From the NCBI GenBank assembly GCA_022827345.1, contig JAJDTB010000038.1, positions 1 through 64,000 on the forward strand: a stretch of 64,000 nucleotides of DNA. The letters run 5' to 3'. The DNA comes from Gemmatimonadota bacterium (GTDB taxonomy: Bacteria; Gemmatimonadota; Gemmatimonadetes; Longimicrobiales; Gaopeijiaceae). The translations under genes and the position numbers were made by a program. This document shows, one piece after another, positions 1 to 64,000 of the stretch. How positions within the stretch are numbered: position 1 is the stretch's first letter; the number at the start of each line of letters is the position of its first letter. The notes under the pieces are model-generated. The model did not search any database, was not told where the DNA came from, and saw nothing but the letters and a program-made list of their open reading frames with translations.

Positions 1-135
1 AGCTTTGCGACGATGAGCCAGGCGCGGCGCGAAGTCTTCCGCTTCATCGAAGGCTTCTACAACACCCGCCGCCTGCACTCGGCGCTCGGCTACACGTCGC
101 CCGTGAACTTCGAGAAACTCAACCATGCGGCCTGA
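1..135 (+). CDS. IS3-family transposase, C-terminal 44 residues (partial)
   Basis: The reading frame enters from the left edge and stops with TGA at 133-135. The visible protein contains the signature end of the IS3 OrfB/rve integrase core: an arginine-rich helix followed by FIEGFYNTRRLHSALGY and then TSPVNFE. In this family the segment follows the last catalytic Glu of the DDE triad and the YN.RR.HSALGY.SP block is nearly invariant. The catalytic residues themselves lie outside the window, so activity cannot be judged. Only the 5' part is missing; no frameshift is seen in what remains. Confidence 0.9.
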   Translation, partial: SFATMSQARREVFRFIEGFYNTRRLHSALGYTSPVNFEKLNHAA

Positions 136-304
136 AGCGAAACGGCAGCGCCGGGGCGACGGAAGCTCTCCGGGCTTCTCGTGCCCGCTCGCTTCTCCAG
201 CGTCGCCCGTTGCCCCTCTCCACCGCTGGAAGGGCGAATGCACAAACCACATCACACACTATCAACCCCAACAACTAATCGTCCGTGAAAGCGGGGCAGG
301 TCCA
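1..304 (+). mobile_element. Right end of an IS3-family insertion sequence (truncated by window edge)
   Basis: The window opens inside a transposase gene whose C-terminus is typical of IS3-family OrfB, and about 160 bp after its stop the sequence reads GGGGCAGGTCCA (293-304). Ends of this general type (GGGGCAGGTC... on the right, its complement on the left) are common in IS3 relatives, so I place the element's right end near 304; the matching left end is outside the window, so this boundary is inferred. The next gene, on the opposite strand, ends only 15 bp further on, so the element sits just past the 3' end of that gene. Confidence 0.6.
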
Positions 305-318
305 CACAGGGACTGGAC

Positions 319-1530
319 TCACTGTGGAGGGACCAATCGCCTCCCTACAACATAGGGGACGCCGAGCGGATCGTCGCGGGTTCCCCAGACGTGCGTGGAA
401 GTCGCGTCCTCGGCCCGCATCGATTCGGGAAGGAGAATCCGGCGGGGTTCTCCAGACGCGTCGCCCCGCGGAATCGCATAATACACCCTCAGCGTGTCGG
501 ATCGCTCGAATGTCTTGAGCCACACGTCGTCCGAAGCCGAAAGGAAGATGTCGTCTGCGGCCGGCAGGTGCTCGGGCTTGTAGAGGCTTTCCTCGAACGC
601 CTGCAGATACGCGAGTTGCTGCGCGGGTGACCATCCGGGCCGCTGGAATTCCGGGCCCTTCTGGATATCGATGACTTCCTGAACCCGATCCGGAGTGAGT
701 CGCACCGGATCGAATTGCAGGCGCCGCTCCCAGAGCGTATCTCCTTGCGCATTCAGCTCGACTAGATCGAGAGACCCCGGTGGGCCATCGTTTTGCCGTA
801 AGACCAGGATTTTTCCATGCGCAAACGCCGTCTGATCGGAGTCTCCGAAGTACTGGCCCCCAAATGTCCGGCTGTCGTCCATTACGACCGTGAGCTGCGC
901 GTTGCGGATGTCCCGCCAGAAGATTTCCTCGGGTTGCTGCCACTGTCCGGCCTCGGAGCGCTGCACAAGCAGAATGGGCTCGCGCTCCATCGGTGGGTCT
1001 CCCCTCAACCCCGCGATTCTGGACGCAGCAAACAGCGGCCTGGCGATGTACCCTCCACCGTCGGCCGTGGGGGCTTCGATGCCGATACGGGTGTCCTGGT
1101 AGATCAGCGATGTCGTCACACCCATTTCGGTGTCCACCAGCATTCCGTCTGCCGTGTAGTGGGTGAAACGCGATCCCCAGCCCTCCCGCACCGAGAACCC
1201 GCCATTGTCCTTGAAATAGATGCGCGACGGCTGGGTGAACTCGCCCGGTCCCTCGCCCTTTCTGCCGACCACGAACTGAAGAGACCCATCAGGACTCCAC
1301 ACGCTGATCCGGGTCTCCATCGGATCGAGGACGAAGATTCGGTCCCGATTGGGGTCGGCCCGGAGGTAGGCCCAGTTGAAGAGCACACCCTGTTCGGCCG
1401 TGCCGGTGAACCTGTATTCCAGTTCGGTGACCCATGCCCGGTCCCCGCTCCCGGGCGTGTCGGAGCCATCGCCCCCGCACGCCAGACAAAGGACCAAAAG
1501 GGCGAACACGCCTGCCGACAGCCTTCTCAT
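319..1530 (-). CDS. 6-bladed beta-propeller (NHL-like) lipoprotein
   Basis: A protein of about 403 residues beginning MRRLSAGVFALLVLCLACGG, a signal peptide with a plausible but non-ideal lipobox Cys near residue 19. The body has repeated propeller strands, including the signature GRKGEGPGEFTQPSRI, which recurs in the 6-bladed beta-propeller family seen in Gemmatimonadota and Bacteroidota; later segments resemble strands of further blades. Function is unknown in detail; such proteins are usually periplasmic or surface-exposed and may bind ligands. The start ATG (1530) overlaps the addA stop as TGATG; a second ATG 6 bp upstream (1536) is possible. The frame is open far upstream through addA, but that part is only a shadow. 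Confidence 0.8.
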   Translation of the reverse strand: MRRLSAGVFALLVLCLACGGDGSDTPGSGDRAWVTELEYRFTGTAEQGVLFNWAYLRADPNRDRIFVLDPMETRISVWSPDGSLQFVVGRKGEGPGEFTQPSRIYFKDNGGFSVREGWGSRFTHYTADGMLVDTEMGVTTSLIYQDTRIGIEAPTADGGGYIARPLFAASRIAGLRGDPPMEREPILLVQRSEAGQWQQPEEIFWRDIRNAQLTVVMDDSRTFGGQYFGDSDQTAFAHGKILVLRQNDGPPGSLDLVELNAQGDTLWERRLQFDPVRLTPDRVQEVIDIQKGPEFQRPGWSPAQQLAYLQAFEESLYKPEHLPAADDIFLSASDDVWLKTFERSDTLRVYYAIPRGDASGEPRRILLPESMRAEDATSTHVWGTRDDPLGVPYVVGRRLVPPQ

Positions 1531-4500
1531 CACCATGACTCCGTCCTTCCCTGCGCGGTGAAGACGAGCACCCGCTCTCCGACCTCTTCGCCCGTCAGCT
1601 GGTGCCAGCATTCGGCGTAGAGGTCGATCTGGGCGCGGTACCGTCCCACCCGTTCCTCGAACTCCGGATCGTCGCCGGTGTCCGTCTTGTAGTCGGCGAC
1701 GACCCAGTGGGCTCCGTCCCTGAAGACGAGGTCGATCACGCCTTCGATGACCGCGGGGTGGTCGCCGCCGTCGTTTCGGTTGACCGCGAACGGGATTTCG
1801 CTGTGGCGCTCGGCGCTTGCCATGGCGCGGGCCCAGATGTCGGATCTGCGGACGGATTCGACCAGGGCGAGGAGCGCGGCCAGTTCGGTGGGTGCGCCGG
1901 TCGCATCGACAGGGCGCTCGTATTCGATGAGGAGGTCGCGAGCCAGCTGCTCGAGGGCGCCGCTGCGGATGCCCTCGCCCGCCACGGCGAGCACTTCGTG
2001 AACCACGCTGCCCCATTCGTAGCCGCCGGTCTCCGGGCCGACGGTTGCTGGAGCGAATTCCACCGTGCGGACGTCGTCCTCGGCGCCGCCGGTGTCGCCA
2101 GGTCCCTCGCCGCCCTTCGCGCGTCCCGTGACCGACTCCACCCGGTAGGTCGCTTCGCTGTTCTGCGCCACCGCCGCCGTCGCGTCCGCAATCGGCCCGG
2201 CAAGGTCCGTGGAACGATCCAGGCGGTCGGGCAGCGGCGGGAGATCGATCGGGAGCTCGTCGACCACCGCGCAGCGGCAGGACGACCCCGCACCGCCACT
2301 GCGCGACGCCGCCGCCACCCAGTCCTCGACGGTCTTCCACGGCGACGGCTTCACGATCCTCGGCAGCCCCGATCCGCTCGCGATCCAGAGCTCGTGCTTC
2401 GCGCGGGTCGCCGCCACGTAGAGAAGCCGGACCTGTTCGGCCGCCTCGAATTCCCTTTCCGTCTGCTGGCTCGTCTCCCAGTCGAGGGGCTGCGCGATGA
2501 TCTCCCTGGAAAACCCGCGGCTGACCACGATGGGAATGGTTCCGCGCGCCCGACCTCCCCCCTCCCGCGAGACGTGCATGTTGGGCGGCCAGTCATACAC
2601 CCCGAAGGGCGCGGCGAGGAAGACGACACCCGCCTCCAGCCCCTTGGCGCGGTGCAGATTCATGACGCGCACGCAGTTGGGCCTGCCGGGGATGAGGGGG
2701 GCCTCGGCGTCGTCCCAGTCGAGCGCCGTCTCCATGGCGTCCACGGCGCCGGCAAGGGACGAGTCGCCCTCGAGCGCCCGGGCGCGCACCGCGTCGAGGA
2801 GATAGACCAGGGCGCCCGCGCGCATCTCGCCGAGGGCGCCCGCAGCGGCGAGGGGGAAGAGCCCGATCTCGTCGACCAGGCGCTCCGCGGTCACGTCGGC
2901 GGGCTCGCGCCGCGCGAGGCGCCACCACCTGTGCAGCACTCCGATCGCTTCGGCAACCTCGCAATCTCCCGCAGGCCTGAAGTCGATGGACAGGCTGCCA
3001 CCGTTGTCCCGGTACCGCACGATGCGGTCGAGACTCAATCCAAAGAACGGACCTGTCAGCGCAGCGAGCACGCGCGTCCTGTGCTCGGGATCGGCGAGGC
3101 ACCTGAACAGCAGCAGAAAGGCACGCAGTTCGTCCTCGAAGCCCACGCCCGTGCCCGACACTTCGACCGGCAGGTTGCGGTCCTCCAGGGCGCGCGCGTA
3201 GACCGAAAGGAACCTGCGGGTGCGGGTGAGGATCATGAAGTCGCCGGGCTGACGGTCGCCGCTCGCGACCCGGTGCGCGATCTCGCCCGCGATCCGGGCC
3301 GCGTCGTCGCGCGCGATGTCGGCCTGCTTCGCGCCCGAAACCCGGTAGGTCGCCAGCAGCCCGGGCCCCTTCATCCGGGCCAGCAGCGGGGCGAACGAGG
3401 CCTGGCGGTCGGAGTCCTCCTCCGGGAAGCCCCCGTCCCCCTCGAAGACCCCCTGCACCAGTTCGCCGAAGTCTCCCAGCGAACGGAAGTTGGCCTCGAG
3501 GTGCAGCACTTTGCCGAAATCGGCGAAACGCCGCTTCACAAGCTCGTACAGAGAGATGTCGGCGCGCCTGAACCGGTAGATGCTCTGCTTGGGATCGCCG
3601 ACGACGAAGAGCGCGCCGGGGCGGGGCACGACACTGCGCCATTCGTTGCCGTTCGTGTCCGGATCGCTGGCAAGCAGCAGCAGGATCTCGGCCTGAAGCG
3701 GATCGGTGTCCTGGAATTCGTCGACGAGAACGCGCCGGTAGCGCTGCCCCAGCTCGCGGCGGGCCCGGGGGTTGCTCCGCAGGAGGTCCGCGGACAGGAC
3801 GAGCAGGTCCTGGAAGGTGACCTTGCCCTGGGCCTTCCGCTCGCCGGCATAGGTGTCGGCGGCGGCCTTGGCCACCCCCAGCGCGACCGGATACCTGTAT
3901 GCCCACCACCTCTTCAGCAGCTGGTCCGCCATTCCGCCGGCCTCGCCGAATTCCCTGACGTCCTCACCGAGCGCCTTGGCTTCGCGCTTTCCGACGGATG
4001 TGTCGGCCCACCGCTTCTGGATGGGCCTGGTTTTGATCCCGTGGAACTTGGCCACCGCGTCGAAGAAGACCGCGGGGTCGTCCCAGTCGAGCGACCGGCG
4101 CCAATAGAGGAGCGTGCGCATGCGCTTGCCCAGCGAGTCCCACCCGTCCGGCGGCTCCCTGCCCTTCATCAGCGCCGAGGCGCGGTCGAGGAGGTCGTCG
4201 AAGTCGCCGCGCAGCCGCGCGACGGCGCCCGGATCCGGCGGTCCGGCGGGTTCGTGAACGAAGTCCACATCCGGATTCTCGACCAGCTGGTCGAAGGCCT
4301 CCTCCAGCGCGGCGGGGGGGATTCCCAGGCGGGTCAACTCGAGCAGGCGGGGATCTGCATCCGCCGCGAGCCGTTCCAGGAAGTCGGTCCAGGACTTCTT
4401 CCGGGACCGGTACTCCTCCGTCTCCTGCACTTCGCGGAAGCCGGGGTCGAGTCCCGCTTCCAGGGGGCGCTCGCGCAGGAGCCTGGCGCAGAAGGAGTGG

Positions 4501-4895
4501 ATTGTGCCCAGGAAGGCCCGGTCGATATCCTGGATCGCCTCTTCCAGGAGCTTGCGCTGGGGGTCGCCCGGCTGGAGGCGCGCCGCCGCCCGTTCGAGTT
4601 CCACCTGAAAGCGCTGCCGGAGTTCGGCGGCGGCCATGCGCGTAAAGGTCACCGCGGCGATCTGCTCGACCTTGCACGCCCGGTTGCGCACCAGGGCCAC
4701 CATGCGATCGACCAGCGAGGTCGTCTTGCCCGAGCCTGCCCCGGCCTCGACCAGGAAGTTCCGTTCCAGGTCCTCGCGGATGCGGAGCCGCGCGTCCTGG
4801 TCCGGGGGATCGTCGCTGAAGCGCTCCCCGGGCCGGCTGTACACGACGCCGATATCGGGGCGGCGCGGCGCGGTTCCAACCTCCGGGCCGCTCAA
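1530..4895 (-). CDS. addA: AddA-type UvrD-family helicase/nuclease subunit
   Basis: About 1121 residues from a TTG start at 4895 that overlaps the addB stop (TTGA). It carries the superfamily 1A helicase motifs in order: Walker A GAGSGKT (about residues 52-58), VDEFQDTD (motif II), GDPKQSIYRFRRAD (motif III), HRAKGLEAG (motif V) and LYVAATRAKHEL (motif VI). The C-terminus has a RecB-type PD-(D/E)XK nuclease with GVIDLVF and VADYKTD. Together with AddB it would process double-strand DNA ends for RecA loading. The size is near that of other AddA proteins (roughly 1100-1250). Residues upstream of the TTG show no family resemblance and lie in addB, so the longer open frame was not used; a GTG about 17 codons further in is another possible start. 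Confidence 0.92.
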   Translation of the reverse strand: MSGPEVGTAPRRPDIGVVYSRPGERFSDDPPDQDARLRIREDLERNFLVEAGAGSGKTTSLVDRMVALVRNRACKVEQIAAVTFTRMAAAELRQRFQVELERAAARLQPGDPQRKLLEEAIQDIDRAFLGTIHSFCARLLRERPLEAGLDPGFREVQETEEYRSRKKSWTDFLERLAADADPRLLELTRLGIPPAALEEAFDQLVENPDVDFVHEPAGPPDPGAVARLRGDFDDLLDRASALMKGREPPDGWDSLGKRMRTLLYWRRSLDWDDPAVFFDAVAKFHGIKTRPIQKRWADTSVGKREAKALGEDVREFGEAGGMADQLLKRWWAYRYPVALGVAKAAADTYAGERKAQGKVTFQDLLVLSADLLRSNPRARRELGQRYRRVLVDEFQDTDPLQAEILLLLASDPDTNGNEWRSVVPRPGALFVVGDPKQSIYRFRRADISLYELVKRRFADFGKVLHLEANFRSLGDFGELVQGVFEGDGGFPEEDSDRQASFAPLLARMKGPGLLATYRVSGAKQADIARDDAARIAGEIAHRVASGDRQPGDFMILTRTRRFLSVYARALEDRNLPVEVSGTGVGFEDELRAFLLLFRCLADPEHRTRVLAALTGPFFGLSLDRIVRYRDNGGSLSIDFRPAGDCEVAEAIGVLHRWWRLARREPADVTAERLVDEIGLFPLAAAGALGEMRAGALVYLLDAVRARALEGDSSLAGAVDAMETALDWDDAEAPLIPGRPNCVRVMNLHRAKGLEAGVVFLAAPFGVYDWPPNMHVSREGGGRARGTIPIVVSRGFSREIIAQPLDWETSQQTEREFEAAEQVRLLYVAATRAKHELWIASGSGLPRIVKPSPWKTVEDWVAAASRSGGAGSSCRCAVVDELPIDLPPLPDRLDRSTDLAGPIADATAAVAQNSEATYRVESVTGRAKGGEGPGDTGGAEDDVRTVEFAPATVGPETGGYEWGSVVHEVLAVAGEGIRSGALEQLARDLLIEYERPVDATGAPTELAALLALVESVRRSDIWARAMASAERHSEIPFAVNRNDGGDHPAVIEGVIDLVFRDGAHWVVADYKTDTGDDPEFEERVGRYRAQIDLYAECWHQLTGEEVGERVLVFTAQGRTESW

Positions 4896-7800
4896 AGGAC
4901 CGGGCCCTCGTCGTCCCACTTGCGTACCTGCCGCAGCAGGGACAGCTCGTCGAGGCTGTCGAGGTTGCGTTTGGTCCATTCGGCGACGCCGCAGCTCACC
5001 TGGCCCCGGTCGCTGGCCTCCGCGCCGCAGACCTCCTGGTAGTCGCAGTAGCGGCAGTCGTCTTTGGCGCTGTCGGTGGCGGGGAACCAGCCGCGCTCCA
5101 GCGCCTTGAGGAGGACTTCGACAAGCTCGCCGCCGTGCTTCAGCTTCCCGGTGCCGTACCTGCGGACGCGGTTCTCGCCTCGCCGCGTGGGAAAGTGGTA
5201 CTCCATCGCGTCGACCGGCCTGCCGTACAAGGCCGCCACGGCGGCGGTGTACACGAAATGCTGCAGTCGGCGCCCGCCGTTGTACACCTGCGACCGGCTG
5301 CTGTAGCCGTACCCGCCGCCGGTCTTGTAGTCGACCACGCGCAGGTGCGCGCCGAGGTCGTCCACACGGTCCACGACCCCGCGCACCATGACCGACCCGT
5401 CTCCGGCCCCGATTCTCATTTCGTCGTCCATCCCGAATCGCCATTCGAGCTGCGCCCACCGGGGCGACCTGTCCCGGATCATCTCGACGAACGACCGGGC
5501 ATCGTCGCGAAGCGCGTCCATCTCCCAGGCATGGAGCGCGTCACTCGGCGACGGCGTCTTCAGGAGTTGCTCGGCGCCCTTCCGGTCGACCAGCCGGAGC
5601 GCGATGTCGAGGAATCGCTCCTCCGCGGGATTTACTCCCCGGGCCGCCGCCTCCTTCAGCGTCTCCTCGTAGACGGCGTGGAGCAGGCTCCCCCGCTCCA
5701 GGGCGTTGAGCCAGCGGTCGGGGTCGAATTCGGGATCGTCGGGCGGACGGGCCTTCAGGATGTAGCTGAAGAGAAACCGCCGGGGACAGGCGCCGAGAGT
5801 CTCGAGCCCGCTCGCCGAGAAGGGTCTATCGGACCAGTTTTCGTAGGATAAGGGCGGCGAATGCGTGCCCAGGAACCCTGAGTGCACCGTCGGCTCGTCC
5901 CGGTCGAGGGCGTCGAGGAGAGCCTGGCCCATTCCGAGGCGGGGAAACGATCGCCCGACGGCTGCCAGTCCGTCGCGGAGCCGGCCGGCTTCGGTGGTGA
6001 GCGCGCGCAGCCACACGTCGCTCGCGTCGAGATCGACGGCGATCCCGGGCCGCGGGAGGCGTGACTCGGTCAGGCCCAGATGTCCGTCCAGATCCTCGAA
6101 GGTGAGGGTCGAGTCGCGCTGGCGCAGCCGGAGGGCCTGCAGCAGCTCGGGGGCGGGCGTGAGTTCCCGGCTGTCTCCCGGGTCCCAGCAGGCGTAGCTG
6201 AGGACGACAGTGCCCCTCAGTCGGGCAAAGAGCCGGGCGAAGTTGAATCGGGCCTCGACGACCCTGTCCGCCGCCAGGGGCAGTTCGCCGCCCCCTATCC
6301 GGAAGCGCTCCTGGTCCCCGATCAGCGGATCTTCGTGGAGCGAGCCGAGGACGGATCCCGAGTCGAGGCCGACGATGAAGGTGACGCGCCGGCCGGTGGC
6401 GCCTCCATGCCTGAGGTCGGTCATGTACAGATGGCCCGGGGCGGAACTCCACGGCGCGATCCCTTCCATTCGGGGCGCCGGGATGCGGATCTCCAGGTAT
6501 GACTGGACGATCGCCGCCGCCGAAGCGAAGTCGGTCGGCCGCTTCACCGTGGCCTCGATCCGCTCCAGCTGGCGGAGGAGCCGCTGCCGGGCAGTCTCGT
6601 CGGTGTCGGTACCGGGGGCCACCCGCGCCAACAGGCTCTTCACGCCGGCAGCGACCTGTGAGGGGGACACGCGTCCGTCCGTGGGCGGGGTGGCCCGGAG
6701 CACGGGTCGGAGGAGTCCGCGCAGCGCGCGCAACTCCTCGCCCCGGCGCTCCTTGCGGCGCTGCAGCCGCTCCTCGTCGTCGAAGCGTCCGGCCGGCAGC
6801 GAGTCGAGGGTCCGCAGCGCGTGTTCGATCTTGTCGAGGTGGCGCTCACGTCCCCACCCGATCCGCAGCCGCCGCAGGGCACGGGCGAGGCGGGGGCCGC
6901 CCGGCCGGGGCCTGTCCTCGCTCCCGGTGCCCGAGCGCGGGCCGCCCAGCCTCTGCCCAGCTCGCTCCCCGGCGCCCGGACGCGGAGGAATCACGTCGCC
7001 GGCCTCGACCAGGGCCCGGAAGAGCGACTCCTGGAAGCCGCTCGCGATCCAGCGGAAGTATGTCGAGACCACCCTGCCGGGGCGGGTGCGTTCCACCGGC
7101 AGCCCGACCGCGAAGGTCACGGGCACGCCCATCGGCTCGGCCAGCGCGTGGAGCGCCGATCCGTACGACCATGGATCCGCTGCGACGATCTCGACCTCGT
7201 CCCAGCGCGCGCCCATCTCGAGCGCCCGGCGCAGCACCCCTCGCAGTTCGTCCTGGACGGACGCAGCCGTGAAGAGCTCGATGCGCTCCGGGACGCGCTC
7301 CGGCGGTATCTCCGCGCCGCACCGATCCACCGCGTGCAGGTAGCTTCCCGGAGCCTCGGGCGGCGCGACGTCCCACAGGATCCCCTTCGGGACCTTCAGG
7401 CCAACAACGGGATCGGTCTTGAGCAGGACGGCGCCGAGCCGCCGCAACCCGGCCAGAAAGCGCCCTTCGAGGCCGCGCTCGGCAAGGCCCGGAAGGAGGA
7501 AGAACCGGGTGTCCGGGGGCAGCGCGTCGTGTTCGTCGCGACCGAGGACCGCGATGGCCCTCTTCAGCATGCCCGCCATGTCCGTGCGGCCGCCGTCCCG
7601 CAACAGCGTCTCGTAGCGGGCCAGCACCTGCGTCACCAGGGCCCTCTTGTTGAAACCGCGATGGGCGCCGGCGGGCGGGTCGCCCGGGGGGTGGATGCCG
7701 CCGCCGCGCAACGTGGAGGCCGACTTGCGCACCGCGTCCCGGAAGCCGGTCTTCTCGGCGAGTTCTCCGAAACGGGAGAAGCGCGGCGAGGCGATCACCT

Positions 7801-8134
7801 CGTCGATTGCCCGCTCCATGAGGGCGTGTTCGTCGAAGGTGTCGACGATCGTGCGACCGGTCCGGGCCAGTTCCCGCGCAACGATTTTTGTTGCGAGGGC
7901 ACGTAAGGTGTTGATTTCAAAGCCCACCCAGGACTGGCCGCGCAACGCCACCTGCCTGAGCAGCTCCTTGCCCTCGCCGCGCGTGCGGGCGATCAGGACC
8001 TTGCGGGCGCGGCCGCCGTCCCGTGCGATGCGCTCGAGTTCCCGGACCAGGATGCCGGCCCCGGCGCGATCCGCGGGAGGGGGCGGAGCGGGGCGGCCGC
8101 GGCCCTCCTCGAGGTCCAGGTAGAGCTGGGTCAC
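4892..8134 (-). CDS. addB: AddB-type nuclease subunit with Fe-S nuclease domain
   Basis: 1080 residues, GTG start at 8134 overlapping the preceding gene's stop (GTGA). The N-terminus has a degenerate P-loop (ARTRGEGKELL instead of GxxGxGKT), suggesting no ATP hydrolysis at this site. The C-terminus has the PD-(D/E)XK core GVVDRVDD...VVDYKTGGG, flanked by Cys residues arranged as in AddB: one in GACPRRF before the nuclease core and three in CRYCDYQEVC near the end, the expected four ligands of the 4Fe-4S cluster that staples this domain. It partners AddA, whose gene follows with a 4-bp overlap. Divergence from characterised AddB is high through the middle. Confidence 0.88.
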   Translation of the reverse strand: MTQLYLDLEEGRGRPAPPPPADRAGAGILVRELERIARDGGRARKVLIARTRGEGKELLRQVALRGQSWVGFEINTLRALATKIVARELARTGRTIVDTFDEHALMERAIDEVIASPRFSRFGELAEKTGFRDAVRKSASTLRGGGIHPPGDPPAGAHRGFNKRALVTQVLARYETLLRDGGRTDMAGMLKRAIAVLGRDEHDALPPDTRFFLLPGLAERGLEGRFLAGLRRLGAVLLKTDPVVGLKVPKGILWDVAPPEAPGSYLHAVDRCGAEIPPERVPERIELFTAASVQDELRGVLRRALEMGARWDEVEIVAADPWSYGSALHALAEPMGVPVTFAVGLPVERTRPGRVVSTYFRWIASGFQESLFRALVEAGDVIPPRPGAGERAGQRLGGPRSGTGSEDRPRPGGPRLARALRRLRIGWGRERHLDKIEHALRTLDSLPAGRFDDEERLQRRKERRGEELRALRGLLRPVLRATPPTDGRVSPSQVAAGVKSLLARVAPGTDTDETARQRLLRQLERIEATVKRPTDFASAAAIVQSYLEIRIPAPRMEGIAPWSSAPGHLYMTDLRHGGATGRRVTFIVGLDSGSVLGSLHEDPLIGDQERFRIGGGELPLAADRVVEARFNFARLFARLRGTVVLSYACWDPGDSRELTPAPELLQALRLRQRDSTLTFEDLDGHLGLTESRLPRPGIAVDLDASDVWLRALTTEAGRLRDGLAAVGRSFPRLGMGQALLDALDRDEPTVHSGFLGTHSPPLSYENWSDRPFSASGLETLGACPRRFLFSYILKARPPDDPEFDPDRWLNALERGSLLHAVYEETLKEAAARGVNPAEERFLDIALRLVDRKGAEQLLKTPSPSDALHAWEMDALRDDARSFVEMIRDRSPRWAQLEWRFGMDDEMRIGAGDGSVMVRGVVDRVDDLGAHLRVVDYKTGGGYGYSSRSQVYNGGRRLQHFVYTAAVAALYGRPVDAMEYHFPTRRGENRVRRYGTGKLKHGGELVEVLLKALERGWFPATDSAKDDCRYCDYQEVCGAEASDRGQVSCGVAEWTKRNLDSLDELSLLRQVRKWDDEGPVL

Positions 8135-9276
8135 GGTGACTGGGCCTGCGGGGCGGCGGCTCCGCGGAGGGTGGCCGCATCGAACATCGCTCCGAGCCGC
8201 CGCCCTTCCCGACCCCGCCAGATCCCCCGGTGATACGCGTCGCTGGCCAGCAGGGAGAGCGTCACGGTGGCCTCGCCGAAGACCATCCGCTCGCGGGCCG
8301 GGTCGACCTTGCCCCAGGTGGTCGCCTCGCGCAGGGTGGAGCCCGAGAGGCCGCCGTCTCGTGCATCGGCCACCGTGAGCTGCACGGCGTACTTGTGCAT
8401 GGCGACGGAGGCCGCGCGGGGCGCATCGCCCTCATCCCCCTCAGCCTCCGCCAGCATCCGCGCGGCCACCACCGCGTCCTGCGCGAAGTTCTTCGGCACG
8501 CCCCCGCCCACCATCAGCAGCCCGGTCCCGGCCGCCGCCAGCTTGATCCGGGCGAGTTCGTGGAAGTCCTTTCCCGAGTCGAAGGCGATGTGCGGCAGCC
8601 CCAGGGCGGCGGCCCGGACCCGGTGCGCGACCACACCGAAACCCGCCGACGAGTCGCTCAGCGCCGGCACGAAGACCGGCACATCGCGGCGGTGCGCGGC
8701 GAGCACGATCGACCGGGCCTCCGGGCGATGGCGCTCCAGGTACGTGCCCAGCTCCCCCACCAGCTCGCGGCTGGAATACGGCCGCGCGTCGAGCCCGTCG
8801 AAGATCCCGGCCACGACCTCGTCGCAGCGCTGCAGCTCGGCCTCGTCGATGTAGGTGTCGTAGATGCGGTCGATCCCCAGGTCGCGGAGCTGCTCGTCGC
8901 TCGCAACCGGCGCGTCGGGCGATCCAGGCGCCATGTAGTGGCGGAAGCCCAGCGCCTCGAAGAAGTCCTGGTCGACCACGATGGCGCCGGTGGCCACGAT
9001 CGCGTCGACCATGTCGCACTCCACCAGCGCGATGAGGGCCTCCTTCAGCCCCGCCGACACCAGCGACCCCGCCAGCGTGAGGATCACCGTGCAGTCGCGG
9101 TCGGCGAGCATCTCGGCGAAGACGTCGGCCGCTTCGGCCAGGTTGCGGGCCTGGAATGCGGCGTTGCGGTACGTGTCGATGACCGCGCGGCCGTCGAAGG
9201 CGGTCACGTCGATGTGCGCGACGGGGGTCGCGAGGAGTCGGCTTCTGGTGACTGGCCCGTGAGCGCGTTCCGTCAA
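8131..9276 (-). CDS. Deoxyhypusine synthase-family protein
   Basis: About 381 residues from a TTG at 9276 that is preceded at 8 nt by a strong ribosome site (AGGGAGG); a GTG 39 bp upstream (9315) is an alternative. The protein has the NAD-binding fold features of deoxyhypusine synthase: LTLAGSLVSAGLKEAL, IVATGAIVVDQDFFEALG, PVFVPALSDSSAGF, GGGVPKNFAQDA, and the active-site segment TTWGKV, where Lys (about residue 323) aligns with the Lys that forms the enzyme-imine intermediate. Bacteria lack eIF5A, so the true reaction is probably aminobutyl transfer from spermidine or a related amine to another acceptor, as in homospermidine synthase-like members; this is inference. It is the first gene of the addB-addA transcription unit. 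Confidence 0.85.
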   Translation of the reverse strand: MTERAHGPVTRSRLLATPVAHIDVTAFDGRAVIDTYRNAAFQARNLAEAADVFAEMLADRDCTVILTLAGSLVSAGLKEALIALVECDMVDAIVATGAIVVDQDFFEALGFRHYMAPGSPDAPVASDEQLRDLGIDRIYDTYIDEAELQRCDEVVAGIFDGLDARPYSSRELVGELGTYLERHRPEARSIVLAAHRRDVPVFVPALSDSSAGFGVVAHRVRAAALGLPHIAFDSGKDFHELARIKLAAAGTGLLMVGGGVPKNFAQDAVVAARMLAEAEGDEGDAPRAASVAMHKYAVQLTVADARDGGLSGSTLREATTWGKVDPARERMVFGEATVTLSLLASDAYHRGIWRGREGRRLGAMFDAATLRGAAAPQAQSP

Positions 9277-9388
9277 ACGACTGGCCTCCCTGTGTTTCTG
9301 ACCGCGGGCGTCCACCGCCGGAATCGCCCAACCCTAAAGGTAAGCCCGGGGCCCGATGCGACGGACGCGGGAACCACCCTCCAGCCCC

Positions 9389-12331
9389 CTAGAACACCAC
9401 CTCGGCACCAACCCTGAAGGCCCGGTTCGGAGACAGGGTAATGCTGCTCTCACCCCCCAGCTCGAGACCGCCGAGGGTAATCCCGCTGAGCTCTCCGTCG
9501 ATCATCCGGTTGCGGGACCAGATCCACAGGTTGCGGCCGTTTACGTAGAGCGTCGCCCGGCTGGCGCCCAGGGGGTCGGCCCAGTCGTCGGGCAGGGTGT
9601 AGCGCACGGCCACCTCGCGAAGCTTGAGGTAATCCCCGTCGTAGAGGAAGGCGCTGCGGGCGGTGCTCTGGCTGTACCTGCCGTGCACGGTGCCGTCGGT
9701 TCCGTACTGGGTGGGGAAGGCGTAGGGGCACCCCTCGGCCGCCGCGGCTTCGGTGCCGCAACGCACCAGTTCACGGCGGTAGATGCCGTTGAAGGTCGCC
9801 CAGATGGAGCCCCAGTCGAAGACGTGGTGGCCGGCCGCCCAATCCGCGAGGGCGGTGATGGTCAGGTGGCTGCCTATCGAAAGGGTGGTGTTGGCGCCGC
9901 CGCTCTTGTCGGGCACCGGGAACGTGCCGGTGAAGTTGCGGACCGCGGCGTCGGGCAGACCGTCCCCGTTCGAGTCATCCGGCATGGTGACCCACCACGC
10001 GCCCACGGGGCCGCCGCGGCAGGTGTCCAGGTTTTCCGGCTCGGAGACGCTCCAGCACCCGGTCACGCGCTTCTGGTCGCTGTCGACCGAGAAGTCCGCC
10101 ACGCCGCCCATGTCCGTAACTTCGTTGTGGTTGTAATGGAACGTCGCGCCGAGACTCCAGGCCAGGCGCTGCGCGTTGATCAACTGCAGGTTGAGCGCCG
10201 CTTCAACGCCCCGGTTGAGGATCTCGCCAACGTTCTCCTGCTGGGTCCCCTGGCCGGTGACCGGAGCCCGTGGCACCAGGAAGAGGGCGTCGGTGGTGCG
10301 GGCGTCGTAGACGGTCAGGTCGAGTCCGATCCGGTTGTCCCAGAGCGCCGCGTCGATCCCGGCCTCGACCGTGGAGGTGGTCTCGGGGCGCAGGTCGGGG
10401 TTGCCGGGATTCGCGAACCTGGGGGCCGACTCGCCGCGGAACGGACTGGCCGAGAAGGTCCGATCCTTCAGGAAGGCGCCCGGGAACTTGCCGGTCTCCC
10501 CGTACGCCGTCCTGATCTTGAGCTCGTCCACCAGGGGCACATTCACATCTTCCGACAGAATGTACGATGCCGTCGCCTTCGGATAGAGCTCGGTGTCGAT
10601 GTTGTCCCCGAAACTCGATCCCGCGTCGACGCGGAAACCGCCGCCGAGGTAGAGCTTGTCCCACAGACTCAGCTGCTCGTCCAGGTATAGCCCGCCACTG
10701 AACACTTCGAGGTTCGCCTCGCCGGCGATAATGTCCGCCGCGGTATGGAAATGGTAGCTTCCCGGCAGGCCGAAGGTCCGCCCGTTCGCGTTGATGATGC
10801 TCTCTTCCTGGCGGAATCCCTGCACGCCCACGGTCAGCGTGGAGGCGATCGCGCGGCCGGGACCCGCCCACGCGTAGGTCGTCCCGGCGTCCAGCGACAC
10901 GGACGTGAATGACCGATCGCGGCGGTTGAGCTGACCAGCGGCCTCGCCGGGGGTGAATCCGATCGGCTCGTGCAGCCGCTGCTGGTTCGTCCGGTTGTCG
11001 GTCCCCACCGTGACTTTGGCAGACAGTTGGTCGCGGACGTTCCAGCGGATGCCCGTCGACAGGATGAAGCGGTTGACCCATTCGTCGATGTCCGGCAGGA
11101 GGAAGATGTCCAGTGCCTCCTGGAGGGTGGAGGCGCCGGAGAAAAAGAGGGCGTCGCCGACCTCGAAGGTGGTCAGGGGATCCCCGATCGAAGCGCCGTT
11201 GTAGAGGCGCTGGAAGTTGTGGCGGACGTAGCTGCCCGAGAAATCCAGGGTGAAGTCTTCGCTAAGCGACGCCTGCAGGCCTCCCCGGAGGCTGTAGTTG
11301 GTGCTCCCGTCCTTCGGCTGGGTGCCGGTGCGGTCCTCCAGGCGGCCGCTGACGCTGTAGGTCACGTCCGCCGTTCCCCCGGACACTCCCAGGTAGTAGT
11401 TCTGCGTGTGGCCGTTCCTGAAGTAGAGATCGCGCAGGAAGGTCTCGGCCACTTCGCCGGACTCCACGCGCTCGGGAAAGACCAGACCCGTGTCGAAGAT
11501 GTACCTGAGTTCGGCCATCTCGATCCCCTGTTCGACGCGTGCCGTGATTCTCGCCGTCCCCGGGGCCCCCTTCTTCGTGAAGATCTGAATCACGCCCGTA
11601 GCCGCGTCCGATCCGAACAGTGTCGATGCCGCGCCTCCCCTGGTGATCTCGATCCGGTCGATGTCGGTGGTCAGCAGGTCCGCCAGGGCCGACGACTGCT
11701 CACCGCCCGTGATCGCCGACGTGGCCTGATCGTTGTCCACGCGCACGCCATCGACGTAGATGACCGGAGTCTGGGCGCCGAACACCGACGAGACCCCCCG
11801 GAAACTGATGAGCGATCCCGTCCCCGGATTCGCCGACGTCGCGCTCACCGTAGCACCTGTCACGCGGCCCTGCAGCAGCTGGTCAACGGATTGGACCGGC
11901 GCGAATTCGAAGTCATCCGCGGATAGCACCTCGACCGAAGTGCCGAGCGCCCGCCGCCGCGTTTCGGCGCCCAGACCCGTGACGATGATCTCGTCGAGGG
12001 CGATCGCCGTCGGCGACATCTCGATTTCAAGCGTGGCCGTCTGCCCGGCCGTAACCGGGACGGTCTGCTCCACCGCGTCGTAACCGAGCATCGTGACCTG
12101 CACCGTGTGCTCGCCGGCAGGCACATTCAGCAGCACGAAACGACCGGACGGGCTGGTAAGTTGGCCGATCCTGCTCCCTGCCACCACCACCTCGGCGTTG
12201 CCGAGCGGCCGCATGGACACACCGTCCAGGACCCGCCCCTGAATGACGCCGGTCTGGGCCTGTGCCGGTGCCGAACCGACCGCCAGCGCCATTAGCATGG
12301 TGAAGCCGGCGACAGTCACCTTCCCATGCAA
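9389..12331 (-). CDS. SusC/RagA-family TonB-linked outer-membrane protein (copy 1)
   Basis: About 980 residues. Order: signal peptide ending AQAQ, a carboxypeptidase-regulatory-like/CNA-B domain (GVIQGRVLDGVSMRPLGNAE...), plug domain with the SusC-type PVIYVDGVRV, then a long barrel ending SPNRAFRVGAEVVF with terminal Phe. It would import large ligands with TonB energy and a SusD lid. The start is uncertain: TTG 12331 gives a good signal peptide (HGKVTVAGFTMLMALAVG); GTG 12319 and TTG 12397 are alternatives. It follows susD by about 100 bp. Compared with the second copy, an extra loop with two Cys (GCWSVSEPENLDTCRGG) is inserted before a calcium-type DSNGDG loop. Confidence 0.9.
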   Translation of the reverse strand: MHGKVTVAGFTMLMALAVGSAPAQAQTGVIQGRVLDGVSMRPLGNAEVVVAGSRIGQLTSPSGRFVLLNVPAGEHTVQVTMLGYDAVEQTVPVTAGQTATLEIEMSPTAIALDEIIVTGLGAETRRRALGTSVEVLSADDFEFAPVQSVDQLLQGRVTGATVSATSANPGTGSLISFRGVSSVFGAQTPVIYVDGVRVDNDQATSAITGGEQSSALADLLTTDIDRIEITRGGAASTLFGSDAATGVIQIFTKKGAPGTARITARVEQGIEMAELRYIFDTGLVFPERVESGEVAETFLRDLYFRNGHTQNYYLGVSGGTADVTYSVSGRLEDRTGTQPKDGSTNYSLRGGLQASLSEDFTLDFSGSYVRHNFQRLYNGASIGDPLTTFEVGDALFFSGASTLQEALDIFLLPDIDEWVNRFILSTGIRWNVRDQLSAKVTVGTDNRTNQQRLHEPIGFTPGEAAGQLNRRDRSFTSVSLDAGTTYAWAGPGRAIASTLTVGVQGFRQEESIINANGRTFGLPGSYHFHTAADIIAGEANLEVFSGGLYLDEQLSLWDKLYLGGGFRVDAGSSFGDNIDTELYPKATASYILSEDVNVPLVDELKIRTAYGETGKFPGAFLKDRTFSASPFRGESAPRFANPGNPDLRPETTSTVEAGIDAALWDNRIGLDLTVYDARTTDALFLVPRAPVTGQGTQQENVGEILNRGVEAALNLQLINAQRLAWSLGATFHYNHNEVTDMGGVADFSVDSDQKRVTGCWSVSEPENLDTCRGGPVGAWWVTMPDDSNGDGLPDAAVRNFTGTFPVPDKSGGANTTLSIGSHLTITALADWAAGHHVFDWGSIWATFNGIYRRELVRCGTEAAAAEGCPYAFPTQYGTDGTVHGRYSQSTARSAFLYDGDYLKLREVAVRYTLPDDWADPLGASRATLYVNGRNLWIWSRNRMIDGELSGITLGGLELGGESSITLSPNRAFRVGAEVVF

Positions 12332-12435
12332 ACAAGAGCCGGCCGACGGAGCCCGAAGGCCCCGCCGGCCGGAGTTCTCCACGCCGCCGCGCAACAAGAC
12401 CAGTGCCCTGACGCCGACGACAGCCTGCCAGCCGC

Positions 12436-13911
12436 CTAGTTGAACGGCGACGCGTTGTTCGCTACGAGCACCTTGTTCATGTCCACATGGATGGTCACCT
12501 GCGTCTCGATGAGGGGCACCCCGGGGTCGACGCCGTCGTACAGCGCGAGCGGCGTGTAGATGTCCATGGCGTAGCGTGGATTCTGGGGTATGTAGCCGGG
12601 CACAACCGGGGTTGTACCGGGATCCCCTTCGTTGATGTTGTCGTTCTGATCGATCTCGCGCAGCATCATCGGCAGTTTGATGCCGAGATCGGCAAGCCGG
12701 CGGCCCTCCAGAAGCATGATCTCCTGACGGGCCAGCCAGAGTGAGTGCCAGAGTTCGTCTGCGCTCGCAAGACCGGCAATGCTGTCCGCGTCCAGCGACG
12801 TGCCCGAGATATTGGGAATCTCAAGGCCGTCAGCGGGCCGGTCCAGAACCAACCCGGCCCGGTAGGGGCTGTCGGCGTCCGCACGGATCAGGATTTCCTT
12901 GCTTCTCGGGCGAAGGCTCAGGTCCGCGTTGCGGCGCTCGTCGATATCATCGAACGACACCATCCCCCGCGTGCCGGCCAGGGTGATCGCGCTCGCCAAC
13001 TGGGTGCGGGCGTCTGGAAGATTGCCCGACGCCAGCGCGATCTCCGCCAGGATCAGGTGCATTTCCTCGGCCTTCGCGACCGGTATCGCCGCCTCCCTGT
13101 CGGTGTACTTGGGGTCGAGAAAGTCCAGCCTTGGAAGGGGCTGCATCTCCTGAAGTGCCCGAAGCACGAGGAACGCCACCGGCGTATTGGAAATGGAGGT
13201 GGCGTCGTACCCCTGGCTGAAGAGGAGCATGGGGTCCGCGGACAGCGCGGCGTTGGCGGCCGAGCCCGCGGCTCCCGCGTCACCCAGCAGTCGGTGAGCC
13301 CTCGCCAGGGCCGCATGCGCCTGGGGTCCGAATCCCGTCGCCGCCTGTAGGTCGGTAACCGCTTTGCCCAACGCCACCGACGCAGCCTGCGGCGCTCCAT
13401 CCTCCTCGTGCGGAACGTGGGAGAACACCTCACCCATGGTCAGGTAGGCCATTCCCCGGTAGTAGTGTGCCTCCCCGACCAGCTGGGGCGGTGCACCGGC
13501 ATCCTGGGGCGCAATCTCGTCGATGACGAAATCGGCCAGGGCACGTAGCTCCTGAACATTCCAGTAGGCTCCGCTGGCGCTCGTCCCCGTTGAATTGACC
13601 AGGTCGGGGGTGACCTCGTGGGGTTCGTCCATGTCCACGACGATGCCGGTGCCGTGGATCGAGTAGTTGTCGCTGATGACTTCCGCCGCAACCACATAGG
13701 CGTTGATCATGCGGGCAAACTGCGCCCGCAGCCCCGGCAGGAGCGCCGCCGTGGGGTTGGTGGCCTCGGCCAGGTCTTCGTCGGTTGTAGTCGGATTGTT
13801 CACCTGGGTCGGATCGATGGCATCGCAGGCGGCCATCGCCAGAACGGCCAGAAGGGCGCCGACAATCCCTCTCCCGCTCTTTCCGGGGGTCGGCATGTTC
13901 TCGCTGATCAT
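12436..13911 (-). CDS. SusD/RagB-family outer-membrane lipoprotein
   Basis: About 491 residues. An N-terminal signal peptide ends at a lipobox-like LAMAAC (Cys about 29), followed by DAIDPTQVNNPT, a typical start of mature SusD-like proteins, then TPR-like helices with an AHYYRGMAYLTMGEVF helix. It should cap the SusC barrel and bind ligand at the surface. Three in-frame ATGs are possible: 13935 (overlapping the preceding susC stop as TAATG), 13920 and 13911; an AAGGAG at 13922-13927 lies 10 nt before 13911, so I chose that one. It is sandwiched between two susC genes on the same strand and is the only SusD in the window, so it may serve both. Confidence 0.85.
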   Translation of the reverse strand: MISENMPTPGKSGRGIVGALLAVLAMAACDAIDPTQVNNPTTTDEDLAEATNPTAALLPGLRAQFARMINAYVVAAEVISDNYSIHGTGIVVDMDEPHEVTPDLVNSTGTSASGAYWNVQELRALADFVIDEIAPQDAGAPPQLVGEAHYYRGMAYLTMGEVFSHVPHEEDGAPQAASVALGKAVTDLQAATGFGPQAHAALARAHRLLGDAGAAGSAANAALSADPMLLFSQGYDATSISNTPVAFLVLRALQEMQPLPRLDFLDPKYTDREAAIPVAKAEEMHLILAEIALASGNLPDARTQLASAITLAGTRGMVSFDDIDERRNADLSLRPRSKEILIRADADSPYRAGLVLDRPADGLEIPNISGTSLDADSIAGLASADELWHSLWLARQEIMLLEGRRLADLGIKLPMMLREIDQNDNINEGDPGTTPVVPGYIPQNPRYAMDIYTPLALYDGVDPGVPLIETQVTIHVDMNKVLVANNASPFN

Positions 13912-13934
13912 ATTCTTCATTCTCCTTGATCTCA

Positions 13935-16844
13935 TTAGAACACCACCTCGACACCGAGCTTGAAGATCCGGTTCGGGGACAGAGTTATGCTGCTCTCGCT
14001 ACCGAGTTCCAGCCCGCCGCCGTTGCTGGTTCCGCTGAGTTCGCCGTCGATCAACATGTTGCGGGACCAGATCCAGAGATTGCGGCCGGTCGCGTAGACG
14101 GTCGCACGGCTGGCATTGACGAGGCCGGCTACGCTCTCGGGGAGTGCGTACCGCACCGCGACTTCGCGGATCTTGAAGTAGTCGCCATCGTAGAGGAAAG
14201 CGCTGCGGGCGGCACTCTGGCTGTATCTGCCGCGCTCGGTCCCGTCGGTTCGGTATTGAACCGGGAAGGCGTAGGCGCAACCCGCACTGGCACCCTCTTC
14301 AGTACCGCAACGGATGAGTTCACGGCGATAGATGCCGTTGAAGGTGGCCCACACCGACCCCCAGTCGAAGACATGGTGGCCGCCGGCCCAGTCGGCCAGG
14401 CCACTGATCGTAAGGTTGTTCCCCACCGAGATCGTGGTGTTGATCCCGCCATTCTTGTTGGGCGATGGGACGGTGCCGTTGAATTCGCGCTCGGAGCCAT
14501 CGGTCAACCCGTCGCCGTTGGTATCCACCGGAGTGGTCAGCCACCAGGCACCGATCGGCCGTCCCTCGGAAACACGCTTCCCGCTCCCGACAAAGAAATC
14601 GGCGACACCACCCATGTCGGTCACTTCATTCTCGTTGTAGTTGAAGGTGCCGCCGACAGACCAGGCCAGCTGCTGACTATTGAGCACCTGGACCTGCAAG
14701 GCCACCTCCATCCCCCGGTTCCAGATCTCGCCCACGTTCTCCTGCTGCGTTCCCTGCCCGGTCACGGGCTGGCGCGGCACCGAGAAGAGCGCGTCTGTAG
14801 TGCGGGCGTCATAGACGGTCAGGTTGAGCCCGATCCGGTTGGCCCAAAGCGCCGCGTCGATGCCGGCTTCGACCGTGGAGGTCTTTTCGGGCTTCAGATC
14901 CAGGTTGCCCGGATTCGCGAAGCGGGGCGCCGACTGGCCCCTGAACGAGCTGGCCGAGAATGTCCGGTCCTTCAGGAAGGCCCCGGGGAATTTCCCGGTC
15001 TGGCCAAACGCCCCTCGTATCTTCAGCTCGTCGACAAACGGGATTCCCACATCCTCCGAGAGAATGTACGACCCGGTTGCCTTGGGGTAGAGTTCGGTGT
15101 CGATGTTGTCTCCGAAGCTCGATCCCGCGTCGATGCGGAACCCTCCGCCAAGGTAGAGCTTGTCCCACAGGCTCAACTGCTCGTCCACGTAGAGGCCGCC
15201 GTTGAACACTTCGACATTCCCCTCAAAAGCCGTGATCGTCGCCGCATCGTCGAAGTCGAAGGTGCCGGGGAGAGCAAACTCCTGCCCCTGGGCGTTGATG
15301 ATGCTCTCCTCCTCGCGGAAGCCCTGCACACCAACGGTCAGTTGGGACCCGAGCGTGCCACCGGGACTCTCCCAGCTGTAGGTCGCACCGGCATCCATCG
15401 AAACCGAGGTGAAGGACCGATCCCGGCGGTTGAGTTCGCCGGTGGGCTCCCCCGGAGTGAATCCGATGGGCTCGTAACGGCGCTGCTGATTGGTGCGGTT
15501 GTCGGCACCCACGTTCAGCTTGGCGGTCAGGTCGTCCCGGATGTTCCAGCGCGCGCCCGTGGAAAAGATGAACCGGTTGACCGACTCGCTGATGTCGGGC
15601 AGGAGGAAGATGTCCAGCGCCTCATGCAGCGTGGACGCTCCGGAAAAGAAGAGGGCGTCACCGACTTCGAAGGTGGTCAACGGGTCCGCGATCGCCGATC
15701 CGTTGTAGAGGCGGGCGAAGTTGTGGCGGACGTAGCTGCCCGAGAATTCCAGGGTGAAGTCCTCGGTGAGCGACGCCTGCAGACCTCCGCGCAGGTTGTA
15801 GTTGGTGCTGCCGTCGTTGGGCTGGGTGCCGGTTCTGTCTTCGAGCCGGCCGCTGACGCTGTAGGTCACGTCGGCCGTGCCCCCCGTGACGCCCACGTAG
15901 TAGTTCTCGGTGGTCCCCTGCTTGAAGTAGAGGTCCCTCATGAAGGTCTCCTCGATCTCCCCGGACTCGACCCGTTCCGGGAAAATCAGACCCATGTCGA
16001 AGATGTTCCAGAGTTCGGGCACCTCGATGCCCTGCTCGACCCGCGCAGTTATCCGCGGCGCCCCCGGAGTCCCCTTCTTGGTGAAGATCTGAATGACCCC
16101 TGTGGCCGCGTCCGAGCCGAAGAGCGTCGACGCGGCGCCCCCTTTTGTCACCTCGATCCGCTCGATATCGCTGGTGAGCAGGTCCGACAGCGCCGAGGAC
16201 TGCTCCCCCCCCGTCCCCGCTGCGGTCGCATGGTCGTTGTCCACCCGCACGCCGTCCACGTAAATGACCGGTGTCTGGGCGCCGAATACCGAGGACGCGC
16301 CCCGGAAACTGATCAGGGCACCCGTGCCGGGCTGGGCGGAGGTTGCGCTCACGGTGGCCCCGGAGACGCGCCCCTGCAGCAGCTGGTCGATGGACTGTAC
16401 CGGTGCCAGTTCGATGTCGTCCGCGGACAGTACCTCGACCGAGGTGCCGAGTGCGCGGCGGGTGGTCTCGGCACCCACACCGGTAACCACGATCTCGTTC
16501 AGCGAAATAGCCGTCGAGGACATCTCGATGTCGATGCTGGCCGTTTCCCCCGCGGACACCGTGACGGTCCGCTCCGTCTCGGTATACCCGATCAGGGTAA
16601 CCCGCACGGTGTGCTCGCCGGCGGGCACGTTCAGAAGCACGAAGCGTCCGGACGAATTGGAGATCTGCCCGATCCCGGTACCCTCTACCAGGACCTGGGC
16701 GTTGGCGAGCGGGCGCTGTGAGGCGCCGTCCAGGACCTGTCCCTGGATCACGCCCGACTGCGCCTGGGCCGGCGCGGCGGCTACCGTCAGCGCCACCAGC
16801 GCAAACAGGCCGGCAGCGCCCTTGATAAGTCGTTTGAATTGCAT
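13935..16844 (-). CDS. SusC/RagA-family TonB-linked outer-membrane protein (copy 2)
   Basis: 969 residues from ATG 16844, which has AGGAAGGA just upstream. Signal peptide MQFKRLIKGAAGLFALVALT...AQAQ, then GVIQGQVLDGASQRPLANAQ (carboxypeptidase-regulatory-like domain), plug with PVIYVDGVRV, beta-barrel, and the C-terminal SPNRIFKLGVEVVF ending in Phe. It is clearly a paralogue of the copy at 9389-12331: long blocks are identical or nearly so in the plug, in QGTQQENVGEI and at the C-terminus. It is the first gene of the susC-susD-susC set; a 174-bp gap separates it from gyrB upstream. Start choice: the open frame continues 52 codons further but lacks any signal-peptide character there. Confidence 0.93.
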   Translation of the reverse strand: MQFKRLIKGAAGLFALVALTVAAAPAQAQSGVIQGQVLDGASQRPLANAQVLVEGTGIGQISNSSGRFVLLNVPAGEHTVRVTLIGYTETERTVTVSAGETASIDIEMSSTAISLNEIVVTGVGAETTRRALGTSVEVLSADDIELAPVQSIDQLLQGRVSGATVSATSAQPGTGALISFRGASSVFGAQTPVIYVDGVRVDNDHATAAGTGGEQSSALSDLLTSDIERIEVTKGGAASTLFGSDAATGVIQIFTKKGTPGAPRITARVEQGIEVPELWNIFDMGLIFPERVESGEIEETFMRDLYFKQGTTENYYVGVTGGTADVTYSVSGRLEDRTGTQPNDGSTNYNLRGGLQASLTEDFTLEFSGSYVRHNFARLYNGSAIADPLTTFEVGDALFFSGASTLHEALDIFLLPDISESVNRFIFSTGARWNIRDDLTAKLNVGADNRTNQQRRYEPIGFTPGEPTGELNRRDRSFTSVSMDAGATYSWESPGGTLGSQLTVGVQGFREEESIINAQGQEFALPGTFDFDDAATITAFEGNVEVFNGGLYVDEQLSLWDKLYLGGGFRIDAGSSFGDNIDTELYPKATGSYILSEDVGIPFVDELKIRGAFGQTGKFPGAFLKDRTFSASSFRGQSAPRFANPGNLDLKPEKTSTVEAGIDAALWANRIGLNLTVYDARTTDALFSVPRQPVTGQGTQQENVGEIWNRGMEVALQVQVLNSQQLAWSVGGTFNYNENEVTDMGGVADFFVGSGKRVSEGRPIGAWWLTTPVDTNGDGLTDGSEREFNGTVPSPNKNGGINTTISVGNNLTISGLADWAGGHHVFDWGSVWATFNGIYRRELIRCGTEEGASAGCAYAFPVQYRTDGTERGRYSQSAARSAFLYDGDYFKIREVAVRYALPESVAGLVNASRATVYATGRNLWIWSRNMLIDGELSGTSNGGGLELGSESSITLSPNRIFKLGVEVVF

Positions 16845-17018
16845 GGAGTCCTTCCTTCTCGAGGTGATTGAAGTCGTGATAAGCCTGCTGATACTGCTAC
16901 TCCGTCGACAATAATGGGTTCGTCTTCGGCCTCCCTTCCTTACTGCACAGAGCTTCGAATCGAGGACGTGCAAGATAGTGCACTGCCTTCCCTGCAGCAC
17001 ATCCGGCCAGCCCGCGGT
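16845..17018 (-). promoter_or_regulatory. Likely promoter region for the susC-susD-susC operon
   Basis: 174 bp between the end of gyrB and susC copy 2, noticeably less GC-rich than the surrounding genes. On the minus strand TATCTTGC (16977-16970) lies 126 bp before the susC start; a similar TAyCTTGC occurs upstream of ssb (21588) and of the DtxR-type regulator (53283), so it may be a minus-10-type element. I see no convincing minus-35 or rho-independent terminator for gyrB here. Confidence 0.3.
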
Positions 17019-19331
<2,313 letters not shown>

Positions 19332-19335
<4 letters not shown>

Positions 19336-20483
19336 GCCTCGATCACTCCGCCGTGGATGCGCCACCGCTCCAGAGGCCGCCCCGGCAGCCTGACGTCCGA
19401 TTCCTTGGGGACCGTCATGATCACCTGCCCCGTCACCTCTTCCTCGAGCAGCGTCATTACTCGGCCCGAACGCCCGGTGTCCAGCTCGGCGAAGGCGTCG
19501 TCGAGCAGCAGGATCGGCTCCGCGCCGCGCTGCCTGCGGATGGTGGCTGCCTCGGTGAGGCGCAGGGCCAGGGCGGCTGTGCGGCGCTGGCCTCCCGACC
19601 CGAAGCCCCGCAGCGGCACGGTCCGCCCTCCTACCCCGACCGCGAAGAGAAGTTCGTCGCGATGGGGCCCCGCGCCGGTGGTGCCGCGCCTCAGATCGTT
19701 CTCCCAGGACTCGTCGAGCCGAGTCCGGAATCTCTCCCGCACGGCCGCCTCGTCGGACGGCGACGGGGAGGAACCCCCGGCGTCGCCCGCGTCACCCAGA
19801 TTCGGCCGGTAGGACATCGTCGCCGACTCGCCGTCCGAGATGGCGCCGTAGTAGTCGGCGAACGCCCCGGCCCACTCGGTCGCCCACGCCTGGCGCAGGC
19901 AGGTCACCGACGACCCGGAATCCACCAGGCCGCTGTCCCAGGCCCGGATCCAGTCCTGCCGTCCGGCGGCCGTGCCGCCAGCCGTTCGCAGTGCCGCGTT
20001 CCGCTGTGCGAGCGACTTGCGGTACTCCAGGAGGGCGTCCACGTAGCCCGGACGGTTCAGTGACAGCACGATGTCCAGGAACCGCCGGCGCACGCCCGGC
20101 CCATCGTTGATCAGCCGCACGTCGGCGGGAGAAAACACGACCGCGCCCAGCCTGCCGAGGGCGGCCGATATCCTCAGGGAGTCGTTTCCGTCCACCGTCA
20201 CCTTCTTGTTCTTTCTCCTGCAGTCGAACCCCGCCGCCACCGTTGTCCGGGCACTTCCTTCGACGCTGCCCCGCAGGTAGAAGACGTCTTCCGAGAAGGC
20301 GGCCAACTCGCGGTCGGCGGCCCCGCGGAAGGACCGGAAGCTCTCCAGATAGTAGACCGCTTCCAGCAGGTTCGTCTTGCCTTGCGCGTTGTCGCCGACG
20401 ACCGCCACTCCCTCTGGCGGGAAGTGGAGTTCCTGGATGCCCAGGTTGCGGAAGTGGCGCAGTTCGAGTTCCCTCAAGACCAC
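19332..20483 (-). CDS. recF: DNA replication/repair protein RecF
   Basis: About 383 residues. SMC-like ABC ATPase: ELELRHFRN at the N-terminus, Walker A GDNAQGKTN (about residues 30-38), signature GSGGQRRTAALALRL, Walker B LLLDDAFAELD. It would help RecA loading at single-strand gaps with RecO and RecR. The start is not certain: GTG 20483 and TTG 20477 fit the family N-terminus; the frame stays open to 20582 but the added residues do not resemble RecF. dnaN and dnaA, which often precede recF, are not here; the upstream gene is a crotonase that ends 95 bp away. Confidence 0.93.
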
Positions 20484-20578
20484 GAAATGGAACGGAAGCG
20501 AGGTGTGCCGTACATCCTTTAAATGTAACAGGATCGGCCGGCATTCCGGGCCTGCGGGCAAGCCGCTTCCGGTGGCTC

Positions 20579-21364
20579 TCAACTACCCGTGAAGCTCGCC
20601 TTTCGCTTCTCCAGAAAGGCCGCCATCCCCTCCTTCATGTCCGAGGTCGAGGCCAGCACCCCGAACAGCGTCGATTCGAGCGCCTGGGCGTGGTCCATCG
20701 GACTCTCCACCGCTTCGTAGATCGACTTGAGGGCCATCTCGAGCGCGACGGGCGCGTTGCGGATGATGCGCCGGGCCAGTGCCGTGGAACGGTCCATCAG
20801 CTCCTCGTGGGGGACGACGATGTTGGCAAGGCCGATCGCGGCCGCCCGGTCGGCGTCGATCATGTTGCCCGTCAGGATCATCTCGACGGCGCGGCCCAGG
20901 CCGACCAGACGGGTCAGGCGCACCGTCCCCCCATATCCCGGGATGATCCCCAGCCCCACTTCGGGCAGGCCGAAGCGGGCCCGCTCACTGGCCACGCGGA
21001 TGTGGCACGCGATCGCCAGTTCGCACCCGCCGCCGAGCGCATACCCTCCCACGGCCGCGATGACCGGCTTGGGGAAGGTCTCGATGCGCCGGAGGATCTC
21101 CTGCCCCTCCGCGCTTATCCTCGCGCCGGTCAGCGTGTTCATCCGGGCCAGGGTGCCGATGTCGGCGCCCGCGACGAACGCCTTGTCCCCCGCACCGGTC
21201 AGGACGACCGCACGGACCGCCGCATCGTCGCGCAGGGCGGCGAACGCGCCGTCTATCTCCGCCATGACATCGGGGTTCAGCGCGTTGAGCTTGGCCTGCC
21301 GGTCGATCGTGACGGTGGCCACCGAGTCCGCGATTTCGGTCCTGACGTGGTTGCTGTCGCTCAT
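20579..21364 (-). CDS. Enoyl-CoA hydratase/isomerase family protein (crotonase)
   Basis: 261 residues. Crotonase fold with the oxyanion-hole segment AFVAGADIGTLARM and ALGGGCELAIACHIRVA, and the second catalytic segment FGLPEVGLGIIPGYGGT; both catalytic Glu residues (in GCELA and LPEVGLG) are present, as in true short-chain enoyl-CoA hydratases. It would hydrate 2-enoyl-CoA to 3-hydroxyacyl-CoA in beta-oxidation or butanoyl-CoA/PHB metabolism, acting with the 3-hydroxyacyl-CoA dehydrogenase and thiolase at 25724-27894. It is separated from these genes in the window, on the same strand, and is transcribed divergently from ssb. Confidence 0.92.
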   Translation of the reverse strand: MSDSNHVRTEIADSVATVTIDRQAKLNALNPDVMAEIDGAFAALRDDAAVRAVVLTGAGDKAFVAGADIGTLARMNTLTGARISAEGQEILRRIETFPKPVIAAVGGYALGGGCELAIACHIRVASERARFGLPEVGLGIIPGYGGTVRLTRLVGLGRAVEMILTGNMIDADRAAAIGLANIVVPHEELMDRSTALARRIIRNAPVALEMALKSIYEAVESPMDHAQALESTLFGVLASTSDMKEGMAAFLEKRKASFTGS

Positions 21365-21696
21365 TGCCGCTCATTGGTGAGGTGTACGCATTTGTGGAGC
21401 CGTCGAGGAGCGCGGCTCCCGAGCCCTGAAAGCTAGCGTCCCCCGAGTTCGCGACCAGTTTCCGGGACACGACCCCGGTCCGAACGGGATAGGATCCGGC
21501 GGCTGGCCAGGCCAGGTGGCAGCGGCTCGCAATCCGCCCGGGAGCCTCGCTGATACGGCGGACGTGGCGGTCATCGCACCCCTGCCTTACCTTGCGTGCG
21601 GCCCGTGTTGAACGTCACCGCGTTCATCGGGCGGGCAGTGTCCACCGTCCCGGCTGCACAAACCAGGGACACACGACCCAGCTTCATCGAGGGATC
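21365..21696. promoter_or_regulatory. Intergenic region between the crotonase and ssb (divergent promoters)
   Basis: 332 bp with no credible gene. It must contain promoters in both directions. On the plus strand TACCTTGC (21588-21595) about 100 bp before the ssb start resembles elements seen upstream of susC copy 2 and of the DtxR-type gene. No clear minus-35 hexamer, riboswitch or repeat was recognised. Confidence 0.3.
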
Positions 21697-22149
21697 ATGG
21701 CGCGTTCTCTGAACAAAGCAACCTTGATCGGCAATGTCGGGGGCGATCCCGACATTCGCACGACGCAGTCCGGCACCCGGGTGGCCAAGCTGTCCCTGGC
21801 GACCAGCCGCAGCTTCGCGGACCGCTCCGGACAGCAGCAGGAACGGACCCAGTGGCACCGCATCACATTCTTCGGCCGCCTCGTGGATGTCGTCGAACAG
21901 TGGGTGAAGAAGGGTGACAGGCTCTTCGTCGAGGGGCGCATCGAGTATTCACAGACCCAGGACGAGCACGGAGGCACGCGGTACTGGACCGACATCATCG
22001 CCTATGAGATGATCATGCTCGGATCCAGTGGCGGTCGCGGGGCATCGGAGCCTCCGGGGCCGGGCGGCCGTTCCGGGTCCGGCGGCGGATACCGTCCGCC
22101 CGCGCCGAGACCTCAGATTACAGAACCGGACGACGACTTGCCGTTCTAG
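21697..22149 (+). CDS. ssb: Single-stranded DNA-binding protein
   Basis: 150 residues from ATG 21697 (GAGGG a few bases upstream). OB-fold with MARSLNKATLIGNVGGDPDIR, WHRITFFGRLVDVVEQWVKKGD and VEGRIEY, a Gly/Pro-rich linker from about residue 110, and the acidic tip EPDDDLPF that recruits partner proteins. It coats single-stranded DNA in replication and repair. It is followed 36 bp later by infA on the same strand, probably one transcript. An in-frame region upstream of the ATG (from 21592) is not part of the family. Confidence 0.97.
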   Translation: MARSLNKATLIGNVGGDPDIRTTQSGTRVAKLSLATSRSFADRSGQQQERTQWHRITFFGRLVDVVEQWVKKGDRLFVEGRIEYSQTQDEHGGTRYWTDIIAYEMIMLGSSGGRGASEPPGPGGRSGSGGGYRPPAPRPQITEPDDDLPF

Positions 22150-22185
22150 CGGCTTACTGCAGGCAGTACAACGAGGAAGTGATTC

Positions 22186-22401
22186 TTGGCGAACGACGCG
22201 ATCGAGATGGAGGGGACCGTAACCGAGGTCCTTCCCAATGCGAACTTCAGGGTGAAGCTCGAGAACGGCCACGAGATATTGGCCTACTTGTCGGGCAAGA
22301 TGAGGAAATTCTACATCCGCGTGCTCGCCGGGGACCGGGTCAAGGTGGAGATGTCACCGTACGACCTCACGCGGGGCAGGGTCACGTACCGGTACAAGTA
22401 G
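22186..22401 (+). CDS. infA: Translation initiation factor IF-1
   Basis: 71 residues with a TTG start at 22186, preceded by GAGGAAG. The whole S1/OB-fold of IF-1 is present: [59 protein letters not shown] and the terminal YRYK. IF-1 blocks the ribosomal A site during initiation. It normally sits in the large ribosomal-protein operon; here it follows ssb, so it may be the only copy in a moved locus or a second copy. The gene ends within a perfect 14-bp palindrome (22398-22411). Confidence 0.95.
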
Positions 22402-22440
22402 CCGCGGCTACCCGCTAGTCGCAGCTACCCGTTCCTCGCC

Positions 22441-22803
22441 TCAGTCCTCGGCGTCCCCGCCGGCTTCCGGGGGCCCGGACTCGCGCGAATGCACGGGGTC
22501 CGCTGGCTCTTCCGACTCCCAGAATCCCATCAGGAAGGGCTCGAATGCTTCGGGGTCCATGCGGTACAGGCGAACCCATTCGTCGAACTCCGGGAGGTTC
22601 AAACGCTCGCGAATCTTCCCCGTGGCCAGGCTGATACTGTCGCTGAACCTCTCCGGCGGCACCTGCCCGGTCGCGCGTGCTTCGGACCGGGCCAGTGTGT
22701 AGACCTCATCCGGGGAAAGCGCCAGAAGAGCGTCAGCCACACGAGCCGAACAATAGTCTCTGTATTTCGCCCTGAGTACCGGGTCTTCGTCCTGGCGGTC
22801 CAT
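22441..22803 (-). CDS. Uncharacterised 120-residue protein
   Basis: I do not recognise a family. The protein (MDRQDEDPVLRAKYRDYCSA at the start) is mostly helical by composition, acidic at both ends, and the last 20 residues are Pro/Glu/Gly-rich. No signal peptide or membrane helix. The ATG at 22803 has GAGG 8 nt upstream, and codon use (GC-rich third positions) fits a real gene. It converges with infA, with only 39 bp between the stops. The upstream 204-bp gap contains a TTGACA hexamer and a dyad on its strand. Confidence 0.6.
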   Translation of the reverse strand: MDRQDEDPVLRAKYRDYCSARVADALLALSPDEVYTLARSEARATGQVPPERFSDSISLATGKIRERLNLPEFDEWVRLYRMDPEAFEPFLMGFWESEEPADPVHSRESGPPEAGGDAED

Positions 22804-23007
22804 TGAGCCGTCCTCGTTACGCGAACAGGCACCCCGTCAAACAACGTGATCAGTCGCGTCACACAGGAGACAGCGACTGCGCCACGGAACTAAAGGTAAC
22901 TGAAACCAAGGACTACTTGACGGCGGCCACACTTGTCAAGTATACGACCAACTCCGAAGTGATTACGACAATGCCCGGAATCGGTCCCTCGCCGGTGCAG
23001 TCGGCCG
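22804..23007. promoter_or_regulatory. Intergenic region with a TTGACA hexamer and CTTGAC-N13-GTCAAG dyad
   Basis: 204 bp, less GC-rich than flanking genes. On the minus strand a perfect TTGACA (22939-22934) could be the minus-35 box for the gene ending at 22441; 17-18 bp downstream the candidate minus-10 (TAGTCC) is poor. The hexamer overlaps an inverted repeat CTTGAC (22916-22921) / GTCAAG (22935-22940), which could be an operator. No gene seen. Confidence 0.3.
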
Positions 23008-23223
23008 TCAGGTCTGGGCGAACCCCGCGGCGGAATCGTCCGCAATCGAATCCGTGCTGCGGCCGTCGTCCTCTCGCAGGCGGCGGTAGACAGCCCGGCG
23101 AGTGAGGCCGTACTCGATCATGCGACTAAGGGAATCCGGGTCCGTTCGCTGCACCTCTTCGGCTTCCGAGGCGACATCGTGAGGTAGGCGGACGCTGAGC
23201 TGCACGGACCTGGTTTGCCACAT
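23008..23223 (-). CDS. Small ribbon-helix-helix-like protein
   Basis: 71 residues from ATG 23223. The N-terminus reads TRSVQLSVRLPHDVASEAEE, a beta-strand followed by a helix as in ribbon-helix-helix (MetJ/Arc, CopG-type) DNA-binding proteins, then SLSRMIEYGLTRRAVYRRLRED as the second helix. Such proteins act as repressors or antitoxins, but no toxin gene is adjacent. The C-terminus is Asp/Ser-rich. No strong ribosome site was seen, and the assignment rests on the strand-helix pattern only. The open frame extends 49 codons further upstream without plausible protein character. Confidence 0.5.
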   Translation of the reverse strand: MWQTRSVQLSVRLPHDVASEAEEVQRTDPDSLSRMIEYGLTRRAVYRRLREDDGRSTDSIADDSAAGFAQT

Positions 23224-23618
23224 GCCAATATCATCCCATTGTTGGAGAGAGAAATCTGTCGAATTGCCGGAAGGCGACACCGCCGACTCACCGGGCGTGC
23301 GGGCAAACCACCAAGTTTTCGATCGGGCTTGAACAGTACACCCCGAAAAAGACGACCGCAAGATTGGCACGGATTGCTGGCTGATTTCCTAAGTCGTTAT
23401 GCCACAATTACTTATAATCTTGCATGGATTCGGTAATCCACCTGTTTCTGAAGCCGGGCGCCGACACTTCGTCATCGTTCCGATACATGCTAAGTATGAA
23501 TCTGATAAGCGTTTGCGCCACCTGAAAGGCGCTGCCAGCGGTCGATTCCGTGAACACATTTTTGCAAAAAAACGCAGTGATCTACTGGCGCTGCCGGGAA
23601 GCCCCGAATCGGGGTGAT
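23224..23618. other. 395-bp gene-free, AT-richer stretch
   Basis: No supported gene in either strand; this is one of the most AT-rich stretches of the window. It holds a consensus-like TATAAT (23413-23418) on the plus strand without a well-placed minus-35 and with no plus-strand gene following for 2 kb, so it might mark a small RNA or be chance. A short GC hairpin (23602-23614) lies at the right end. Confidence 0.4.
23602..23614 (-). terminator. Possible short terminator hairpin
   Basis: CCCCGAATCGGGG lies 4 bp beyond the stop of the minus-strand gene 23619-24218. It could form a 4-bp GC stem with a 5-base loop, but there is no T-run after it, so evidence for rho-independent termination is weak. 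Confidence 0.25.
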
Positions 23619-24218
23619 TCAGGGGAGAACCGACCGGAGGAACGCCCCCAAAGTCCCCCGATCGAATTCACGGAACCTCCCGCGCACTTTCCTGGCCGTC
23701 TCTTCGAGAAAGATGTTGGCCGTGTGATAGCGCCGGGTGCGCCCTGCCTCCCGGAAACGGAGGAAACCCCGCCAGGCCGCGCCGTCACGGAAGACGTGCA
23801 GGGATGCGACCCATTTGCGGCCGCCGTAGTCGAAACGCCGGTCTTCCAGTCGCCGCGGATGGGCCATCGATGCCGCCCTCGGGTCCTCCGCACCGTCTTC
23901 GATGTGGCTGAGCGGATACCGCGCCCGATCCGCCATCCAGACCTCGAAGGGTGGCAGCGGAAGCAGATGCTCGGCGAAGCTCGCCAGCGAGGCCATGGGA
24001 TCCTGGGTGTCGTGAATCCCGCGCTCATTGGCCCAGAGGCGAGCACGCCCGTACAGTTCCCGGACCGATTCCCGGGGCACCAGGTGGAGAAGCTTGGTTA
24101 CCTGTCGGCGCCGGTATGACCGATACCTCGCCCAGAGGATTTCAGGCGTCTCGAGCGGTGAATCGTTGCGCCCGGTGGTCCCCTGCCACCAGACCTGATC
24201 GTGCATTCCGTTGCCCAT
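23619..24218 (-). CDS. Uncharacterised 199-residue protein
   Basis: I do not recognise the family. The protein is soluble, rich in Arg and aromatic residues (KLLHLVPRESVRELYGRARL; FEVWMADRARYPLSHIED; KWVASLHVFRDGAAWRGFLR), with the second half suggestive of beta-strands. No signal peptide. ATG 24218 is the first start; ATG 24206 is an alternative. It lies 14 bp downstream of the gene at 24233-25120 and is probably co-transcribed with it, so the two are likely to work together. Confidence 0.6.
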   Translation of the reverse strand: MGNGMHDQVWWQGTTGRNDSPLETPEILWARYRSYRRRQVTKLLHLVPRESVRELYGRARLWANERGIHDTQDPMASLASFAEHLLPLPPFEVWMADRARYPLSHIEDGAEDPRAASMAHPRRLEDRRFDYGGRKWVASLHVFRDGAAWRGFLRFREAGRTRRYHTANIFLEETARKVRGRFREFDRGTLGAFLRSVLP

Positions 24219-24232
24219 GGCTTCGCGCGGGT

Positions 24233-25120
24233 TCAGTGAACCGACATGCCGGCGCCCTCGAGACCTCGGGTCAGGTCGCCGGCGCCGGACTCGGAGAATG
24301 TCAGGCGATCCAGCGTAGCTCGCTCCCCGAAGGTCGACACCAGGCCGCGGACGGCCTGAAACCGCTCGGGCTCGAAGCGGGCTACGAGGCGGCCCAGTCC
24401 GCGGCGCATCGTCCGGATGCCGCGCTGCACCTCGCCGAAGGTGACCGGCACGCCGAAACGCACGTAGTACACCCGGTGGCCGTCGCGGCCCGCTTCCCTC
24501 GCCTGGCCGTACTCGAGGTCGGGGAACGCATGTCGAAGCGCACCCTCGAGCCCGTCGTCGGAGCCCCGCCGGTTGGTGCGGAAGACGAGCGCGTTGGCGT
24601 CGTAGTCCAGGTGAACGCGCGTGATTCGGCCGTGACCGGTAACGATCCGCACCACCGTGCTGTCGTGCAGATCCAGATCCCTGCAGACGTCGCGGAAGCC
24701 GATCCGGAGGAGGGTAGGACGCGTTAGGGGCGTGAATCCCCGCCTGTTGAGGACTCTGAGGCCCACGTCGAAACAGTAGCGGCGCAGGGTGTCGCCGGCG
24801 GCCGGGGACTTCTCGGCTTCATCGCTCAGCCGACGCAGGTGGACGAGGGTAGGGTCATACACCCAGTCCAGGATGACCAGTTCCGACGAGAGATTCAGGT
24901 ACTTCACATCCGCCGAGCCCAGATCCACGGCCCTCACGGAGGAGGCAAAACGTCCCGAGACCACCACGGCCAGCCCGATGTCGCTGATCCGGCCCCCGGG
25001 ATGGTACAGCTCGTGCACGTCCCGGTACTGCACCACGGCCCTCGTCAGGGGCAGCTCACAGATGCCCGGCACGTCGGCCATCGCATCCGGACGACTTTCC
25101 GTGGTCGTGGTGCTTCGCAT
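24233..25120 (-). CDS. Uncharacterised 295-residue protein
   Basis: No family recognised. The sequence shows an alpha/beta pattern with segments such as ELYHPGGRISDIGLAVVVSG, LNLSSELVILDWVYDPTLVH and TVVRIVTGHGRITRVHLDYD. There is no signal peptide or transmembrane segment, so it is probably cytoplasmic. The ATG at 25120 lacks a good ribosome site; ATG 25081 (MADVPGICELP) is possible. Codon use fits the host. It precedes the 199-residue gene by 14 bp on the same strand. The spacing suggests a two-gene operon with no known relatives in view. Confidence 0.65.
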   Translation of the reverse strand: MRSTTTTESRPDAMADVPGICELPLTRAVVQYRDVHELYHPGGRISDIGLAVVVSGRFASSVRAVDLGSADVKYLNLSSELVILDWVYDPTLVHLRRLSDEAEKSPAAGDTLRRYCFDVGLRVLNRRGFTPLTRPTLLRIGFRDVCRDLDLHDSTVVRIVTGHGRITRVHLDYDANALVFRTNRRGSDDGLEGALRHAFPDLEYGQAREAGRDGHRVYYVRFGVPVTFGEVQRGIRTMRRGLGRLVARFEPERFQAVRGLVSTFGERATLDRLTFSESGAGDLTRGLEGAGMSVH

Positions 25121-25438
25121 GGTGCCGCAACGCTGGAGATGGAGTGTGCAGCCGGGGAGTATCCGCCGACAGGTGGGTCAAGGGGCTCGAATGATAAGCA
25201 TATGTTTACCTGGGAGGCAAGGGATTTTCTCGGGGGTACTTTCCGGCCGAAACCCGGTGGCGCGGGCCACCCCCGCTCGTCGGCAGAACGGGCCCGATCC
25301 GGCATCTTGCCGTGGCTGGGGCATTTTGCCTATTGTTAATGGCTAGCCACGAGCGATCGGGAGCTGGGTCGACAACCGGTTGGACGGCCCACTTCGGCGC
25401 GCTCGAATTCAACGGAAACAGCGGTACCTCAAAGCGGG
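25121..25438. promoter_or_regulatory. Intergenic region upstream of rpsU, divergent
   Basis: 318 bp between two divergent genes, with no gene seen. It holds the likely rpsU promoter (25307-25336) and, on the other strand, presumably that of the 295-residue gene. No riboswitch or repeat recognised. Confidence 0.4.
25307..25336 (+). promoter_or_regulatory. Candidate sigma-70-type promoter for rpsU
   Basis: TTGCCG (25307-25312) and TATTGT (25331-25336) are separated by 18 bp, close to the usual minus-35/minus-10 spacing, and stand about 100 bp before the rpsU start. The hexamers match the consensus at 4 of 6 positions each. Not supported by anything else. Confidence 0.35.
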
Positions 25439-25642
25439 GTGATCCGGTTGGAAGTATTCGTCAAAGAGAACGAAAGCCTGGAGAGGGCCCTTCGCAGATT
25501 CAAGCGGAAGGTGCAGCGGTCCGGGCTGTACTCCGAACTGCGCAAGCGACGGTTCTACGAGAAGCCGAGCGCGCAGCGGAAGCGCAAGAGAGAAGCAGCG
25601 ATCCGCCGCGAACGCAGGCGGCAGCGCCGGATTCGCCGGTAG
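25439..25642 (+). CDS. rpsU: 30S ribosomal protein bS21
   Basis: 67 residues, very basic. The family pattern is clear: [19 protein letters not shown] followed by a Lys/Arg-rich tail ending [12 protein letters not shown]. bS21 helps 30S subunits pair with the Shine-Dalgarno sequence. The start is GTG 25439; a TTG three codons later (25448) is preceded by GGGGTGATCC, which itself resembles a Shine-Dalgarno site, so the shorter form is possible. Monocistronic, in its own orientation between two minus-strand regions. Confidence 0.95.
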
Positions 25643-25701
25643 GGGCACTCCGGACCGACGTGCTCGCGGTGCCCTGAGCACCGCCGCCGTCCCATCCAGA
25701 C

Positions 25702-25725
25702 GAGGTTCCCCGACCCCGGGGCCTC
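25702..25725. terminator. GC-rich hairpin between convergent rpsU and the dehydrogenase gene
   Basis: GAGG-tt-CCCCG-ACCC-CGGGG-CCTC forms a 5-bp GC core stem with a 4-base loop, extended by a further 4 bp across a 2-base bulge. It lies between the ends of two convergent genes and touches the stop of the minus-strand one. There is no T-run on either side, so it would be a weak or factor-assisted terminator. Confidence 0.4.
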
Positions 25726-26602
25726 ACAGCTTCAGGGCGATCGGTCCGTCCGGAGTCCAGTCGTAGAACCCGGCGCCGGTCTTTCGGCCGTAGCGCCCCA
25801 TGGTCATCAGCCGCTTCAGGAGCGGGGGCGGAGCGTAGCGCTCTTCGCGGTATTCCTCGTACATGATTTCGGCCACGCGGTACAGCGTGTCGATTCCGAC
25901 GAAGTCGCCGAGCACGAAGGGCCCCATCGGGTAGCCGCAGCCCAGGGTCATCGCGGTGTCGATGTCTTCGATGGTCGCAACCCCGCGTTCCACCTGCCGG
26001 ATCGCGTCCAGCATGTAGGGAACCAGCAGCAGGTTCACGACGAATCCCGAGTTGTCCTTCGCCGAGATCGGGGTCTTGCCCACGCGCACCGCGAAGTCAT
26101 GCGCCGCCTCGAACGTCTCCTGGCCGGTGACGATCGTCCTCACGACCTCGACCAGCTTCATGACCGGCACCGGGTTGAAGAAATGCAGCCCCACGAAACG
26201 CTCGGGGCGTGAGGTCGCGGCCGCCATGTCGGTCACGGTGAGAGAGCTGGTGTTGGAGGCGAAGATCGTCTCCTCGCCGCATATCCCGTCCAGGTACCCG
26301 AAGAGTTCCTTCTTGGCGTCCAGCGATTCGATGATCGCCTCGACGACCAGGTCACAGTCGGCGAGGTCGTCCAGCGAAGTCGTGAAGGTGATCCTGGCGA
26401 GCGCCTCGTCGCGTGCGCCCTCGTCGAGCTTGCCCTTCGACACGGCCCGGTCGAGGGATCCGCAAATGCGCTTCCGTCCGCTGGCCAGCGCACTCTCGTC
26501 GATCTCCCGGACCACCACATCCAATCCCGCCTTGGCCGACACCTCGGCGATCCCGCTGCCCATCAGGCCGCATCCGGCCACCCCAACCTTGTTGATCTCC
26601 AA
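25724..26602 (-). CDS. 3-hydroxyacyl-CoA (3-hydroxybutyryl-CoA) dehydrogenase
   Basis: 292 residues from a TTG at 26602 with an excellent ribosome site (GGAGGAG, 7 nt away). The NAD-binding Rossmann motif AGCGLMGSGIAE is at residues 9-20, the catalytic His in GLHFFNPVPVMKLVEVV, the conserved Ser/Asn in FASNTSSL and GFVVNLLLVPYM, and the C-terminal domain ends GRKTGAGFYDW. It oxidises 3-hydroxyacyl-CoA to 3-ketoacyl-CoA with NAD+. It follows the thiolase by 86 bp, so the two steps are encoded together. The open frame upstream of the TTG overlaps the thiolase and is a shadow. Confidence 0.93.
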   Translation of the reverse strand: MEINKVGVAGCGLMGSGIAEVSAKAGLDVVVREIDESALASGRKRICGSLDRAVSKGKLDEGARDEALARITFTTSLDDLADCDLVVEAIIESLDAKKELFGYLDGICGEETIFASNTSSLTVTDMAAATSRPERFVGLHFFNPVPVMKLVEVVRTIVTGQETFEAAHDFAVRVGKTPISAKDNSGFVVNLLLVPYMLDAIRQVERGVATIEDIDTAMTLGCGYPMGPFVLGDFVGIDTLYRVAEIMYEEYREERYAPPPLLKRLMTMGRYGRKTGAGFYDWTPDGPIALKL

Positions 26603-26688
26603 CTCGCTTCTCCTCCGCCTTCCAGGCGACTCGGTGTTTCCGTGTTTTCGTGCGCCGCCCCGCCTTTCGCACGATCGTGTGCGGCGCC

Positions 26689-27894
26689 TCAGCAGGCCTC
26701 GACGACCACCGCCCCTCCCTGCCCACCACCGATGCACGCGGCACCCAGGCCGTACCTCGCCCCGCGGCGTCGCAGTTCGTGCACCAGGTGCAGCGTAATC
26801 CGGGCCCCCGACGCGGCAAGCGGGTGCGTGATCGCGATCGCGCCGCCGTTCACATTGGTCCGCTCGGGATCGAGGCCCAGCTCCTTCTCGACCGACTTGT
26901 ACTGCGCCGCGAACGCCTCGTTGATCTCGACCAGGTCCATGTCGGCAAGAGTCAGCCCCGCCCTGGCCAGCGCGGCACGCGCCGCCGGCGCCGGTCCGAT
27001 CCCCATGATCCGCGGGTCGACCCCTGCGAAGCCCCACGACACCAGCCGCGCGATCGGCGTCGCCCCGTTGGCCTCGGCCCAGGAACGGCTTGCCAGCACC
27101 ACCGAGGCGGCGCCGTCGCCGATGCCGCTGGCGTTCCCCGCCGTGACCAGACCGTCCTTCCTGAAGTACGGGCGCAGCCTTGCGAGCGCCTCGAGGGTGG
27201 TGCCCGGCCGCATGTGCTCGTCGACCGCGAACCGGACCTCGCCCTTCCGGGTTTTGACCGTCACCGGCGACACCTCCGCATCGTAGCGGCCCGCGTCCCA
27301 CGCGGCCTTCGCCCGCCTCTGGCTGTTGACCGCGACCTGGTCCGCCTCCTCCCGCGTCACTGCGTACTGCTCGGCCAGACCCTCGGCCGTCTGCGCCATT
27401 GACAGCCCGCAATTCGAGTCCGTCAACGCTTCCCAGAGGCTGTCCTCGAAGCCCTTTCCGGCCGGGCCCAGGCGCAGGTCGCCCCAGCGGGCCCCGCGCA
27501 CCACGTGCGGCGCCTGGCTCATGGATTCGGAGCCGCCGCAGAGCGCCACCTCGGTGCCGTCCAGCAGGATCTCCTGCGCGCCCGACACGATGGCCTGGAA
27601 TCCGGAGCCGCAGAGACGGTTGACGGTCAGCGCGCCGGATTCGACCGGGACCCCGGCGCGCAGCCCGACATGCCGCGCCAGGTATATCGCGTCGGCCGCG
27701 GTCTGGAGCGCGTTGCCGTAGAAAACATGACCGATCTGCGCCGCATCGATGCCCGCCGCTTCTACGGCGGCCGTCGCCGACAGCGTGCCGAGATCGGTTG
27801 CCGTGAAGTCCTTCAGCGAACCGCCGAAGGTGCCGAAGGGCGTTCGCTTTCCGGAAAGAAACACGACCTCCGTGTCAAAACCCTGCGTTCCCAT
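26689..27894 (-). CDS. Acetyl-CoA C-acyltransferase (thiolase)
   Basis: 401 residues from ATG 27894; an upstream ATG 51 bp away is an alternative but lacks family similarity. Thiolase motifs: nucleophilic Cys in NRLCGSGFQAI, NEAFAAQY, THPLAASGAR (His of the usual GHPxGxSG, with Thr instead of Gly before it), and the second Cys in ACIGGGQGGA. It condenses two acetyl-CoA or cleaves 3-ketoacyl-CoA, and with the adjoining dehydrogenase would form part of beta-oxidation or a PHB/butyrate route. The order on the strand is decarboxylating dehydrogenase, thiolase, hydroxyacyl-CoA dehydrogenase, with gaps of 60 and 86 bp. Confidence 0.93.
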   Translation of the reverse strand: MGTQGFDTEVVFLSGKRTPFGTFGGSLKDFTATDLGTLSATAAVEAAGIDAAQIGHVFYGNALQTAADAIYLARHVGLRAGVPVESGALTVNRLCGSGFQAIVSGAQEILLDGTEVALCGGSESMSQAPHVVRGARWGDLRLGPAGKGFEDSLWEALTDSNCGLSMAQTAEGLAEQYAVTREEADQVAVNSQRRAKAAWDAGRYDAEVSPVTVKTRKGEVRFAVDEHMRPGTTLEALARLRPYFRKDGLVTAGNASGIGDGAASVVLASRSWAEANGATPIARLVSWGFAGVDPRIMGIGPAPAARAALARAGLTLADMDLVEINEAFAAQYKSVEKELGLDPERTNVNGGAIAITHPLAASGARITLHLVHELRRRGARYGLGAACIGGGQGGAVVVEAC

Positions 27895-27954
27895 TACCAG
27901 TCGCTCCGTTGTTGGCAGCCCGTTGTCGGTGGCCCCTGTGGACAAAACCCCGTG

Positions 27955-29013
27955 CTATTCCCGGCCGCTCCGAAGCCGGTCGACCATCCACTCTCCCACC
28001 TCCCGGGTCGTGGCCGCACCGCCCAGATCCGGAGTGGTGACGCCCGCCCGGATCGACGCGACGATGCACTCGTCGATCTCCGCAGCCGCGGCATCCTCCC
28101 CCAGGTACCCCAGGATCAGCGCCGCGCACCCCACCGCGGCCAGGGGGTTGGCGATCCCCTTGCCCGCAATGTCGGGAGCCGAACCGTGCACCGGCTCGAA
28201 GAGCGCCCAGGAACCGGGGTGGACATTGCCCGACGGGGCCAGACCGAGCCCCCCGGTCACCTGCGCCGCCAGGTCACTCAGAATGTCGCCGAAGAGGTTC
28301 GACGTTACAACCACTTCGTACCGCTGCGGACGCCGAACCAGGTCCATCGCCATCGCGTCCACGTACATCGCGTCCTGCGCGATGCCGGGGAAGCCGCTGC
28401 CGATCTCGGCGAAGACGCGCCTCCACAGCGCCCCTTCCCGCGCGAGCACGTTGGCCTTGTCGACCAGGGTCACGCGCCCCCGCGAGTTCTCGGCCGCGTA
28501 CTCGAAAGCCGCACGCACGATCCGCTCGACCCCCTTCCAGGTGTTGAGGCTCTCCTCCGTGGCCACCTCGTCGGGCGTGCCCACCTTGAAGCTTCCCCCC
28601 AGTCCCGCATACAGCCCCTCGGTGTTCTCGCGAAAAAAGACGATGTCGGTGGCGGGATCGGGATCCCGCAGCGGGGACAGGGCCGGAACGAGCAGCTTGC
28701 AGGGGCGGAAATTGATATAGAGGTCCGCGCCAAAGCGCAGCCCGAGCAGGATGTCGCGTGTGTGCGCGTTGTCGGGGACGCGGGGGTCGCCGAGCGCGCC
28801 GAAGAGCGCCGCGTCGTAGTCGCCGATAAGCCGCCCGCGTTCCTCGTCGGTGATCGCGACGCCGTCGCGCAGGTAGCGGTCCGCGCCGAGATCCCAGGGG
28901 TGGAGGGTGAGGGCGACGCCGTGCGATTCGGCCGCGGCCTCGAGCACCGCCGTCGCCGCCCCCACGACTTCGGGACCGATGCCGTCCCCGGCGACTACGG
29001 CTATCCGTGCCAT
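27955..29013 (-). CDS. Isocitrate/isopropylmalate dehydrogenase-family protein
   Basis: 352 residues from ATG 29013. Family features: N-terminal IAVVAGDGIGPEVV, FFRENTEGLYAG, VTLVDKANVL, MDLVRRPQRYEVVVTSNLFG with the metal-binding Asp residues in FGDILSDLAAQ, and EPVHGSAPDIAGKGIANP. The RENTEG segment is more like NAD-dependent isocitrate, homoisocitrate or tartrate dehydrogenases than LeuB, which usually has RELTGG, so the substrate is not certain. It would decarboxylate a 2-hydroxy-3-carboxylic acid. It stands 64 bp after the small Cys-rich gene and 60 bp before the thiolase. No leuC/leuD or citrate-pathway genes are nearby. Confidence 0.88.
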   Translation of the reverse strand: MARIAVVAGDGIGPEVVGAATAVLEAAAESHGVALTLHPWDLGADRYLRDGVAITDEERGRLIGDYDAALFGALGDPRVPDNAHTRDILLGLRFGADLYINFRPCKLLVPALSPLRDPDPATDIVFFRENTEGLYAGLGGSFKVGTPDEVATEESLNTWKGVERIVRAAFEYAAENSRGRVTLVDKANVLAREGALWRRVFAEIGSGFPGIAQDAMYVDAMAMDLVRRPQRYEVVVTSNLFGDILSDLAAQVTGGLGLAPSGNVHPGSWALFEPVHGSAPDIAGKGIANPLAAVGCAALILGYLGEDAAAAEIDECIVASIRAGVTTPDLGGAATTREVGEWMVDRLRSGRE

Positions 29014-29077
29014 TGCGGCCCACCGCTCTCGCGCGGCCCCGGGCGCGGCGGGGCTGCGGCCCGCCCGGTGCGTGCGT

Positions 29078-29452
29078 CTACGGGGCCCTCCCGAACATGA
29101 TGCTGCAGCGCGGGCAGAAGTAGTCCTTGCCGCGGCGGACCAGCGTCGGGCCGAGCTCCCCGCGCGGACACATCGGATCCAGTCCCTCTTCGGCCTGCAG
29201 CCTGACCTTGCGCCGCTCGCGCCAGGTGCTGATGCGCAAAGGGAGTTCATAGCGGAGGGCGGACGTCTTGCACTCGAAGAGGATCGTACTGGTGCCGTCC
29301 GCTTCCTGACGAACGCCGAGATCCATCAGGAATCCACCCATCGGCGACGGCACCTGCCGTCCGCTGCAGTGAAGCCGTTCCATCTTCTTGACCTCGGCCA
29401 GTTCTTCGACGCCGAAGCCGATTCGTTGGGGCTTATCGCCGTTTTCGTTCAC
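29078..29452 (-). CDS. Small Cys-rich, zinc-ribbon-like protein
   Basis: 124 residues from a GTG at 29452 with AGAGGGG 7 nt before it. The protein begins VNENGDKPQRIGFGVEELAE, contains a central beta-rich part (GGFLMDLGVRQEADGTSTIL), and ends with Cys pairs in DPMCPRGELG and DYFCPRCSIMFG, a spacing that could bind zinc. No family recognised; the role of the final CPRC motif is inferred. It lies 100 bp after the glycosylasparaginase-like gene. The longer open frame overlaps that gene and was not used. Confidence 0.55.
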   Translation of the reverse strand: MNENGDKPQRIGFGVEELAEVKKMERLHCSGRQVPSPMGGFLMDLGVRQEADGTSTILFECKTSALRYELPLRISTWRERRKVRLQAEEGLDPMCPRGELGPTLVRRGKDYFCPRCSIMFGRAP

Positions 29453-29552
29453 AAAGGATCCCCTCTTTGGCGGTATCGGTAACCGTGGTGTGTCTCCGGC
29501 GGCAGCGAAGAGCGAGGGCTCCGACCCGGGGCTGCCGGTCCGGCCGAGCCGA

Positions 29553-30656
29553 TCAACCGTTCCTCTCGAAGAGGTACGCCGAATCCTCGTGGCGGCTGTC
29601 TCCGCCGTCGCACACCGCGAACCTCGCTCCCGACCAGATGGCCGCTCCGCCATAATCGCCGTTCTTGTTCACGGCGTAGTAGTTGACGTTGAAGCTCGGT
29701 CGCCCGTCGTCCCTCTGCAGCCGGGGCTCGACCGTGAAGGTGACGATCCGGCGCAGCGCCTCCAGGCAGGCGTCCGTCGGCGACATGCCGGCGCGCATCA
29801 ACTCCACCACGCTGTGCGAACCGCAGGTCTTGATCACGGCCTCGCCGCGGCCGGTGGAGCCGCACGCTCCGACGTCGTTGTCGACGTAGAGGCCCGCGCC
29901 CACGATGGGGGAATCGCCGACCCTTCCGGGCACTTTCCACGCCAGCCCCGACGTGGTCGTGACTCCGGAGATGGCGCCGTTCCGGTCGATGACGTTGCAG
30001 TTGATCGTCCCCTGCGGGCGCACGCCGTCGTGCGAATCGAGGATGCCGAGACCGTAGTCGTCTTCGTCCTCGAAGGGCTCGGAGTTGCCGTGCCCCGTCT
30101 CCTCCGGGGTGAGGTAGTCGTCCCGGTCGCTCATGGTCGCGCGCCATTCGATCCAGCGGCGGCGCGAGCGCTCGGTGAGGAGGTCCTCGATGTCGTGACC
30201 CATGGACACGGCGAACCGCTGGGCCCCCTTGCCGACCAGAAGGACGTGATCGGTGTAGCGCATGACGTCCATCGCTACCAGGGAAGGGGTCTTGATCCCC
30301 TCGAGACACGCCACGGCGCCCGCGCCGCGGCTGGGTCCGTGCATGACCGACGAATCAAGCTGGACGACCCCGTCCAGATTGGGCAGTCCCCCGTATCCCA
30401 CCGACGAATCGCCTGGGTCGCGCTCGACGATATTGACGCCCTCGACAACCGCTTCGAGGGTGTCACCCCCTCCGTCGACCACCCGGATCGCCGTAGCCAC
30501 GGCTTCAAGCCCGTTGCCGCTGGCCACGGATACCGGAGTTACCGTGCCGCGAAGCACGGCCGGAGCGCCAAGAAGTGGTCTGGCCGTCCCCAGTCCCGCC
30601 GCGGCCGCCGCGCCTGCACCTGCGGTGGCCTTCAAGAAGTCACGTCTGCTGGCCAT
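29553..30656 (-). CDS. Exported glycosylasparaginase / isoaspartyl peptidase-family hydrolase
   Basis: 367 residues. Twin-arginine signal MASRRDFLKATAGAGAAAAA at the N-terminus. The N-terminal nucleophile (Ntn) hydrolase fold follows, with the family's autocleavage site: Thr217 in GTINCNVIDRNGAISG aligns with the nucleophile Thr of glycosylasparaginase, and GVTTTSGLAWKVPGRVGD and VGDSPIVGAG carry the usual substrate-binding residues. An acidic, Glu/Asp-rich insert (residues about 186-200) precedes the cleavage site. It would hydrolyse N4-linked sugar-asparagine or isoaspartyl bonds outside the cytoplasm. First gene of the unit leading to the thiolase. Confidence 0.85.
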   Translation of the reverse strand: MASRRDFLKATAGAGAAAAAGLGTARPLLGAPAVLRGTVTPVSVASGNGLEAVATAIRVVDGGGDTLEAVVEGVNIVERDPGDSSVGYGGLPNLDGVVQLDSSVMHGPSRGAGAVACLEGIKTPSLVAMDVMRYTDHVLLVGKGAQRFAVSMGHDIEDLLTERSRRRWIEWRATMSDRDDYLTPEETGHGNSEPFEDEDDYGLGILDSHDGVRPQGTINCNVIDRNGAISGVTTTSGLAWKVPGRVGDSPIVGAGLYVDNDVGACGSTGRGEAVIKTCGSHSVVELMRAGMSPTDACLEALRRIVTFTVEPRLQRDDGRPSFNVNYYAVNKNGDYGGAAIWSGARFAVCDGGDSRHEDSAYLFERNG

Positions 30657-30720
30657 CTGTCCGAACTCCCTTCCAAAGATGGATTCTCCTGTCCACCCCC
30701 GATCGGGGTGCGGAGTCTGA

Positions 30721-31008
30721 TCAGGCTTCTCTCGGTTCGCCCAGCAGAGACTCGCTGGCGTCGCCGGGTTCCGGCGCGGGACTTTTCCGCTTCAGCCTCG
30801 AAATGACGGGTTGGCAGAACTGCATTCCAACGGCCTTGAGCTGGACCAGGTCGCTGTTGGCCAGATCCGGATACCGCTCTCCAAGGTACTCGACCGTCTC
30901 GCTCATCCAGACGTCCTGATCATCCGTGTTGGCGCTCAGAACGCCGCAACGGTGAATATGACTGAACAACTCGTCTCGTGCACGGTCCATCGGCTCTTGC
31001 TTCGCCAC
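30721..31008 (-). CDS. Uncharacterised 95-residue protein
   Basis: From GTG 31008, preceded by AAGGAGG at 4-5 nt, an excellent ribosome site. The protein, starting VAKQEPMDRARDELFSHIHR, is helical and soluble, with a basic segment (ISRLKRKSPAPEP) near the C-terminus. No family recognised. The good ribosome site argues it is expressed. It stands 64 bp upstream of the exported hydrolase and is transcribed in the same direction; the plus-strand gene at 31166 is divergent. Confidence 0.6.
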   Translation of the reverse strand: MAKQEPMDRARDELFSHIHRCGVLSANTDDQDVWMSETVEYLGERYPDLANSDLVQLKAVGMQFCQPVISRLKRKSPAPEPGDASESLLGEPREA

Positions 31009-31165
31009 TACTCCTCCTTGTAATTGGGTCTGACCCGGGGGCATCGTCCCCGACACACTGCCGGATGGCCGGATGCCTCGCCGACGAAGCCCCTAAACTA
31101 CGTACTGTGACCACAATGGCAAGAAAGAACCCGGTTTTTCCTCAATCAGCTACCCGAGAGACACT

Positions 31166-31567
31166 GTGAGGATCCTCGCCTCGGCAGTGTGCGACCACGC
31201 CGCCGCCTCCCCGGACGGCAAACTCGACATCCACGGGATCTTTCACGACCTGTACGCCTCCGGCTTCCCGGCCCGCCAGGACAAGATGACGCTGGTGCTT
31301 GTCCTGGAGTGGGACCGGATCGACTCGGGCCGCTACACCTTCCGCGTCGATGTGCGGGGGCCGGGAGGGAAGCCCACGCTGACCGTCGAAGGGCATTCGG
31401 AGGTGACTCCCCGCCCCAGGGGCCGTCCGCCGCCCCGCACCCGACTGGTCATGCCGCTCGAGGATGTGGTGTTTCCGGAACCGGGCAGGTACGACTTTCG
31501 CGTGACGGCAAAGGGCCGCACGATGCGCGGGCCGGTGCTCTACCTGAACGCCGCGGATGCCGACTGA
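31166..31567 (+). CDS. Uncharacterised 133-residue protein (DUF6941-like)
   Basis: GTG start at 31166. The protein begins VRILASAVCDHAAASPDGKL and has a beta-sandwich-like pattern (VLEWDRIDSGRYTFRVDVRG; VVFPEPGRYDFRVTAKG). It resembles the DUF6941 family of small cytoplasmic proteins, whose role is unknown; I base this on the opening CD-x(8)-KL-(D/N)-I-x-G-(I/V)-F pattern, which is present here. Monocistronic; the next gene is on the other strand, 76 bp beyond. Confidence 0.65.
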   Translation: MRILASAVCDHAAASPDGKLDIHGIFHDLYASGFPARQDKMTLVLVLEWDRIDSGRYTFRVDVRGPGGKPTLTVEGHSEVTPRPRGRPPPRTRLVMPLEDVVFPEPGRYDFRVTAKGRTMRGPVLYLNAADAD

Positions 31568-31643
31568 GCGTTGCCGTGGGCAGGCTGGCCGGGGTCCACG
31601 CCCGTGGCTCGCGGGGGTTCATCCGCGTACTGTCTGACCGGGC

Positions 31644-32213
31644 TCAGCCGAAGCTCAGCCATCCCGCCGCCTTGAGGGCAAGCAGCGCGAACGCCGCCGC
31701 GGCGCCGAGCAGCGCCTCGTACTCGCGGTTGCGGACGTATCGCGCCAGGGAGAAGGACCTCGCCCGGGATTCCGTCCCGGACGCGCCGCCGGGTTCGTAT
31801 CGCGCGCCCAGCGGGAAGAACATCGGGACCGCTTCGCGATAGCGGTGATAGTCGGTGCCGAAGCGCTTCGTGAGCCGTTCGTCTTCGCGGATCATCGCGC
31901 CCCGGTACATGAGCGCGAAGAATGCGAGGAAGAGGAGGGCGAACCAGGGTCGCCCTCCGGCGATGACGGCGCCGATGCCGATCACGAAGCTGCCCAGGTA
32001 GAGGGGGTTGCGGGTGAATGCGTAGGGGCCGGACACGGCCAGTTCCCGGTCCTTCTCGAGGACTCCGGCGGCCCAGGCGCGAATCCCGAGGCCCGCGAGC
32101 ACCACGGCGGCGCCTGCCAGGATCGAGAGGCGGCCGGGGCGGGCCTGCCAGAAGAACAGCGCGGCGAGAATCCAGGCGCTCCAGAAGCGGAGACGCTCCG
32201 GCCGCCGTCTCAG
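31644..32213 (-). CDS. Isoprenylcysteine carboxyl methyltransferase-family membrane protein
   Basis: The domain reads GPYAFTRNPLYLGSFVIGIG, then hydrophobic helices and an RxDERLTKRFGTDYHRYR block, the hallmark of ICMT/PEMT-like methyltransferases; four or more transmembrane helices in all. No ATG, GTG or TTG precedes the first helix. A CTG at 32213 overlaps the upstream stop as CTGA and has GGAG 7 nt away; starting there restores the first helix (RFWSAWILAALFFWQ) and gives about 189 residues. The usual prediction would start at GTG 32105 with that helix cut. It is the last gene of the envelope operon. Confidence 0.75.
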   Translation of the reverse strand: MRRRPERLRFWSAWILAALFFWQARPGRLSILAGAAVVLAGLGIRAWAAGVLEKDRELAVSGPYAFTRNPLYLGSFVIGIGAVIAGGRPWFALLFLAFFALMYRGAMIREDERLTKRFGTDYHRYREAVPMFFPLGARYEPGGASGTESRARSFSLARYVRNREYEALLGAAAAFALLALKAAGWLSFG

Positions 32214-33103
32214 TTCGGCGCTCCGGACTGGAATTCATGGGCAGCGGCCCCCGCCGTGCCTCCCACGCCCGCATCCTCCGGCGCGACGGTGCCGATTTCT
32301 TCCAGTTTCAGTTCCAGCGTGGGCAGCAGCGTGCCCATGTCCGCCCTCAAATACACCACCAGACGCCGCTCATCGTCGGAGAAGTGGATTTCGGCCTCTC
32401 CGCCCTCCGAAAAAAGTCCGCTCGTCCTGATGATCGGCTGCACGACGATCGTATTGAAAACGCCGGCCGGGACCTCCGTTCGCTCCCTGCGGAGCACCTT
32501 CAGGATCACCGGGTTGCCGTCGTCCTTGTAGTAGCGGTGGAAGGTGTAGGTCTCGCCCACCTCGAGGGGGATGGTGCGTGCGAAGTAGACGAACGAGATG
32601 TCGTCGAGGGGAAGCGCGGTGGGGAGGGCCCAGGTCGTGTCGTAGTCGATCCGCTGCACCAGGCGCTTTTCCGGGTAGAAGTCGTGCTCCCGGTAGCGTT
32701 TGCGCGGCTTCAACTGGTCATTGATGAAGCGTCTCGAGACCAGCGTTTCGGTATCCATCCAGCTGGAGAGGGTCTGCTCGAAGCCGATTCCGAGCGCACT
32801 TCCCTTCATCCGCAGCGCTACCGGATAGGCCGTGAAGCCGTGGAGCGTGTCGATCTGGCCGACGGTCATGAATGCCTCGCCGCCCCCGAATACGCTTGCA
32901 CGCATGTTGAAGCGAAGCTCCTCGCCGGGATCGAAGGGGATGTGTTCGACCCTGTGGCTCGTGGTGACGAGGGAATCGAGTACCAGTGAGGTGTCCTGGG
33001 CAGTGCCCCCGGCCGGGAGGGCCGCGGAAAAGGCGCAAAGGAGCATCGCGGCCGAGCGGCGTGACGGCGTGGGCCGGGCCCGTGAAATCACCTCAGACGG
33101 CAC
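32210..33103 (-). CDS. DUF3108 domain protein, exported
   Basis: 297 residues. Signal peptide (RRSAAMLLCAFSAALPAGGT, cleaved near AQ), then the DUF3108 pattern: FDPGEELRFNMRASVFGGGE, a middle with ISFVYFARTIPLEVGETYT and a C-terminal strand RRLVVYLRADMGTLLPTLELKL. Members are periplasmic or outer-membrane-associated, of unknown function. The ATG at 33103 overlaps the end of the glycosyltransferase gene by 11 bp and its stop overlaps the methyltransferase start, so it is translationally linked on both sides to an envelope-lipid operon. Confidence 0.82.
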   Translation of the reverse strand: MPSEVISRARPTPSRRSAAMLLCAFSAALPAGGTAQDTSLVLDSLVTTSHRVEHIPFDPGEELRFNMRASVFGGGEAFMTVGQIDTLHGFTAYPVALRMKGSALGIGFEQTLSSWMDTETLVSRRFINDQLKPRKRYREHDFYPEKRLVQRIDYDTTWALPTALPLDDISFVYFARTIPLEVGETYTFHRYYKDDGNPVILKVLRRERTEVPAGVFNTIVVQPIIRTSGLFSEGGEAEIHFSDDERRLVVYLRADMGTLLPTLELKLEEIGTVAPEDAGVGGTAGAAAHEFQSGAPN

Positions 33104-33845
33104 CGTGGCCCTCCGGTTCGAGGGGGACGACTCTGCGCAGGCGCAGGATCTGCCGGACGGTCGCCAGCACCCGCACCCGCGTCGAGCGCTGGCGGATGTC
33201 GTACCGGCGGTCCATCGGCACCGAGGCGATGCGGCGGGCGTACGGTGCCAGGATCCGCAGGAGTTCGGCGTTCGCGGCCCACCCGTCGGTGGTGACCAGC
33301 GGGCGGTTCCCGGCGGCCCTCAGCGCTTTCCTGACCACCACGGCGCGGTAGGCACGGAATCCCTGGAAGGGGTCTCCCGGCTGCGATTCCGCGTGCCGGC
33401 GTCCGAGTGCGATCCGCCCAAGCCACCGCGCGAGGCGAACGGTGCGGGGCGGGCGCGCCACATCGGAGCCGGGTTCGCCGACCACGATGTCGGCGCCGCC
33501 CTCGAACGACTTCAACAGCGGGGCAAGGTGCTCCGGATGCTCGGTAAAGTCGCCCTGCATGACTACGATCGCGTCGCGTTTGGGGTAGCGGGTGTAGCCG
33601 CATGCCGCCCGCAGGAGCTCCTCCACCGCGGGTCCGTACCCGATCGGCGTCTGCTCGGAGAGCACGGAAAGCGGCAGGACGCGCTTGTACCTGTCGAGGA
33701 GCGCGCGCGTGCCGTCGCGGGACCCGTCGTCGAGGACCACGACCTCGAAGTCCCGCCCCAGATCCGTCATCACCTCACGGATCTTCCAGAGGAGGACCCC
33801 GATGGTGCGGTCCTCGTCCCTGGTGGGAATGCAGATGTAGACCAT
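33093..33845 (-). CDS. Family 2 glycosyltransferase (dolichyl/undecaprenyl-phosphate type)
   Basis: 250 residues, no transmembrane segment. GT-A fold with IPTRDEDRTIGVLLWKI, DDGSRDGTRALLDRY and QGDFTEHPEHL (metal-binding Asp), as in polyprenol-phosphate mannosyl- or glucosyltransferases. The order of acceptor-binding segments fits this subfamily. It probably transfers a sugar from a nucleotide donor to a lipid-phosphate carrier, or to a surface glycan; the sugar cannot be told. It stands 62 bp downstream of the acyltransferase and overlaps the DUF3108 gene by 11 bp. Confidence 0.88.
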   Translation of the reverse strand: MVYICIPTRDEDRTIGVLLWKIREVMTDLGRDFEVVVLDDGSRDGTRALLDRYKRVLPLSVLSEQTPIGYGPAVEELLRAACGYTRYPKRDAIVVMQGDFTEHPEHLAPLLKSFEGGADIVVGEPGSDVARPPRTVRLARWLGRIALGRRHAESQPGDPFQGFRAYRAVVVRKALRAAGNRPLVTTDGWAANAELLRILAPYARRIASVPMDRRYDIRQRSTRVRVLATVRQILRLRRVVPLEPEGHGAV

Positions 33846-33907
33846 GTTGGCGTCCCCTGGCGGCAGCCGGAATCAAGGACTCTTGCGCCCGAGCCCAGCT
33901 TTTAAAG

Positions 33908-34873
33908 CTACACAGAATGTGATGGGCGGGTTGCCGGTGCGGTTGCCTGCCGTCGCCCGGGCGTCTGCGGAGGCTCGGTCTTCCAGCGTCGGTGCAGCCA
34001 GAGGTATTGGCCCGGAAACTCCCTGACGCGATCCTCGATGCGGGTCGTGAACGCCTGGGTCAGCCCGGCGATGCTCTCGCTGCCTCGGTCGCGCCGCGCG
34101 GCCGGCAGCGGCTCGATGTACACACGGTAGCGCGGCTTCCAGCCCGGCAGGCGAATCGAGAACAGCGTGACGACCTGGGCCCCGGATCTCATGGCCAGGA
34201 CCGCTGGGCCGCGGGCGGTCGAAGCCGGGCGTCCGAAGAAGTCGGCGAAGACTCCGGCGGCGCGCGCATCCTGGTCGCCCATGATCCCCACCGCGCGGCC
34301 CTCCCGCAGCGACCTCAGCACGCCGCGCCGCGCTTCGCCCCGGGGGATGATCCCGAAACCGAGCCGCCGCCGTGAGCGGGTGAGGTACCTGTCGAAGAGC
34401 TCGTTGCGCTGCCTGGCCACCACGATGTCCATCGGGCATCCTCGCGCCACCACCGCCGCGCCCCCGATCTCCCAGTTGCCCAGGTGACCGCTCACCACGA
34501 TGACCCCGCGCCCCTCGCGGGCCGCCGCCTCCAGGAACTCGATCCCGACCACGGTCGTGCACTTCCGCAGCGCGCCGGCACTCATCCCTGCCATGCGGAA
34601 GACCGCCACCGCTTCGGCTGCAAAGTGCATGTAGCAGCGGCGCGCCACCGCGAGGCGCCAGCGGTCGTCCTTCTCCGGAAAGGCCTGGCGCAGGTGTTCG
34701 CTGACGACCTGCCAGCGAGGACGCCCCACCCGCGCCGCAACCCACCCCAGCGCCGCTCCGGCCCGGTCCGCCCACGCTGCCGGAAGCAGCGCGCAGACGG
34801 CGGCAACGATCCTGAGGAACACGTACTCCACGCGATGCCTGAGCGCGCGCCGCAGCCCGGCCCTGCCGCTCAC
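33908..34873 (-). CDS. LpxL/HtrB-like lipid A acyltransferase
   Basis: 321 residues; GTG at 34873 overlaps the ABC exporter's stop (GTGA). Has an N-terminal membrane helix region (VEYVFLRIVAAVCALLPAAW) and the family's HX4(D/E) active site in SGHLGNWEIGG, followed by MGDQDARAAGVFADFFGRPA and LWLHRRWK. It would add a secondary acyl chain to lipid A or another glycolipid, after core synthesis, at the inner-membrane face. Its tight coupling to an MsbA-like exporter supports a role in outer-membrane lipid assembly. Confidence 0.9.
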   Translation of the reverse strand: MSGRAGLRRALRHRVEYVFLRIVAAVCALLPAAWADRAGAALGWVAARVGRPRWQVVSEHLRQAFPEKDDRWRLAVARRCYMHFAAEAVAVFRMAGMSAGALRKCTTVVGIEFLEAAAREGRGVIVVSGHLGNWEIGGAAVVARGCPMDIVVARQRNELFDRYLTRSRRRLGFGIIPRGEARRGVLRSLREGRAVGIMGDQDARAAGVFADFFGRPASTARGPAVLAMRSGAQVVTLFSIRLPGWKPRYRVYIEPLPAARRDRGSESIAGLTQAFTTRIEDRVREFPGQYLWLHRRWKTEPPQTPGRRQATAPATRPSHSV

Positions 34874-36684
34874 CGGAACTGCATCTCCCTGAGCCGCGCG
34901 TAGAGCCCTCCCTGGTCCATGAGCTCGGCGTGGCTCCCTTGCTGCACGATGCGCCCATCATCCACCACGAGAATCAGGTCGGCACGCCGGATCGTCGACA
35001 GGCGATGGGCGATCACGAAGACGGTGCGCCCCTCGAGCAGTTCCTCCAGAGCCGCCTGCACCATCCGCTCCGATTCGCTGTCGAGCGCGCTCGTCGCCTC
35101 GTCGAGGATGAGGATCGGGGGATCGCGGAAGACGGCCCTGGCGATGGCTATCCTCTGCCGCTGTCCGCCGGAGAGCGTGGTCCCCCGCTCGCCCACAACC
35201 GTGTCGTACCCGTCGGGGAGCCTCATTACGAAGTCGTGGGCGTGCGCGGCCCTCGCCGCCGCTTCGATTCGTGCACGCGGAGCCTGCTCCGACCCGTAGG
35301 CGATGTTGGCGCGCACGGTGTCGTGGAAGAGAACCGTGTCCTGGGACACCACCCCGAGGGCACCCCGCAGCGACGCCAGCTGAAGGTCGCGGATGTCGGT
35401 GCCGTCGATCTCGACCGATCCCGCGGTGGGCTCGTGAAAGCGCCCCAGCAGGTCCACGATGCTGGTCTTGCCCGCGCCGCTCGGTCCCACCAGGGCGACC
35501 ACCGCACCCGCGGGCGCGAAGAAGCCAAGCTGCGAGAGCACCGGTTCGCCCTCGCGGTACTCCAGGCGGACGTCCCGGTAGCGGATCCCGGCCCGCACTC
35601 CCGCGAAGCGAATCGCCCCATCGCGGTCGCGACCCTCGGTCGGCGCATCGAGAAACTCGAAGACCCGTTCGGCGCCCACCAGACCCGGCTGCACCAGCGC
35701 TGGAAGCTTGCTGAGATACTTCACCGGAACATAGAGCCGGGTGCTGAGGATGATGAAGCCGATGAGCGCTTCGCCGGTGAGCGAGCCTTCCACTACGACC
35801 ATCCGCGCGCCGTACCAGAGCAGGATCGCCGTACCCACCGCGACGAACACCTCGGTCATCGGGCCGGCCAGGGCCCGCAGGCGCGCCGTCCGCAGGAATG
35901 TGTCGAAGTAGTCGCCCGTCAGGCTTACGAAGCGCTTTCTCGCCTGCGGTTCCGCCGATGCGGCCTTCACCATCCGGATGCCGGACACCGTTTCCTGGAT
36001 GTGGGCGCCGACCTCGCCCGCCATGTCGAGCACCGCCCTGTCACCGCGCCGCAGCCGGCGGACGAGCGGGCCCCAGATCAGCATCGTCACCGGGACGACG
36101 ACGAACGCGGCGACCGTGAGCGAGACGGATATCACGAGCATCCAGTAGAGCGTCGCCGCGAAGAACAGCACGGATGACACCGCCTTGATCAGCTCGGCGG
36201 CGACCAGCGTACGCAGCTGTTCCACGTCGTGCGTCAGGCGGGAGACGATCTGGCCCGTCCGCACCCGGGCGAAAAAGGAAAGGTCCAGGTGCAGGAGGTG
36301 CCCGTACACCTCGTTGCGGAGATCGCGCGTCACGCCCTGCTCGACCCGTGCCGAGAGCCAGGTCCGCGCGAAGTCGACAGCGCTCTTGATTACGATGAGC
36401 ACAAGTATGAAGACGATGATGCCGCCCACTACCGCCTGCGGCTCACCATCGAGATCCACGAACCTGCCGACCGTGTTGTCGAGGGCACGATCGATTCCCC
36501 CGGCCGCCGACCCGGCACCCCCGGCAGCGTCCCCGTCCACCCCGAAGACCGTCCCGAGGAACGGAATGAATACCACGATGGAGAGGGCATCGAGGGCGGC
36601 GTAGAGCGCGCTCGCAACCGCCGCAAGCGCCAGCGCCCCCCGGTGCGGGCGGAGGTACGACAGGATGCGGCGCCAGAGAAACAC
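34870..36684 (-). CDS. MsbA-like ABC exporter (permease-ATPase fusion)
   Basis: 604 residues. Residues 1 to about 330 carry six predicted transmembrane helices of the type I ABC exporter fold; the ATPase half has Walker A GPSGAGKTSIVD, the signature LSGGQRQRIAIARA, Walker B ILILDEATSALDSE and a His-loop VIAHRLSTIRRADLI. The half-transporter form dimerises and probably flips lipid A or another lipid across the inner membrane. It is followed directly by the acyltransferase, with the PorX-like gene 52 bp upstream, so lipid export, acylation and regulation are encoded together. Confidence 0.92.
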   Translation of the reverse strand: MFLWRRILSYLRPHRGALALAAVASALYAALDALSIVVFIPFLGTVFGVDGDAAGGAGSAAGGIDRALDNTVGRFVDLDGEPQAVVGGIIVFILVLIVIKSAVDFARTWLSARVEQGVTRDLRNEVYGHLLHLDLSFFARVRTGQIVSRLTHDVEQLRTLVAAELIKAVSSVLFFAATLYWMLVISVSLTVAAFVVVPVTMLIWGPLVRRLRRGDRAVLDMAGEVGAHIQETVSGIRMVKAASAEPQARKRFVSLTGDYFDTFLRTARLRALAGPMTEVFVAVGTAILLWYGARMVVVEGSLTGEALIGFIILSTRLYVPVKYLSKLPALVQPGLVGAERVFEFLDAPTEGRDRDGAIRFAGVRAGIRYRDVRLEYREGEPVLSQLGFFAPAGAVVALVGPSGAGKTSIVDLLGRFHEPTAGSVEIDGTDIRDLQLASLRGALGVVSQDTVLFHDTVRANIAYGSEQAPRARIEAAARAAHAHDFVMRLPDGYDTVVGERGTTLSGGQRQRIAIARAVFRDPPILILDEATSALDSESERMVQAALEELLEGRTVFVIAHRLSTIRRADLILVVDDGRIVQQGSHAELMDQGGLYARLREMQFR

Positions 36685-36736
36685 GCTCAGCAGTCCGCGT
36701 GAGCACCCGGATCGGCGGGGCGCCGCGGGTGCAAGG

Positions 36737-38305
36737 TCACCGTGGCCGGGGCCGCAGGACCGCGACCGGCACGATCATCTCCTCCGGCGAGATTCCGCCG
36801 TGCAGGAAGGAATTCCTGTACCGGCGCTGGTACTCGCGCAGCTTGGTCGGGTAGACGAAGAAGTTGTCGTCAAGAGCGACGAGGTAGGTCATTCCGGGTC
36901 TCGCCGCGGGGAGGCGAAGGTCTCCTGCCCGGCTTGTTGCAAAGGCGGACTCGGGATTTCGCGCCCTCAGGTTGGCGCCGAACTTGTAGCGCAGATTGGC
37001 GCTTGCTCCACGGCGCGCGTAGACGGTCGCGGGATGCTGGCAGTGGATGCTGCCGTGATCGGTGGTGAAGACGACTCGATACCCGTCGGCGGCCGCCTCC
37101 TTCAGCACGGCAAACGCCGTGGAGCGCTCGAACCAGGAACGGGTCAGCTGCCTGAGCGCCGCCGCGTCCTTGGCCACCTCCATGAGGATCGGTGACTCCG
37201 AGCGGCCGTGGGTCATGAGGTCGACGAAGTTGAACACCATCGCAATCACCGCGCCCCGCCTCCGGGCCGCCGTCCTCACGCGTGCGCGCACCTGATCCGA
37301 CCTCATGTCGCTCAGGACCTTCTCGTAATGGACGGGACGGTCCTTTCCGGTGAGCCGCCGCAACTGCTCGCGCAGCATTTCTGCCTCGTGGGCGTTGAGC
37401 GAACCCTCGTCGTCCGACGAGTCCCACCACTCCGGCCGCGCCCTCGCGATGTGGTCCGGGAACAGTCCCGAGAAGATGGCGTTGCGCGCGTACGGCGTGG
37501 CCGTGGGCAGGATCGAATAGTGGTAGCTCTCGTGCACGTCGAAGAACTCGCCCAGAAGCGGCGAGATCACGCGCCACTGGTCGAGGCGCATGCAGTCGAG
37601 GACGACGAAGAAGACGGGATCGCTGCCCAGGAGCGGGAGCAGCCGGCGTTCCACGACGTCCACGGACAGTTCCGGGCGCATTCCCTGGCCGCGCATCCAC
37701 CGTGGGTAGTTGACCGTGACCCAGCGGCCGAAATCGTGGCGGAGGTCGTCCTGCAGCGCCTCCACCGTGCCCATGAGCCCGGTCTCGCCCGAGGTTTCAA
37801 GGCGGATGTGCCAGTCGACCAGCTCCCGGTGGAGCCTCGCGAAGTCGCGCGCGGTGGTCGCCTGCTCCCGCAGACTGACCAGTGCCGGCCACTGGGTCGC
37901 AAAGTCCTGGGCGGCCCGCTGCTGCTGTATCGACGACCCCTCCAGGATGCGGGTGACCACGGAGAGCACCTGGCGGGGGCTGGTCGGCTTGACCAGGTAG
38001 TCCTCCACCTGGCGGCCGATCGCCTCGGTCATCGTGCCGTCCTCCTCCGACTTCGTGACCATGACCACGCGGGCGTGCGGGTCGTCCCGCCGGATGAGCT
38101 GCAGCACCTCGAGGCCCCGGCGGCCGGGCATGTGTTCATCCAGCAGGATCAGGTCGTAGGACTGGCCGCGGAGCAGGGCGAGCGCGTCGTCGCCGTTGCT
38201 GATGCCGTCGACGTCGTAGCCCCTCTGGCGGAGGAAGAGGAGGTGGGGACGCAGCAGGTCGATTTCGTCGTCCACCCAGAGGATTCGCTTGCTCGCTCTT
38301 CGCAT
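36737..38305 (-). CDS. PorX-like response regulator with alkaline-phosphatase-superfamily (PglZ) domain
   Basis: 522 residues. Receiver domain 1-120: acidic pocket D12/D13, phospho-acceptor D56 in LILLDEHMPG, T84 and K106 (DYLVKP). A helical linker follows. From about 230, an alkaline-phosphatase superfamily domain shows metal ligand D237 (FVVLDCMRLDQW), the nucleophile T270 in LPTATPYARN, and TTDHGSIHCQHP further on, ending with HGGISPEEMIVPV. This order is that of PorX, the regulator of type IX secretion in Bacteroidota, whose effector degrades oligonucleotides. No T9SS genes are visible here. The partner kinase and target are unknown. Upstream is a TonB-like gene, downstream the lipid exporter. 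Confidence 0.88.
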   Translation of the reverse strand: MRRASKRILWVDDEIDLLRPHLLFLRQRGYDVDGISNGDDALALLRGQSYDLILLDEHMPGRRGLEVLQLIRRDDPHARVVMVTKSEEDGTMTEAIGRQVEDYLVKPTSPRQVLSVVTRILEGSSIQQQRAAQDFATQWPALVSLREQATTARDFARLHRELVDWHIRLETSGETGLMGTVEALQDDLRHDFGRWVTVNYPRWMRGQGMRPELSVDVVERRLLPLLGSDPVFFVVLDCMRLDQWRVISPLLGEFFDVHESYHYSILPTATPYARNAIFSGLFPDHIARARPEWWDSSDDEGSLNAHEAEMLREQLRRLTGKDRPVHYEKVLSDMRSDQVRARVRTAARRRGAVIAMVFNFVDLMTHGRSESPILMEVAKDAAALRQLTRSWFERSTAFAVLKEAAADGYRVVFTTDHGSIHCQHPATVYARRGASANLRYKFGANLRARNPESAFATSRAGDLRLPAARPGMTYLVALDDNFFVYPTKLREYQRRYRNSFLHGGISPEEMIVPVAVLRPRPR

Positions 38306-38454
38306 GGCGGGAAGTTAGCAGGTTGGGGTGGGCCGCGCGCGTGCCCCGCGTGCCTCCGCTCTTCGTCCAGGGAATGCCGCGGCGGGTTTGTCCGCGGGCT
38401 GCCCGCAGTCCACGGGTGAATCCGCGCAGGCACCGACAGCGGCGAGGCGCCCCG

Positions 38455-39111
38455 TTACATGCTGATCCTGTAGGGGAACCAGGCGGCGACCGGCTGGCCG
38501 TCCTCCGTTCCGGGCCGGAAGACCCATTCGGCGGCCTCCCGAATGAGCTGGCGGTTGAAGCCGCGATCCCGGGTGGGCGGGTCGAGACGCGTGGAGTCGG
38601 CCACCACCTTCCCGGTCGCGTCCACGAAGACCCAGACCTGGACCTCCACGCCGCGCAGATCCCTGTTGGCGGGCGGGATGATCATCCCCCGCGGCGTCGG
38701 GGGGAGCAGGCGGCGGAGCCCATCCGTGGCGGTCCCGCCGTCTCCCTCGCCCTCGCCCTCGCCGATACCCGGGATTTCCAGTCCGGGTCGCTCTCCGAGC
38801 AGGGTCGCGACATCGAACATGACTTCGTCTTCCAGCTCGACAGGCTCGATTTCGATCTCGACCGGGAGCGGCGTCCGCGGCCGGACGATCGGTCGGGGCG
38901 GCGGGGCGGCGAGGTTGACCGTCTGCATCCCTCCGGCTGCCGCCCGGTCGTCGTCGGCCTTCGGCCCGGCCGCCGCGAACGGCGAAACGGGAATGGGACC
39001 GTCACTGCCCGCGATCAATACGACCAGGTGGAGGAACAGCGAAGCCACGAAGGCCCTCCGCCACATCTTCCGGTCCGTCCGGCGCCGGGTGTAGACATCC
39101 AGATCGTTCAT
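38455..39111 (-). CDS. TonB-like periplasmic/energy-transducing protein
   Basis: 218 residues from ATG 39111. Short cytoplasmic N-terminus, one transmembrane anchor (MWRRAFVASLFLHLVVLIAG), a Pro- and Glu-rich periplasmic linker (RPIVRPRTPLPVEIEIEPVE), a Gly/Glu stretch (GIGEGEGEGDGG) and a C-terminal TonB-like domain (GVEVQVWVFVDATGKVVADS ... AAEWVFRPGTEDGQPVAAW). The last domain has the strands expected in TonB/TolA C-termini. It could couple proton-motive force to a TonB-dependent receptor such as the SusC pair, but its partners are not adjacent. An open frame 69 codons further upstream was left out. Confidence 0.8.
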   Translation of the reverse strand: MNDLDVYTRRRTDRKMWRRAFVASLFLHLVVLIAGSDGPIPVSPFAAAGPKADDDRAAAGGMQTVNLAAPPPRPIVRPRTPLPVEIEIEPVELEDEVMFDVATLLGERPGLEIPGIGEGEGEGDGGTATDGLRRLLPPTPRGMIIPPANRDLRGVEVQVWVFVDATGKVVADSTRLDPPTRDRGFNRQLIREAAEWVFRPGTEDGQPVAAWFPYRISM

Positions 39112-39300
39112 CCCCAAGCCGCATCTCGTCCGGTTATCGCGATCGTTCCTCAATGATACTACTACCCCTGCGCCGATGGCGCGGGTTCCGGTTGCACAGC
39201 CGCCTTGCCGGACCATCGGGCGGCGGCCAACTTTTCCGGCCCCCGGCGCAGCCCTTCGCGATCGCGCCGCACCATCCATCTGCGTACAGGAGAGTGTGCC
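39112..39300. promoter_or_regulatory. Divergent promoter region (TonB-like gene / SDR-ctaB operon)
   Basis: 189 bp between two divergently transcribed genes; nothing beyond promoters expected. An AGGAG at 39285-39289 is the ribosome site of the SDR gene (8 nt from its TTG). No clear hexamer pair was identified in either direction. Confidence 0.35.
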
Positions 39301-40092
39301 TTGGACCTGGGGCTTCAAAATAGAGTTGCACTGGTTGCGGGCGCGTCGAAGGGACTTGGTCGCGCCGTCGCCGAGCGCCTGGCGATGGAAGGGGCGGACG
39401 TGCTGATCAACTCGCGTTCCACGGGTCCCCTGGATGCGACAGCACGGGAAATCGCGCGCACGACCGGGCGGACGGTCCTGGCAGCCGCCGGGGACGTCTC
39501 CGATCCGGAGCTCTGCCAGGGGCTGGTGGACCGCGCCGTGGGTGAACTGGGACGGCTCGACATCCTCGTCGCGAATGCGGGCGGACCCCCGCCGGGCGGG
39601 GTAGACGATTTCGACGCGGCGGCCTACCGAAGCGCACTCGAAGTGAATCTCATGTCCACCATCCAGCTCACGCTCGCCGCGCTGCCGGCGATGCGCAGGC
39701 AGGGATGGGGACGCGTGATCGCGATCACCTCAGTGTCGGTGAAGCAGCCGGTCAAGGGGCTGATCCTATCGAACACGGCGCGGCCGGGTGTCGTGGGATT
39801 CATCAAGACCATCTCCCAGGATCTTGCCGACGAGGGGATTCTGTGCAACGTGGTCGCGCCCGGATTCATCCGCACTGCCCGCGTCGAAGCGCTCCTCGCG
39901 TCCCAGGCGGAGGCACGCGGCATCTCGCGCGAGGCGGTCCTGAAGGGGATCACGGCCGACATTCCCGCGGGACGGATCGGAGAGCCCGCCGAATTCGCCA
40001 ACGCGGTCGCCTTTCTCGCATCGGAGGCGGCTTCCTACATCACCGGGCACACCATTCAGGTCGACGGCGGACTCGTGCAGGGATTGCTGTGA
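39301..40092 (+). CDS. Short-chain dehydrogenase/reductase lacking the usual Tyr-x3-Lys
   Basis: 263 residues from a TTG at 39301 with AGGAG 8 nt away. Rossmann-fold motifs: VAGASKGLGRAVAER near the N-terminus, DILVANAGGPPPG in the middle and the Ser of the catalytic triad in AITSVSVKQPVKGL. In place of YxxxK the sequence is LILSNTARPGVVGF, so the catalytic Tyr and Lys are not at their usual positions; a known SDR branch has the same LSN...R pattern. C-terminus AASYITGHTIQVDGGL is classical. It probably reduces a ketone using NAD(P)H or has another role. It overlaps the ctaB start (GTGA). Confidence 0.85.
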   Translation: MDLGLQNRVALVAGASKGLGRAVAERLAMEGADVLINSRSTGPLDATAREIARTTGRTVLAAAGDVSDPELCQGLVDRAVGELGRLDILVANAGGPPPGGVDDFDAAAYRSALEVNLMSTIQLTLAALPAMRRQGWGRVIAITSVSVKQPVKGLILSNTARPGVVGFIKTISQDLADEGILCNVVAPGFIRTARVEALLASQAEARGISREAVLKGITADIPAGRIGEPAEFANAVAFLASEAASYITGHTIQVDGGLVQGLL

Positions 40093-40970
40093 CGCTGGAA
40101 GACCGTATCCGGGAACATCGGCGCGGCGGTCTCGCGGCCTACGTCGAACTCACCAAACCCGGCATCACGGTCTTCGTAACGGTGACGGCAATCGCCGGAT
40201 ATCTCATGGCCGCCCTCCCCGCGGCCTCCACCGCCGCCATCTTCCACCTGTCCCTCGGCGTCGCGCTCAGCACGGCTGGCGCCCTCGCGCTCAATCAGTA
40301 CATCGAGCGCGTCCCGGACGGCCTCATGATCCGCACGAAGACACGCCCGGTGCCCTCGGGACGCGTCACCCCCGGCCGGGCCGCGCTCTTCGGCTGGCTG
40401 CTCCTCATCGCGGGCATCGGGCACCTCTGGTTCCGGCTGGGATGGCCCCCGGCGCTCGTCACGGCCCTGTCCGCACTCCTGTACGACGCCGTCTACACGC
40501 CGCTCAAGCTCCGCTCCCCCCTCGCAACCCCGGTGGGCGCGGTCCCCGGAGCGCTTCCGGTCCTCATCGGCTGGGCGGCCCACACCGCCGGCATCGACGC
40601 CCGCGCGCTCACGCTCTTCGGGATCCTCTTCCTGTGGCAACTCATCCACGTGCTCGCACTGGGATGGAACCTGCGCGACGACTACGAGCGCGCCGGCTTC
40701 CAACTCATCCCCCCGGGATCACCCGGACTCATTTCCGGGCTGATGGTGGGTTATGCCGTTGCACTGCTCGTGCTCAGCGCCGTTCCGGTCGCGCTCGGGA
40801 TGGCCGGAACCCTCTACCTGATCGGCGCGGCCGTGCTCGGTACCGCGATGATCGCCGCCACCCTCGGCTTCCTGTTCGACCCCACCCGCCAGAAGTGCAA
40901 CCGGGTGTTCACGGGCTCGCTCCTGTACCATCCCCTCCTCCTCGGCCTCATGGTCGCGGGAGCCCTGTGA
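40089..40970 (+). CDS. ctaB: Heme o synthase (protoheme IX farnesyltransferase)
   Basis: 293 residues, GTG start at 40089 overlapping the SDR stop (GTGA). UbiA-family prenyltransferase with about eight transmembrane helices. The prenyl-binding motif NQYIERVPDGLMIRTKTRP and the second loop YDAVYTPLKLRSPLATPVG GAVPGAL are those of CtaB/CyoE. It attaches farnesyl to heme b to give heme o, needed by heme-copper oxidases. The SDR upstream is likely co-transcribed; ctaA and oxidase genes are not in the window. No clear ribosome site was needed because of the overlap. Confidence 0.93.
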   Translation: MTLEDRIREHRRGGLAAYVELTKPGITVFVTVTAIAGYLMAALPAASTAAIFHLSLGVALSTAGALALNQYIERVPDGLMIRTKTRPVPSGRVTPGRAALFGWLLLIAGIGHLWFRLGWPPALVTALSALLYDAVYTPLKLRSPLATPVGAVPGALPVLIGWAAHTAGIDARALTLFGILFLWQLIHVLALGWNLRDDYERAGFQLIPPGSPGLISGLMVGYAVALLVLSAVPVALGMAGTLYLIGAAVLGTAMIAATLGFLFDPTRQKCNRVFTGSLLYHPLLLGLMVAGAL

Positions 40971-41064
40971 TGACACTTTCACGCGACGCCGCCACCGCCC
41001 CCCAACCCCGCACCCTCCACCACCGGCCGCCCATCCCCGCCCCACCCTCCCAGGCAGGACCGCC

Positions 41065-42336
41065 ATGCCCGCACATCGCCGCCCCATCGCCCGCCCCACC
41101 CCCCGACCCACCCCCGCCCCCTCGCTGGCGCTCGTCACGCTCGCCACGCTCCTCCCATCGCTGACCCTGCCCGCGCTCGACGCCCCGCTCATGCCCACCA
41201 CCGCCTCCGCCCAGGAACCCCCCCGCCCCCGGGCCCGCGACCTCGGCATCGAAGTCGGCATCTTCACGCCCGGTGCCCACAACGCCATCACCGATGTCGC
41301 AGGCGTCCTCGTCGGCCACACCACGATCATCGAGGGCGACGACGTCCGCACCGGCGTTACCGCGATCCGCCCGCACGGCGGCAACCTGTACTTCGACCGG
41401 GTCCCCGCGGCGATGTACGTCGGCAACGGCTTCGGCAAGCTCCTCGGCGTGACCCAGGTCGGCGAACTCGGCGAACTCGAAACCCCGATTCTGCTGACCT
41501 GTACGCTGTGCGTCTGGAAGGCGGCGGACGCGATGGTCGAGTGGGCCCTCGCACGCGACGGGATGGAGGGCGTGCGTTCGATCAATCCCGTCGTCGGCGA
41601 GACGAACGACGGCGGCCTGAACGACATCCGCAACCGTCCGATCACGGCCGGGCAGGTGCGGGCGGCGCTGGAAGGTGCGGCGGGCGGACCGGTCGAGGAA
41701 GGGGCCGTGGGCGCGGGAACCGGCACCTCGGCGTTCGGATGGAAGGGCGGCATCGGCACCAGTTCGCGCGTGTTGCCCGAGGCGCTCGGCGGCTACGCGG
41801 TCGGCGTGCTGGTCCAGTCCAACTTCGGCGGCATCCTTCAGATCGCCGGCGCGCCGGTGGGCGAGGAACTGGGCCGCTACGCCTTCCGGAACCAGGTCGA
41901 TCCGCGCGGCGACGACGACGCGGACAGCCCGGACACCGATCAACCCGACATCCACTCCCAGGGGTCGATCATGATGATCGTGGCGACCGACGCACCGCTC
42001 TCGGAACGCAATCTGAAGCGAGTGGCCATGCGGGCCGTAATGGGGCTGTCGCGCACCGGTTCCTACGCGGGCAACGGCTCGGGCGACTACGTGATCAGCT
42101 TCTCGACGGCGCCCAGCGTGCGCCGGGAGCCCGGAGATGTGGTGCGTGCCGTCGAGGACCTCTCCAACTCCAACGTGTCGGCGATCTTCCAGGCGACGGT
42201 GGAAGCCACCGAGGAGGCGGTCTACAACTCCATGTTCAAGGCGGTAACCGTGAGCAGCCGCTGGGGCAGGCGCGAAGCGCTTCCGATCGAAGCCACGGTG
42301 GAAGTGCTGAGGCGCTACGGGGTGGTGCCGGATTGA
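41065..42336 (+). CDS. P1-family (DmpA-like) peptidase, exported
   Basis: 423 residues from ATG 41065. A long, Pro-rich N-terminus with a hydrophobic stretch ending near ASAQEP is a probable signal peptide. The core of the DmpA/P1 Ntn-hydrolase fold is present: GIEVGIFTPGAHNAITDVAG, INPVVGETNDGGLNDI, and the autocleavage site SQGSIMMIVATDAPL in which Ser301 would become the N-terminal nucleophile. Members cleave N-terminal L-residues or D-amino-acid amides and esters. Located 94 bp downstream of ctaB; its function fits the other secreted peptidases of this window. Confidence 0.9.
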   Translation: MPAHRRPIARPTPRPTPAPSLALVTLATLLPSLTLPALDAPLMPTTASAQEPPRPRARDLGIEVGIFTPGAHNAITDVAGVLVGHTTIIEGDDVRTGVTAIRPHGGNLYFDRVPAAMYVGNGFGKLLGVTQVGELGELETPILLTCTLCVWKAADAMVEWALARDGMEGVRSINPVVGETNDGGLNDIRNRPITAGQVRAALEGAAGGPVEEGAVGAGTGTSAFGWKGGIGTSSRVLPEALGGYAVGVLVQSNFGGILQIAGAPVGEELGRYAFRNQVDPRGDDDADSPDTDQPDIHSQGSIMMIVATDAPLSERNLKRVAMRAVMGLSRTGSYAGNGSGDYVISFSTAPSVRREPGDVVRAVEDLSNSNVSAIFQATVEATEEAVYNSMFKAVTVSSRWGRREALPIEATVEVLRRYGVVPD

Positions 42337-42415
42337 GCCGTTTGTGGTGGAGGAAGGGCGACCCGGGCTGACCCGGGGTTGATGCCGGCCCGGATCCGGC
42401 CGCCCCGGCGCTGCC
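42337..42415. terminator. GC-rich dyads between convergent genes
   Basis: 79 bp between the stops of the P1 peptidase and the D-aminoacylase. Contains CCCGGGCTGACCCGGG and GGCCCGGATCCGGCC, either of which can form GC stems that could slow convergent transcripts. No T-run, so this is only suggestive. Confidence 0.3.
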
Positions 42416-44011
42416 TCAGTCGGACCCCCCGCCCCGGACCAGCACCTTCCCCGCCCGAGCGCCCGTGAACGCCGAGTTCAGGATCGCCGCCTCGCCGGCC
42501 ACAAAGGCGTGCACCACCCCGGACGACAGCTGGTGCGGCTCGGTAAATGTCGCGTTGTCCCTGAAGTAGTCCGAAAACACCACCACATCCGCGACCAGCC
42601 CCTCCGCGATCCGCCCCCGGTCCTCCATGCCCATGACCTCGGCAGGCAGCGCGGTCATGGTGCGCACCGCGGCCTCCAGCGGCATCACCCCGTCCTCGAA
42701 GACGTACTTCCCGATCTTGCGGGCGAAGGCGCCGTAGGAGCGCGGGTGGGGGACGCCGACGCCGAACATGGGCAGCCCGCCGTCAGATGAAGTCATGGTC
42801 CAATCCTGCGTCATCAGGGTCAGCAGGTCCTCGTCGCTCATGTTGAAGGAGACGATCGACGGGCCGCCCTGCAGGATCAGATCGAGCGCGACGTCGATCG
42901 GGTCGCCGCCCCGCTCGGCGGCCACCTCCGAGAGCAGGCGTCCCTCGATGGACGCATCCTCGGTGAACCGCCGGAACTGGATCCGGTCCGCCCCGCCGCG
43001 CCGCGCCAGGTTCTCGACCATGGCTTCGCGGATCCGCGCCTTCGTCTCCGGGTCGGCCACACGTTCGGCGAACGCCTCGCTGCCGCCCGCCTGTGACCAG
43101 CGGGGCAGCAGCGCCGCCGACAGCCCCGTCGCCGAAGCCAGGTAGGGATACTGGTCCGCGTAGACCGGCAACCCCTCGCCGCGTGCGGCCTCGATCCGCT
43201 CAACGATCGCCGCCGACGATCCCCACACAGGGGGACCGAGCGCCTTGACGTGGGTGACGACCCCGGTAATCCCGGCCTGACGGCTCACGTCGATCACCTC
43301 CTCGACGGCCGCGATGACCCCGATCGTGTAGTCGGACTCGTCGCGAATATGGCTCGTGTAGATGCCGCCGAACTCGGCCGCCACCCGCGCCAGCTCGATC
43401 AGCTCGGCGTTCCCGGAGTAGCTCCCGGGCGTGTAGAAGGTGCCGGACGAGAGACCCCAGGCGCCCGCTTCCATCCCGTCGCGCACGAGGGCCCGCATCC
43501 GGTCGAGTTCGGCGTCGGTGGGCGCCCGGTCGTCCATCCCCATGACCCTCGAGCGCACCGAACCGTGACCGATGAGCTGCGCCGCATTCACGCCGAGACC
43601 CTCTTCCTCCAGGTCGGCGCGCTGCCCGGCGAGGTCGATCGGACCGCCCCCGTCCGGGTTGACCACCACCGTGGTGAGTCCCTGCGCCAGCAGTGGCTCG
43701 GCGTGGCTGAGTCCCTCGGTGGCCAGCCCCGGACCCGCATGGGAGTGGGTGTCGATGAACCCCGGCGCGACGTAGAGGCCGGTCACATCCAGGGTAGTGG
43801 CGGCGGACGCACCGGTCAGGTCGCCCACGGCCGCGATCCGGCCGTCGCTGATCGCGACATCGGCCTGACGCGCCGCGGCCCCGGTCCCGTCCACAACACG
43901 TCCGCCCACGAGGATCGTGTCGTAGGACGGTGGCGAACATGCGGCGAGCGTGGCGCACAGGGTTGCGAGAATCACGGGCCGCGGACCGGACCGGCGGTGC
44001 TTGGCGTTCAT
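42416..44011 (-). CDS. N-acyl-D-amino-acid deacylase-family lipoprotein
   Basis: 531 residues. Signal peptide with lipobox LAAC (Cys25), then an amidohydrolase-superfamily barrel: LVGGRVVDGTGAAARQADVA, metal ligands in APGFIDTHSHAG, IYTSHIRDESD, GVVTHVKAL and the terminal composite beta domain ending ILNSAFTGARAGKVLVRGG. This is the order of D-aminoacylases and related N-acyl-D-glutamate deacylases. It is expected to free D-amino acids from N-acyl forms, probably in the periplasm. Divergent from an outer-membrane barrel gene, 117 bp away. Exact substrate unknown. Confidence 0.88.
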   Translation of the reverse strand: MNAKHRRSGPRPVILATLCATLAACSPPSYDTILVGGRVVDGTGAAARQADVAISDGRIAAVGDLTGASAATTLDVTGLYVAPGFIDTHSHAGPGLATEGLSHAEPLLAQGLTTVVVNPDGGGPIDLAGQRADLEEEGLGVNAAQLIGHGSVRSRVMGMDDRAPTDAELDRMRALVRDGMEAGAWGLSSGTFYTPGSYSGNAELIELARVAAEFGGIYTSHIRDESDYTIGVIAAVEEVIDVSRQAGITGVVTHVKALGPPVWGSSAAIVERIEAARGEGLPVYADQYPYLASATGLSAALLPRWSQAGGSEAFAERVADPETKARIREAMVENLARRGGADRIQFRRFTEDASIEGRLLSEVAAERGGDPIDVALDLILQGGPSIVSFNMSDEDLLTLMTQDWTMTSSDGGLPMFGVGVPHPRSYGAFARKIGKYVFEDGVMPLEAAVRTMTALPAEVMGMEDRGRIAEGLVADVVVFSDYFRDNATFTEPHQLSSGVVHAFVAGEAAILNSAFTGARAGKVLVRGGGSD

Positions 44012-44128
44012 GCGGGTCTCCAGATATGCCGGAATTGGTTATCGTCCTTGGTGTCGGCGGCTCGCGAGCTTCCGGGACAGGACACCGGGCCGTCGACGAA
44101 CTTTCGCCTCTCGACCAGAGCAGCAACC

Positions 44129-44782
44129 ATGACCCGCTTCCGGCTCGTTGCGCAACCGGTCCTGCTTTTCCTGCTGGCCGGCACCCCCGTGGCCGGACAG
44201 ATCACCGTCGGGATCCGGGCGGGCGCGAGCATGTCCGAAGTCGTGGTGACCGGGTTGCACATCGACGACCAGGCGCCGCGCAAGGAGTACATGCTGGGCG
44301 CCTCGGTGGGCGTGCCGCTCTCCCCGCGCCTAGGGCTCGAGTTCGGCGGATCCTACATCCAGCGCGGGTCCACATCGACCCTGTTGCAGCTGGGTGACGT
44401 CGATCTGAGGATCCAGTACCTGAGATTGACCGGGCTGGTCAGAGCGACCGCGCCCCTACCTGGCCCGCTCTCCATGCACGTACTCGGCGGCCCCGCGATC
44501 GCGCTGGAGACCTCGTGCGAACGCGACACGACATTGGCGCTGCAGCCGATCGTCATCTCCATCGAATGCGACGACCCGGCCGGCAACGCGGTAACGGGCC
44601 CCTTCGACTTCGGGCTCATGGGAGGTGCCGGCCTTCGCTTCACGCCGGCGGGGCGGATCGTGCTGTCGGTGGACGTGCTCTACAGCCACGGGATCGGATC
44701 CTTCCTCGAACCGGATCAGGACTACACGGCCCGGAACCGGGCCATCGAACTGCAGGCCGGCATCGGCTTCCCCATAGGCTGA
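44129..44782 (+). CDS. Outer-membrane beta-barrel protein (OmpA/PorT-like)
   Basis: 217 residues from ATG 44129. Signal peptide MTRFRLVAQPVLLFLLAGTP ending near VAGQ. The mature chain has alternating hydrophobic residues of a small barrel, including ITVGIRAGASMSEVVVTG, LGASVGVPLSPRLGLEFGG and a C-terminal strand AIELQAGIGFPIG. One Cys pair (CERDTTL ... IECDDP) may form a disulfide. Family resembles PorT/outer-membrane beta-barrel domain proteins; function not known. It converges with the gamma-glutamyltransferase-like gene, 19 bp between stops. Confidence 0.82.
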   Translation: MTRFRLVAQPVLLFLLAGTPVAGQITVGIRAGASMSEVVVTGLHIDDQAPRKEYMLGASVGVPLSPRLGLEFGGSYIQRGSTSTLLQLGDVDLRIQYLRLTGLVRATAPLPGPLSMHVLGGPAIALETSCERDTTLALQPIVISIECDDPAGNAVTGPFDFGLMGGAGLRFTPAGRIVLSVDVLYSHGIGSFLEPDQDYTARNRAIELQAGIGFPIG

Positions 44783-44801
44783 GGCGCACCGGTCTACCGC
44801 C

Positions 44802-46454
44802 CTACCGCCCCGGCACCGCCACCGCCCCTTCCCAGTCGGGATCCGCCACGCCCGTGATCTCGCCCGTCGCGCCGTTCACCCAGATCCCGTGGATCCGGCC
44901 GAAGGCCCCGTCGCGCTCCACCGCCTGCACCTCCATCCCCCACGACTCCACCGCGGCCACCTCCGCGGGCGTCCATCCGATCCCGGGCGAGGTCTCCATC
45001 GCGATTCCCCCGTCGATCGGGTGCACCCGCGCCGCCGCGAGCGCGTCAGGCAGAGTCATCTCGTGGTCGACCACGCGCAGGACCGCCTGAACCACCGCCG
45101 AAATGATCCTCGCGCCCCCGGCCGCGCCCAGCACCAGCACCGGCTCGCCGTCCCGGAGCACCATGAGCGGCGAGATGCTCGAGCGGGCGCGTTCCCCTGG
45201 TTCCATGTGTCCCAGGTAGCCGCCCAGCGTCGCCGCGTACAGGAATCCGAGCCCCGGCGTCATCACCTTCGAGCCCAGGTTCGGCCCGATGGTCTGGGTG
45301 AGCGATACATACATCCCCCCGCCGTCCGCGGCCGAAAGGTGCGTGGTGTGTCCGTGCGACGGCCCCCAGGCGTCGTCGTCCCATTCGGCGAACGCCACCT
45401 GCTCCACCGCACCCGGCACCTCGATGCCGGCCGCGACCTCGGCAGCCCAGCCCTTGTCGGTCATGAACGAGAGATCCCCTCCGTCCTCGCCACGCACCGC
45501 GGCCCGCGCCTCGAAGGCCCGCGCCACCACCGTGCCGACCAGCGCGGCCCAGCTGTCGCGATCCAGCGACGCCATGTCGAAGTGCTCCAGGATGTGGAGG
45601 ATCCCGATGCTCACGGCGCCGGACGCCGGGATGTCCGTCCCGACGAGGTCGAAGCCGCGATAGCTTCCCCGGACGATGCGGGAGTCCTCGGCCCGATAGT
45701 CGGCCAGCGCCTCGAGCGTCACCGCCGCCCCGTGCACCTCCATGTCGGCAGCGATGCGCTCGGCGATGGGACCGCGATAGAACGCGTCGGCACCCCCCGC
45801 GGCGACGGCGCGCAGCGTCGCGGCAAGATCGGGCTGCATGAAGATCGTGCCAGCCTGGCGCGTATCCCCTTCAGAAGTGAGGAAGTGCGCGCGCGAGCCC
45901 TCGAATTCGGCGAGTTGCTCCACTCCGGCCGCGTGACGGGCCGCCTCACCCGGCAACAGCGCGAATCCGTTCTCGGCGAGTTCGATCGCCGGCGCCATGA
46001 CGCCTTCCAGCGACATGGTGCCGTGTTCCTCCAGGAGCCGCGTGAGCCCCGCCACCGCCCCCGGCACCCCGACGGTCGGGTATCCGTAGGAAGCCTGCGG
46101 CGCGGTCTCGGGATCGTAGGTCGCGGGCGCCTGCGTCGTCGCGTCGATCCCCGCGACGGTCCCGTCCGGCAGCCGGATCAGGATCTGGGTGCGGCCGCCG
46201 ATGCTGTTCATCGACGGTTCGACCACGGAAACGGCAAAGGCCGCCGCCACCGCCGCATCGGCCGCGTTCCCCCCTGCCTGGAGCATCTTCGCCCCGGCCT
46301 CCGCCGCCAGCGGTTGCGCCGCCGCCACCACCCCATCCGCCGACGACGCCACCTGCGGCGGCGCCTGGGGCTCCTCCTGGACCGCCGGGCCGCAACCCCA
46401 AGTTCCCAGCAGCGCAATCACGCCGCAGTAGTACCAACACGCGCGCTGACGCAT
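44802..46454 (-). CDS. Gamma-glutamyltransferase-family protein (non-canonical)
   Basis: About 550 residues; ATG 46454 overlaps the preceding stop (TGATG), with an alternative ATG at 46469. An N-terminal lipoprotein-like signal ends at Cys in LLGTWGCGP. The Ntn-hydrolase features of GGT are present: GGNAADAAVAAAFA, autoprocessing Thr in GHTTHLSAADGG and GAAGGARII, which aligns with the oxyanion GSPGGSRII. The usual NNEMDDF block after the nucleophile is missing and replaced by KVMTPGLGFLYAATLG, so this is a divergent member and glutathione may not be its substrate. Third gene of an operon with a barrel and a DUF3179 lipoprotein. Confidence 0.85.
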   Translation of the reverse strand: MRQRACWYYCGVIALLGTWGCGPAVQEEPQAPPQVASSADGVVAAAQPLAAEAGAKMLQAGGNAADAAVAAAFAVSVVEPSMNSIGGRTQILIRLPDGTVAGIDATTQAPATYDPETAPQASYGYPTVGVPGAVAGLTRLLEEHGTMSLEGVMAPAIELAENGFALLPGEAARHAAGVEQLAEFEGSRAHFLTSEGDTRQAGTIFMQPDLAATLRAVAAGGADAFYRGPIAERIAADMEVHGAAVTLEALADYRAEDSRIVRGSYRGFDLVGTDIPASGAVSIGILHILEHFDMASLDRDSWAALVGTVVARAFEARAAVRGEDGGDLSFMTDKGWAAEVAAGIEVPGAVEQVAFAEWDDDAWGPSHGHTTHLSAADGGGMYVSLTQTIGPNLGSKVMTPGLGFLYAATLGGYLGHMEPGERARSSISPLMVLRDGEPVLVLGAAGGARIISAVVQAVLRVVDHEMTLPDALAAARVHPIDGGIAMETSPGIGWTPAEVAAVESWGMEVQAVERDGAFGRIHGIWVNGATGEITGVADPDWEGAVAVPGR

Positions 46455-47314
46455 CAGAATGGCTCCCATCTGGTGAAGTACTGTGCCATGAACGCGGTCC
46501 CCGCCGGCAGATTCCTGCCACTCAACGCGAACCGAGCTCCCACCTCGAACTGCCCGGGACCGACATCATAGAGCACGGAGGGCTGCAATTGCACCAGTTC
46601 GCGCTGAAAACCGGGGATGCGGATCCCCTCGGTCACGCCGGCCGCCCCATCCCACCCATCCATCGCCAAGCGGTATCCCAACGGCCCGACGCGCCCGCCG
46701 AACTGGACGTAGTAGAAGAACTCGTTGCCGAAATCCTTCCGCGATTCGACGTTCTCCTCCCGCCACCGGTAGCCGGCCCATCCCGACAGGTACAGCGAGC
46801 GCGGCCAGAAGGAATGACCGATCTCGGCCATGACCTCCCAGTCCTGCTGTCCGTCCCCCAGAGGGATGACCTCCGCATCCACGTCGAAGTCTCCCACGGG
46901 AACCTTGGTGCCGGCACGGATGGCAAGCGGCAGCGCGGAACCCACCCACGAGAGCGGCGCGAACCGAAGCCAGGCGCGCGTATCGCCGAATCCGGTCGAG
47001 GCGCGCTCGCCCGCGATGTCATCGTACCGCAGGCGGTTGAAGGAAAACTGGGTCCACAGGTCGACGCCGGGAGCCAGCCCAAGGGCGGCCGTGAGGAACG
47101 ACGAGGTCGTTACCGCGTGTCCCTCGGCGAAGAACATCCGGCTCTCTCCGCCTGTGCCGAAGTGCGAGCGGGTATCCTGGTGGTAGACCGCCAGAGCAAC
47201 CCACCCCTTTCCGGGGCGCTCCACCCACTGCCCGGCGGACTCGCCCCTCGTGGCCATGCAGAGCAGGACCAACGCGCCCAGCATCGCGCTGGCGCGCGCG
47301 CAACGCTCACTCAA
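46454..47314 (-). CDS. Outer-membrane barrel-type protein (transporter family)
   Basis: About 286 residues from a TTG at 47314 that overlaps the previous stop by 8 bp; ATG 47284 would give a shorter signal. Hydrophobic leader ALVLLCMATRGESAGQ, then a series of amphipathic strands (VDLWTQFSFNRLRYDD; YLSGWAGYRWREENV; FFYYVQFGGRVGPLGYRLAM) and a final strand ending ARFALSGRN / YFTRWEPF with a terminal Phe, typical of outer-membrane barrels related to the transporter family. Ligand unknown. It lies between the DUF3179 and GGT-like genes, and all three overlap or nearly so. Confidence 0.75.
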   Translation of the reverse strand: MSERCARASAMLGALVLLCMATRGESAGQWVERPGKGWVALAVYHQDTRSHFGTGGESRMFFAEGHAVTTSSFLTAALGLAPGVDLWTQFSFNRLRYDDIAGERASTGFGDTRAWLRFAPLSWVGSALPLAIRAGTKVPVGDFDVDAEVIPLGDGQQDWEVMAEIGHSFWPRSLYLSGWAGYRWREENVESRKDFGNEFFYYVQFGGRVGPLGYRLAMDGWDGAAGVTEGIRIPGFQRELVQLQPSVLYDVGPGQFEVGARFALSGRNLPAGTAFMAQYFTRWEPF

Positions 47315-48401
47315 CCGGAAGTTCCGTCCCCGGATGGAAGGCGGCCCAGGCCTGCCAGAACGCGACGTAGGCCTCCGGGATGATCTCCAGCCGCTCCCCG
47401 GCGAGATCTCCCGCCGTCGCCACACCGGTCACCGACCAGCGCGATCCGGTCTCGTTGTCCACAATCGCTTCGTCGTCCACCCCGAAGGTCAGCCGCTGTC
47501 CACGGGCAACGGGCCGGACGGCGACGGCCGCGAACCGCGTCCGGTCCCAGAAGACGGCCGCAGCGTCACCCCTGTACTCGAACTCGGAGACCCATTTCTC
47601 CCCGCGCGCCTCCATCGCATGGAAGGGGAACGCCAGCGGAGGTCCGCCCCCTGCTGCCGGGAGCCCCAGAACCCTCTCCTTCGGCTGACGCCGGTTGTCG
47701 TCCCGCGGGATCGGGAAGCCGAGATAGTCGGGATTGTTGGGATGCTCGTAGGCGTTTCCGTAGGGATTGACGCGGTAGATCTCCTGGTCGAAGAGGGAAA
47801 GGCCGATGACCGAGGCAGCCGGGAACAGCGTCTGCCAGCCAGCCCAGTTCATCTCCACGAGGGGGTATCGCGTGAGGGACTGTCCTTCGCTGGGACCGCA
47901 GGCCGCCGCACCCCTCATCTGGGGCCAGAGCGAGTCGTCCGAGCGCCGGTCGTACATGATCAGATTGGCCTGAAACAGCAGTCCGGAAACCCCGAACTCG
48001 GCGCCGTCGACGGACTCCCTGTCGAAGGCAAGCGCGGATCCCGTGAGGGGGCAGTAGGTGACGACGATCCGCTGGTCTCCCCGGTTGAGATTGACTATCT
48101 CATGCCGATACATAATGTTATGAGGAATCGCCAGCCACTCGTCGCCGACCCGGACCCCGATCACACGGTCGACACCGGTCAGGTACGCGGTCTCCGCCTC
48201 CTGTTCGTTCGAGACGAACGTGGGATCGGTCAGTGCCGGAATGCCGTCGCGCCCAACTCCACCATCAGCGAGGAAGACAGGGTCGAGCGCTCCACAACTC
48301 AAGTCCGGCCCCAAGCCGACGGGTTGGTCGGTGGAGCAGGTCGCGAGGGAACCCGATAGAACAAGGACCCATCCGGGTCCAGCGGTGTGTCTTTTGTACA
48401 T
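47307..48401 (-). CDS. DUF3179 domain lipoprotein
   Basis: About 364 residues from ATG 48401; an upstream TTG is another choice. The signal sequence ends at SLATC, an acceptable lipobox. Family segments: LAIPHNIMYRHEIVN, IVVTYCPLTGSALAFDR, YDRRSDDSLWPQMRGAA and AMEARGEKWVSEFEYRGD. DUF3179 proteins are exported, of unknown function, and appear in many environmental bacteria. It heads the operon with a barrel and a GGT-like enzyme. The gene is divergent from the ABC-class ATPase with 31 bp between starts. Confidence 0.85.
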   Translation of the reverse strand: MYKRHTAGPGWVLVLSGSLATCSTDQPVGLGPDLSCGALDPVFLADGGVGRDGIPALTDPTFVSNEQEAETAYLTGVDRVIGVRVGDEWLAIPHNIMYRHEIVNLNRGDQRIVVTYCPLTGSALAFDRESVDGAEFGVSGLLFQANLIMYDRRSDDSLWPQMRGAAACGPSEGQSLTRYPLVEMNWAGWQTLFPAASVIGLSLFDQEIYRVNPYGNAYEHPNNPDYLGFPIPRDDNRRQPKERVLGLPAAGGGPPLAFPFHAMEARGEKWVSEFEYRGDAAAVFWDRTRFAAVAVRPVARGQRLTFGVDDEAIVDNETGSRWSVTGVATAGDLAGERLEIIPEAYVAFWQAWAAFHPGTELPVE

Positions 48402-48432
48402 GACGGTCAAACACTCCTGACAGCCGAGGCAA

Positions 48433-50157
48433 ATGCGCAGGACCGAAGAGGATCTCCGAAGGACCCTGAGCCGCATCGACGGGCGAGGCTACCCCGCGTA
48501 CAAGGATCTTCGGGGCTCCTGGATTCTACCGCAATTCACACTGGAAGTTCGCCACGTGCAAGGCGATCCATTTGCGGCGCCCAGCCGGGTGGCGGTGATC
48601 CTGGATCCGGATCGTGCCGGCTTCGACCCGAAGACCCTTTCCAACGCCTCTCGCCGCACGGCCATCTCCTGCCTTTTGGCCCGCAAGTTCGCGCACCGGG
48701 CACGCGCCACCAGGGCCCGGCGTACCGGCAGCGGCAGAAGCGGCGAGGTTACCATGCTGGAACCGGGTCAGGTCGTCCTGCCCAACACCGCCGTATTGAT
48801 CGGGCCGGACGGCACTATCGAGGCGCGGTTCACAATCGGGCTTCCCGCCGCGGGAAGGAGGATTCTGGGACGCCAGGCGACCACGCTCCTGCTGGAGACG
48901 CTGCCCGCGCTGGTCGCCAGGACGCTGGTGTGCGGCGCCCACTCGCCCGTGCAGCTCAATCGTCATGCGGAGGTGAACGAGGACGCCGACCACATGCGTG
49001 CGCAGTTGGGCAAGCTCGGCCTGGTGGCATTCATCGCCAACGGCTCCCTGCTGCCCCGCCGGAGCGGGATCGACGACCGCCCCCTCATGGATAACCGGGC
49101 CGTTCAGTTCAACTCGCCTCCCAGCCTGGAAGTCACGCTGGAGCGCCTCAACTCCCCCCCGTTGGCCGGAATGGGGATCCCCCGGGGAGTAAGCCTGCTC
49201 GTCGGCGGTGGCTACCACGGCAAATCCACCGTGCTCGATGCAGTCGCGCAGGGCGTCTACAACCACCGTCCCGGTGACGGGCGCGAGTGGGTCGTGACCG
49301 ATCCGACCGCGACGAAGATCCAGGCCGAGGACGGACGTTCCGTCGCCGGCGTCGACATCTCGCCCTTCATCAGCACGCTGCCGGGTGGGCAGGACACCAC
49401 CTGCTTCACGACCACCAACGCCTCCGGCTCCACCAGTCAGGCCGCGGGCATCATCGAGGCGCTCGAGGCGGGATCGCGGCTGCTCCTGATCGACGAGGAC
49501 ACGTCCGCGACCAACTTCATGATCCGCGACCGGCGCATGCAGGCGCTGATCAAGGGAGACGACGAACCCATCACTCCCTTCATCGATCGCGTGCAGAGCC
49601 TCTACAGGGACGCCGGCGCCAGCACCATCCTCGTCATCGGCGGCTCGGGTGACTACCTGGACGTAGCGGATCTCGTGCTGGGCATGGTCCGCTACGAGGC
49701 GCACGACCTGACCACAGAGGCACGCTCGGTCGCTGCCGCTCACCCGACCGGCCGGGCGGTCCATGGTGCGCCGGCGACATGGCCGTGGCGGCACAGGTGC
49801 CCCGACCCCCGTTCGATCCGCCCCTGGCGCGGCCGGAAACAGAGCCACATCAAGGCTCCCAGCCGCGCGGTGGTCGAGTTCGGCAACGATCGGATCGATC
49901 TGACCGGGATTCGGCAGATTGCGCTCCGGGCACAGGCGCGCGCGATCGCGCTGTCCCTCGCCCATCTGCAGCAGTTCATGGGAGCGGGCATGGCCATGGA
50001 AGACATTCTGGAGGCAATGCGTACCCTGCTCGAGAACGAAGGCCTGGATGCCCTCGAGCCGGCCCGCACCGGCGACCTCGCCATGCCGCGCACACAGGAG
50101 ATAGCCGCTACATTGGCGAGGCTTCGAACCCTCACCCTGACTGGAGCACAATCGTGA
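48433..50157 (+). CDS. ABC-class P-loop ATPase (predicted ATPase of the ABC class)
   Basis: 574 residues. N-terminal region (LRRTLSRIDGRGYPAYKDLR) and LVAFIANGSLLPRRSG match the domain architecture of predicted ABC-class ATPases (COG3044-like). Walker A is GGGYHGKSTVLD, signature TSQAAGIIEALEAGS, Walker B LLLIDEDTSATNF. There is no transmembrane helix, so it is cytoplasmic, and no transporter partner. Its role is unknown. The stop overlaps the start of a secreted M16 peptidase (GTGA), which is odd for a cytoplasmic protein. Start ATG 48433 is 31 bp from a divergent gene. Confidence 0.88.
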   Translation: MRRTEEDLRRTLSRIDGRGYPAYKDLRGSWILPQFTLEVRHVQGDPFAAPSRVAVILDPDRAGFDPKTLSNASRRTAISCLLARKFAHRARATRARRTGSGRSGEVTMLEPGQVVLPNTAVLIGPDGTIEARFTIGLPAAGRRILGRQATTLLLETLPALVARTLVCGAHSPVQLNRHAEVNEDADHMRAQLGKLGLVAFIANGSLLPRRSGIDDRPLMDNRAVQFNSPPSLEVTLERLNSPPLAGMGIPRGVSLLVGGGYHGKSTVLDAVAQGVYNHRPGDGREWVVTDPTATKIQAEDGRSVAGVDISPFISTLPGGQDTTCFTTTNASGSTSQAAGIIEALEAGSRLLLIDEDTSATNFMIRDRRMQALIKGDDEPITPFIDRVQSLYRDAGASTILVIGGSGDYLDVADLVLGMVRYEAHDLTTEARSVAAAHPTGRAVHGAPATWPWRHRCPDPRSIRPWRGRKQSHIKAPSRAVVEFGNDRIDLTGIRQIALRAQARAIALSLAHLQQFMGAGMAMEDILEAMRTLLENEGLDALEPARTGDLAMPRTQEIAATLARLRTLTLTGAQS

Positions 50158-52904
50158 ATCTCGCCCCCGCGCGCCGCGCGCTTTTCCTGGGGCTGTCCCT
50201 GCTGCTGATCGCCTCCGGCACTGCACGAGCCCAGGAGCCCACCCTCGTCACCACCGTCGAAGGCATTACCGAGTACCGCCTCGACAACGGCCTCCGGGTC
50301 CTCCTCTTCCCCGATCCCAGCCAGCCCCAGACGACGGTCAACATCACCTACTTCGTCGGGTCGCGGCACGAGGGGTACGGCGAGACCGGCATGGCGCACC
50401 TCCTCGAGCACCTCGTCTTCAAGGGCACGCCCAAACACCCGGACATCCCGCAGGAGCTGACCGAGCGGGGCGCGCTCCCAAACGGCACCACCTGGCTGGA
50501 CCGGACCAACTACTTCGAGACCTTCCCGGCGTCCTCCGACAACCTGGAGTGGGCGCTGGACCTCGAGTCCGACCGCATGGTGAACTCGTTCATCTCCGCC
50601 GAGGATCTGGAATCGGAGATGACGGTGGTGCGGAATGAATGGGAGTCGGGAGAGAACAGCCCCTTCAGGGTCCTGCTCCAGCGGATGAACTCGGTCGCCT
50701 ACCTGTGGCACAACTACGGGAACTCGACCATCGGGGCCCGCGCGGACCTCGAGAACGTGCCGATCGAGCGGCTGCAGGCCTTCTACCGGAAGTACTACCA
50801 GCCCGACAACGCCCAGCTCGTGATCGCCGGGCAGTTTGACACCGAAGAGGCGCTGGCGCTCGTCGTGGAGAAGTTCGGCGCCATCCCCCGCCCCGACCGC
50901 ACGGGCGAAATGCGGATCTATCCCACCTACACCGTCGAGCCGGTGCAGGACGGCGAGCGCATGATCACCCTGCGCCGCAACGGTGACACGAAGCTCGTCG
51001 CGCACCTGTACCACGTCCCCGCCGGGTATCACGAGGATTTCGCGGCAATCGACCTGCTCGCCTGGGTGCTCGGGGACGAGCCCTCCGGACGGCTCTACGA
51101 GGCGCTTGTGGAGCCCGGCATCGCCGCCTCGATTTCGGCGCGGGCCGGCCAGAACCGCGAACCCGGGGCGCTCACCGCCATGGCCGTCCTGCGCGACGAT
51201 GGTTCGGAGCAGGAGGCCGCCGCCGCGATGGCCGGGGCGCTCCAGGACGTGCTGACCAGCCCGATCACCGGCGAGGAGGTCGAGCGGGCGCGGCAGGCGC
51301 GCCTCGCCTCCATCGATCGCCTCTTCAACGACTCGCGTGCGATCGCGCTGCAGCTGAGCGAGTGGGGCGCGATGGGTGACTGGCGGCTTTTCTTCGTCCA
51401 CCGCGACCGTCTGCGCGACGTCGCCGCCGAAGACGTCCAGCGCGTGGCCGTGAGCTACCTGAAGCCGTCCAACCGCACCGTCGGCATCTTCGTCCCCGAC
51501 GACGATCCGGACCGTGCGGAGATCCCGGTCGCGCCGGATGTCGCATCGGTGGTGGAGGGCTACCAGGGTGCGGAAGCCGTCGCCGAGGGCGAGGCGTTCG
51601 ATCCATCGCCCGCCAACATCGACCGCCGGACGCGGGCCAGCGAGCTGCCCAGCGGGATGAAGGTCGCGCTTCTCCCCAAGGATACGCGCGGAGAAACCGT
51701 GATCGCGTCGCTGGCGCTGCGGCTGGGCACCGAAGAGAGCCTGACCGGCCGCGGCTCGGCGGGCTCGCTGACCGCGTCGATGCTCATGCGAGGCACGGCC
51801 AATCGCACCCGCCAGGAGATCGAGGACGAGATGAACCGGCTGCAGGCGACGATCTCCGTCGGCGGCGGCTCGATCGTTTCAGGCCGGATCCAGGCGACGC
51901 GCGAGAATTTCCCTGGCGCCCTCCGGCTGCTTGCGGAAGTTCTGCGGGAGCCCGCCTTCCCCGAGGACGAGTTCGAACTCATGAAGGAACAGCGGCTCGC
52001 GTCGATGGAGAGCCAGAAGTCCGAGCCCCAGCTGGTGGCCATGCTTGCGCTGCAACGCCACATGAGCCCGCACGAGCCGGGCCACCCCAACTACGTGCCC
52101 ACGATCGACGAGACGATCGCGGAGATCGAAGCACACACGATCGATGAGATCAGGGATTTCTACGACACCTTCTACGGCACCGGCGCGGCCACCATGTCCA
52201 TCGTCGGAGACTTCGACGAGACCGAGGCGCTTCAGATCGTGCAGGATGCCTTCGGGGACTGGGCTTCTTCCGTCGCCTTTACCCGGATCGGCAACGAGTA
52301 CATGGACATCGCCCCTGCGGATCTCCAGCTCGAGACCCCCGACAAGGCCAACGCGTTCTTCCTCGCGGCCCAGACCTTCCCGATGGATGACAGCCACGAG
52401 GACGCGGCGGCGATGACCATGGCCAACTACCTGCTCGGTGGCGGGTTCCTGAATTCCCGGCTGGCCACCCGCATCCGTCAGGAGGAGGGCCTGAGCTACG
52501 GCGTAGCGTCCCAGCTCATGCTTCATCCCATCGACGCCCGCGCGCAGTTCATCGGGCTTGCGATCTACGCCCCGGAGAATCGGGACAAGCTGGAAGCCGC
52601 ATTCCGTGAAGAGATCCGGAAGATGCTCGACGAGGGCTTCACCGACGAAGAGGTATCAGCGGGCATCCAGGGCTACCTGCAGAACGCGAACCTGATGAGG
52701 GCACAGGACCCGGTGCTGGCCGGCAGCCTGAGCAACAATCTCTACTTCGGGCGCACGATGGCCTGGCAGACGGAGCATGAAGACGCGATCCGGTCACTGA
52801 CGGCCGAGCAGATCAACGCGGCGGTGAGGCGCTGGATCGACCTGGACAAGATGACGTTCGTGAAGGCCGGCGACTTCGCCAAGGCAGCGCGCGTCATTCC
52901 GTAG
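50154..52904 (+). CDS. Two-domain M16-family zinc peptidase (processing-peptidase type), exported
   Basis: 916 residues, GTG start at 50154, GTGA overlap with the ATPase gene and GGAG 7 nt upstream. Signal peptide (APARRALFLGLSLLLIASGT, ending ARAQ). The first M16 pair has the inverted zinc motif HLLEHLVFKGTP and the distal Glu in the following helix (about 70 residues later, VVRNEWESGE). The second half (from about 500) has the fold without the metal motif, as in other two-component M16 enzymes. It probably degrades short peptides in the periplasm or outside. Third-position GC is high, as for host genes. Confidence 0.93.
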   Translation: MNLAPARRALFLGLSLLLIASGTARAQEPTLVTTVEGITEYRLDNGLRVLLFPDPSQPQTTVNITYFVGSRHEGYGETGMAHLLEHLVFKGTPKHPDIPQELTERGALPNGTTWLDRTNYFETFPASSDNLEWALDLESDRMVNSFISAEDLESEMTVVRNEWESGENSPFRVLLQRMNSVAYLWHNYGNSTIGARADLENVPIERLQAFYRKYYQPDNAQLVIAGQFDTEEALALVVEKFGAIPRPDRTGEMRIYPTYTVEPVQDGERMITLRRNGDTKLVAHLYHVPAGYHEDFAAIDLLAWVLGDEPSGRLYEALVEPGIAASISARAGQNREPGALTAMAVLRDDGSEQEAAAAMAGALQDVLTSPITGEEVERARQARLASIDRLFNDSRAIALQLSEWGAMGDWRLFFVHRDRLRDVAAEDVQRVAVSYLKPSNRTVGIFVPDDDPDRAEIPVAPDVASVVEGYQGAEAVAEGEAFDPSPANIDRRTRASELPSGMKVALLPKDTRGETVIASLALRLGTEESLTGRGSAGSLTASMLMRGTANRTRQEIEDEMNRLQATISVGGGSIVSGRIQATRENFPGALRLLAEVLREPAFPEDEFELMKEQRLASMESQKSEPQLVAMLALQRHMSPHEPGHPNYVPTIDETIAEIEAHTIDEIRDFYDTFYGTGAATMSIVGDFDETEALQIVQDAFGDWASSVAFTRIGNEYMDIAPADLQLETPDKANAFFLAAQTFPMDDSHEDAAAMTMANYLLGGGFLNSRLATRIRQEEGLSYGVASQLMLHPIDARAQFIGLAIYAPENRDKLEAAFREEIRKMLDEGFTDEEVSAGIQGYLQNANLMRAQDPVLAGSLSNNLYFGRTMAWQTEHEDAIRSLTAEQINAAVRRWIDLDKMTFVKAGDFAKAARVIP

Positions 52905-53005
52905 ACGCGGCTTCCCCGGTCCGGGCAGGGACTCCAGCCAGCAGTCCGCGGAAACAGTCACCGCCGCGACGCGGGGACTATCCGCGGACTGTCAGGCCGG
53001 GCCGG

Positions 53006-53200
53006 TTATGAGGTCGCCTTGATGTGACCCGCTTCCGCAAGCAGTTCGCGGAGGCGGGCCTCGCGGTCCTGCAGTGCGGTCCTGGCGATGGTGCGTGCCA
53101 GTCCGATGCGTTCTTCCTGGGTGATTCTGTCGAGAATGGAGATCGGAGTGCCATAACGGAGCAGAATGCGCTTCGCGTCAACGGCGACCGTGTCGTTCAC
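53006..53200 (-). CDS. Uncharacterised 64-residue protein
   Basis: GTG at 53200 preceded by TAGGAGG at 4-5 nt, a strong ribosome site. The protein reads VNDTVAVDAKRILLRYGTPI then a highly charged helix (TQEERIGLARTIARTALQDR ... LRELLAEAGH). No family recognised. Small size and the ribosome site together suggest a real but undescribed gene. Its start lies 93 bp from the DtxR-type gene on the other strand, so shared regulation is possible. Confidence 0.55.
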   Translation of the reverse strand: MNDTVAVDAKRILLRYGTPISILDRITQEERIGLARTIARTALQDREARLRELLAEAGHIKATS

Positions 53201-53282
53201 TTTGCCTCCTACAGCCTGATACTGCTGGATACATCAACCTGACCGGGCGGTTAATATCGCAGTTTTGGCCCCGGATTTCCAT

Positions 53283-53290
53283 TATCTTGC
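53283..53290 (+). promoter_or_regulatory. Possible minus-10 element of a leaderless DtxR-type gene
   Basis: TATCTTGC ends 3 bp before the ATG at 53294. If it acts as a minus-10 element, transcription would start at or next to the start codon, giving a leaderless message. The same octamer (one-base variant) is at 21588 and, on the minus strand, at 16977. There is no ribosome site in front of this ATG, which fits. No good minus-35 was found. Confidence 0.3.
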
Positions 53291-53293
53291 GTC

Positions 53294-53965
53294 ATGACGT
53301 TCACTGGCCTGTCGCGCTCGGTTGAAGACTATCTCAAGGCTGTCTATACCCTGAATGAACGGGGCGAAGCGGCTGGAACCAGTCAGCTCGCCCGGGTGCT
53401 CGATGTGCAGCCTGCCTCGGTAAGCGGGATGATCCGCCGGCTGGCCGAGGACGGACTCCTGGAACACGAACCGTACCGCGGAGTTCGGTTGACGCGCTCG
53501 GGGAGCCGCGAGGCCCTGAAGGTGCTGCGGCGCCACAGGATCATCGAGTCATACCTGGTCCAGCACCTCGGCTTCGGCTGGGATGACGTGCACGAAGAGG
53601 CCGAGCGCCTCGAGCACGCCGCCTCAGACTCCCTCGTGGACCGGATGGCCGAGGCCATGGGACACCCGACGAGCGATCCACACGGCGCGCCGATCCCCAC
53701 CCGCGGCGGCGACATCGACCCTACCGCGTACCCCGGCCTTGACGAAGTCGCGACCGGATCGCGAATCACGGTGCGTTCCGTGTCGGACCAGGATCCGGCG
53801 CGGCTTCGCTACTTCGAGTCGGTCGGCCTCGTTCCCGGGGCGGAGGCGGTGGTGAACGAGAGCGAGAGCGACGGAGACCACGTGACCCTGACGGTCAAGG
53901 GTGGTCGCGGACCGCTCACCCTGACGGCCGACGTGGCCCGCCGCGTGACGGTCATCGAGGCCTGA
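53294..53965 (+). CDS. DtxR/MntR-family metal-dependent transcriptional regulator
   Basis: 223 residues. N-terminal winged helix-turn-helix (LSRSVEDYLKAVYTLNERGE; VQPASVSGMIRRLAEDGLLE), metal-binding/dimerisation domain with RHRIIESYLVQHLGF and HEEAERLEHAASD, and a C-terminal SH3-like FeoA domain (RLRYFESVGLVPGAEAVV ... PLTLTADVARRVTV). Such proteins repress manganese or iron uptake genes when metal is bound; the Asp and Glu in VEDYL and the His/Glu pairs suggest a metal site. No ribosome site precedes the ATG (see the element at 53283). Followed 26 bp later by the PLP enzyme. Confidence 0.9.
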   Translation: MTFTGLSRSVEDYLKAVYTLNERGEAAGTSQLARVLDVQPASVSGMIRRLAEDGLLEHEPYRGVRLTRSGSREALKVLRRHRIIESYLVQHLGFGWDDVHEEAERLEHAASDSLVDRMAEAMGHPTSDPHGAPIPTRGGDIDPTAYPGLDEVATGSRITVRSVSDQDPARLRYFESVGLVPGAEAVVNESESDGDHVTLTVKGGRGPLTLTADVARRVTVIEA

Positions 53966-53991
53966 CGCGGAACCGCGCAGGTCGCGTTCCC

Positions 53992-55026
53992 TTGCCGCAC
54001 GACTCGCTTCCCGCGCTCTCGCGCCTCGCCCGGATCGGCCGCACGCGGCTGGCCCACACCCCCACCCCCCTCATCCCCGCCCCGCGTCTCGCCGACGGCA
54101 TCAGCCCCGAGGTGGAGATCTCGGTCAAGGCCGACGCCTGGACCGGCCTGGGCCTCGGCGGCAACAAGGTGCGCAAGCTGGAATACGAGTTGGACCCTGC
54201 GCGGCTGCGGGGCGTCACCCACCTCATCACCGCGGGCGGCCCCCACTCGAACCACTGCCGGGTGACCGCCGCGGCTGCAGCGCATCTCGGCCTTGGCTGT
54301 TCCCTGGTCGTCAACGGTGCGCCTGAGGATCCCGGGCGCGGCAACCCGCGCCTGCACCGGCTGCTCGGGGCCCGCATCGTGACGGTTGCGGACAAGGTCG
54401 ACCGGACGCCGGGCATGGAGGGCGAGGCCCGCCGGATCGCCGCGGCGGGCGGACGGGCCCTGGTCATTCCCGTGGGCGCGTCCACGCCTCGTGGCGCGCT
54501 GGGGTACGTGCAGTCCCTGGTGGAGATGCATGAACAGTCGGGAGGGGACCGGAGGCCGCCGCCCTGGATTTTCACCTCGTCGTCGTCCGGCGGGACCATG
54601 GCCGGCCTCATCCTGGGGTCTGCAATTCTGGGGTGGGAGGCGCAACTGGTCGGCGTGAGTCCCGACGAGTCGGCGGCCACGATTCTGGAGAAAGCCGGTG
54701 ACATCGCCCTCGCGGCGGCCCGAATGCTCGCCGAGAGCGGGAGCGGCCCCAACGGTGCGGATCCTGGCCTCGCCGGGCGCGTGCGGAAGGCGGCGGCCGC
54801 GGTTCTCGCCACCGACGACTTCGTGGGGCCCGGCTACGGACACTCCACACCCGGCGGCGAGGCGGCCATCGACCTCTTCGCCACCCGGGCAGGCGTCATC
54901 CTCGATCCGGTCTACACGGGCAAGGCCGCCGCCGCGATGATCGCCTGGATCCGCAAAGGGAAGGTGCCGGCCGGCAGCCGCGTCATCTTCGTGCACACCG
55001 GCGGCCACCCGGCGCACTTCCGTTAA
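53992..55026 (+). CDS. D-cysteine desulfhydrase/ACC deaminase-family PLP enzyme
   Basis: 344 residues from TTG 53992. Tryptophan-synthase-beta-like (fold type II) PLP protein with IPAPRLADGI, then the PLP-binding Lys in GLGGNKVRKLEYEL and the family's LITAGGPHSNHCR, SSSSGGTMAGLILG (phosphate-binding loop), GPGYGHSTPGGEAA and HTGGHPAHF. It would eliminate H2S and ammonia from D-cysteine, or deaminate a similar substrate. D-aminoacylase and P1 peptidase genes nearby fit D-amino-acid metabolism. The start lacks a clear ribosome site. It ends close to the beta-propeller gene on the other strand. Confidence 0.88.
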   Translation: MPHDSLPALSRLARIGRTRLAHTPTPLIPAPRLADGISPEVEISVKADAWTGLGLGGNKVRKLEYELDPARLRGVTHLITAGGPHSNHCRVTAAAAAHLGLGCSLVVNGAPEDPGRGNPRLHRLLGARIVTVADKVDRTPGMEGEARRIAAAGGRALVIPVGASTPRGALGYVQSLVEMHEQSGGDRRPPPWIFTSSSSGGTMAGLILGSAILGWEAQLVGVSPDESAATILEKAGDIALAAARMLAESGSGPNGADPGLAGRVRKAAAAVLATDDFVGPGYGHSTPGGEAAIDLFATRAGVILDPVYTGKAAAAMIAWIRKGKVPAGSRVIFVHTGGHPAHFR

Positions 55027-55052
55027 CGGCCGCGACGGGCCCGCGCCGGAGC

Positions 55053-56342
55053 CTACCGTTCCAGCGACACCAGCCGGATCACGCGCACGCCGGGCACATC
55101 CAATTCACCGGTCTCGATGTAGGCCATGAGCCCGTCGGGCCCGAACGCGTCAGGGATCCGCGGCCCGTCCGGCGGCAGGGTGCCAATGTAGTCGCCCTCG
55201 GGCGTCATTAGGTCGATGGGTCCATCGCCGGTGCCGCCGCGCGGCCTTCGAGCGATCCAGAATCGGCCCCCTCCGTCCACCGCCATTCCTGCCACCACCG
55301 GGATTTCCTCGGCAAACACCATGTCCTCGATCATGGCCCGCGTCTGTTCGCGGTACTCCTCCGCCGCCTCGCCGTCCAACATCATCCCGAAGACAGGCGG
55401 AATCCTGGAACCCGTCGATCCAGTCAGGCCTTCGATCATTCGAGCCCGCTCGGCCTCCTGAATGGCTTCGGTCACCGGTTCCGGTGCGATCTCCCTTTCG
55501 ATTACGCCGGTCACACCGCCGTTCAGACCGATGAGCTTCACGCGGTATCCCACGGAGTCCACGACCGCGACCCGTCCGTCCGGCAGGACTCCAAGATGGA
55601 GCGGCGGCCCAAATGCCCGCAGTCTCGACCGCCGCAATGTCAAATCCTTCCGTCCGAGCGCATCGGTCTGGTTGATCTCTGCCGTGAACGCCTCGCGAGG
55701 AAGACCCCAGGCCCGGTACAGCACCTCCATGCCGGACCCATCCAGCGAGAAGATGTCAATGTCGCGGAGGTGGTCGTCTACAGGCGGATCCTCCGGTACA
55801 TCCCTCGATGACCCCCGGAACTTCATCCCTCCCGTTGTCACCAGGCGGCCAGTCCCGATGGGAAGTAACAAAGCCCCGGGCATTTTTTGTAGCGGATTCA
55901 CAATCGTGCCGCTGACAAAGTCGCCCGCCGGGTCGAAGACCTTCATTGCGGGAAACCCCGTGTCGTACACAACCAGACGACCATCCCCGAGGATCGCTGC
56001 GCTCGTCGGTCTGGAGAATTCGCCTGGCCCCTCTCCCTGCGACCCTATCATGCGCACCAGTTCTCCAGCCCGATCGAGTACCACGACGCGGTAGTTCCCC
56101 TCGTCCAGGATGTAGAGGTTCCCGGAAGCGTCGAAGTCCACGTCGGTGACCCGACCGAAGGTCTCCCAGTCCTGCCCGGAGAAGGTTCCGACGGTGTACA
56201 GTCCTTCGGTTGTGGCGGCAAGTTCAAGGTCGACCGCACGAGCACCGGGGACCTGGCTGCCCTCCACGAACAACACGGTGAAGAACTGCAACGACGCGCA
56301 CGACAATGACACTGTGCACGTCGGCCGAAGAAGCGATTGCAT
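55053..56342 (-). CDS. 6-bladed beta-propeller protein, exported
   Basis: 429 residues from ATG 56342, with GGAGG 8 nt upstream. Signal-like leader (TVSLSCASLQFFTVLFVEG), then blade repeats including GSQGEGPGEFSRPTSAAILG, NLYILDEGNYRVVVLDRAGE and MAVDGGGRFWIARRPRGG. The GEGPGEF signature is shared with the lipoprotein at 319-1530. It lacks a clear lipobox. Function unknown. The open frame upstream of the ATG lies in the intergenic region and was not used. Divergent from the S9 peptidase. Confidence 0.8.
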   Translation of the reverse strand: MQSLLRPTCTVSLSCASLQFFTVLFVEGSQVPGARAVDLELAATTEGLYTVGTFSGQDWETFGRVTDVDFDASGNLYILDEGNYRVVVLDRAGELVRMIGSQGEGPGEFSRPTSAAILGDGRLVVYDTGFPAMKVFDPAGDFVSGTIVNPLQKMPGALLLPIGTGRLVTTGGMKFRGSSRDVPEDPPVDDHLRDIDIFSLDGSGMEVLYRAWGLPREAFTAEINQTDALGRKDLTLRRSRLRAFGPPLHLGVLPDGRVAVVDSVGYRVKLIGLNGGVTGVIEREIAPEPVTEAIQEAERARMIEGLTGSTGSRIPPVFGMMLDGEAAEEYREQTRAMIEDMVFAEEIPVVAGMAVDGGGRFWIARRPRGGTGDGPIDLMTPEGDYIGTLPPDGPRIPDAFGPDGLMAYIETGELDVPGVRVIRLVSLER

Positions 56343-56525
56343 TGATGAATCCTCCAGCGCTGGCTCCGGGAACCTGTGCCCCCGTCCCTGGAGACGTCGC
56401 GCGGCACCGGTAGTTTTCTGACGAACCGGCGATGGGACTTGTTTCCCTCCGTGCCCGGGCACCGTAACTTAACCCAATTCGCCTTCCGAAGCCCCCCGGC
56501 GCAGACCCGCAAATCGGAGACACCC
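56343..56525. promoter_or_regulatory. Divergent promoter region (beta-propeller / S9 peptidase)
   Basis: 183 bp. TAACTTAA (56465-56472) on the plus strand precedes the S9 gene by about 54 bp. No repeat or operator recognised. Confidence 0.25.
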
Positions 56526-58556
56526 ATGGTCAGACCGCGCGCACTCCTGTCCCTGCTCGTTCCCTTCCTCCTTCTTCCCGCCGCGCTCGCCGCCCAGAAC
56601 GAGCCCGACGGCACCCTCAAGCTCGTCACCTACCTGGACTGGGAGACGGTTTCCAATCCGCAGATCTCGCCGGACGGCAGCCAGATCATCTTCACGAAGG
56701 GCTGGGTGGACAAGCAGAACGACCGCCGCAGCTCGTCGATCTTCATCATGGATGTGGACGGCAGCCGCCCGCGCGTGCTGGTCGAAGACGGGTCCTCGCC
56801 CAAGTGGTCGCCGAGCGGAGACCGCATCCTCTTCACCGCCGAGGGCGATCCCGAGGGCAGCCAGATCCACGTCCGCTGGATGGACGCCGAGGGCGCGGTA
56901 ACCCAGATCACCCAGCTGGAGAACTCGCCCGGCAGCGTGGAATGGTCTCCCGACGGGACGCAGATCGCCTTCACCATGTCGGTCGATTCGGACCACCCCT
57001 GGCCGATCAGCCTGCCGGGGCGTCCGGAGGGCGCCGAATGGACCGAGGGGCCCAAGGTCGTCGACCGGCTCGTCTACCGGCGTGACCGCCGCGGCTACAT
57101 CGACGAGGGATTCAGCCACCTCTTCGTCGTCCCCGCCGACGGCGGCACGGCGCGCCAGCTCACCGACGGCGACTGGAACCACAACGGGGTCGCCTGGACG
57201 CCCGACGGGACCGAGATCCTGTTCACGTCGCTGCGCGTCGAGGACGCCGATCACCAATGGCGCCAGTCGGACATCTACTCGGTCGCGGTCGGCGACGGGA
57301 CCATCACCCGCCTGACCGACCGGTCCGGCCCCGACGGCTCGCCGGTTCCCTCGCCGGACGGCCGTCTCATCGCCTTCTCGGGCAATGACCTGACCACCGA
57401 CACGTACATCACGCGCAAGCTGTACGTGATGAACCGCGACGGGTCGAACGTCCGCATGATCAGCGACGGCTTCGACCGCCAGGGCTCCGGCTTCCTGTGG
57501 GCCGAGGACGGCAGCGGCTTCTACATGAGCGTGTCCAGCGAAGGCACCCGCAACCTCCACTTCGCGTCGGTGGACGGCGGCGTCACCCCGGTCACGACCG
57601 GCAACCACATGCTGAGCGTCTCGACGATCGGCTCGGGCCTCGCCGTGGGCACGCTCACGGACTATCACAGCCCCGGCGACGTGGTCTCGTTCCCGCTGAG
57701 CAGCCCCGACCGGATCACCCAGCTGACCGAGGTGAATGCGGATGTGCTCGAGGGCGTCGCGCTCGGCGACGTCGAGGAGGTCTGGTACAAGTCGGTGGAG
57801 GACTATGACATCCAGGGATGGATCATCAAGCCCCCGGACTTCGACCCGTCCCGCAAGTACCCCCTGATCCTCGCGATCCACGGGGGTCCGCACGGCATGT
57901 ACAACGTCGGCTTCAACTTCGGATGGCAGAATCACGCGGCGAATGGCTACGTGGTGCTGTACACGAATCCGCGCGGCTCGTCCGGCTACGGCAGCGCGTT
58001 CGGCAACTCGATCAAGAATGCGTATCCGGGCAAGGATTTCGACGACCTCATGGCCGGCGTCGACCTCGTGATCGAACAGGGCTACATCGACGACCAGAAC
58101 ATGTTCGTCTACGGATGCTCGGGCGGCGGCGTCCTGACGTCGTGGGTGGTCGGCCACACGGACCGCTTCGCCGCGGCCTCCGCGAACTGCCCGGTCACGA
58201 ACTGGTTCTCATTCGTGGGCACGACCGACGGCGCCAGCTGGTACCGCAACTTCGAGCACTTCCCCTGGGACGACCCCTCGGAGCACCTGCGCCGCTCGCC
58301 TCTGATGTACGTGGACAACGTCGTCACCCCCACCATGCTGATGACCGGCGAGGGCGACCTGCGCACGCCGATGCCGCAGACCGAGGAGTACTACCAGGCG
58401 CTGCGGGTCCTCAACAAGGCCCCGACCGCCATGGTGCGCTTCAAGAACGAGTGGCACGGCACGAGCTCGATGCCGTCCAACTTCCTGCGCACGCAGATCT
58501 ACCTGCGCGAGTGGTTCGAGAAGCACCGGCGGGGAGGACCGGTGACGGAGGACTAG
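56526..58556 (+). CDS. S9-family (prolyl oligopeptidase/DPP-like) secreted peptidase
   Basis: 676 residues from ATG 56526. Signal peptide (RALLSLLVPFLLLPAALAAQ), an N-terminal WD40-like propeller (SPDGSQIIFTKGW; WSPSGDRILFTAEGD; WTPDGTEILFTSLR) and the C-terminal alpha/beta hydrolase: nucleophile in YGCSGGGVLTSW, Asp in MTGEGDLRTPM and His in FKNEWHGTSS, in the right order for S9. The GxSxGG consensus is kept except for Cys before the Ser (GCSGGG). It would cleave dipeptides or short peptides outside the cytoplasm. The sequence is the last of the secreted peptidase set in the window. Confidence 0.93.
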   Translation: MVRPRALLSLLVPFLLLPAALAAQNEPDGTLKLVTYLDWETVSNPQISPDGSQIIFTKGWVDKQNDRRSSSIFIMDVDGSRPRVLVEDGSSPKWSPSGDRILFTAEGDPEGSQIHVRWMDAEGAVTQITQLENSPGSVEWSPDGTQIAFTMSVDSDHPWPISLPGRPEGAEWTEGPKVVDRLVYRRDRRGYIDEGFSHLFVVPADGGTARQLTDGDWNHNGVAWTPDGTEILFTSLRVEDADHQWRQSDIYSVAVGDGTITRLTDRSGPDGSPVPSPDGRLIAFSGNDLTTDTYITRKLYVMNRDGSNVRMISDGFDRQGSGFLWAEDGSGFYMSVSSEGTRNLHFASVDGGVTPVTTGNHMLSVSTIGSGLAVGTLTDYHSPGDVVSFPLSSPDRITQLTEVNADVLEGVALGDVEEVWYKSVEDYDIQGWIIKPPDFDPSRKYPLILAIHGGPHGMYNVGFNFGWQNHAANGYVVLYTNPRGSSGYGSAFGNSIKNAYPGKDFDDLMAGVDLVIEQGYIDDQNMFVYGCSGGGVLTSWVVGHTDRFAAASANCPVTNWFSFVGTTDGASWYRNFEHFPWDDPSEHLRRSPLMYVDNVVTPTMLMTGEGDLRTPMPQTEEYYQALRVLNKAPTAMVRFKNEWHGTSSMPSNFLRTQIYLREWFEKHRRGGPVTED

Positions 58557-58575
58557 CGGACGACGCTCCGGCGCT

Positions 58576-58595
58576 CGGGGAAATCGCGATCCCCG
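58576..58595. terminator. Terminator-like hairpin between convergent genes
   Basis: CGGGGA (58576-58581) and TCCCCG (58590-58595) form a perfect 6-bp GC-rich stem with an 8-base loop in the 40 bp between the stops of the S9 peptidase and the DEAD-associated gene. No T-run. It could serve either strand. Confidence 0.4.
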
Positions 58596-58596
58596 C

Positions 58597-59001
58597 TCAG
58601 GGTGCGCTGTAGACGGCCACCCTGAGCGGCGGATCCACCCACCAGTGGAAGTAGAACCGGTTTTCGCCTTCTACGATGATCCCCTCGCGGCGCTCGCGGG
58701 TCTTGGGCCAGTCGTCGCGCTCGTTGAGCACGACCAGCACCTGATCCGGCCGCAATCGGTCCACCCACTCGCCCAGCGCGCCCTCCAGATTCGCCAGGAG
58801 CGCCCTTTCGGCGTCGCGCTGAACGGGAGCATCCGCCTCGGCGTCCACTTCACCCGTCTCGATCAGCCGATACCCGCTGGCGAATTCGTCGGCCGCAATC
58901 GAGTGCCGGCGGTCGCGGCGGAATCCGATCTCGGTCATCGCGGCGGGGTTGAAGCTGGGGATGACGCTGTGGTACCAGGTCCCGTACCGCCGCACGATCA
59001 T
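58597..59001 (-). CDS. Uncharacterised 134-residue protein, coupled to a DEAD-box helicase
   Basis: ATG at 59001 overlaps the helicase stop (ATGA). The protein is compact and globular: IVRRYGTWYHSVIPSFNPAA, RLRPDQVLVVLNERDDWPKT and FYFHWWVDPPLRVAVYSAP. No family recognised, no signal peptide. Aromatic-rich C-terminus. The overlap implies co-expression with the RNA helicase, but no functional link can be stated from sequence alone. Confidence 0.65.
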   Translation of the reverse strand: MIVRRYGTWYHSVIPSFNPAAMTEIGFRRDRRHSIAADEFASGYRLIETGEVDAEADAPVQRDAERALLANLEGALGEWVDRLRPDQVLVVLNERDDWPKTRERREGIIVEGENRFYFHWWVDPPLRVAVYSAP

Positions 59002-60269
59002 GATCCGCTTCCCTTGCCGGTGTGACCGAGGAGGGCCGCCAACTCCTCGGGATCGAGGCGTTTGCCGGCCCTGCTGCCCATGCCGCGTCCCGAGCGTGAG
59101 CGCGGGCGCGCAGCATCCCTCTTCTCCGTGACCGCCCCGCCCGCGAAATCGAAGTCGGGATGGTGCACCTTTTCCAGCTTTCGTTCCAGCTCGTACTCGA
59201 GGGTGCGGAACGCGCCGAGGTCCCCCGACGTGACGAAGGTCACCGCCGCGCCGGTCGCACCGGCCCTCCCCGTGCGGCCGATGCGGTGGACATAGTCCCC
59301 CGGATCGAGCGGCACATCGTAGTTCACCACATGCGAGATTCCTTCGATGTCGAGCCCGCGCTGAGCGATGTCGGTCGCGACCAGCACCCGCACCTTGCCC
59401 TCCGTGAAGCGCTCCATCGCACGGGTGCGGTGCCGCATCTGGCGGCTCCCGTGGATCACGTCGCAGGAGACACTCGCCTGATCGAGCCGCTTCTTGAGCA
59501 CGTCCGCGCCGATCTTGGTGCGGGTGAAGACGAGCACCTGGTCCCACCCGGGCTGACCGAGCAGGTGCACCAGGAGGTCGGGCTTTCTGTCCGGCCGGAC
59601 CGAGTAGGCGATCTCGGAGATCCCCTCCACCCTCGAGCCCGATGGCGACGCCTCGACCCAGGCGGGCTCGCGGGTCATGCGAAGCGCCAGGTCGTGCACC
59701 GCATTCGGCATCGTGGCCGAGAAGAGAAGCGTCTGCGGCCGCTTGCCCAGCCCCCTGACCACCTGCTCGATCTGCGGGCGAAATCCCATGTCGAGCATGC
59801 GGTCGGCCTCGTCCAGGATAAGGAGGCGGATGCCCTTGAGCCGGGCGCTGCCGCGGTTCTGGAGATCGATCAGACGCCCCGGGGTGGCGACGATCACCTC
59901 GTCACCCCGCTTGAGCGCATCGAGCTGCGGGCCGTAGGCAACACCCCCGTGGATCACCGCCGCGCGGATCTTCGATTCCCTTGCGAGCGCACCGGTGTCT
60001 TCGCACACCTGCTGCGCCAGTTCCCTGGTAGGACAGAGCACAAGGACCTGAAGCCCCGCTCCGGATTCGATCATCTCCAGCGCGGGCAACATGAAGGCCC
60101 CGGTCTTGCCGGTGCCAGTCCTGGCGATCCCCACCACATCCGCCCCCGCCATGATCCGCGGAATCGCCCGTCGCTGAATCGGTGTAGGCGTGGTCCAATC
60201 CAGAGCCTCGACGGCGGCCAGGCGCAGTTCGGAGAGCCCGAAGGCTGAAAAATCTGTCGGTTCAATCAA
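58998..60269 (-). CDS. DEAD-box ATP-dependent RNA helicase
   Basis: 423 residues from a TTG at 60269. Motifs: Q-motif PTPIQRRAIP, Walker A ARTGTGKTGAF, LILDEADRMLDMGF (motif II), SATMP (III), VLVATDIAQRGLDI and HRIGRTGRAG (VI). The C-terminal tail is Arg/Gly/Ser-rich and basic (RPRSRSGRGMGSRAGKR), as in RhlE-type helicases. It would unwind RNA in ribosome assembly or mRNA decay. No good ribosome site precedes the TTG; the start is tentative. Followed by a coupled small gene. Confidence 0.93.
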   Translation of the reverse strand: MIEPTDFSAFGLSELRLAAVEALDWTTPTPIQRRAIPRIMAGADVVGIARTGTGKTGAFMLPALEMIESGAGLQVLVLCPTRELAQQVCEDTGALARESKIRAAVIHGGVAYGPQLDALKRGDEVIVATPGRLIDLQNRGSARLKGIRLLILDEADRMLDMGFRPQIEQVVRGLGKRPQTLLFSATMPNAVHDLALRMTREPAWVEASPSGSRVEGISEIAYSVRPDRKPDLLVHLLGQPGWDQVLVFTRTKIGADVLKKRLDQASVSCDVIHGSRQMRHRTRAMERFTEGKVRVLVATDIAQRGLDIEGISHVVNYDVPLDPGDYVHRIGRTGRAGATGAAVTFVTSGDLGAFRTLEYELERKLEKVHHPDFDFAGGAVTEKRDAARPRSRSGRGMGSRAGKRLDPEELAALLGHTGKGSGS

Positions 60270-60419
60270 ATGTTTGTTTTTATGCCGGTTGGTTGACTTG
60301 AGGGAGAAGGGGGACCAGCAGACAGGAATGTAACCGCGTTGCCTTCAAATCCCGAACACCAAAGCCGATTTCGGTCACTTGAGCGTGACGTGGCGCACAG
60401 GTCGCGCTTATTTTTATGC

Positions 60420-60923
60420 ATGGCTCCGAATCCCACCTCCATACTCTTCGTCTGCCTGGGCAATATCTGCCGTTCACCGCTTGCGGAGGGGATTTTTGCC
60501 CATTTGGCCGAGTCCCGTGGCATCGGTGGCGAATTCCGCGTCGACTCCGCGGGAACCGGCGCTTATCACACCGGCGAACGTCCCGATTCAAGATCCATTG
60601 CCGTTGCTTCGAACCACGGCGTTAACCTATACGGTGTCGCTCGGCAGGTCACCCATGGCGATTTCTCCGACTTCGACGTGATTGTGGCGATGGATCGCAG
60701 CAATCGGCGCTCGCTGGAACGCATGCGAGGTCGTGGTATGCACAACGACCGCACCGAAATCGTGATGATGCGCGACTACGATCCCGAGCGCGGCAACCCG
60801 GACGTTCCCGATCCGTACTACGGCGGCCCCGATGGCTTCGAGCGCGTCTACCGGATGCTGGAGCGCTGCTGCGATGGCCTGCTTGACACCTTGACCGACA
60901 GACAATGCCGAGAGCCGCGCTGA
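60420..60923 (+). CDS. Low-molecular-weight protein-tyrosine phosphatase
   Basis: 167 residues from ATG 60420. P-loop VCLGNICRSPLAEG (the CX5R(S) signature) near residues 12-20, and the general acid Asp in DPYYGG, in the usual C-terminal position. The enzyme removes phosphate from tyrosines, possibly on exopolysaccharide-synthesis kinases or other targets. The ATG lies just 5 nt after a TATTTT-like stretch at 60409-60414 and no ribosome site is visible, so the message may be leaderless. It overlaps the fructosamine-kinase-like gene by 19 bp. Confidence 0.92.
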   Translation: MAPNPTSILFVCLGNICRSPLAEGIFAHLAESRGIGGEFRVDSAGTGAYHTGERPDSRSIAVASNHGVNLYGVARQVTHGDFSDFDVIVAMDRSNRRSLERMRGRGMHNDRTEIVMMRDYDPERGNPDVPDPYYGGPDGFERVYRMLERCCDGLLDTLTDRQCREPR

Positions 60924-61891
60924 CATCCGGAGGAGTCGATGGTCCCCGCGGCCGGAAGTCGCTCGTTCAGGGCGCGCACGGCAGTCTGACGGTTCCGGTG
61001 CCGCCAGCCGCCCTCGACGGCGCGCTCCTCGGAGCCCGGCTCGGCCACTCGAACGTCGTGGGTGCTACGCCGGTAAGCGGCGGCAGCATAAACGAGGCAG
61101 TCCGGCTGCGCACCACGGCCGGTGACTTCTTCCTGAAGTGGCATCCGGGCATGGGGAGCGAGATCTTCCGCATGGAGGTTGAAGGACTTGAAGCGCTGGC
61201 AGCCTCGCGGACCGTCACGGTCCCGGGTGTGGTGGCCCGGTCGGCCAATGGAGAAGACATCCCGTGGATTCTGCTGGAATGGGTCGAGGAGGGGGTGCCG
61301 TCCAGCTCCTCGTGGCGTGGATTGGGACGCAGTCTGGCAGGGCTGCATCGCTCATGGTCCGATAGCCGCTATGGCTGGGCGTCGCCCAACGTCATCGGGA
61401 CCCTCGATCAGCCGAATGGCTGGTTTGACGACTGGTGCGAGTTCTGGGCAAGAAGGCGCGTTCTCCCGCTCGCGTGGGCGCTGAGGGCCGGCGGCGTCAT
61501 CACTTCGGAGCAACTGATCGTGATCGAGAACCTCGCGGACCGGATGGACACACTCCTCGAAGCGGCCGCCAGGGCCGATGGTCCGTCGCTGCTGCACGGG
61601 GACCTCTGGTCCGGCAACGTCCTCTTCGCGGAAACGGGAGATGCTGTCCTGATCGACCCGGCCGTGTACGCGGGGCACCGCGAGGTGGACCTTGCCATGT
61701 GCAGGCTGTTCGGGGGCTTCCCGGCAACCTTCTATCACGCGTACGCCGAGACCTGGTCGCTGCAGCCCGGCCACGAACAGCGCCTCCCCGCCTACCAGCT
61801 CTACCCGCTCCTGGTGCATGCGCGGCTCTTCGGCGGCGGCTACGTCCCCGCAGCGCTCAGGGCAGCCGAGACGGCCCTGTCCGCCTGCTAG
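60905..61891 (+). CDS. Fructosamine kinase-family protein
   Basis: 328 residues from ATG 60905, overlapping the phosphatase stop by 19 bp. Aminoglycoside/fructosamine kinase-like fold: GGSINEAVRLRTTAGDFFLK, LEWVEEG, catalytic-loop LLHGDLWSGNVLF and the metal-binding Asp in VLIDPAVYAGHREVDLAM, followed by GGFPATFYHAY. Family members phosphorylate ketoamine (glycated) substrates, thereby starting deglycation. The first 35 residues are Gly/Arg-rich and may not be real; GTG or later starts are possible. Translational coupling with the phosphatase is likely. Confidence 0.9.
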   Translation: MPRAALTSGGVDGPRGRKSLVQGAHGSLTVPVPPAALDGALLGARLGHSNVVGATPVSGGSINEAVRLRTTAGDFFLKWHPGMGSEIFRMEVEGLEALAASRTVTVPGVVARSANGEDIPWILLEWVEEGVPSSSSWRGLGRSLAGLHRSWSDSRYGWASPNVIGTLDQPNGWFDDWCEFWARRRVLPLAWALRAGGVITSEQLIVIENLADRMDTLLEAAARADGPSLLHGDLWSGNVLFAETGDAVLIDPAVYAGHREVDLAMCRLFGGFPATFYHAYAETWSLQPGHEQRLPAYQLYPLLVHARLFGGGYVPAALRAAETALSAC

Positions 61892-61949
61892 CTGTCAGGG
61901 TTCGCCGGCCGCGCAAGCCCGCCCCCCTGTCGATGGCCCCACGGAACTG

Positions 61950-62642
61950 CTACCGCCGCACCGCGACCATCAGGCCATCGCCCACCGGCAGGATCGTCGC
62001 CTCGAAACGACGGTCCGACGACAACCGCTCATTGAAGCGATTGAGCGCGCCGGCAAGTTTGTCCGAGCCCGGATCCAGCACGCGGCCCGCCCAGAAGGCG
62101 TTGTCGGCCATGAGCAGCCCGCGCGGTCTCAGCAGACGCGCGGCCTCCTCCATGTAGGTCGTGTAGCGCTCCTTGTCGGCATCCAGAAACACGGCATCGA
62201 AGGACCCGTCGGGACCCAGCCGAGCGAGCAGCTCGACCGCGTCGCCGACCCGCACGTCCACGCGATCCGCCAGACCGGCCTGCTCCACCGATCTCCGCGC
62301 CACGGAGGCGTGCCCGGGGTCGATCTCGATCGTGACGAGCTTGCCGCCGGGCGGAAGCGCGCGTGCGATCCAGATCGCGGAGTAGCCGGCCAGCGTGCCC
62401 ACTTCGAGCACCCGGCGCGCCCCGACGGCCCGCACCAGCAGCTGCAGGGCCCGGGCGGTGGCGGGCGGAAGCTGGATCCTGGGCATCTCCGCCTCGTCGG
62501 CACGGGCCCGCACCCGGCGCAGTTGGTCGTCCTCGGCGGCGTAGAGGCGTTGGACGTACCCGTCGAGCGCGTCGTGGTCCAGCTCGGAGGGGTCTGGCGC
62601 GCCGGAGGGGATCTTTCCGGGCGCCGCTGCGTCGTCAGCCAC
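61950..62642 (-). CDS. Class I SAM-dependent O-methyltransferase (CCoAOMT-like)
   Basis: 230 residues; GTG at 62642 overlaps the aminotransferase stop by 8 bp. SAM-binding motif I is VLEVGTLAGYSAIWIARAL, the metal/substrate segment is VFLDADKERYTTYMEEA, and MADNAFWAGRVLDPG matches the family's catalytic DN. These are O-methyltransferase family 3 (caffeoyl-CoA/catechol type) signatures. The natural acceptor cannot be told. Downstream of an aminotransferase in the same transcript. Confidence 0.9.
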   Translation of the reverse strand: MADDAAAPGKIPSGAPDPSELDHDALDGYVQRLYAAEDDQLRRVRARADEAEMPRIQLPPATARALQLLVRAVGARRVLEVGTLAGYSAIWIARALPPGGKLVTIEIDPGHASVARRSVEQAGLADRVDVRVGDAVELLARLGPDGSFDAVFLDADKERYTTYMEEAARLLRPRGLLMADNAFWAGRVLDPGSDKLAGALNRFNERLSSDRRFEATILPVGDGLMVAVRR

Positions 62643-63825
62643 CCAGCACCGTCGCCATGCGCCGTACGCCCGCCTCGATCTCTTCGTCCGACGACGCGGT
62701 GCTCATGCGGGCGAAGCGGGCGTCACCGAACGCCTCTCCGGGAACGATCGCAACCCCCGCCTCTTCGAGGACGCGCGCGCACACGTCGTTGGCGCAGGTC
62801 AACTCGTCGTCGAAGACCCCGTCCACGCGGAAGTACAGGTAGAACGCCCCCGTGGGCATCACGTAGGGACAGCCGGGCAGAAGCTCGTCGAACAGGCGCG
62901 CGACGAGGCCGCGGCGGCGGCGGAAAGCCTCGAGCATCCGGGCCTTGTCACGGGCGGCGTCTTCGCTTCGGGTGAGCCCTTCGAGGGCGGCGATCTGCGA
63001 CGGCGTCGCGGCGTTCAGCGAAACGTGGCTCTGGAAGGCGGACATCTTCGACGCCAGCTCGGCGGTCGTGTACGAGAAGCCGACGCGCCAGCCGGTCATC
63101 GCATATGCCTTGGACATCCCGTTGGCGACGACCAGGTGCCCTGCCGAGTCCGGGTCGAGGTCGAGCGCGCCCGGCGCCTTCCCGCCCTCGTCGCCGAAGT
63201 AGATCTCCTGGTAGATCTCGTCCGAAATGAGCGTCACGTCGCGGTCCCTCGCCCACTCGGCGATCGCGCCGAGTTCCTCCCTGGAATAGACGGCGCCGGT
63301 CGGATTCGACGGGGTCGACAGGATCAGCCCCTTGCTGCGCGGTGTGGCCGCCGTTTCAAGGTCGTCGGGAGTCAGCAGGAAGTCGCGGCTCTCGCTCCCC
63401 GCCACCGGCACCGGTTCCGCTCTGGCCAGCGTGACCATCTCCGGATAGGAGGTCCAGTACGGCGACCCGATCAGCACTTCGTCGCCGGGCCCGAAGAGGC
63501 AGAAGCAGGCGTTGTAGAGCGACTGCTTGGCCCCGGCCGAGACCACGACCCGGGCGCCGTCGGCCGGATACGCGGTGCCGGCGGTCATGTACTCCGCCGC
63601 CGCGGCGCGCAGTTCGGGGAGTCCGGCCGCGGGGGTGTAACGCGTGCGGCCATCCCTGATGCCCTGAATGGCCGCGGCCGAAATCCACTCGGGAGTGTCG
63701 AAGTCCGGCTCGCCTGCGCCGAGATTGATGATGTCGCGCCCGGCGGCGGCAAGCTTCTTCGCGAGAGTGCTGACCGCCACGGTCGCCGAGGGGCGCAGCT
63801 TTGCAATGTTGTCCGAAAAGGTCAT
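62635..63825 (-). CDS. Class I/II pyridoxal-phosphate aminotransferase (aspartate type)
   Basis: 396 residues. Aspartate aminotransferase Ib-like: NLGAGEPDFDTPEWI near the N-terminus, PSNPTGAVYSREEL, the PLP-binding Lys in VANGMSKAYAMTGWRVGF and the C-terminal FDELLPGCPYVMPTGAFYLY. It transfers the amino group of aspartate or a similar amino acid to 2-oxoglutarate. ATG at 63825 is in the family position. The divergent DsbA-like gene begins 44 bp away, so the two share a short promoter region. Confidence 0.92.
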   Translation of the reverse strand: MTFSDNIAKLRPSATVAVSTLAKKLAAAGRDIINLGAGEPDFDTPEWISAAAIQGIRDGRTRYTPAAGLPELRAAAAEYMTAGTAYPADGARVVVSAGAKQSLYNACFCLFGPGDEVLIGSPYWTSYPEMVTLARAEPVPVAGSESRDFLLTPDDLETAATPRSKGLILSTPSNPTGAVYSREELGAIAEWARDRDVTLISDEIYQEIYFGDEGGKAPGALDLDPDSAGHLVVANGMSKAYAMTGWRVGFSYTTAELASKMSAFQSHVSLNAATPSQIAALEGLTRSEDAARDKARMLEAFRRRRGLVARLFDELLPGCPYVMPTGAFYLYFRVDGVFDDELTCANDVCARVLEEAGVAIVPGEAFGDARFARMSTASSDEEIEAGVRRMATVLGG

Positions 63826-63869
63826 CGGTTAGGGTTACTCAATTCTGTTGGTAGAGGAAGGAGTTGTCG

Positions 63870-64000
63870 GTGGAATCACACGGATCACAGGGAGCCGAGC
63901 GGGAAATAAGCCGACCCGGTGACGGGTTTGCAACCCCGCGGAGCACCCCGAACGCCTTCTACTTCGATTTTGTCGACCCGGTGTGCTACGTGGTCGCCCA
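63870..64000 (+). CDS. DsbA-like / 2-hydroxychromene-2-carboxylate isomerase-type protein (partial, 3' cut by window)
   Basis: Only the first 43 codons are visible. GTG 63870 has AAGGAG at 6 nt, a convincing start; TTG 63864 is an in-frame alternative. The 25 residues after the start are polar and of unclear origin; the protein then reads NAFYFDFVDPVCYVVA, the opening of the DsbA/thioredoxin-like isomerase family, where the usual xFYFDFxSPYxYL has Asp and Cys at the positions shown. Substrate cannot be judged from this fragment. Confidence 0.7.
   Translation, partial: MESHGSQGAEREISRPGDGFATPRSTPNAFYFDFVDPVCYVVA

Follow-up and report, generated by a model that had tools for sequence, protein, structure and literature searches.

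The window analysed in this work is a stretch of 64,000 nucleotides on contig C38 of a Gemmatimonadota genome, here called G000; the named relatives closest to it are MAGs from Gemmatimonadota. On the minus strand of the window lies a gene for a deoxyhypusine synthase (DHS)-like protein, which begins with TTG at 9276 and is followed on the same strand by addB and addA (Table 1). The TGA stop of the gene (8133-8131) and the GTG with which addB begins at 8134 have the letters GTGA in common, in agreement with the 4-bp overlap pointed out in an earlier, sequence-only reading of this DNA. By Pfam profiles, the AddB-like protein carries a PF12705 nuclease domain and the AddA-like protein both UvrD and PF12705 domains; the two are divergent, scoring 219 bits against an NCBIfam cut-off of 708 for AddA and 27 against 486 for AddB. 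Upstream of the DHS-like gene, also on the same strand, are two receptors of the TonB/SusC type, a gene that occupies the SusD position and has only a sub-threshold match, to TPR, and gyrB. A promoter and terminator scan of positions 8100-9700 found none.

Table 1. Genes and sequence features at the locus, in window coordinates
Feature	Position	Strand	Basis
CdmS-type deoxyhypusine-synthase-fold gene, 381 aa, TTG start	8131..9276	-	ORF reading, profiles, residue alignment, structure
GGGAGG, Shine-Dalgarno-like, 8 nt ahead of the TTG start	9285..9290	-	read directly from sequence
GTGA, overlap of the DHS-like gene's stop with the GTG start of addB, 4 bp	8131..8134	-	sequence
Codon of K323 (human DHS K329, CdmS K299)	8308..8310	-	alignment; PMC10981699
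Codon of F213 (human Asp243, CdmS Phe204), family-invariant	8638..8640	-	alignment; PMC10981699
AddB-like gene, PD-(D/E)XK nuclease domain at the C-terminus	4892..8134	-	ORF and profiles
AddA-like gene, UvrD helicase and PD-(D/E)XK nuclease, start codon not fixed	1530..4890	-	ORF and profiles
SusC/RagA-type TonB-dependent receptor, immediately upstream of the DHS-like gene	9389..12397	-	profile
gyrB, conserved anchor of the gyrB-(SusC/D)-(cdmS)-addB-addA block	17019..19022	-	profile, gene-order comparison

Fold, active-site residues and subfamily

The sequence-only reading had described a DHS-like enzyme that keeps the NAD fold and the active-site Lys, and this description held. The protein matches PF01916 ('DS') over residues 32-345 with an E value of 3.7e-83 and 279.6 bits against a gathering score of 27, covering model positions 2-286 of 288. 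Its AlphaFold model (pLDDT 88, pTM 0.88) matches solved DHS structures, with a Z score of 34.5 and an rmsd of 2.0 Å over 301 residues for the archaeal enzyme 8put and a Z score of 32.5 for human DHS. K323 of the WGK motif falls on Lys329, the catalytic residue of the human enzyme, and D307, S311, E317 and W321 are aligned with human D313, S317, E323 and W327. Human Asp243, Asp316 and His288, the last of which is a spermidine ligand in the human enzyme, are not kept, and Phe213, Leu310 and Asn263, respectively, stand in their places; F213 and N263 are invariant in an alignment of 42 family members.

In CdmS of Thermus thermophilus, S67, E136, D143, F204, L286, E293 and K299 have been named for agmatine binding or catalysis (PMC10981699). 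The window protein has all seven in order, as S71, E145, D152, F213, L310, E317 and K323, in a comparison that is a test of spacing made from the published residue numbers, not from the CdmS sequence itself. The exact CdmS spacing (69/7/61/82/7/6) together with all the residues, including the Leu, occurs in seven insertion-free relatives from several phyla, and 41 more relatives have the spacing but carry Cys for Leu286; substrate specificity is not readable from such residues with certainty.

The profile searches place the protein in the same subfamily. Of the NCBIfam models, NF002699 (BGAN synthase, named for caldomycin, which CdmS makes) scores highest, at 485.8 bits, which is 14 bits below the curated cut-off of 500 that serves as the NCBI annotation threshold. 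Relatives at 51-62% identity pass this cut-off with 530-586 bits, and lineage insertions have probably cost the window protein some of its score. Of 14 control genomes searched, 3 gave NF002699 matches over the cut-off. All DHS profiles score the protein far under their cut-offs, the best of them reaching 273 bits and the true-DHS model TIGR00321 only 209 against 304.

A further DHS-fold paralogue of about 30% identity was seen in other genera of the family (L128-L137 except L134). It lacks the CdmS motifs and has Tyr or Phe at the position of human Asp313, and the one copy that was scored reached 116 bits at best, far under every curated DHS, SpeY or CdmS cut-off; these paralogues are an unclassified subfamily.

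Agmatine coupling and the alternative reactions

From the fold, the active-site residues, the family placement, the genomic company and the co-occurrence with agmatinase, we infer the reaction, the substrate (agmatine or putrescine) and the end product. We propose that the window enzyme, which almost certainly links two small molecules, probably couples agmatine in the manner of CdmS, and that it is most likely a polyamine enzyme whose pathway ends in homospermidine. The Thermus thermophilus CdmS joins two agmatines to caldomycin without using putrescine or spermidine, and its product goes to a ureohydrolase, which converts it to homospermidine (PMC10981699). By analogy with this enzyme and with human DHS, NAD+ would oxidise one agmatine, K323 would hold the 4-guanidinobutyl group as an imine, and transfer of this group to the amine of another agmatine, followed by reduction, would give caldomycin. 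A separately encoded agmatinase-type ureohydrolase would then remove two ureas from caldomycin to yield homospermidine. A polyamine product such as homospermidine had already been thought probable in the sequence-only reading, and the NF002699 match, the CdmS residues and the polyamine-gene operons of relatives all point the same way. The puzzle raised there, namely that bacteria lack eIF5A, the substrate of DHS, is answered by the known bacterial DHS homologues SpeY and CdmS (PMC10981699, PMC9992855).

Elsewhere, cdmS genes of relatives keep company with polyamine and arginine genes. In Pelagibacter, an arginine-decarboxylase-like gene (ADC), cdmS and an agmatinase gene stand in a row; a SpeD-like gene, agmatinase and cdmS occur in this order at a Desulfobacteraceae and a Sericytochromatia locus (L022 and L035), and agmatinase adjoins cdmS at two further loci (L018 and L030). 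Published SpeD homologues with arginine decarboxylase activity lie in clusters with speB and 'speY' (PMC10407285). The DHS-like protein of the Pelagibacter cluster (L074:6793-9913) has the CdmS residue set except for Leu286->Cys, and the cluster, which is read in the literature as SpeY acting on putrescine, may be an agmatine-coupling pathway. In the sister genus, cdmS is divergent from argR, in the order argR, unknown gene, argC, argD-like aminotransferase; the gene between argR and argC (L121:12138-13202, 354 aa) has a P-loop-like GTCMNSGKT motif and gave no Pfam or NCBIfam match.

The agmatinase of G000, encoded on another contig (C30), scores 180.4 bits against a TIGR01230 cut-off of 174.3. 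Within the genus, all 21 cdmS-bearing genomes have an agmatinase over the cut-off, and the two that lack cdmS, G024 and G027, do not (Fisher p 0.004). In the addB tree G024 and G027 do not form a sister pair, G027 being nested among cdmS carriers; cdmS and agmatinase were therefore probably lost together twice. General gene loss could account for part of this co-absence, because G024, which sits on a long branch, and G027 have the smallest genomes of the genus. Across the whole family agmatinase is found without cdmS too, and therefore the co-occurrence is informative within the genus only. In G000, G023, G019 and G022 the agmatinase is split in its profile matches; in G000 (C30:61253-62164) an insertion of about 40 residues within the catalytic domain splits the match. 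Another ureohydrolase-family protein of G000 (L082:1420-2766, on C75) has an N-terminal signal or lipobox-like segment, by which it is apparently exported, and similar matches recur in the genus.

As for the agmatine supply, searches of G000 (97% complete) with PF01862 (PvlArgDC), PF02675 (AdoMet_dc) and PF01276 (OKR_DC) gave no match, and no arginine or ornithine decarboxylase was recognisable there. Its single PF02784 match is LysA, and throughout the genus PF02784 matches number at most one per genome. Agmatine may be imported or made by an unrecognised enzyme. Several relatives are presumably sponge-associated, judged by isolate names. In some sponge microbiomes, an enrichment of polyamine transporters has been described (PMC9531527).

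The main alternative, which we regard as rather unlikely, is a SpeY-like homospermidine synthase, in which the same fold and Lys chemistry would join putrescine to putrescine (or spermidine) and agmatinase would act first to yield the putrescine. This is how the literature reads the DHS homologues of speD/speB/speY clusters and of Pelagibacter clusters, as SpeY using putrescine (PMC9992855, PMC10407285), and the agmatinase neighbours are compatible with either order of steps. Against it, the SpeY-type 'homospermidine biosynthesis protein' model (NF001980/PRK00770) gives the window protein 169.9 bits, below its cut-off of 450, while NF002699 scores high; the positions of human Asp243 and Asp316 hold Phe and Leu as they do in CdmS, which in Thermus left putrescine and spermidine unused. 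A reaction as in true DHS, in which a protein (EF-P-like or another acceptor) would receive an aminobutyl or guanidinobutyl group, is far less probable still. The fold and the catalytic Lys are common to DHS, and archaeal DHS has been discussed as possibly using agmatine; the best match, however, is a small-molecule synthase with DHS models more than 200 bits lower, and the family operons carry polyamine genes and no translation factors. Neither the profiles nor the neighbours support modification of another protein, which had been suggested earlier, or modification of the eIF5A type.

The addAB neighbourhood

The linkage to addB, singled out from the sequence alone, stood within the genus and mostly failed beyond it. 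In 19 of the 21 congeners with cdmS, addB lies on the same strand within 190 bp, and a strain-specific artefact is ruled out by this genus-wide linkage; the refutation named in the sequence-only reading, a linkage confined to this strain, thus does not apply. The other two comprise one with a gap of about 3 kb that holds a SusC-type gene (G012) and one broken by a contig end. The sister genus, by contrast, has addB and cdmS on separate contigs, and the addB neighbourhood is missing from nearly all other relatives. An Ignavibacteria contig (L019:1500-9029) carries AddA-like and AddB-like genes and then, about 450 bp on and on the same strand, a CdmS-type gene; about thirty other lineages were inspected and it is the only such case, and this second, apparently independent neighbourhood is within reach of chance. 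At another locus (L040) the helicase upstream was considered as an AddA and rejected, as it matches the window AddA through shared UvrD-type helicase regions only and lacks an adjacent AddB-like gene.

These data bear on the view that cdmS works with AddAB, whereby its polyamine product or the protein itself would tune chromosome condensation or end resection, with the overlap serving to secure co-translation. The tight spacing in the 19 congeners and the Ignavibacteria contig speak for such a partnership. Against it stand the unlinked genes of the sister genus, the spacing, which drifts within the genus from -12 to 186 bp and to 3 kb in G012, and the genomes that keep addB-addA without cdmS, namely G024 and G027, at the same gyrB site, and G036, of another genus, with its gyrB-(SusC/D)-addB-addA block; a search of the AddAB, polyamine and operon literature, judged by title, found no paper on such a link. 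We hold the partnership to be very improbable, and give equally little credence to its genus-wide form, in which synthesis of homospermidine (or caldomycin) would be coupled to AddAB end resection and the overlapped cdmS-addB-addA operon would tune DNA compaction or nuclease access in repair. The suggested role in DNA condensation or nuclease control has no support, in view of the unlinked relatives, the two congeners with addAB and no cdmS, and the polyamine and arginine genes that neighbour the family elsewhere.

On the simplest reading, cdmS would have been inserted before addB in an ancestor of the genus and kept with the surrounding stable block. Its place upstream of addB-addA would then follow from its membership of this gyrB-SusC/D-addB-addA block, which is stable in the one genus. 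The gene and addAB probably share a transcript but no function, and the tie to repair most likely reflects chance gene order within a single genus.

Comparison with known systems

The window gene most likely encodes an ordinary polyamine enzyme, of a kind already known and easy to misname; a link to repair would have been the surprise, and it was not upheld. By residues and operons, one widespread group of bacterial 'deoxyhypusine synthases', from Gemmatimonadota, Phycisphaerae, Ignavibacteria, Pelagibacter and others, is placed with the agmatine-coupling enzymes, and therefore agmatine may be the substrate for some genes that the literature describes as putrescine-using SpeY. The genus itself keeps a CdmS-type enzyme and agmatinase without a recognisable arginine decarboxylase.

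The window protein resembles CdmS (TTHA1570 of Thermus thermophilus; NF002699) in fold, in catalytic Lys and in all seven named substrate-site residues, with collinear spacing in the insertion-free family members and an agmatinase-type ureohydrolase in G000. It differs from CdmS by about 20 extra residues in two insertions and a score 14 bits short of the NCBI cut-off, while its gene adjoins addAB in a genome with no recognised arginine decarboxylase. With the cyanobacterial SpeY (NF001980) it would share homospermidine as the end product, besides the DHS fold and the Lys; however, SpeY uses putrescine, its model gives the window protein 170 bits where 450 are required, and the positions of human Asp243 and Asp316 follow CdmS. 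In comparison with human and archaeal DHS (TIGR00321), the fold (Z 32-34), the W-G-K motif and the equivalents of D313, S317 and E323 are alike, and NAD-dependent imine chemistry is expected, whereas Asp243->Phe, Asp316->Leu and His288->Asn, profile scores far below the cut-off and the bacterial host set the window protein apart.

Follow-up and report, generated by a model that had tools for sequence, protein, structure and literature searches.

A small gene array of the order P1-P2-P4-P3, flanked by rpsU on one side and by infA and ssb on the other in one family of Gemmatimonadota, is a chromosomally fixed, vertically inherited module of this phylum, joined in most of the family's other genera by a divergent additional gene, P5. 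The copy described here lies in the window, the whole stretch of 64,000 nucleotides of DNA that was analysed (Table 1). Its protein families and the array itself look new, and no account of the array was met in the part of the Gemmatimonadota literature covered by a search, which is no claim that it is absent from print. As for function, which we infer, the array may tentatively be read as a lineage-specific, non-enzymatic partner-binding or regulatory module linked to DNA maintenance.

Table 1. Genes and conserved non-coding elements of the array and its flanks in the window
Feature	Coordinates	Strand	Description
P1, 295 aa	24233..25120	-	N-terminal beta strands (28-86) and helices; predicted C-terminal YbjN/T3S-chaperone-like domain (134-249)
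P2, 199 aa	23619..24218	-	helical domain H at the N-terminal side (about 25-109; homologue of P3), beta-rich domain B at the C-terminal side (about 120-199)
P4, 71 aa	23008..23223	-	small and conserved; likeness to ribbon-helix-helix proteins judged by eye
P3, 120 aa	22441..22803	-	domain H alone; weak DUF3135 match under cut-off
infA	22186..22401	+	neighbour of array
ssb	21697..22149	+	conserved neighbour, past P3
rpsU	25439..25642	+	conserved neighbour, P1 side
P2-P4 intergenic region	23224..23618	-	conserved length and non-coding blocks
25-bp palindrome TAAGTAATTGTGGCATAACGACTTA	23390..23414	-	5' end 191 bp ahead of P4 start (relatives: 180-228 bp)
Conserved block GAAACAGGTGGATTACCG, consensus gGgAACAnnTGgnTT	23431..23448	-	
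Promoter-like element cTTGCG...TAnnnT	23333..23361	-	conserved; upstream of P4
T/A dyad GTTTTTTTGCAAAAATGTG	23555..23573	-	conserved; just after P2

Gene content and coding evidence

The preliminary description had drawn attention to two open reading frames, of 295 and 199 residues, on the same strand, 14 bp apart, and between infA and rpsU. This layout is confirmed for P1 and P2, which share the minus strand. The view of them as a two-gene cassette holds insofar as they form a close pair kept in many relatives (44 of 58 loci with an intact P2), but together they supply half the genes of a block adjoining ssb, which numbers four to five genes and is stably inherited. The block includes the two adjacent small orphans of that description, P3 and P4, which are real genes found in 23/23 and 18/18 genomes of the window's genus, and, contrary to what had been supposed, the stretch is not gene-sparse. 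Further along past ssb, recF and gyrB were recognised by eye.

P1, P2, P3, and P4 are real protein genes, and chance reading frames are excluded. Differences between P1 of the window and that of L107 number 6/5/36 at codon positions 1/2/3, those between P2 and a relative 4/1/21, and those of P4 also fall mostly at codon position 3; P3, with 5/2/4 against its nearest relative, is the exception. This third-position bias of substitutions therefore identifies the reading frames of the array as protein genes, the comparison of P3 with its nearest relative excepted. Invariant residues are present across 68 P1 sequences, and the P4 start at 23223 is backed by a near-invariant first residue. The P1 gene of one congener (L017, G003:C2:41185-42039) has an in-frame TAG.

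Pfam assigned no family to P1, P2, P3, P4, or P5, NCBIfam none to the four window proteins, and PHROGs and PADLOC none to these four and one P5. Sequence searches of the PDB with profiles of all five gave nothing with E under 0.1, and Rfam gave nothing on 21000-26500. The Pfam, NCBIfam, PHROGs, and PADLOC results bear out the earlier statement that P1 and P2 have no assignable family, and no homology to housekeeping families was found for the pair.

Distribution and gene order

Two genome sets were searched: 59 genomes including the window's own, of which 23 belong to its genus, and a phylum draw of 298 genomes, of which 73 belong to its family (f1). In the smaller set, P1 was found in 34/59 genomes (23/23 in the genus, own included), P3 in 47/59 (23/23, likewise), and P2 in 39/59 at E<=0.001, a count that takes in weak paralogue matches. 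P2 was present in 18/23 genus genomes, own included, and the P1-P2 pair in as many, so close relatives do keep the pair; P4 was present in all 18 genus genomes drawn, own included. In one genome (G005), the P1 match was split into two pieces on two contigs. Across the phylum draw, P1 was found in 63/298 genomes, namely 62/73 of f1 and one f2 genome, with a single match in each of the 63. P4 was matched in 101/298, families f2, f3, f4, f7, and f9 among them, and the P4-P3 pair is spread more widely than P1. The P5 profile matched 99/298 genomes, many through cross-match; strong matches (E<=1.2e-68) came from 47 genomes, 40 of them in f1 and none in the window's genus.

The 74 loci of named relatives are Gemmatimonadota/Longimicrobiales MAG records, with L176 labelled Gammaproteobacteria. 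Of 74 P1 loci, 58 extend past P1 by over 2.6 kb, and at all 58 the order P1-P2-P4-P3 is kept among the genes found. P2 is intact at 44 of these, fragmented at 2 (L143, L171), and not found at 12, including L149, where a P2 fragment remains near a masked stretch. P4 was found at 57/58 and P3 at 56/58, the latter count excluding L149 because the match there is the P2 fragment. The array at L162 is without P3, which in that genome (G010) sits on a different contig. On the P1 side, rpsU was found at 56/59 loci with 2.5 kb before P1. On the other side, ssb lies within 2.5 kb past P3 at 67/70 loci with room, comprising 55/55 of L107-L180 and 12/15 of L091-L106 (misses L097, L101, L102), a series that re-fetches some genomes already in the locus set. 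In a separate case, G119, the array is in two places on a single contig, some 0.6 Mb from each other (L221, L222): P1 is accompanied by a fragment from the start of P2, and P4-P3 by one from its end, as though P2 had been broken by a rearrangement; parts of these loci are masked.

A phage origin was rejected: P1, the one protein run against the phage and plasmid collections, had no match at E<=0.01, and PHROGs gave nothing. In BFVD, a single row had E below 0.001, that of C9DFY7 from Delftia phage PhiW-14, and it was judged too poor for use (rmsd 14.4, TM 0.25).

Domain sharing among P2, P3, and P5

Three proteins of the array share the helical domain H, which precedes B in P2, follows it in P5, and stands alone in P3. 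The hhalign comparisons of H gave E=4.8e-13 for P2-P3, 8.4e-16 for P2-P5, and 6.4e-10 for P5-P3, and the earlier statement that P2 has no family in common with the rest of the window does not stand, its N-terminal half being homologous to the neighbouring P3. An AlphaFold model of P2 (54 rows) reached pLDDT 84.9 and pTM 0.76. The VIA rows for P2 cover residues 110-199, with H barely compared with known folds, and for B they are weak (best Z 5.6), naming a conoid-fibre protein, AcrF1, PUR-alpha, and WGR, the last being WGR domains of PARP.

Domain B also occurs in single small genes without a Pfam family. One such gene lies directly past P3 in 5/11 f7 loci. Others lie elsewhere in Gemmatimonadota genomes (L211:4717-5127, L213:4962-5333, L212:4541-4831), some of them beside oxidoreductase-like and ABC-type genes, as judged by eye. 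Residues 69-89 of P3 match positions 1-21 of the 81-position DUF3135 model (PF11333; E 5.3e-4), and four P3 relatives are unmatched by it at E<=1; with a score of 20.7 under the Pfam cut-off of 22.7 and 21 of 81 positions covered, P3 would not be placed in this family.

Predicted structure of P1

The AlphaFold model of P1, built on a 68-row alignment, reached pLDDT 88.7 and pTM 0.84. Its elements H134-149, E156-162, E165-172, E177-182, H189-198, E203-208, E216-221, and H228-249 give residues 134-249, a domain modelled with confidence, a predicted order of alpha-beta3-alpha-beta2-alpha, the same as that given for DR1245, YbjN, and class I type III chaperones in the available part of PMC3575483. 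P1 differs from YbjN and DR1245 in its extra N-terminal part and in having no YbjN sequence match: at E<=1 the 68 P1 members matched 10 Pfam families, none of them YbjN.

Foldseek gave no match of P1 to the PDB at E<=0.001. Its first rows were ExsC and SpcU, with SchA also present, ExsC reaching E 0.013 at best and TMt 0.37-0.40. The VIA rows for P1 lie mainly on residues 128-253, the N-terminal part being barely compared with known folds except for one row on 14-129 (Ski2, Z 6.2). The best VIA value, Z 6.8, was tied among Atg10 and aminotransferase C-domains; the C-terminal DNA-binding domain of T4 MotA (Z 6.2/6.1) and the C-terminal domain of TRCF (Z 5.7) matched 128-253, and the chaperone SycT (Z 5.4, rmsd 4.0, 103 aligned) was equalled or bettered by unrelated rows and stood below MotA. 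The matches to chaperones are thus weak and no better than those to MotA- or aminotransferase-type domains. Because no strong structural match was returned, the fold assignment rests on topology, by which the modelled C-terminal domain is read as chaperone-fold-like.

P4 and the region upstream of it

By eye, P4 resembles ribbon-helix-helix regulators of the CopG/Arc type in that two helix-like stretches come after a strand-like beginning; from this pattern P4 may be a DNA-binding protein. No ribbon-helix-helix family in Pfam matched the P4 reading frame at E<=10 or six P4 proteins at E<=1, and a sequence search of the PDB with P4 gave nothing useful. An hhalign comparison with a presumed ribbon-helix-helix protein from L268, itself without a Pfam match, gave 0.3%. 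The sole curated near-match was YlcI/YnfO (NF041551, E 0.0029, 17.6 of 30 bits).

The gap between P2 and P4 measures 350-437 bp in 53/54 loci and 680 bp in the remaining one. In 77/78 f1 loci, the best match to the palindrome is located between -180 and -228 relative to P4, and 68 reach p<=0.005 against mononucleotide shuffles. The palindrome, TAAGTnGTTGTnnnACAACnACTTA, is present in several families of the phylum, and the same threshold is reached in f2 (5/7), f3 (1/5), f7 (1/11), and f9 (1/3), with 0/1 in f4. The site in the window is the only one at <=3 mismatches in both the window and its own genome (G000). At <=2 mismatches, 33 sites occur in 23/78 family genomes, and a reversed control gave none; by coordinates and a P4 scan of four loci, 19 of these precede P4 and the other 14 do not. 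When another 43 genomes were scanned at <=3 mismatches, the palindrome was present in 13 and the control in 2; the 13 comprise 5/20 genomes without detectable P4 and 8/23 with P4. As it occurs without detectable P4, its binder need not be P4, and a P4-only operator is unsupported, the P4-less genomes being G062, G065, G070, G036, and G052, in which the P3 profile found nothing or weak matches (best E 0.00125). An RNA hairpin at the palindrome is likewise unsupported, since in 77 loci changes in one half are nearly independent of those in the other: paired cells number 586, against a shuffle mean of 571 (sd 8.6, z 1.7) and a shuffle maximum of 601.

Contexts were examined for 40 palindrome sites, of which 2 precede P4. 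Five of the other 38 lie within 2 kb of parA (L274, L280, L286, L290, L301), in three families (f1, f2, f5). Those of L274, L280, and L286 are at homologous places, inside mnmG in two, and that of L290 is at the parA-parB junction. The site L303:2921-2945 is within about 100 bp upstream of the Ku gene start in G065, a genome in which neither P4 nor P3 is detectable; the ParA of L301 and the Ku of L303 were confirmed by Pfam. The remaining sites, judged by eye, lie in pilin/two-component, ftcD-like, or mobile-element-like contexts in genome pairs, or in none that is shared. Two further observations concern these sites. The L286 flank also has TTTCACGTGGAAC, which we take to be parS-like, and in two f4 genomes the palindrome sits at the upstream end of the members of a small gene family (L293:2706-3110, L304:1220-1765).

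Neighbourhood of the P4-P3 pair

Outside the window's family, LigD is found no further than about 2.6 kb from P4-P3 in 7/8 f3/f9 loci (L101, L220, L224-L227, L229; not L102), and Ku is also present in 4 of these 7, which may represent one inherited arrangement. Neither Ku nor LigD was matched at the f1/f2 loci, nor at any of the 11 f7 loci examined, and the single f4 P4-P3 locus is a 3-kb contig. The adjacency to ssb may be just inherited synteny near recF and gyrB; because the whole ssb-recF-gyrB segment is conserved, the neighbourhood argument is weak alone.

Possible function and alternative explanations

In the tentative reading of a partner-binding module, P4 would be a small DNA-binding regulator of a P4-P3 operon, and expression would be set via the palindrome and the promoter-like element that precede P4. 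P3, P2, and P5 would share H as a common interaction domain, joined to B in P2 and P5, and the C-terminal domain of P1 would be akin to YbjN and DR1245, binding and holding a partner protein without enzymatic activity. Through protein-protein contacts, the module would then act on DNA-maintenance factors, of which SSB is the obvious candidate. This putative tie to DNA maintenance is drawn because of the neighbouring genes and by analogy with DR1245 of Deinococcus radiodurans, which partners the SSB-like DdrB, as the P1 array adjoins ssb. Non-enzymatic protein binding is itself presumed for DR1245 and YbjN and putative for P1, and DR1245 matters for growth and not for radioresistance, according to the available part of PMC3575483. 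It is conceivable, though unlikely, that these features belong to an undescribed chromosome-maintenance circuit of Gemmatimonadota, in which the palindrome would mark P4-P3, the parAB region, and Ku, and P1, P2, P3, and P5 would be lineage-specific partners of SSB or of end joining, an independent parallel to DR1245-DdrB.

A doubtful but possible alternative is that the P1 C-terminal domain and P2 B domain bind nucleic acid directly, making the module one of transcription or nucleoid factors instead of chaperone-like adaptors. The MotA and TRCF rows for P1, the PARP WGR and PUR-alpha rows for P2, and the palindrome common to parAB and Ku loci are consistent with this, but every Z is under 7, a range reached by common arrangements, and no nucleic-acid-binding family was found by sequence. 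The array could also be a drifting lineage-specific remnant without an important role, carried along by the surrounding core genes, given that P2 is missing or fragmented at 14/58 loci, P5 has no strong match in the window's genus, and one P1 (G003) has an in-frame stop; the codon-position-3 bias in P1, P2, and P4 (not P3 against its nearest relative), the invariant residues of P1, and its presence in most f1 genomes drawn make this quite unlikely. The coupling of two small orphan genes across a gap of 14 bp invites comparison with a toxin-antitoxin or other conflict pair, and the preliminary description had raised toxicity of one protein without the other. Stable synteny, single-copy P1, and retention of P1 where P2 was not found argue against such a pair, as do the lack of phage, plasmid, or PADLOC matches reported above, and the distribution is not the patchy, mobile one, with both genes together, of type II systems; the idea is very improbable. 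Least credible is that P1 is a true secretion chaperone with P2 or P5 as its exported client. Its secondary-structure order and the type III chaperone rows from Foldseek fit, but no secretion genes were recognised beside the array in an unsystematic inspection of loci by eye, and YbjN proteins share the chaperone fold without evidence of a secretion role in the available part of PMC5398634.

Significance

Gemmatimonadota are widespread, nearly all of the relatives in this analysis come from metagenome assemblies, and few lineage-specific genes of the phylum have testable functions. The fixed array beside ssb, the reuse of H in three neighbouring proteins with the domain order swapped in one, and the palindrome provide concrete handles for experiments. 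If the parallel with YbjN and DR1245 is true, SSB partners with a chaperone fold would have arisen in a second phylum.
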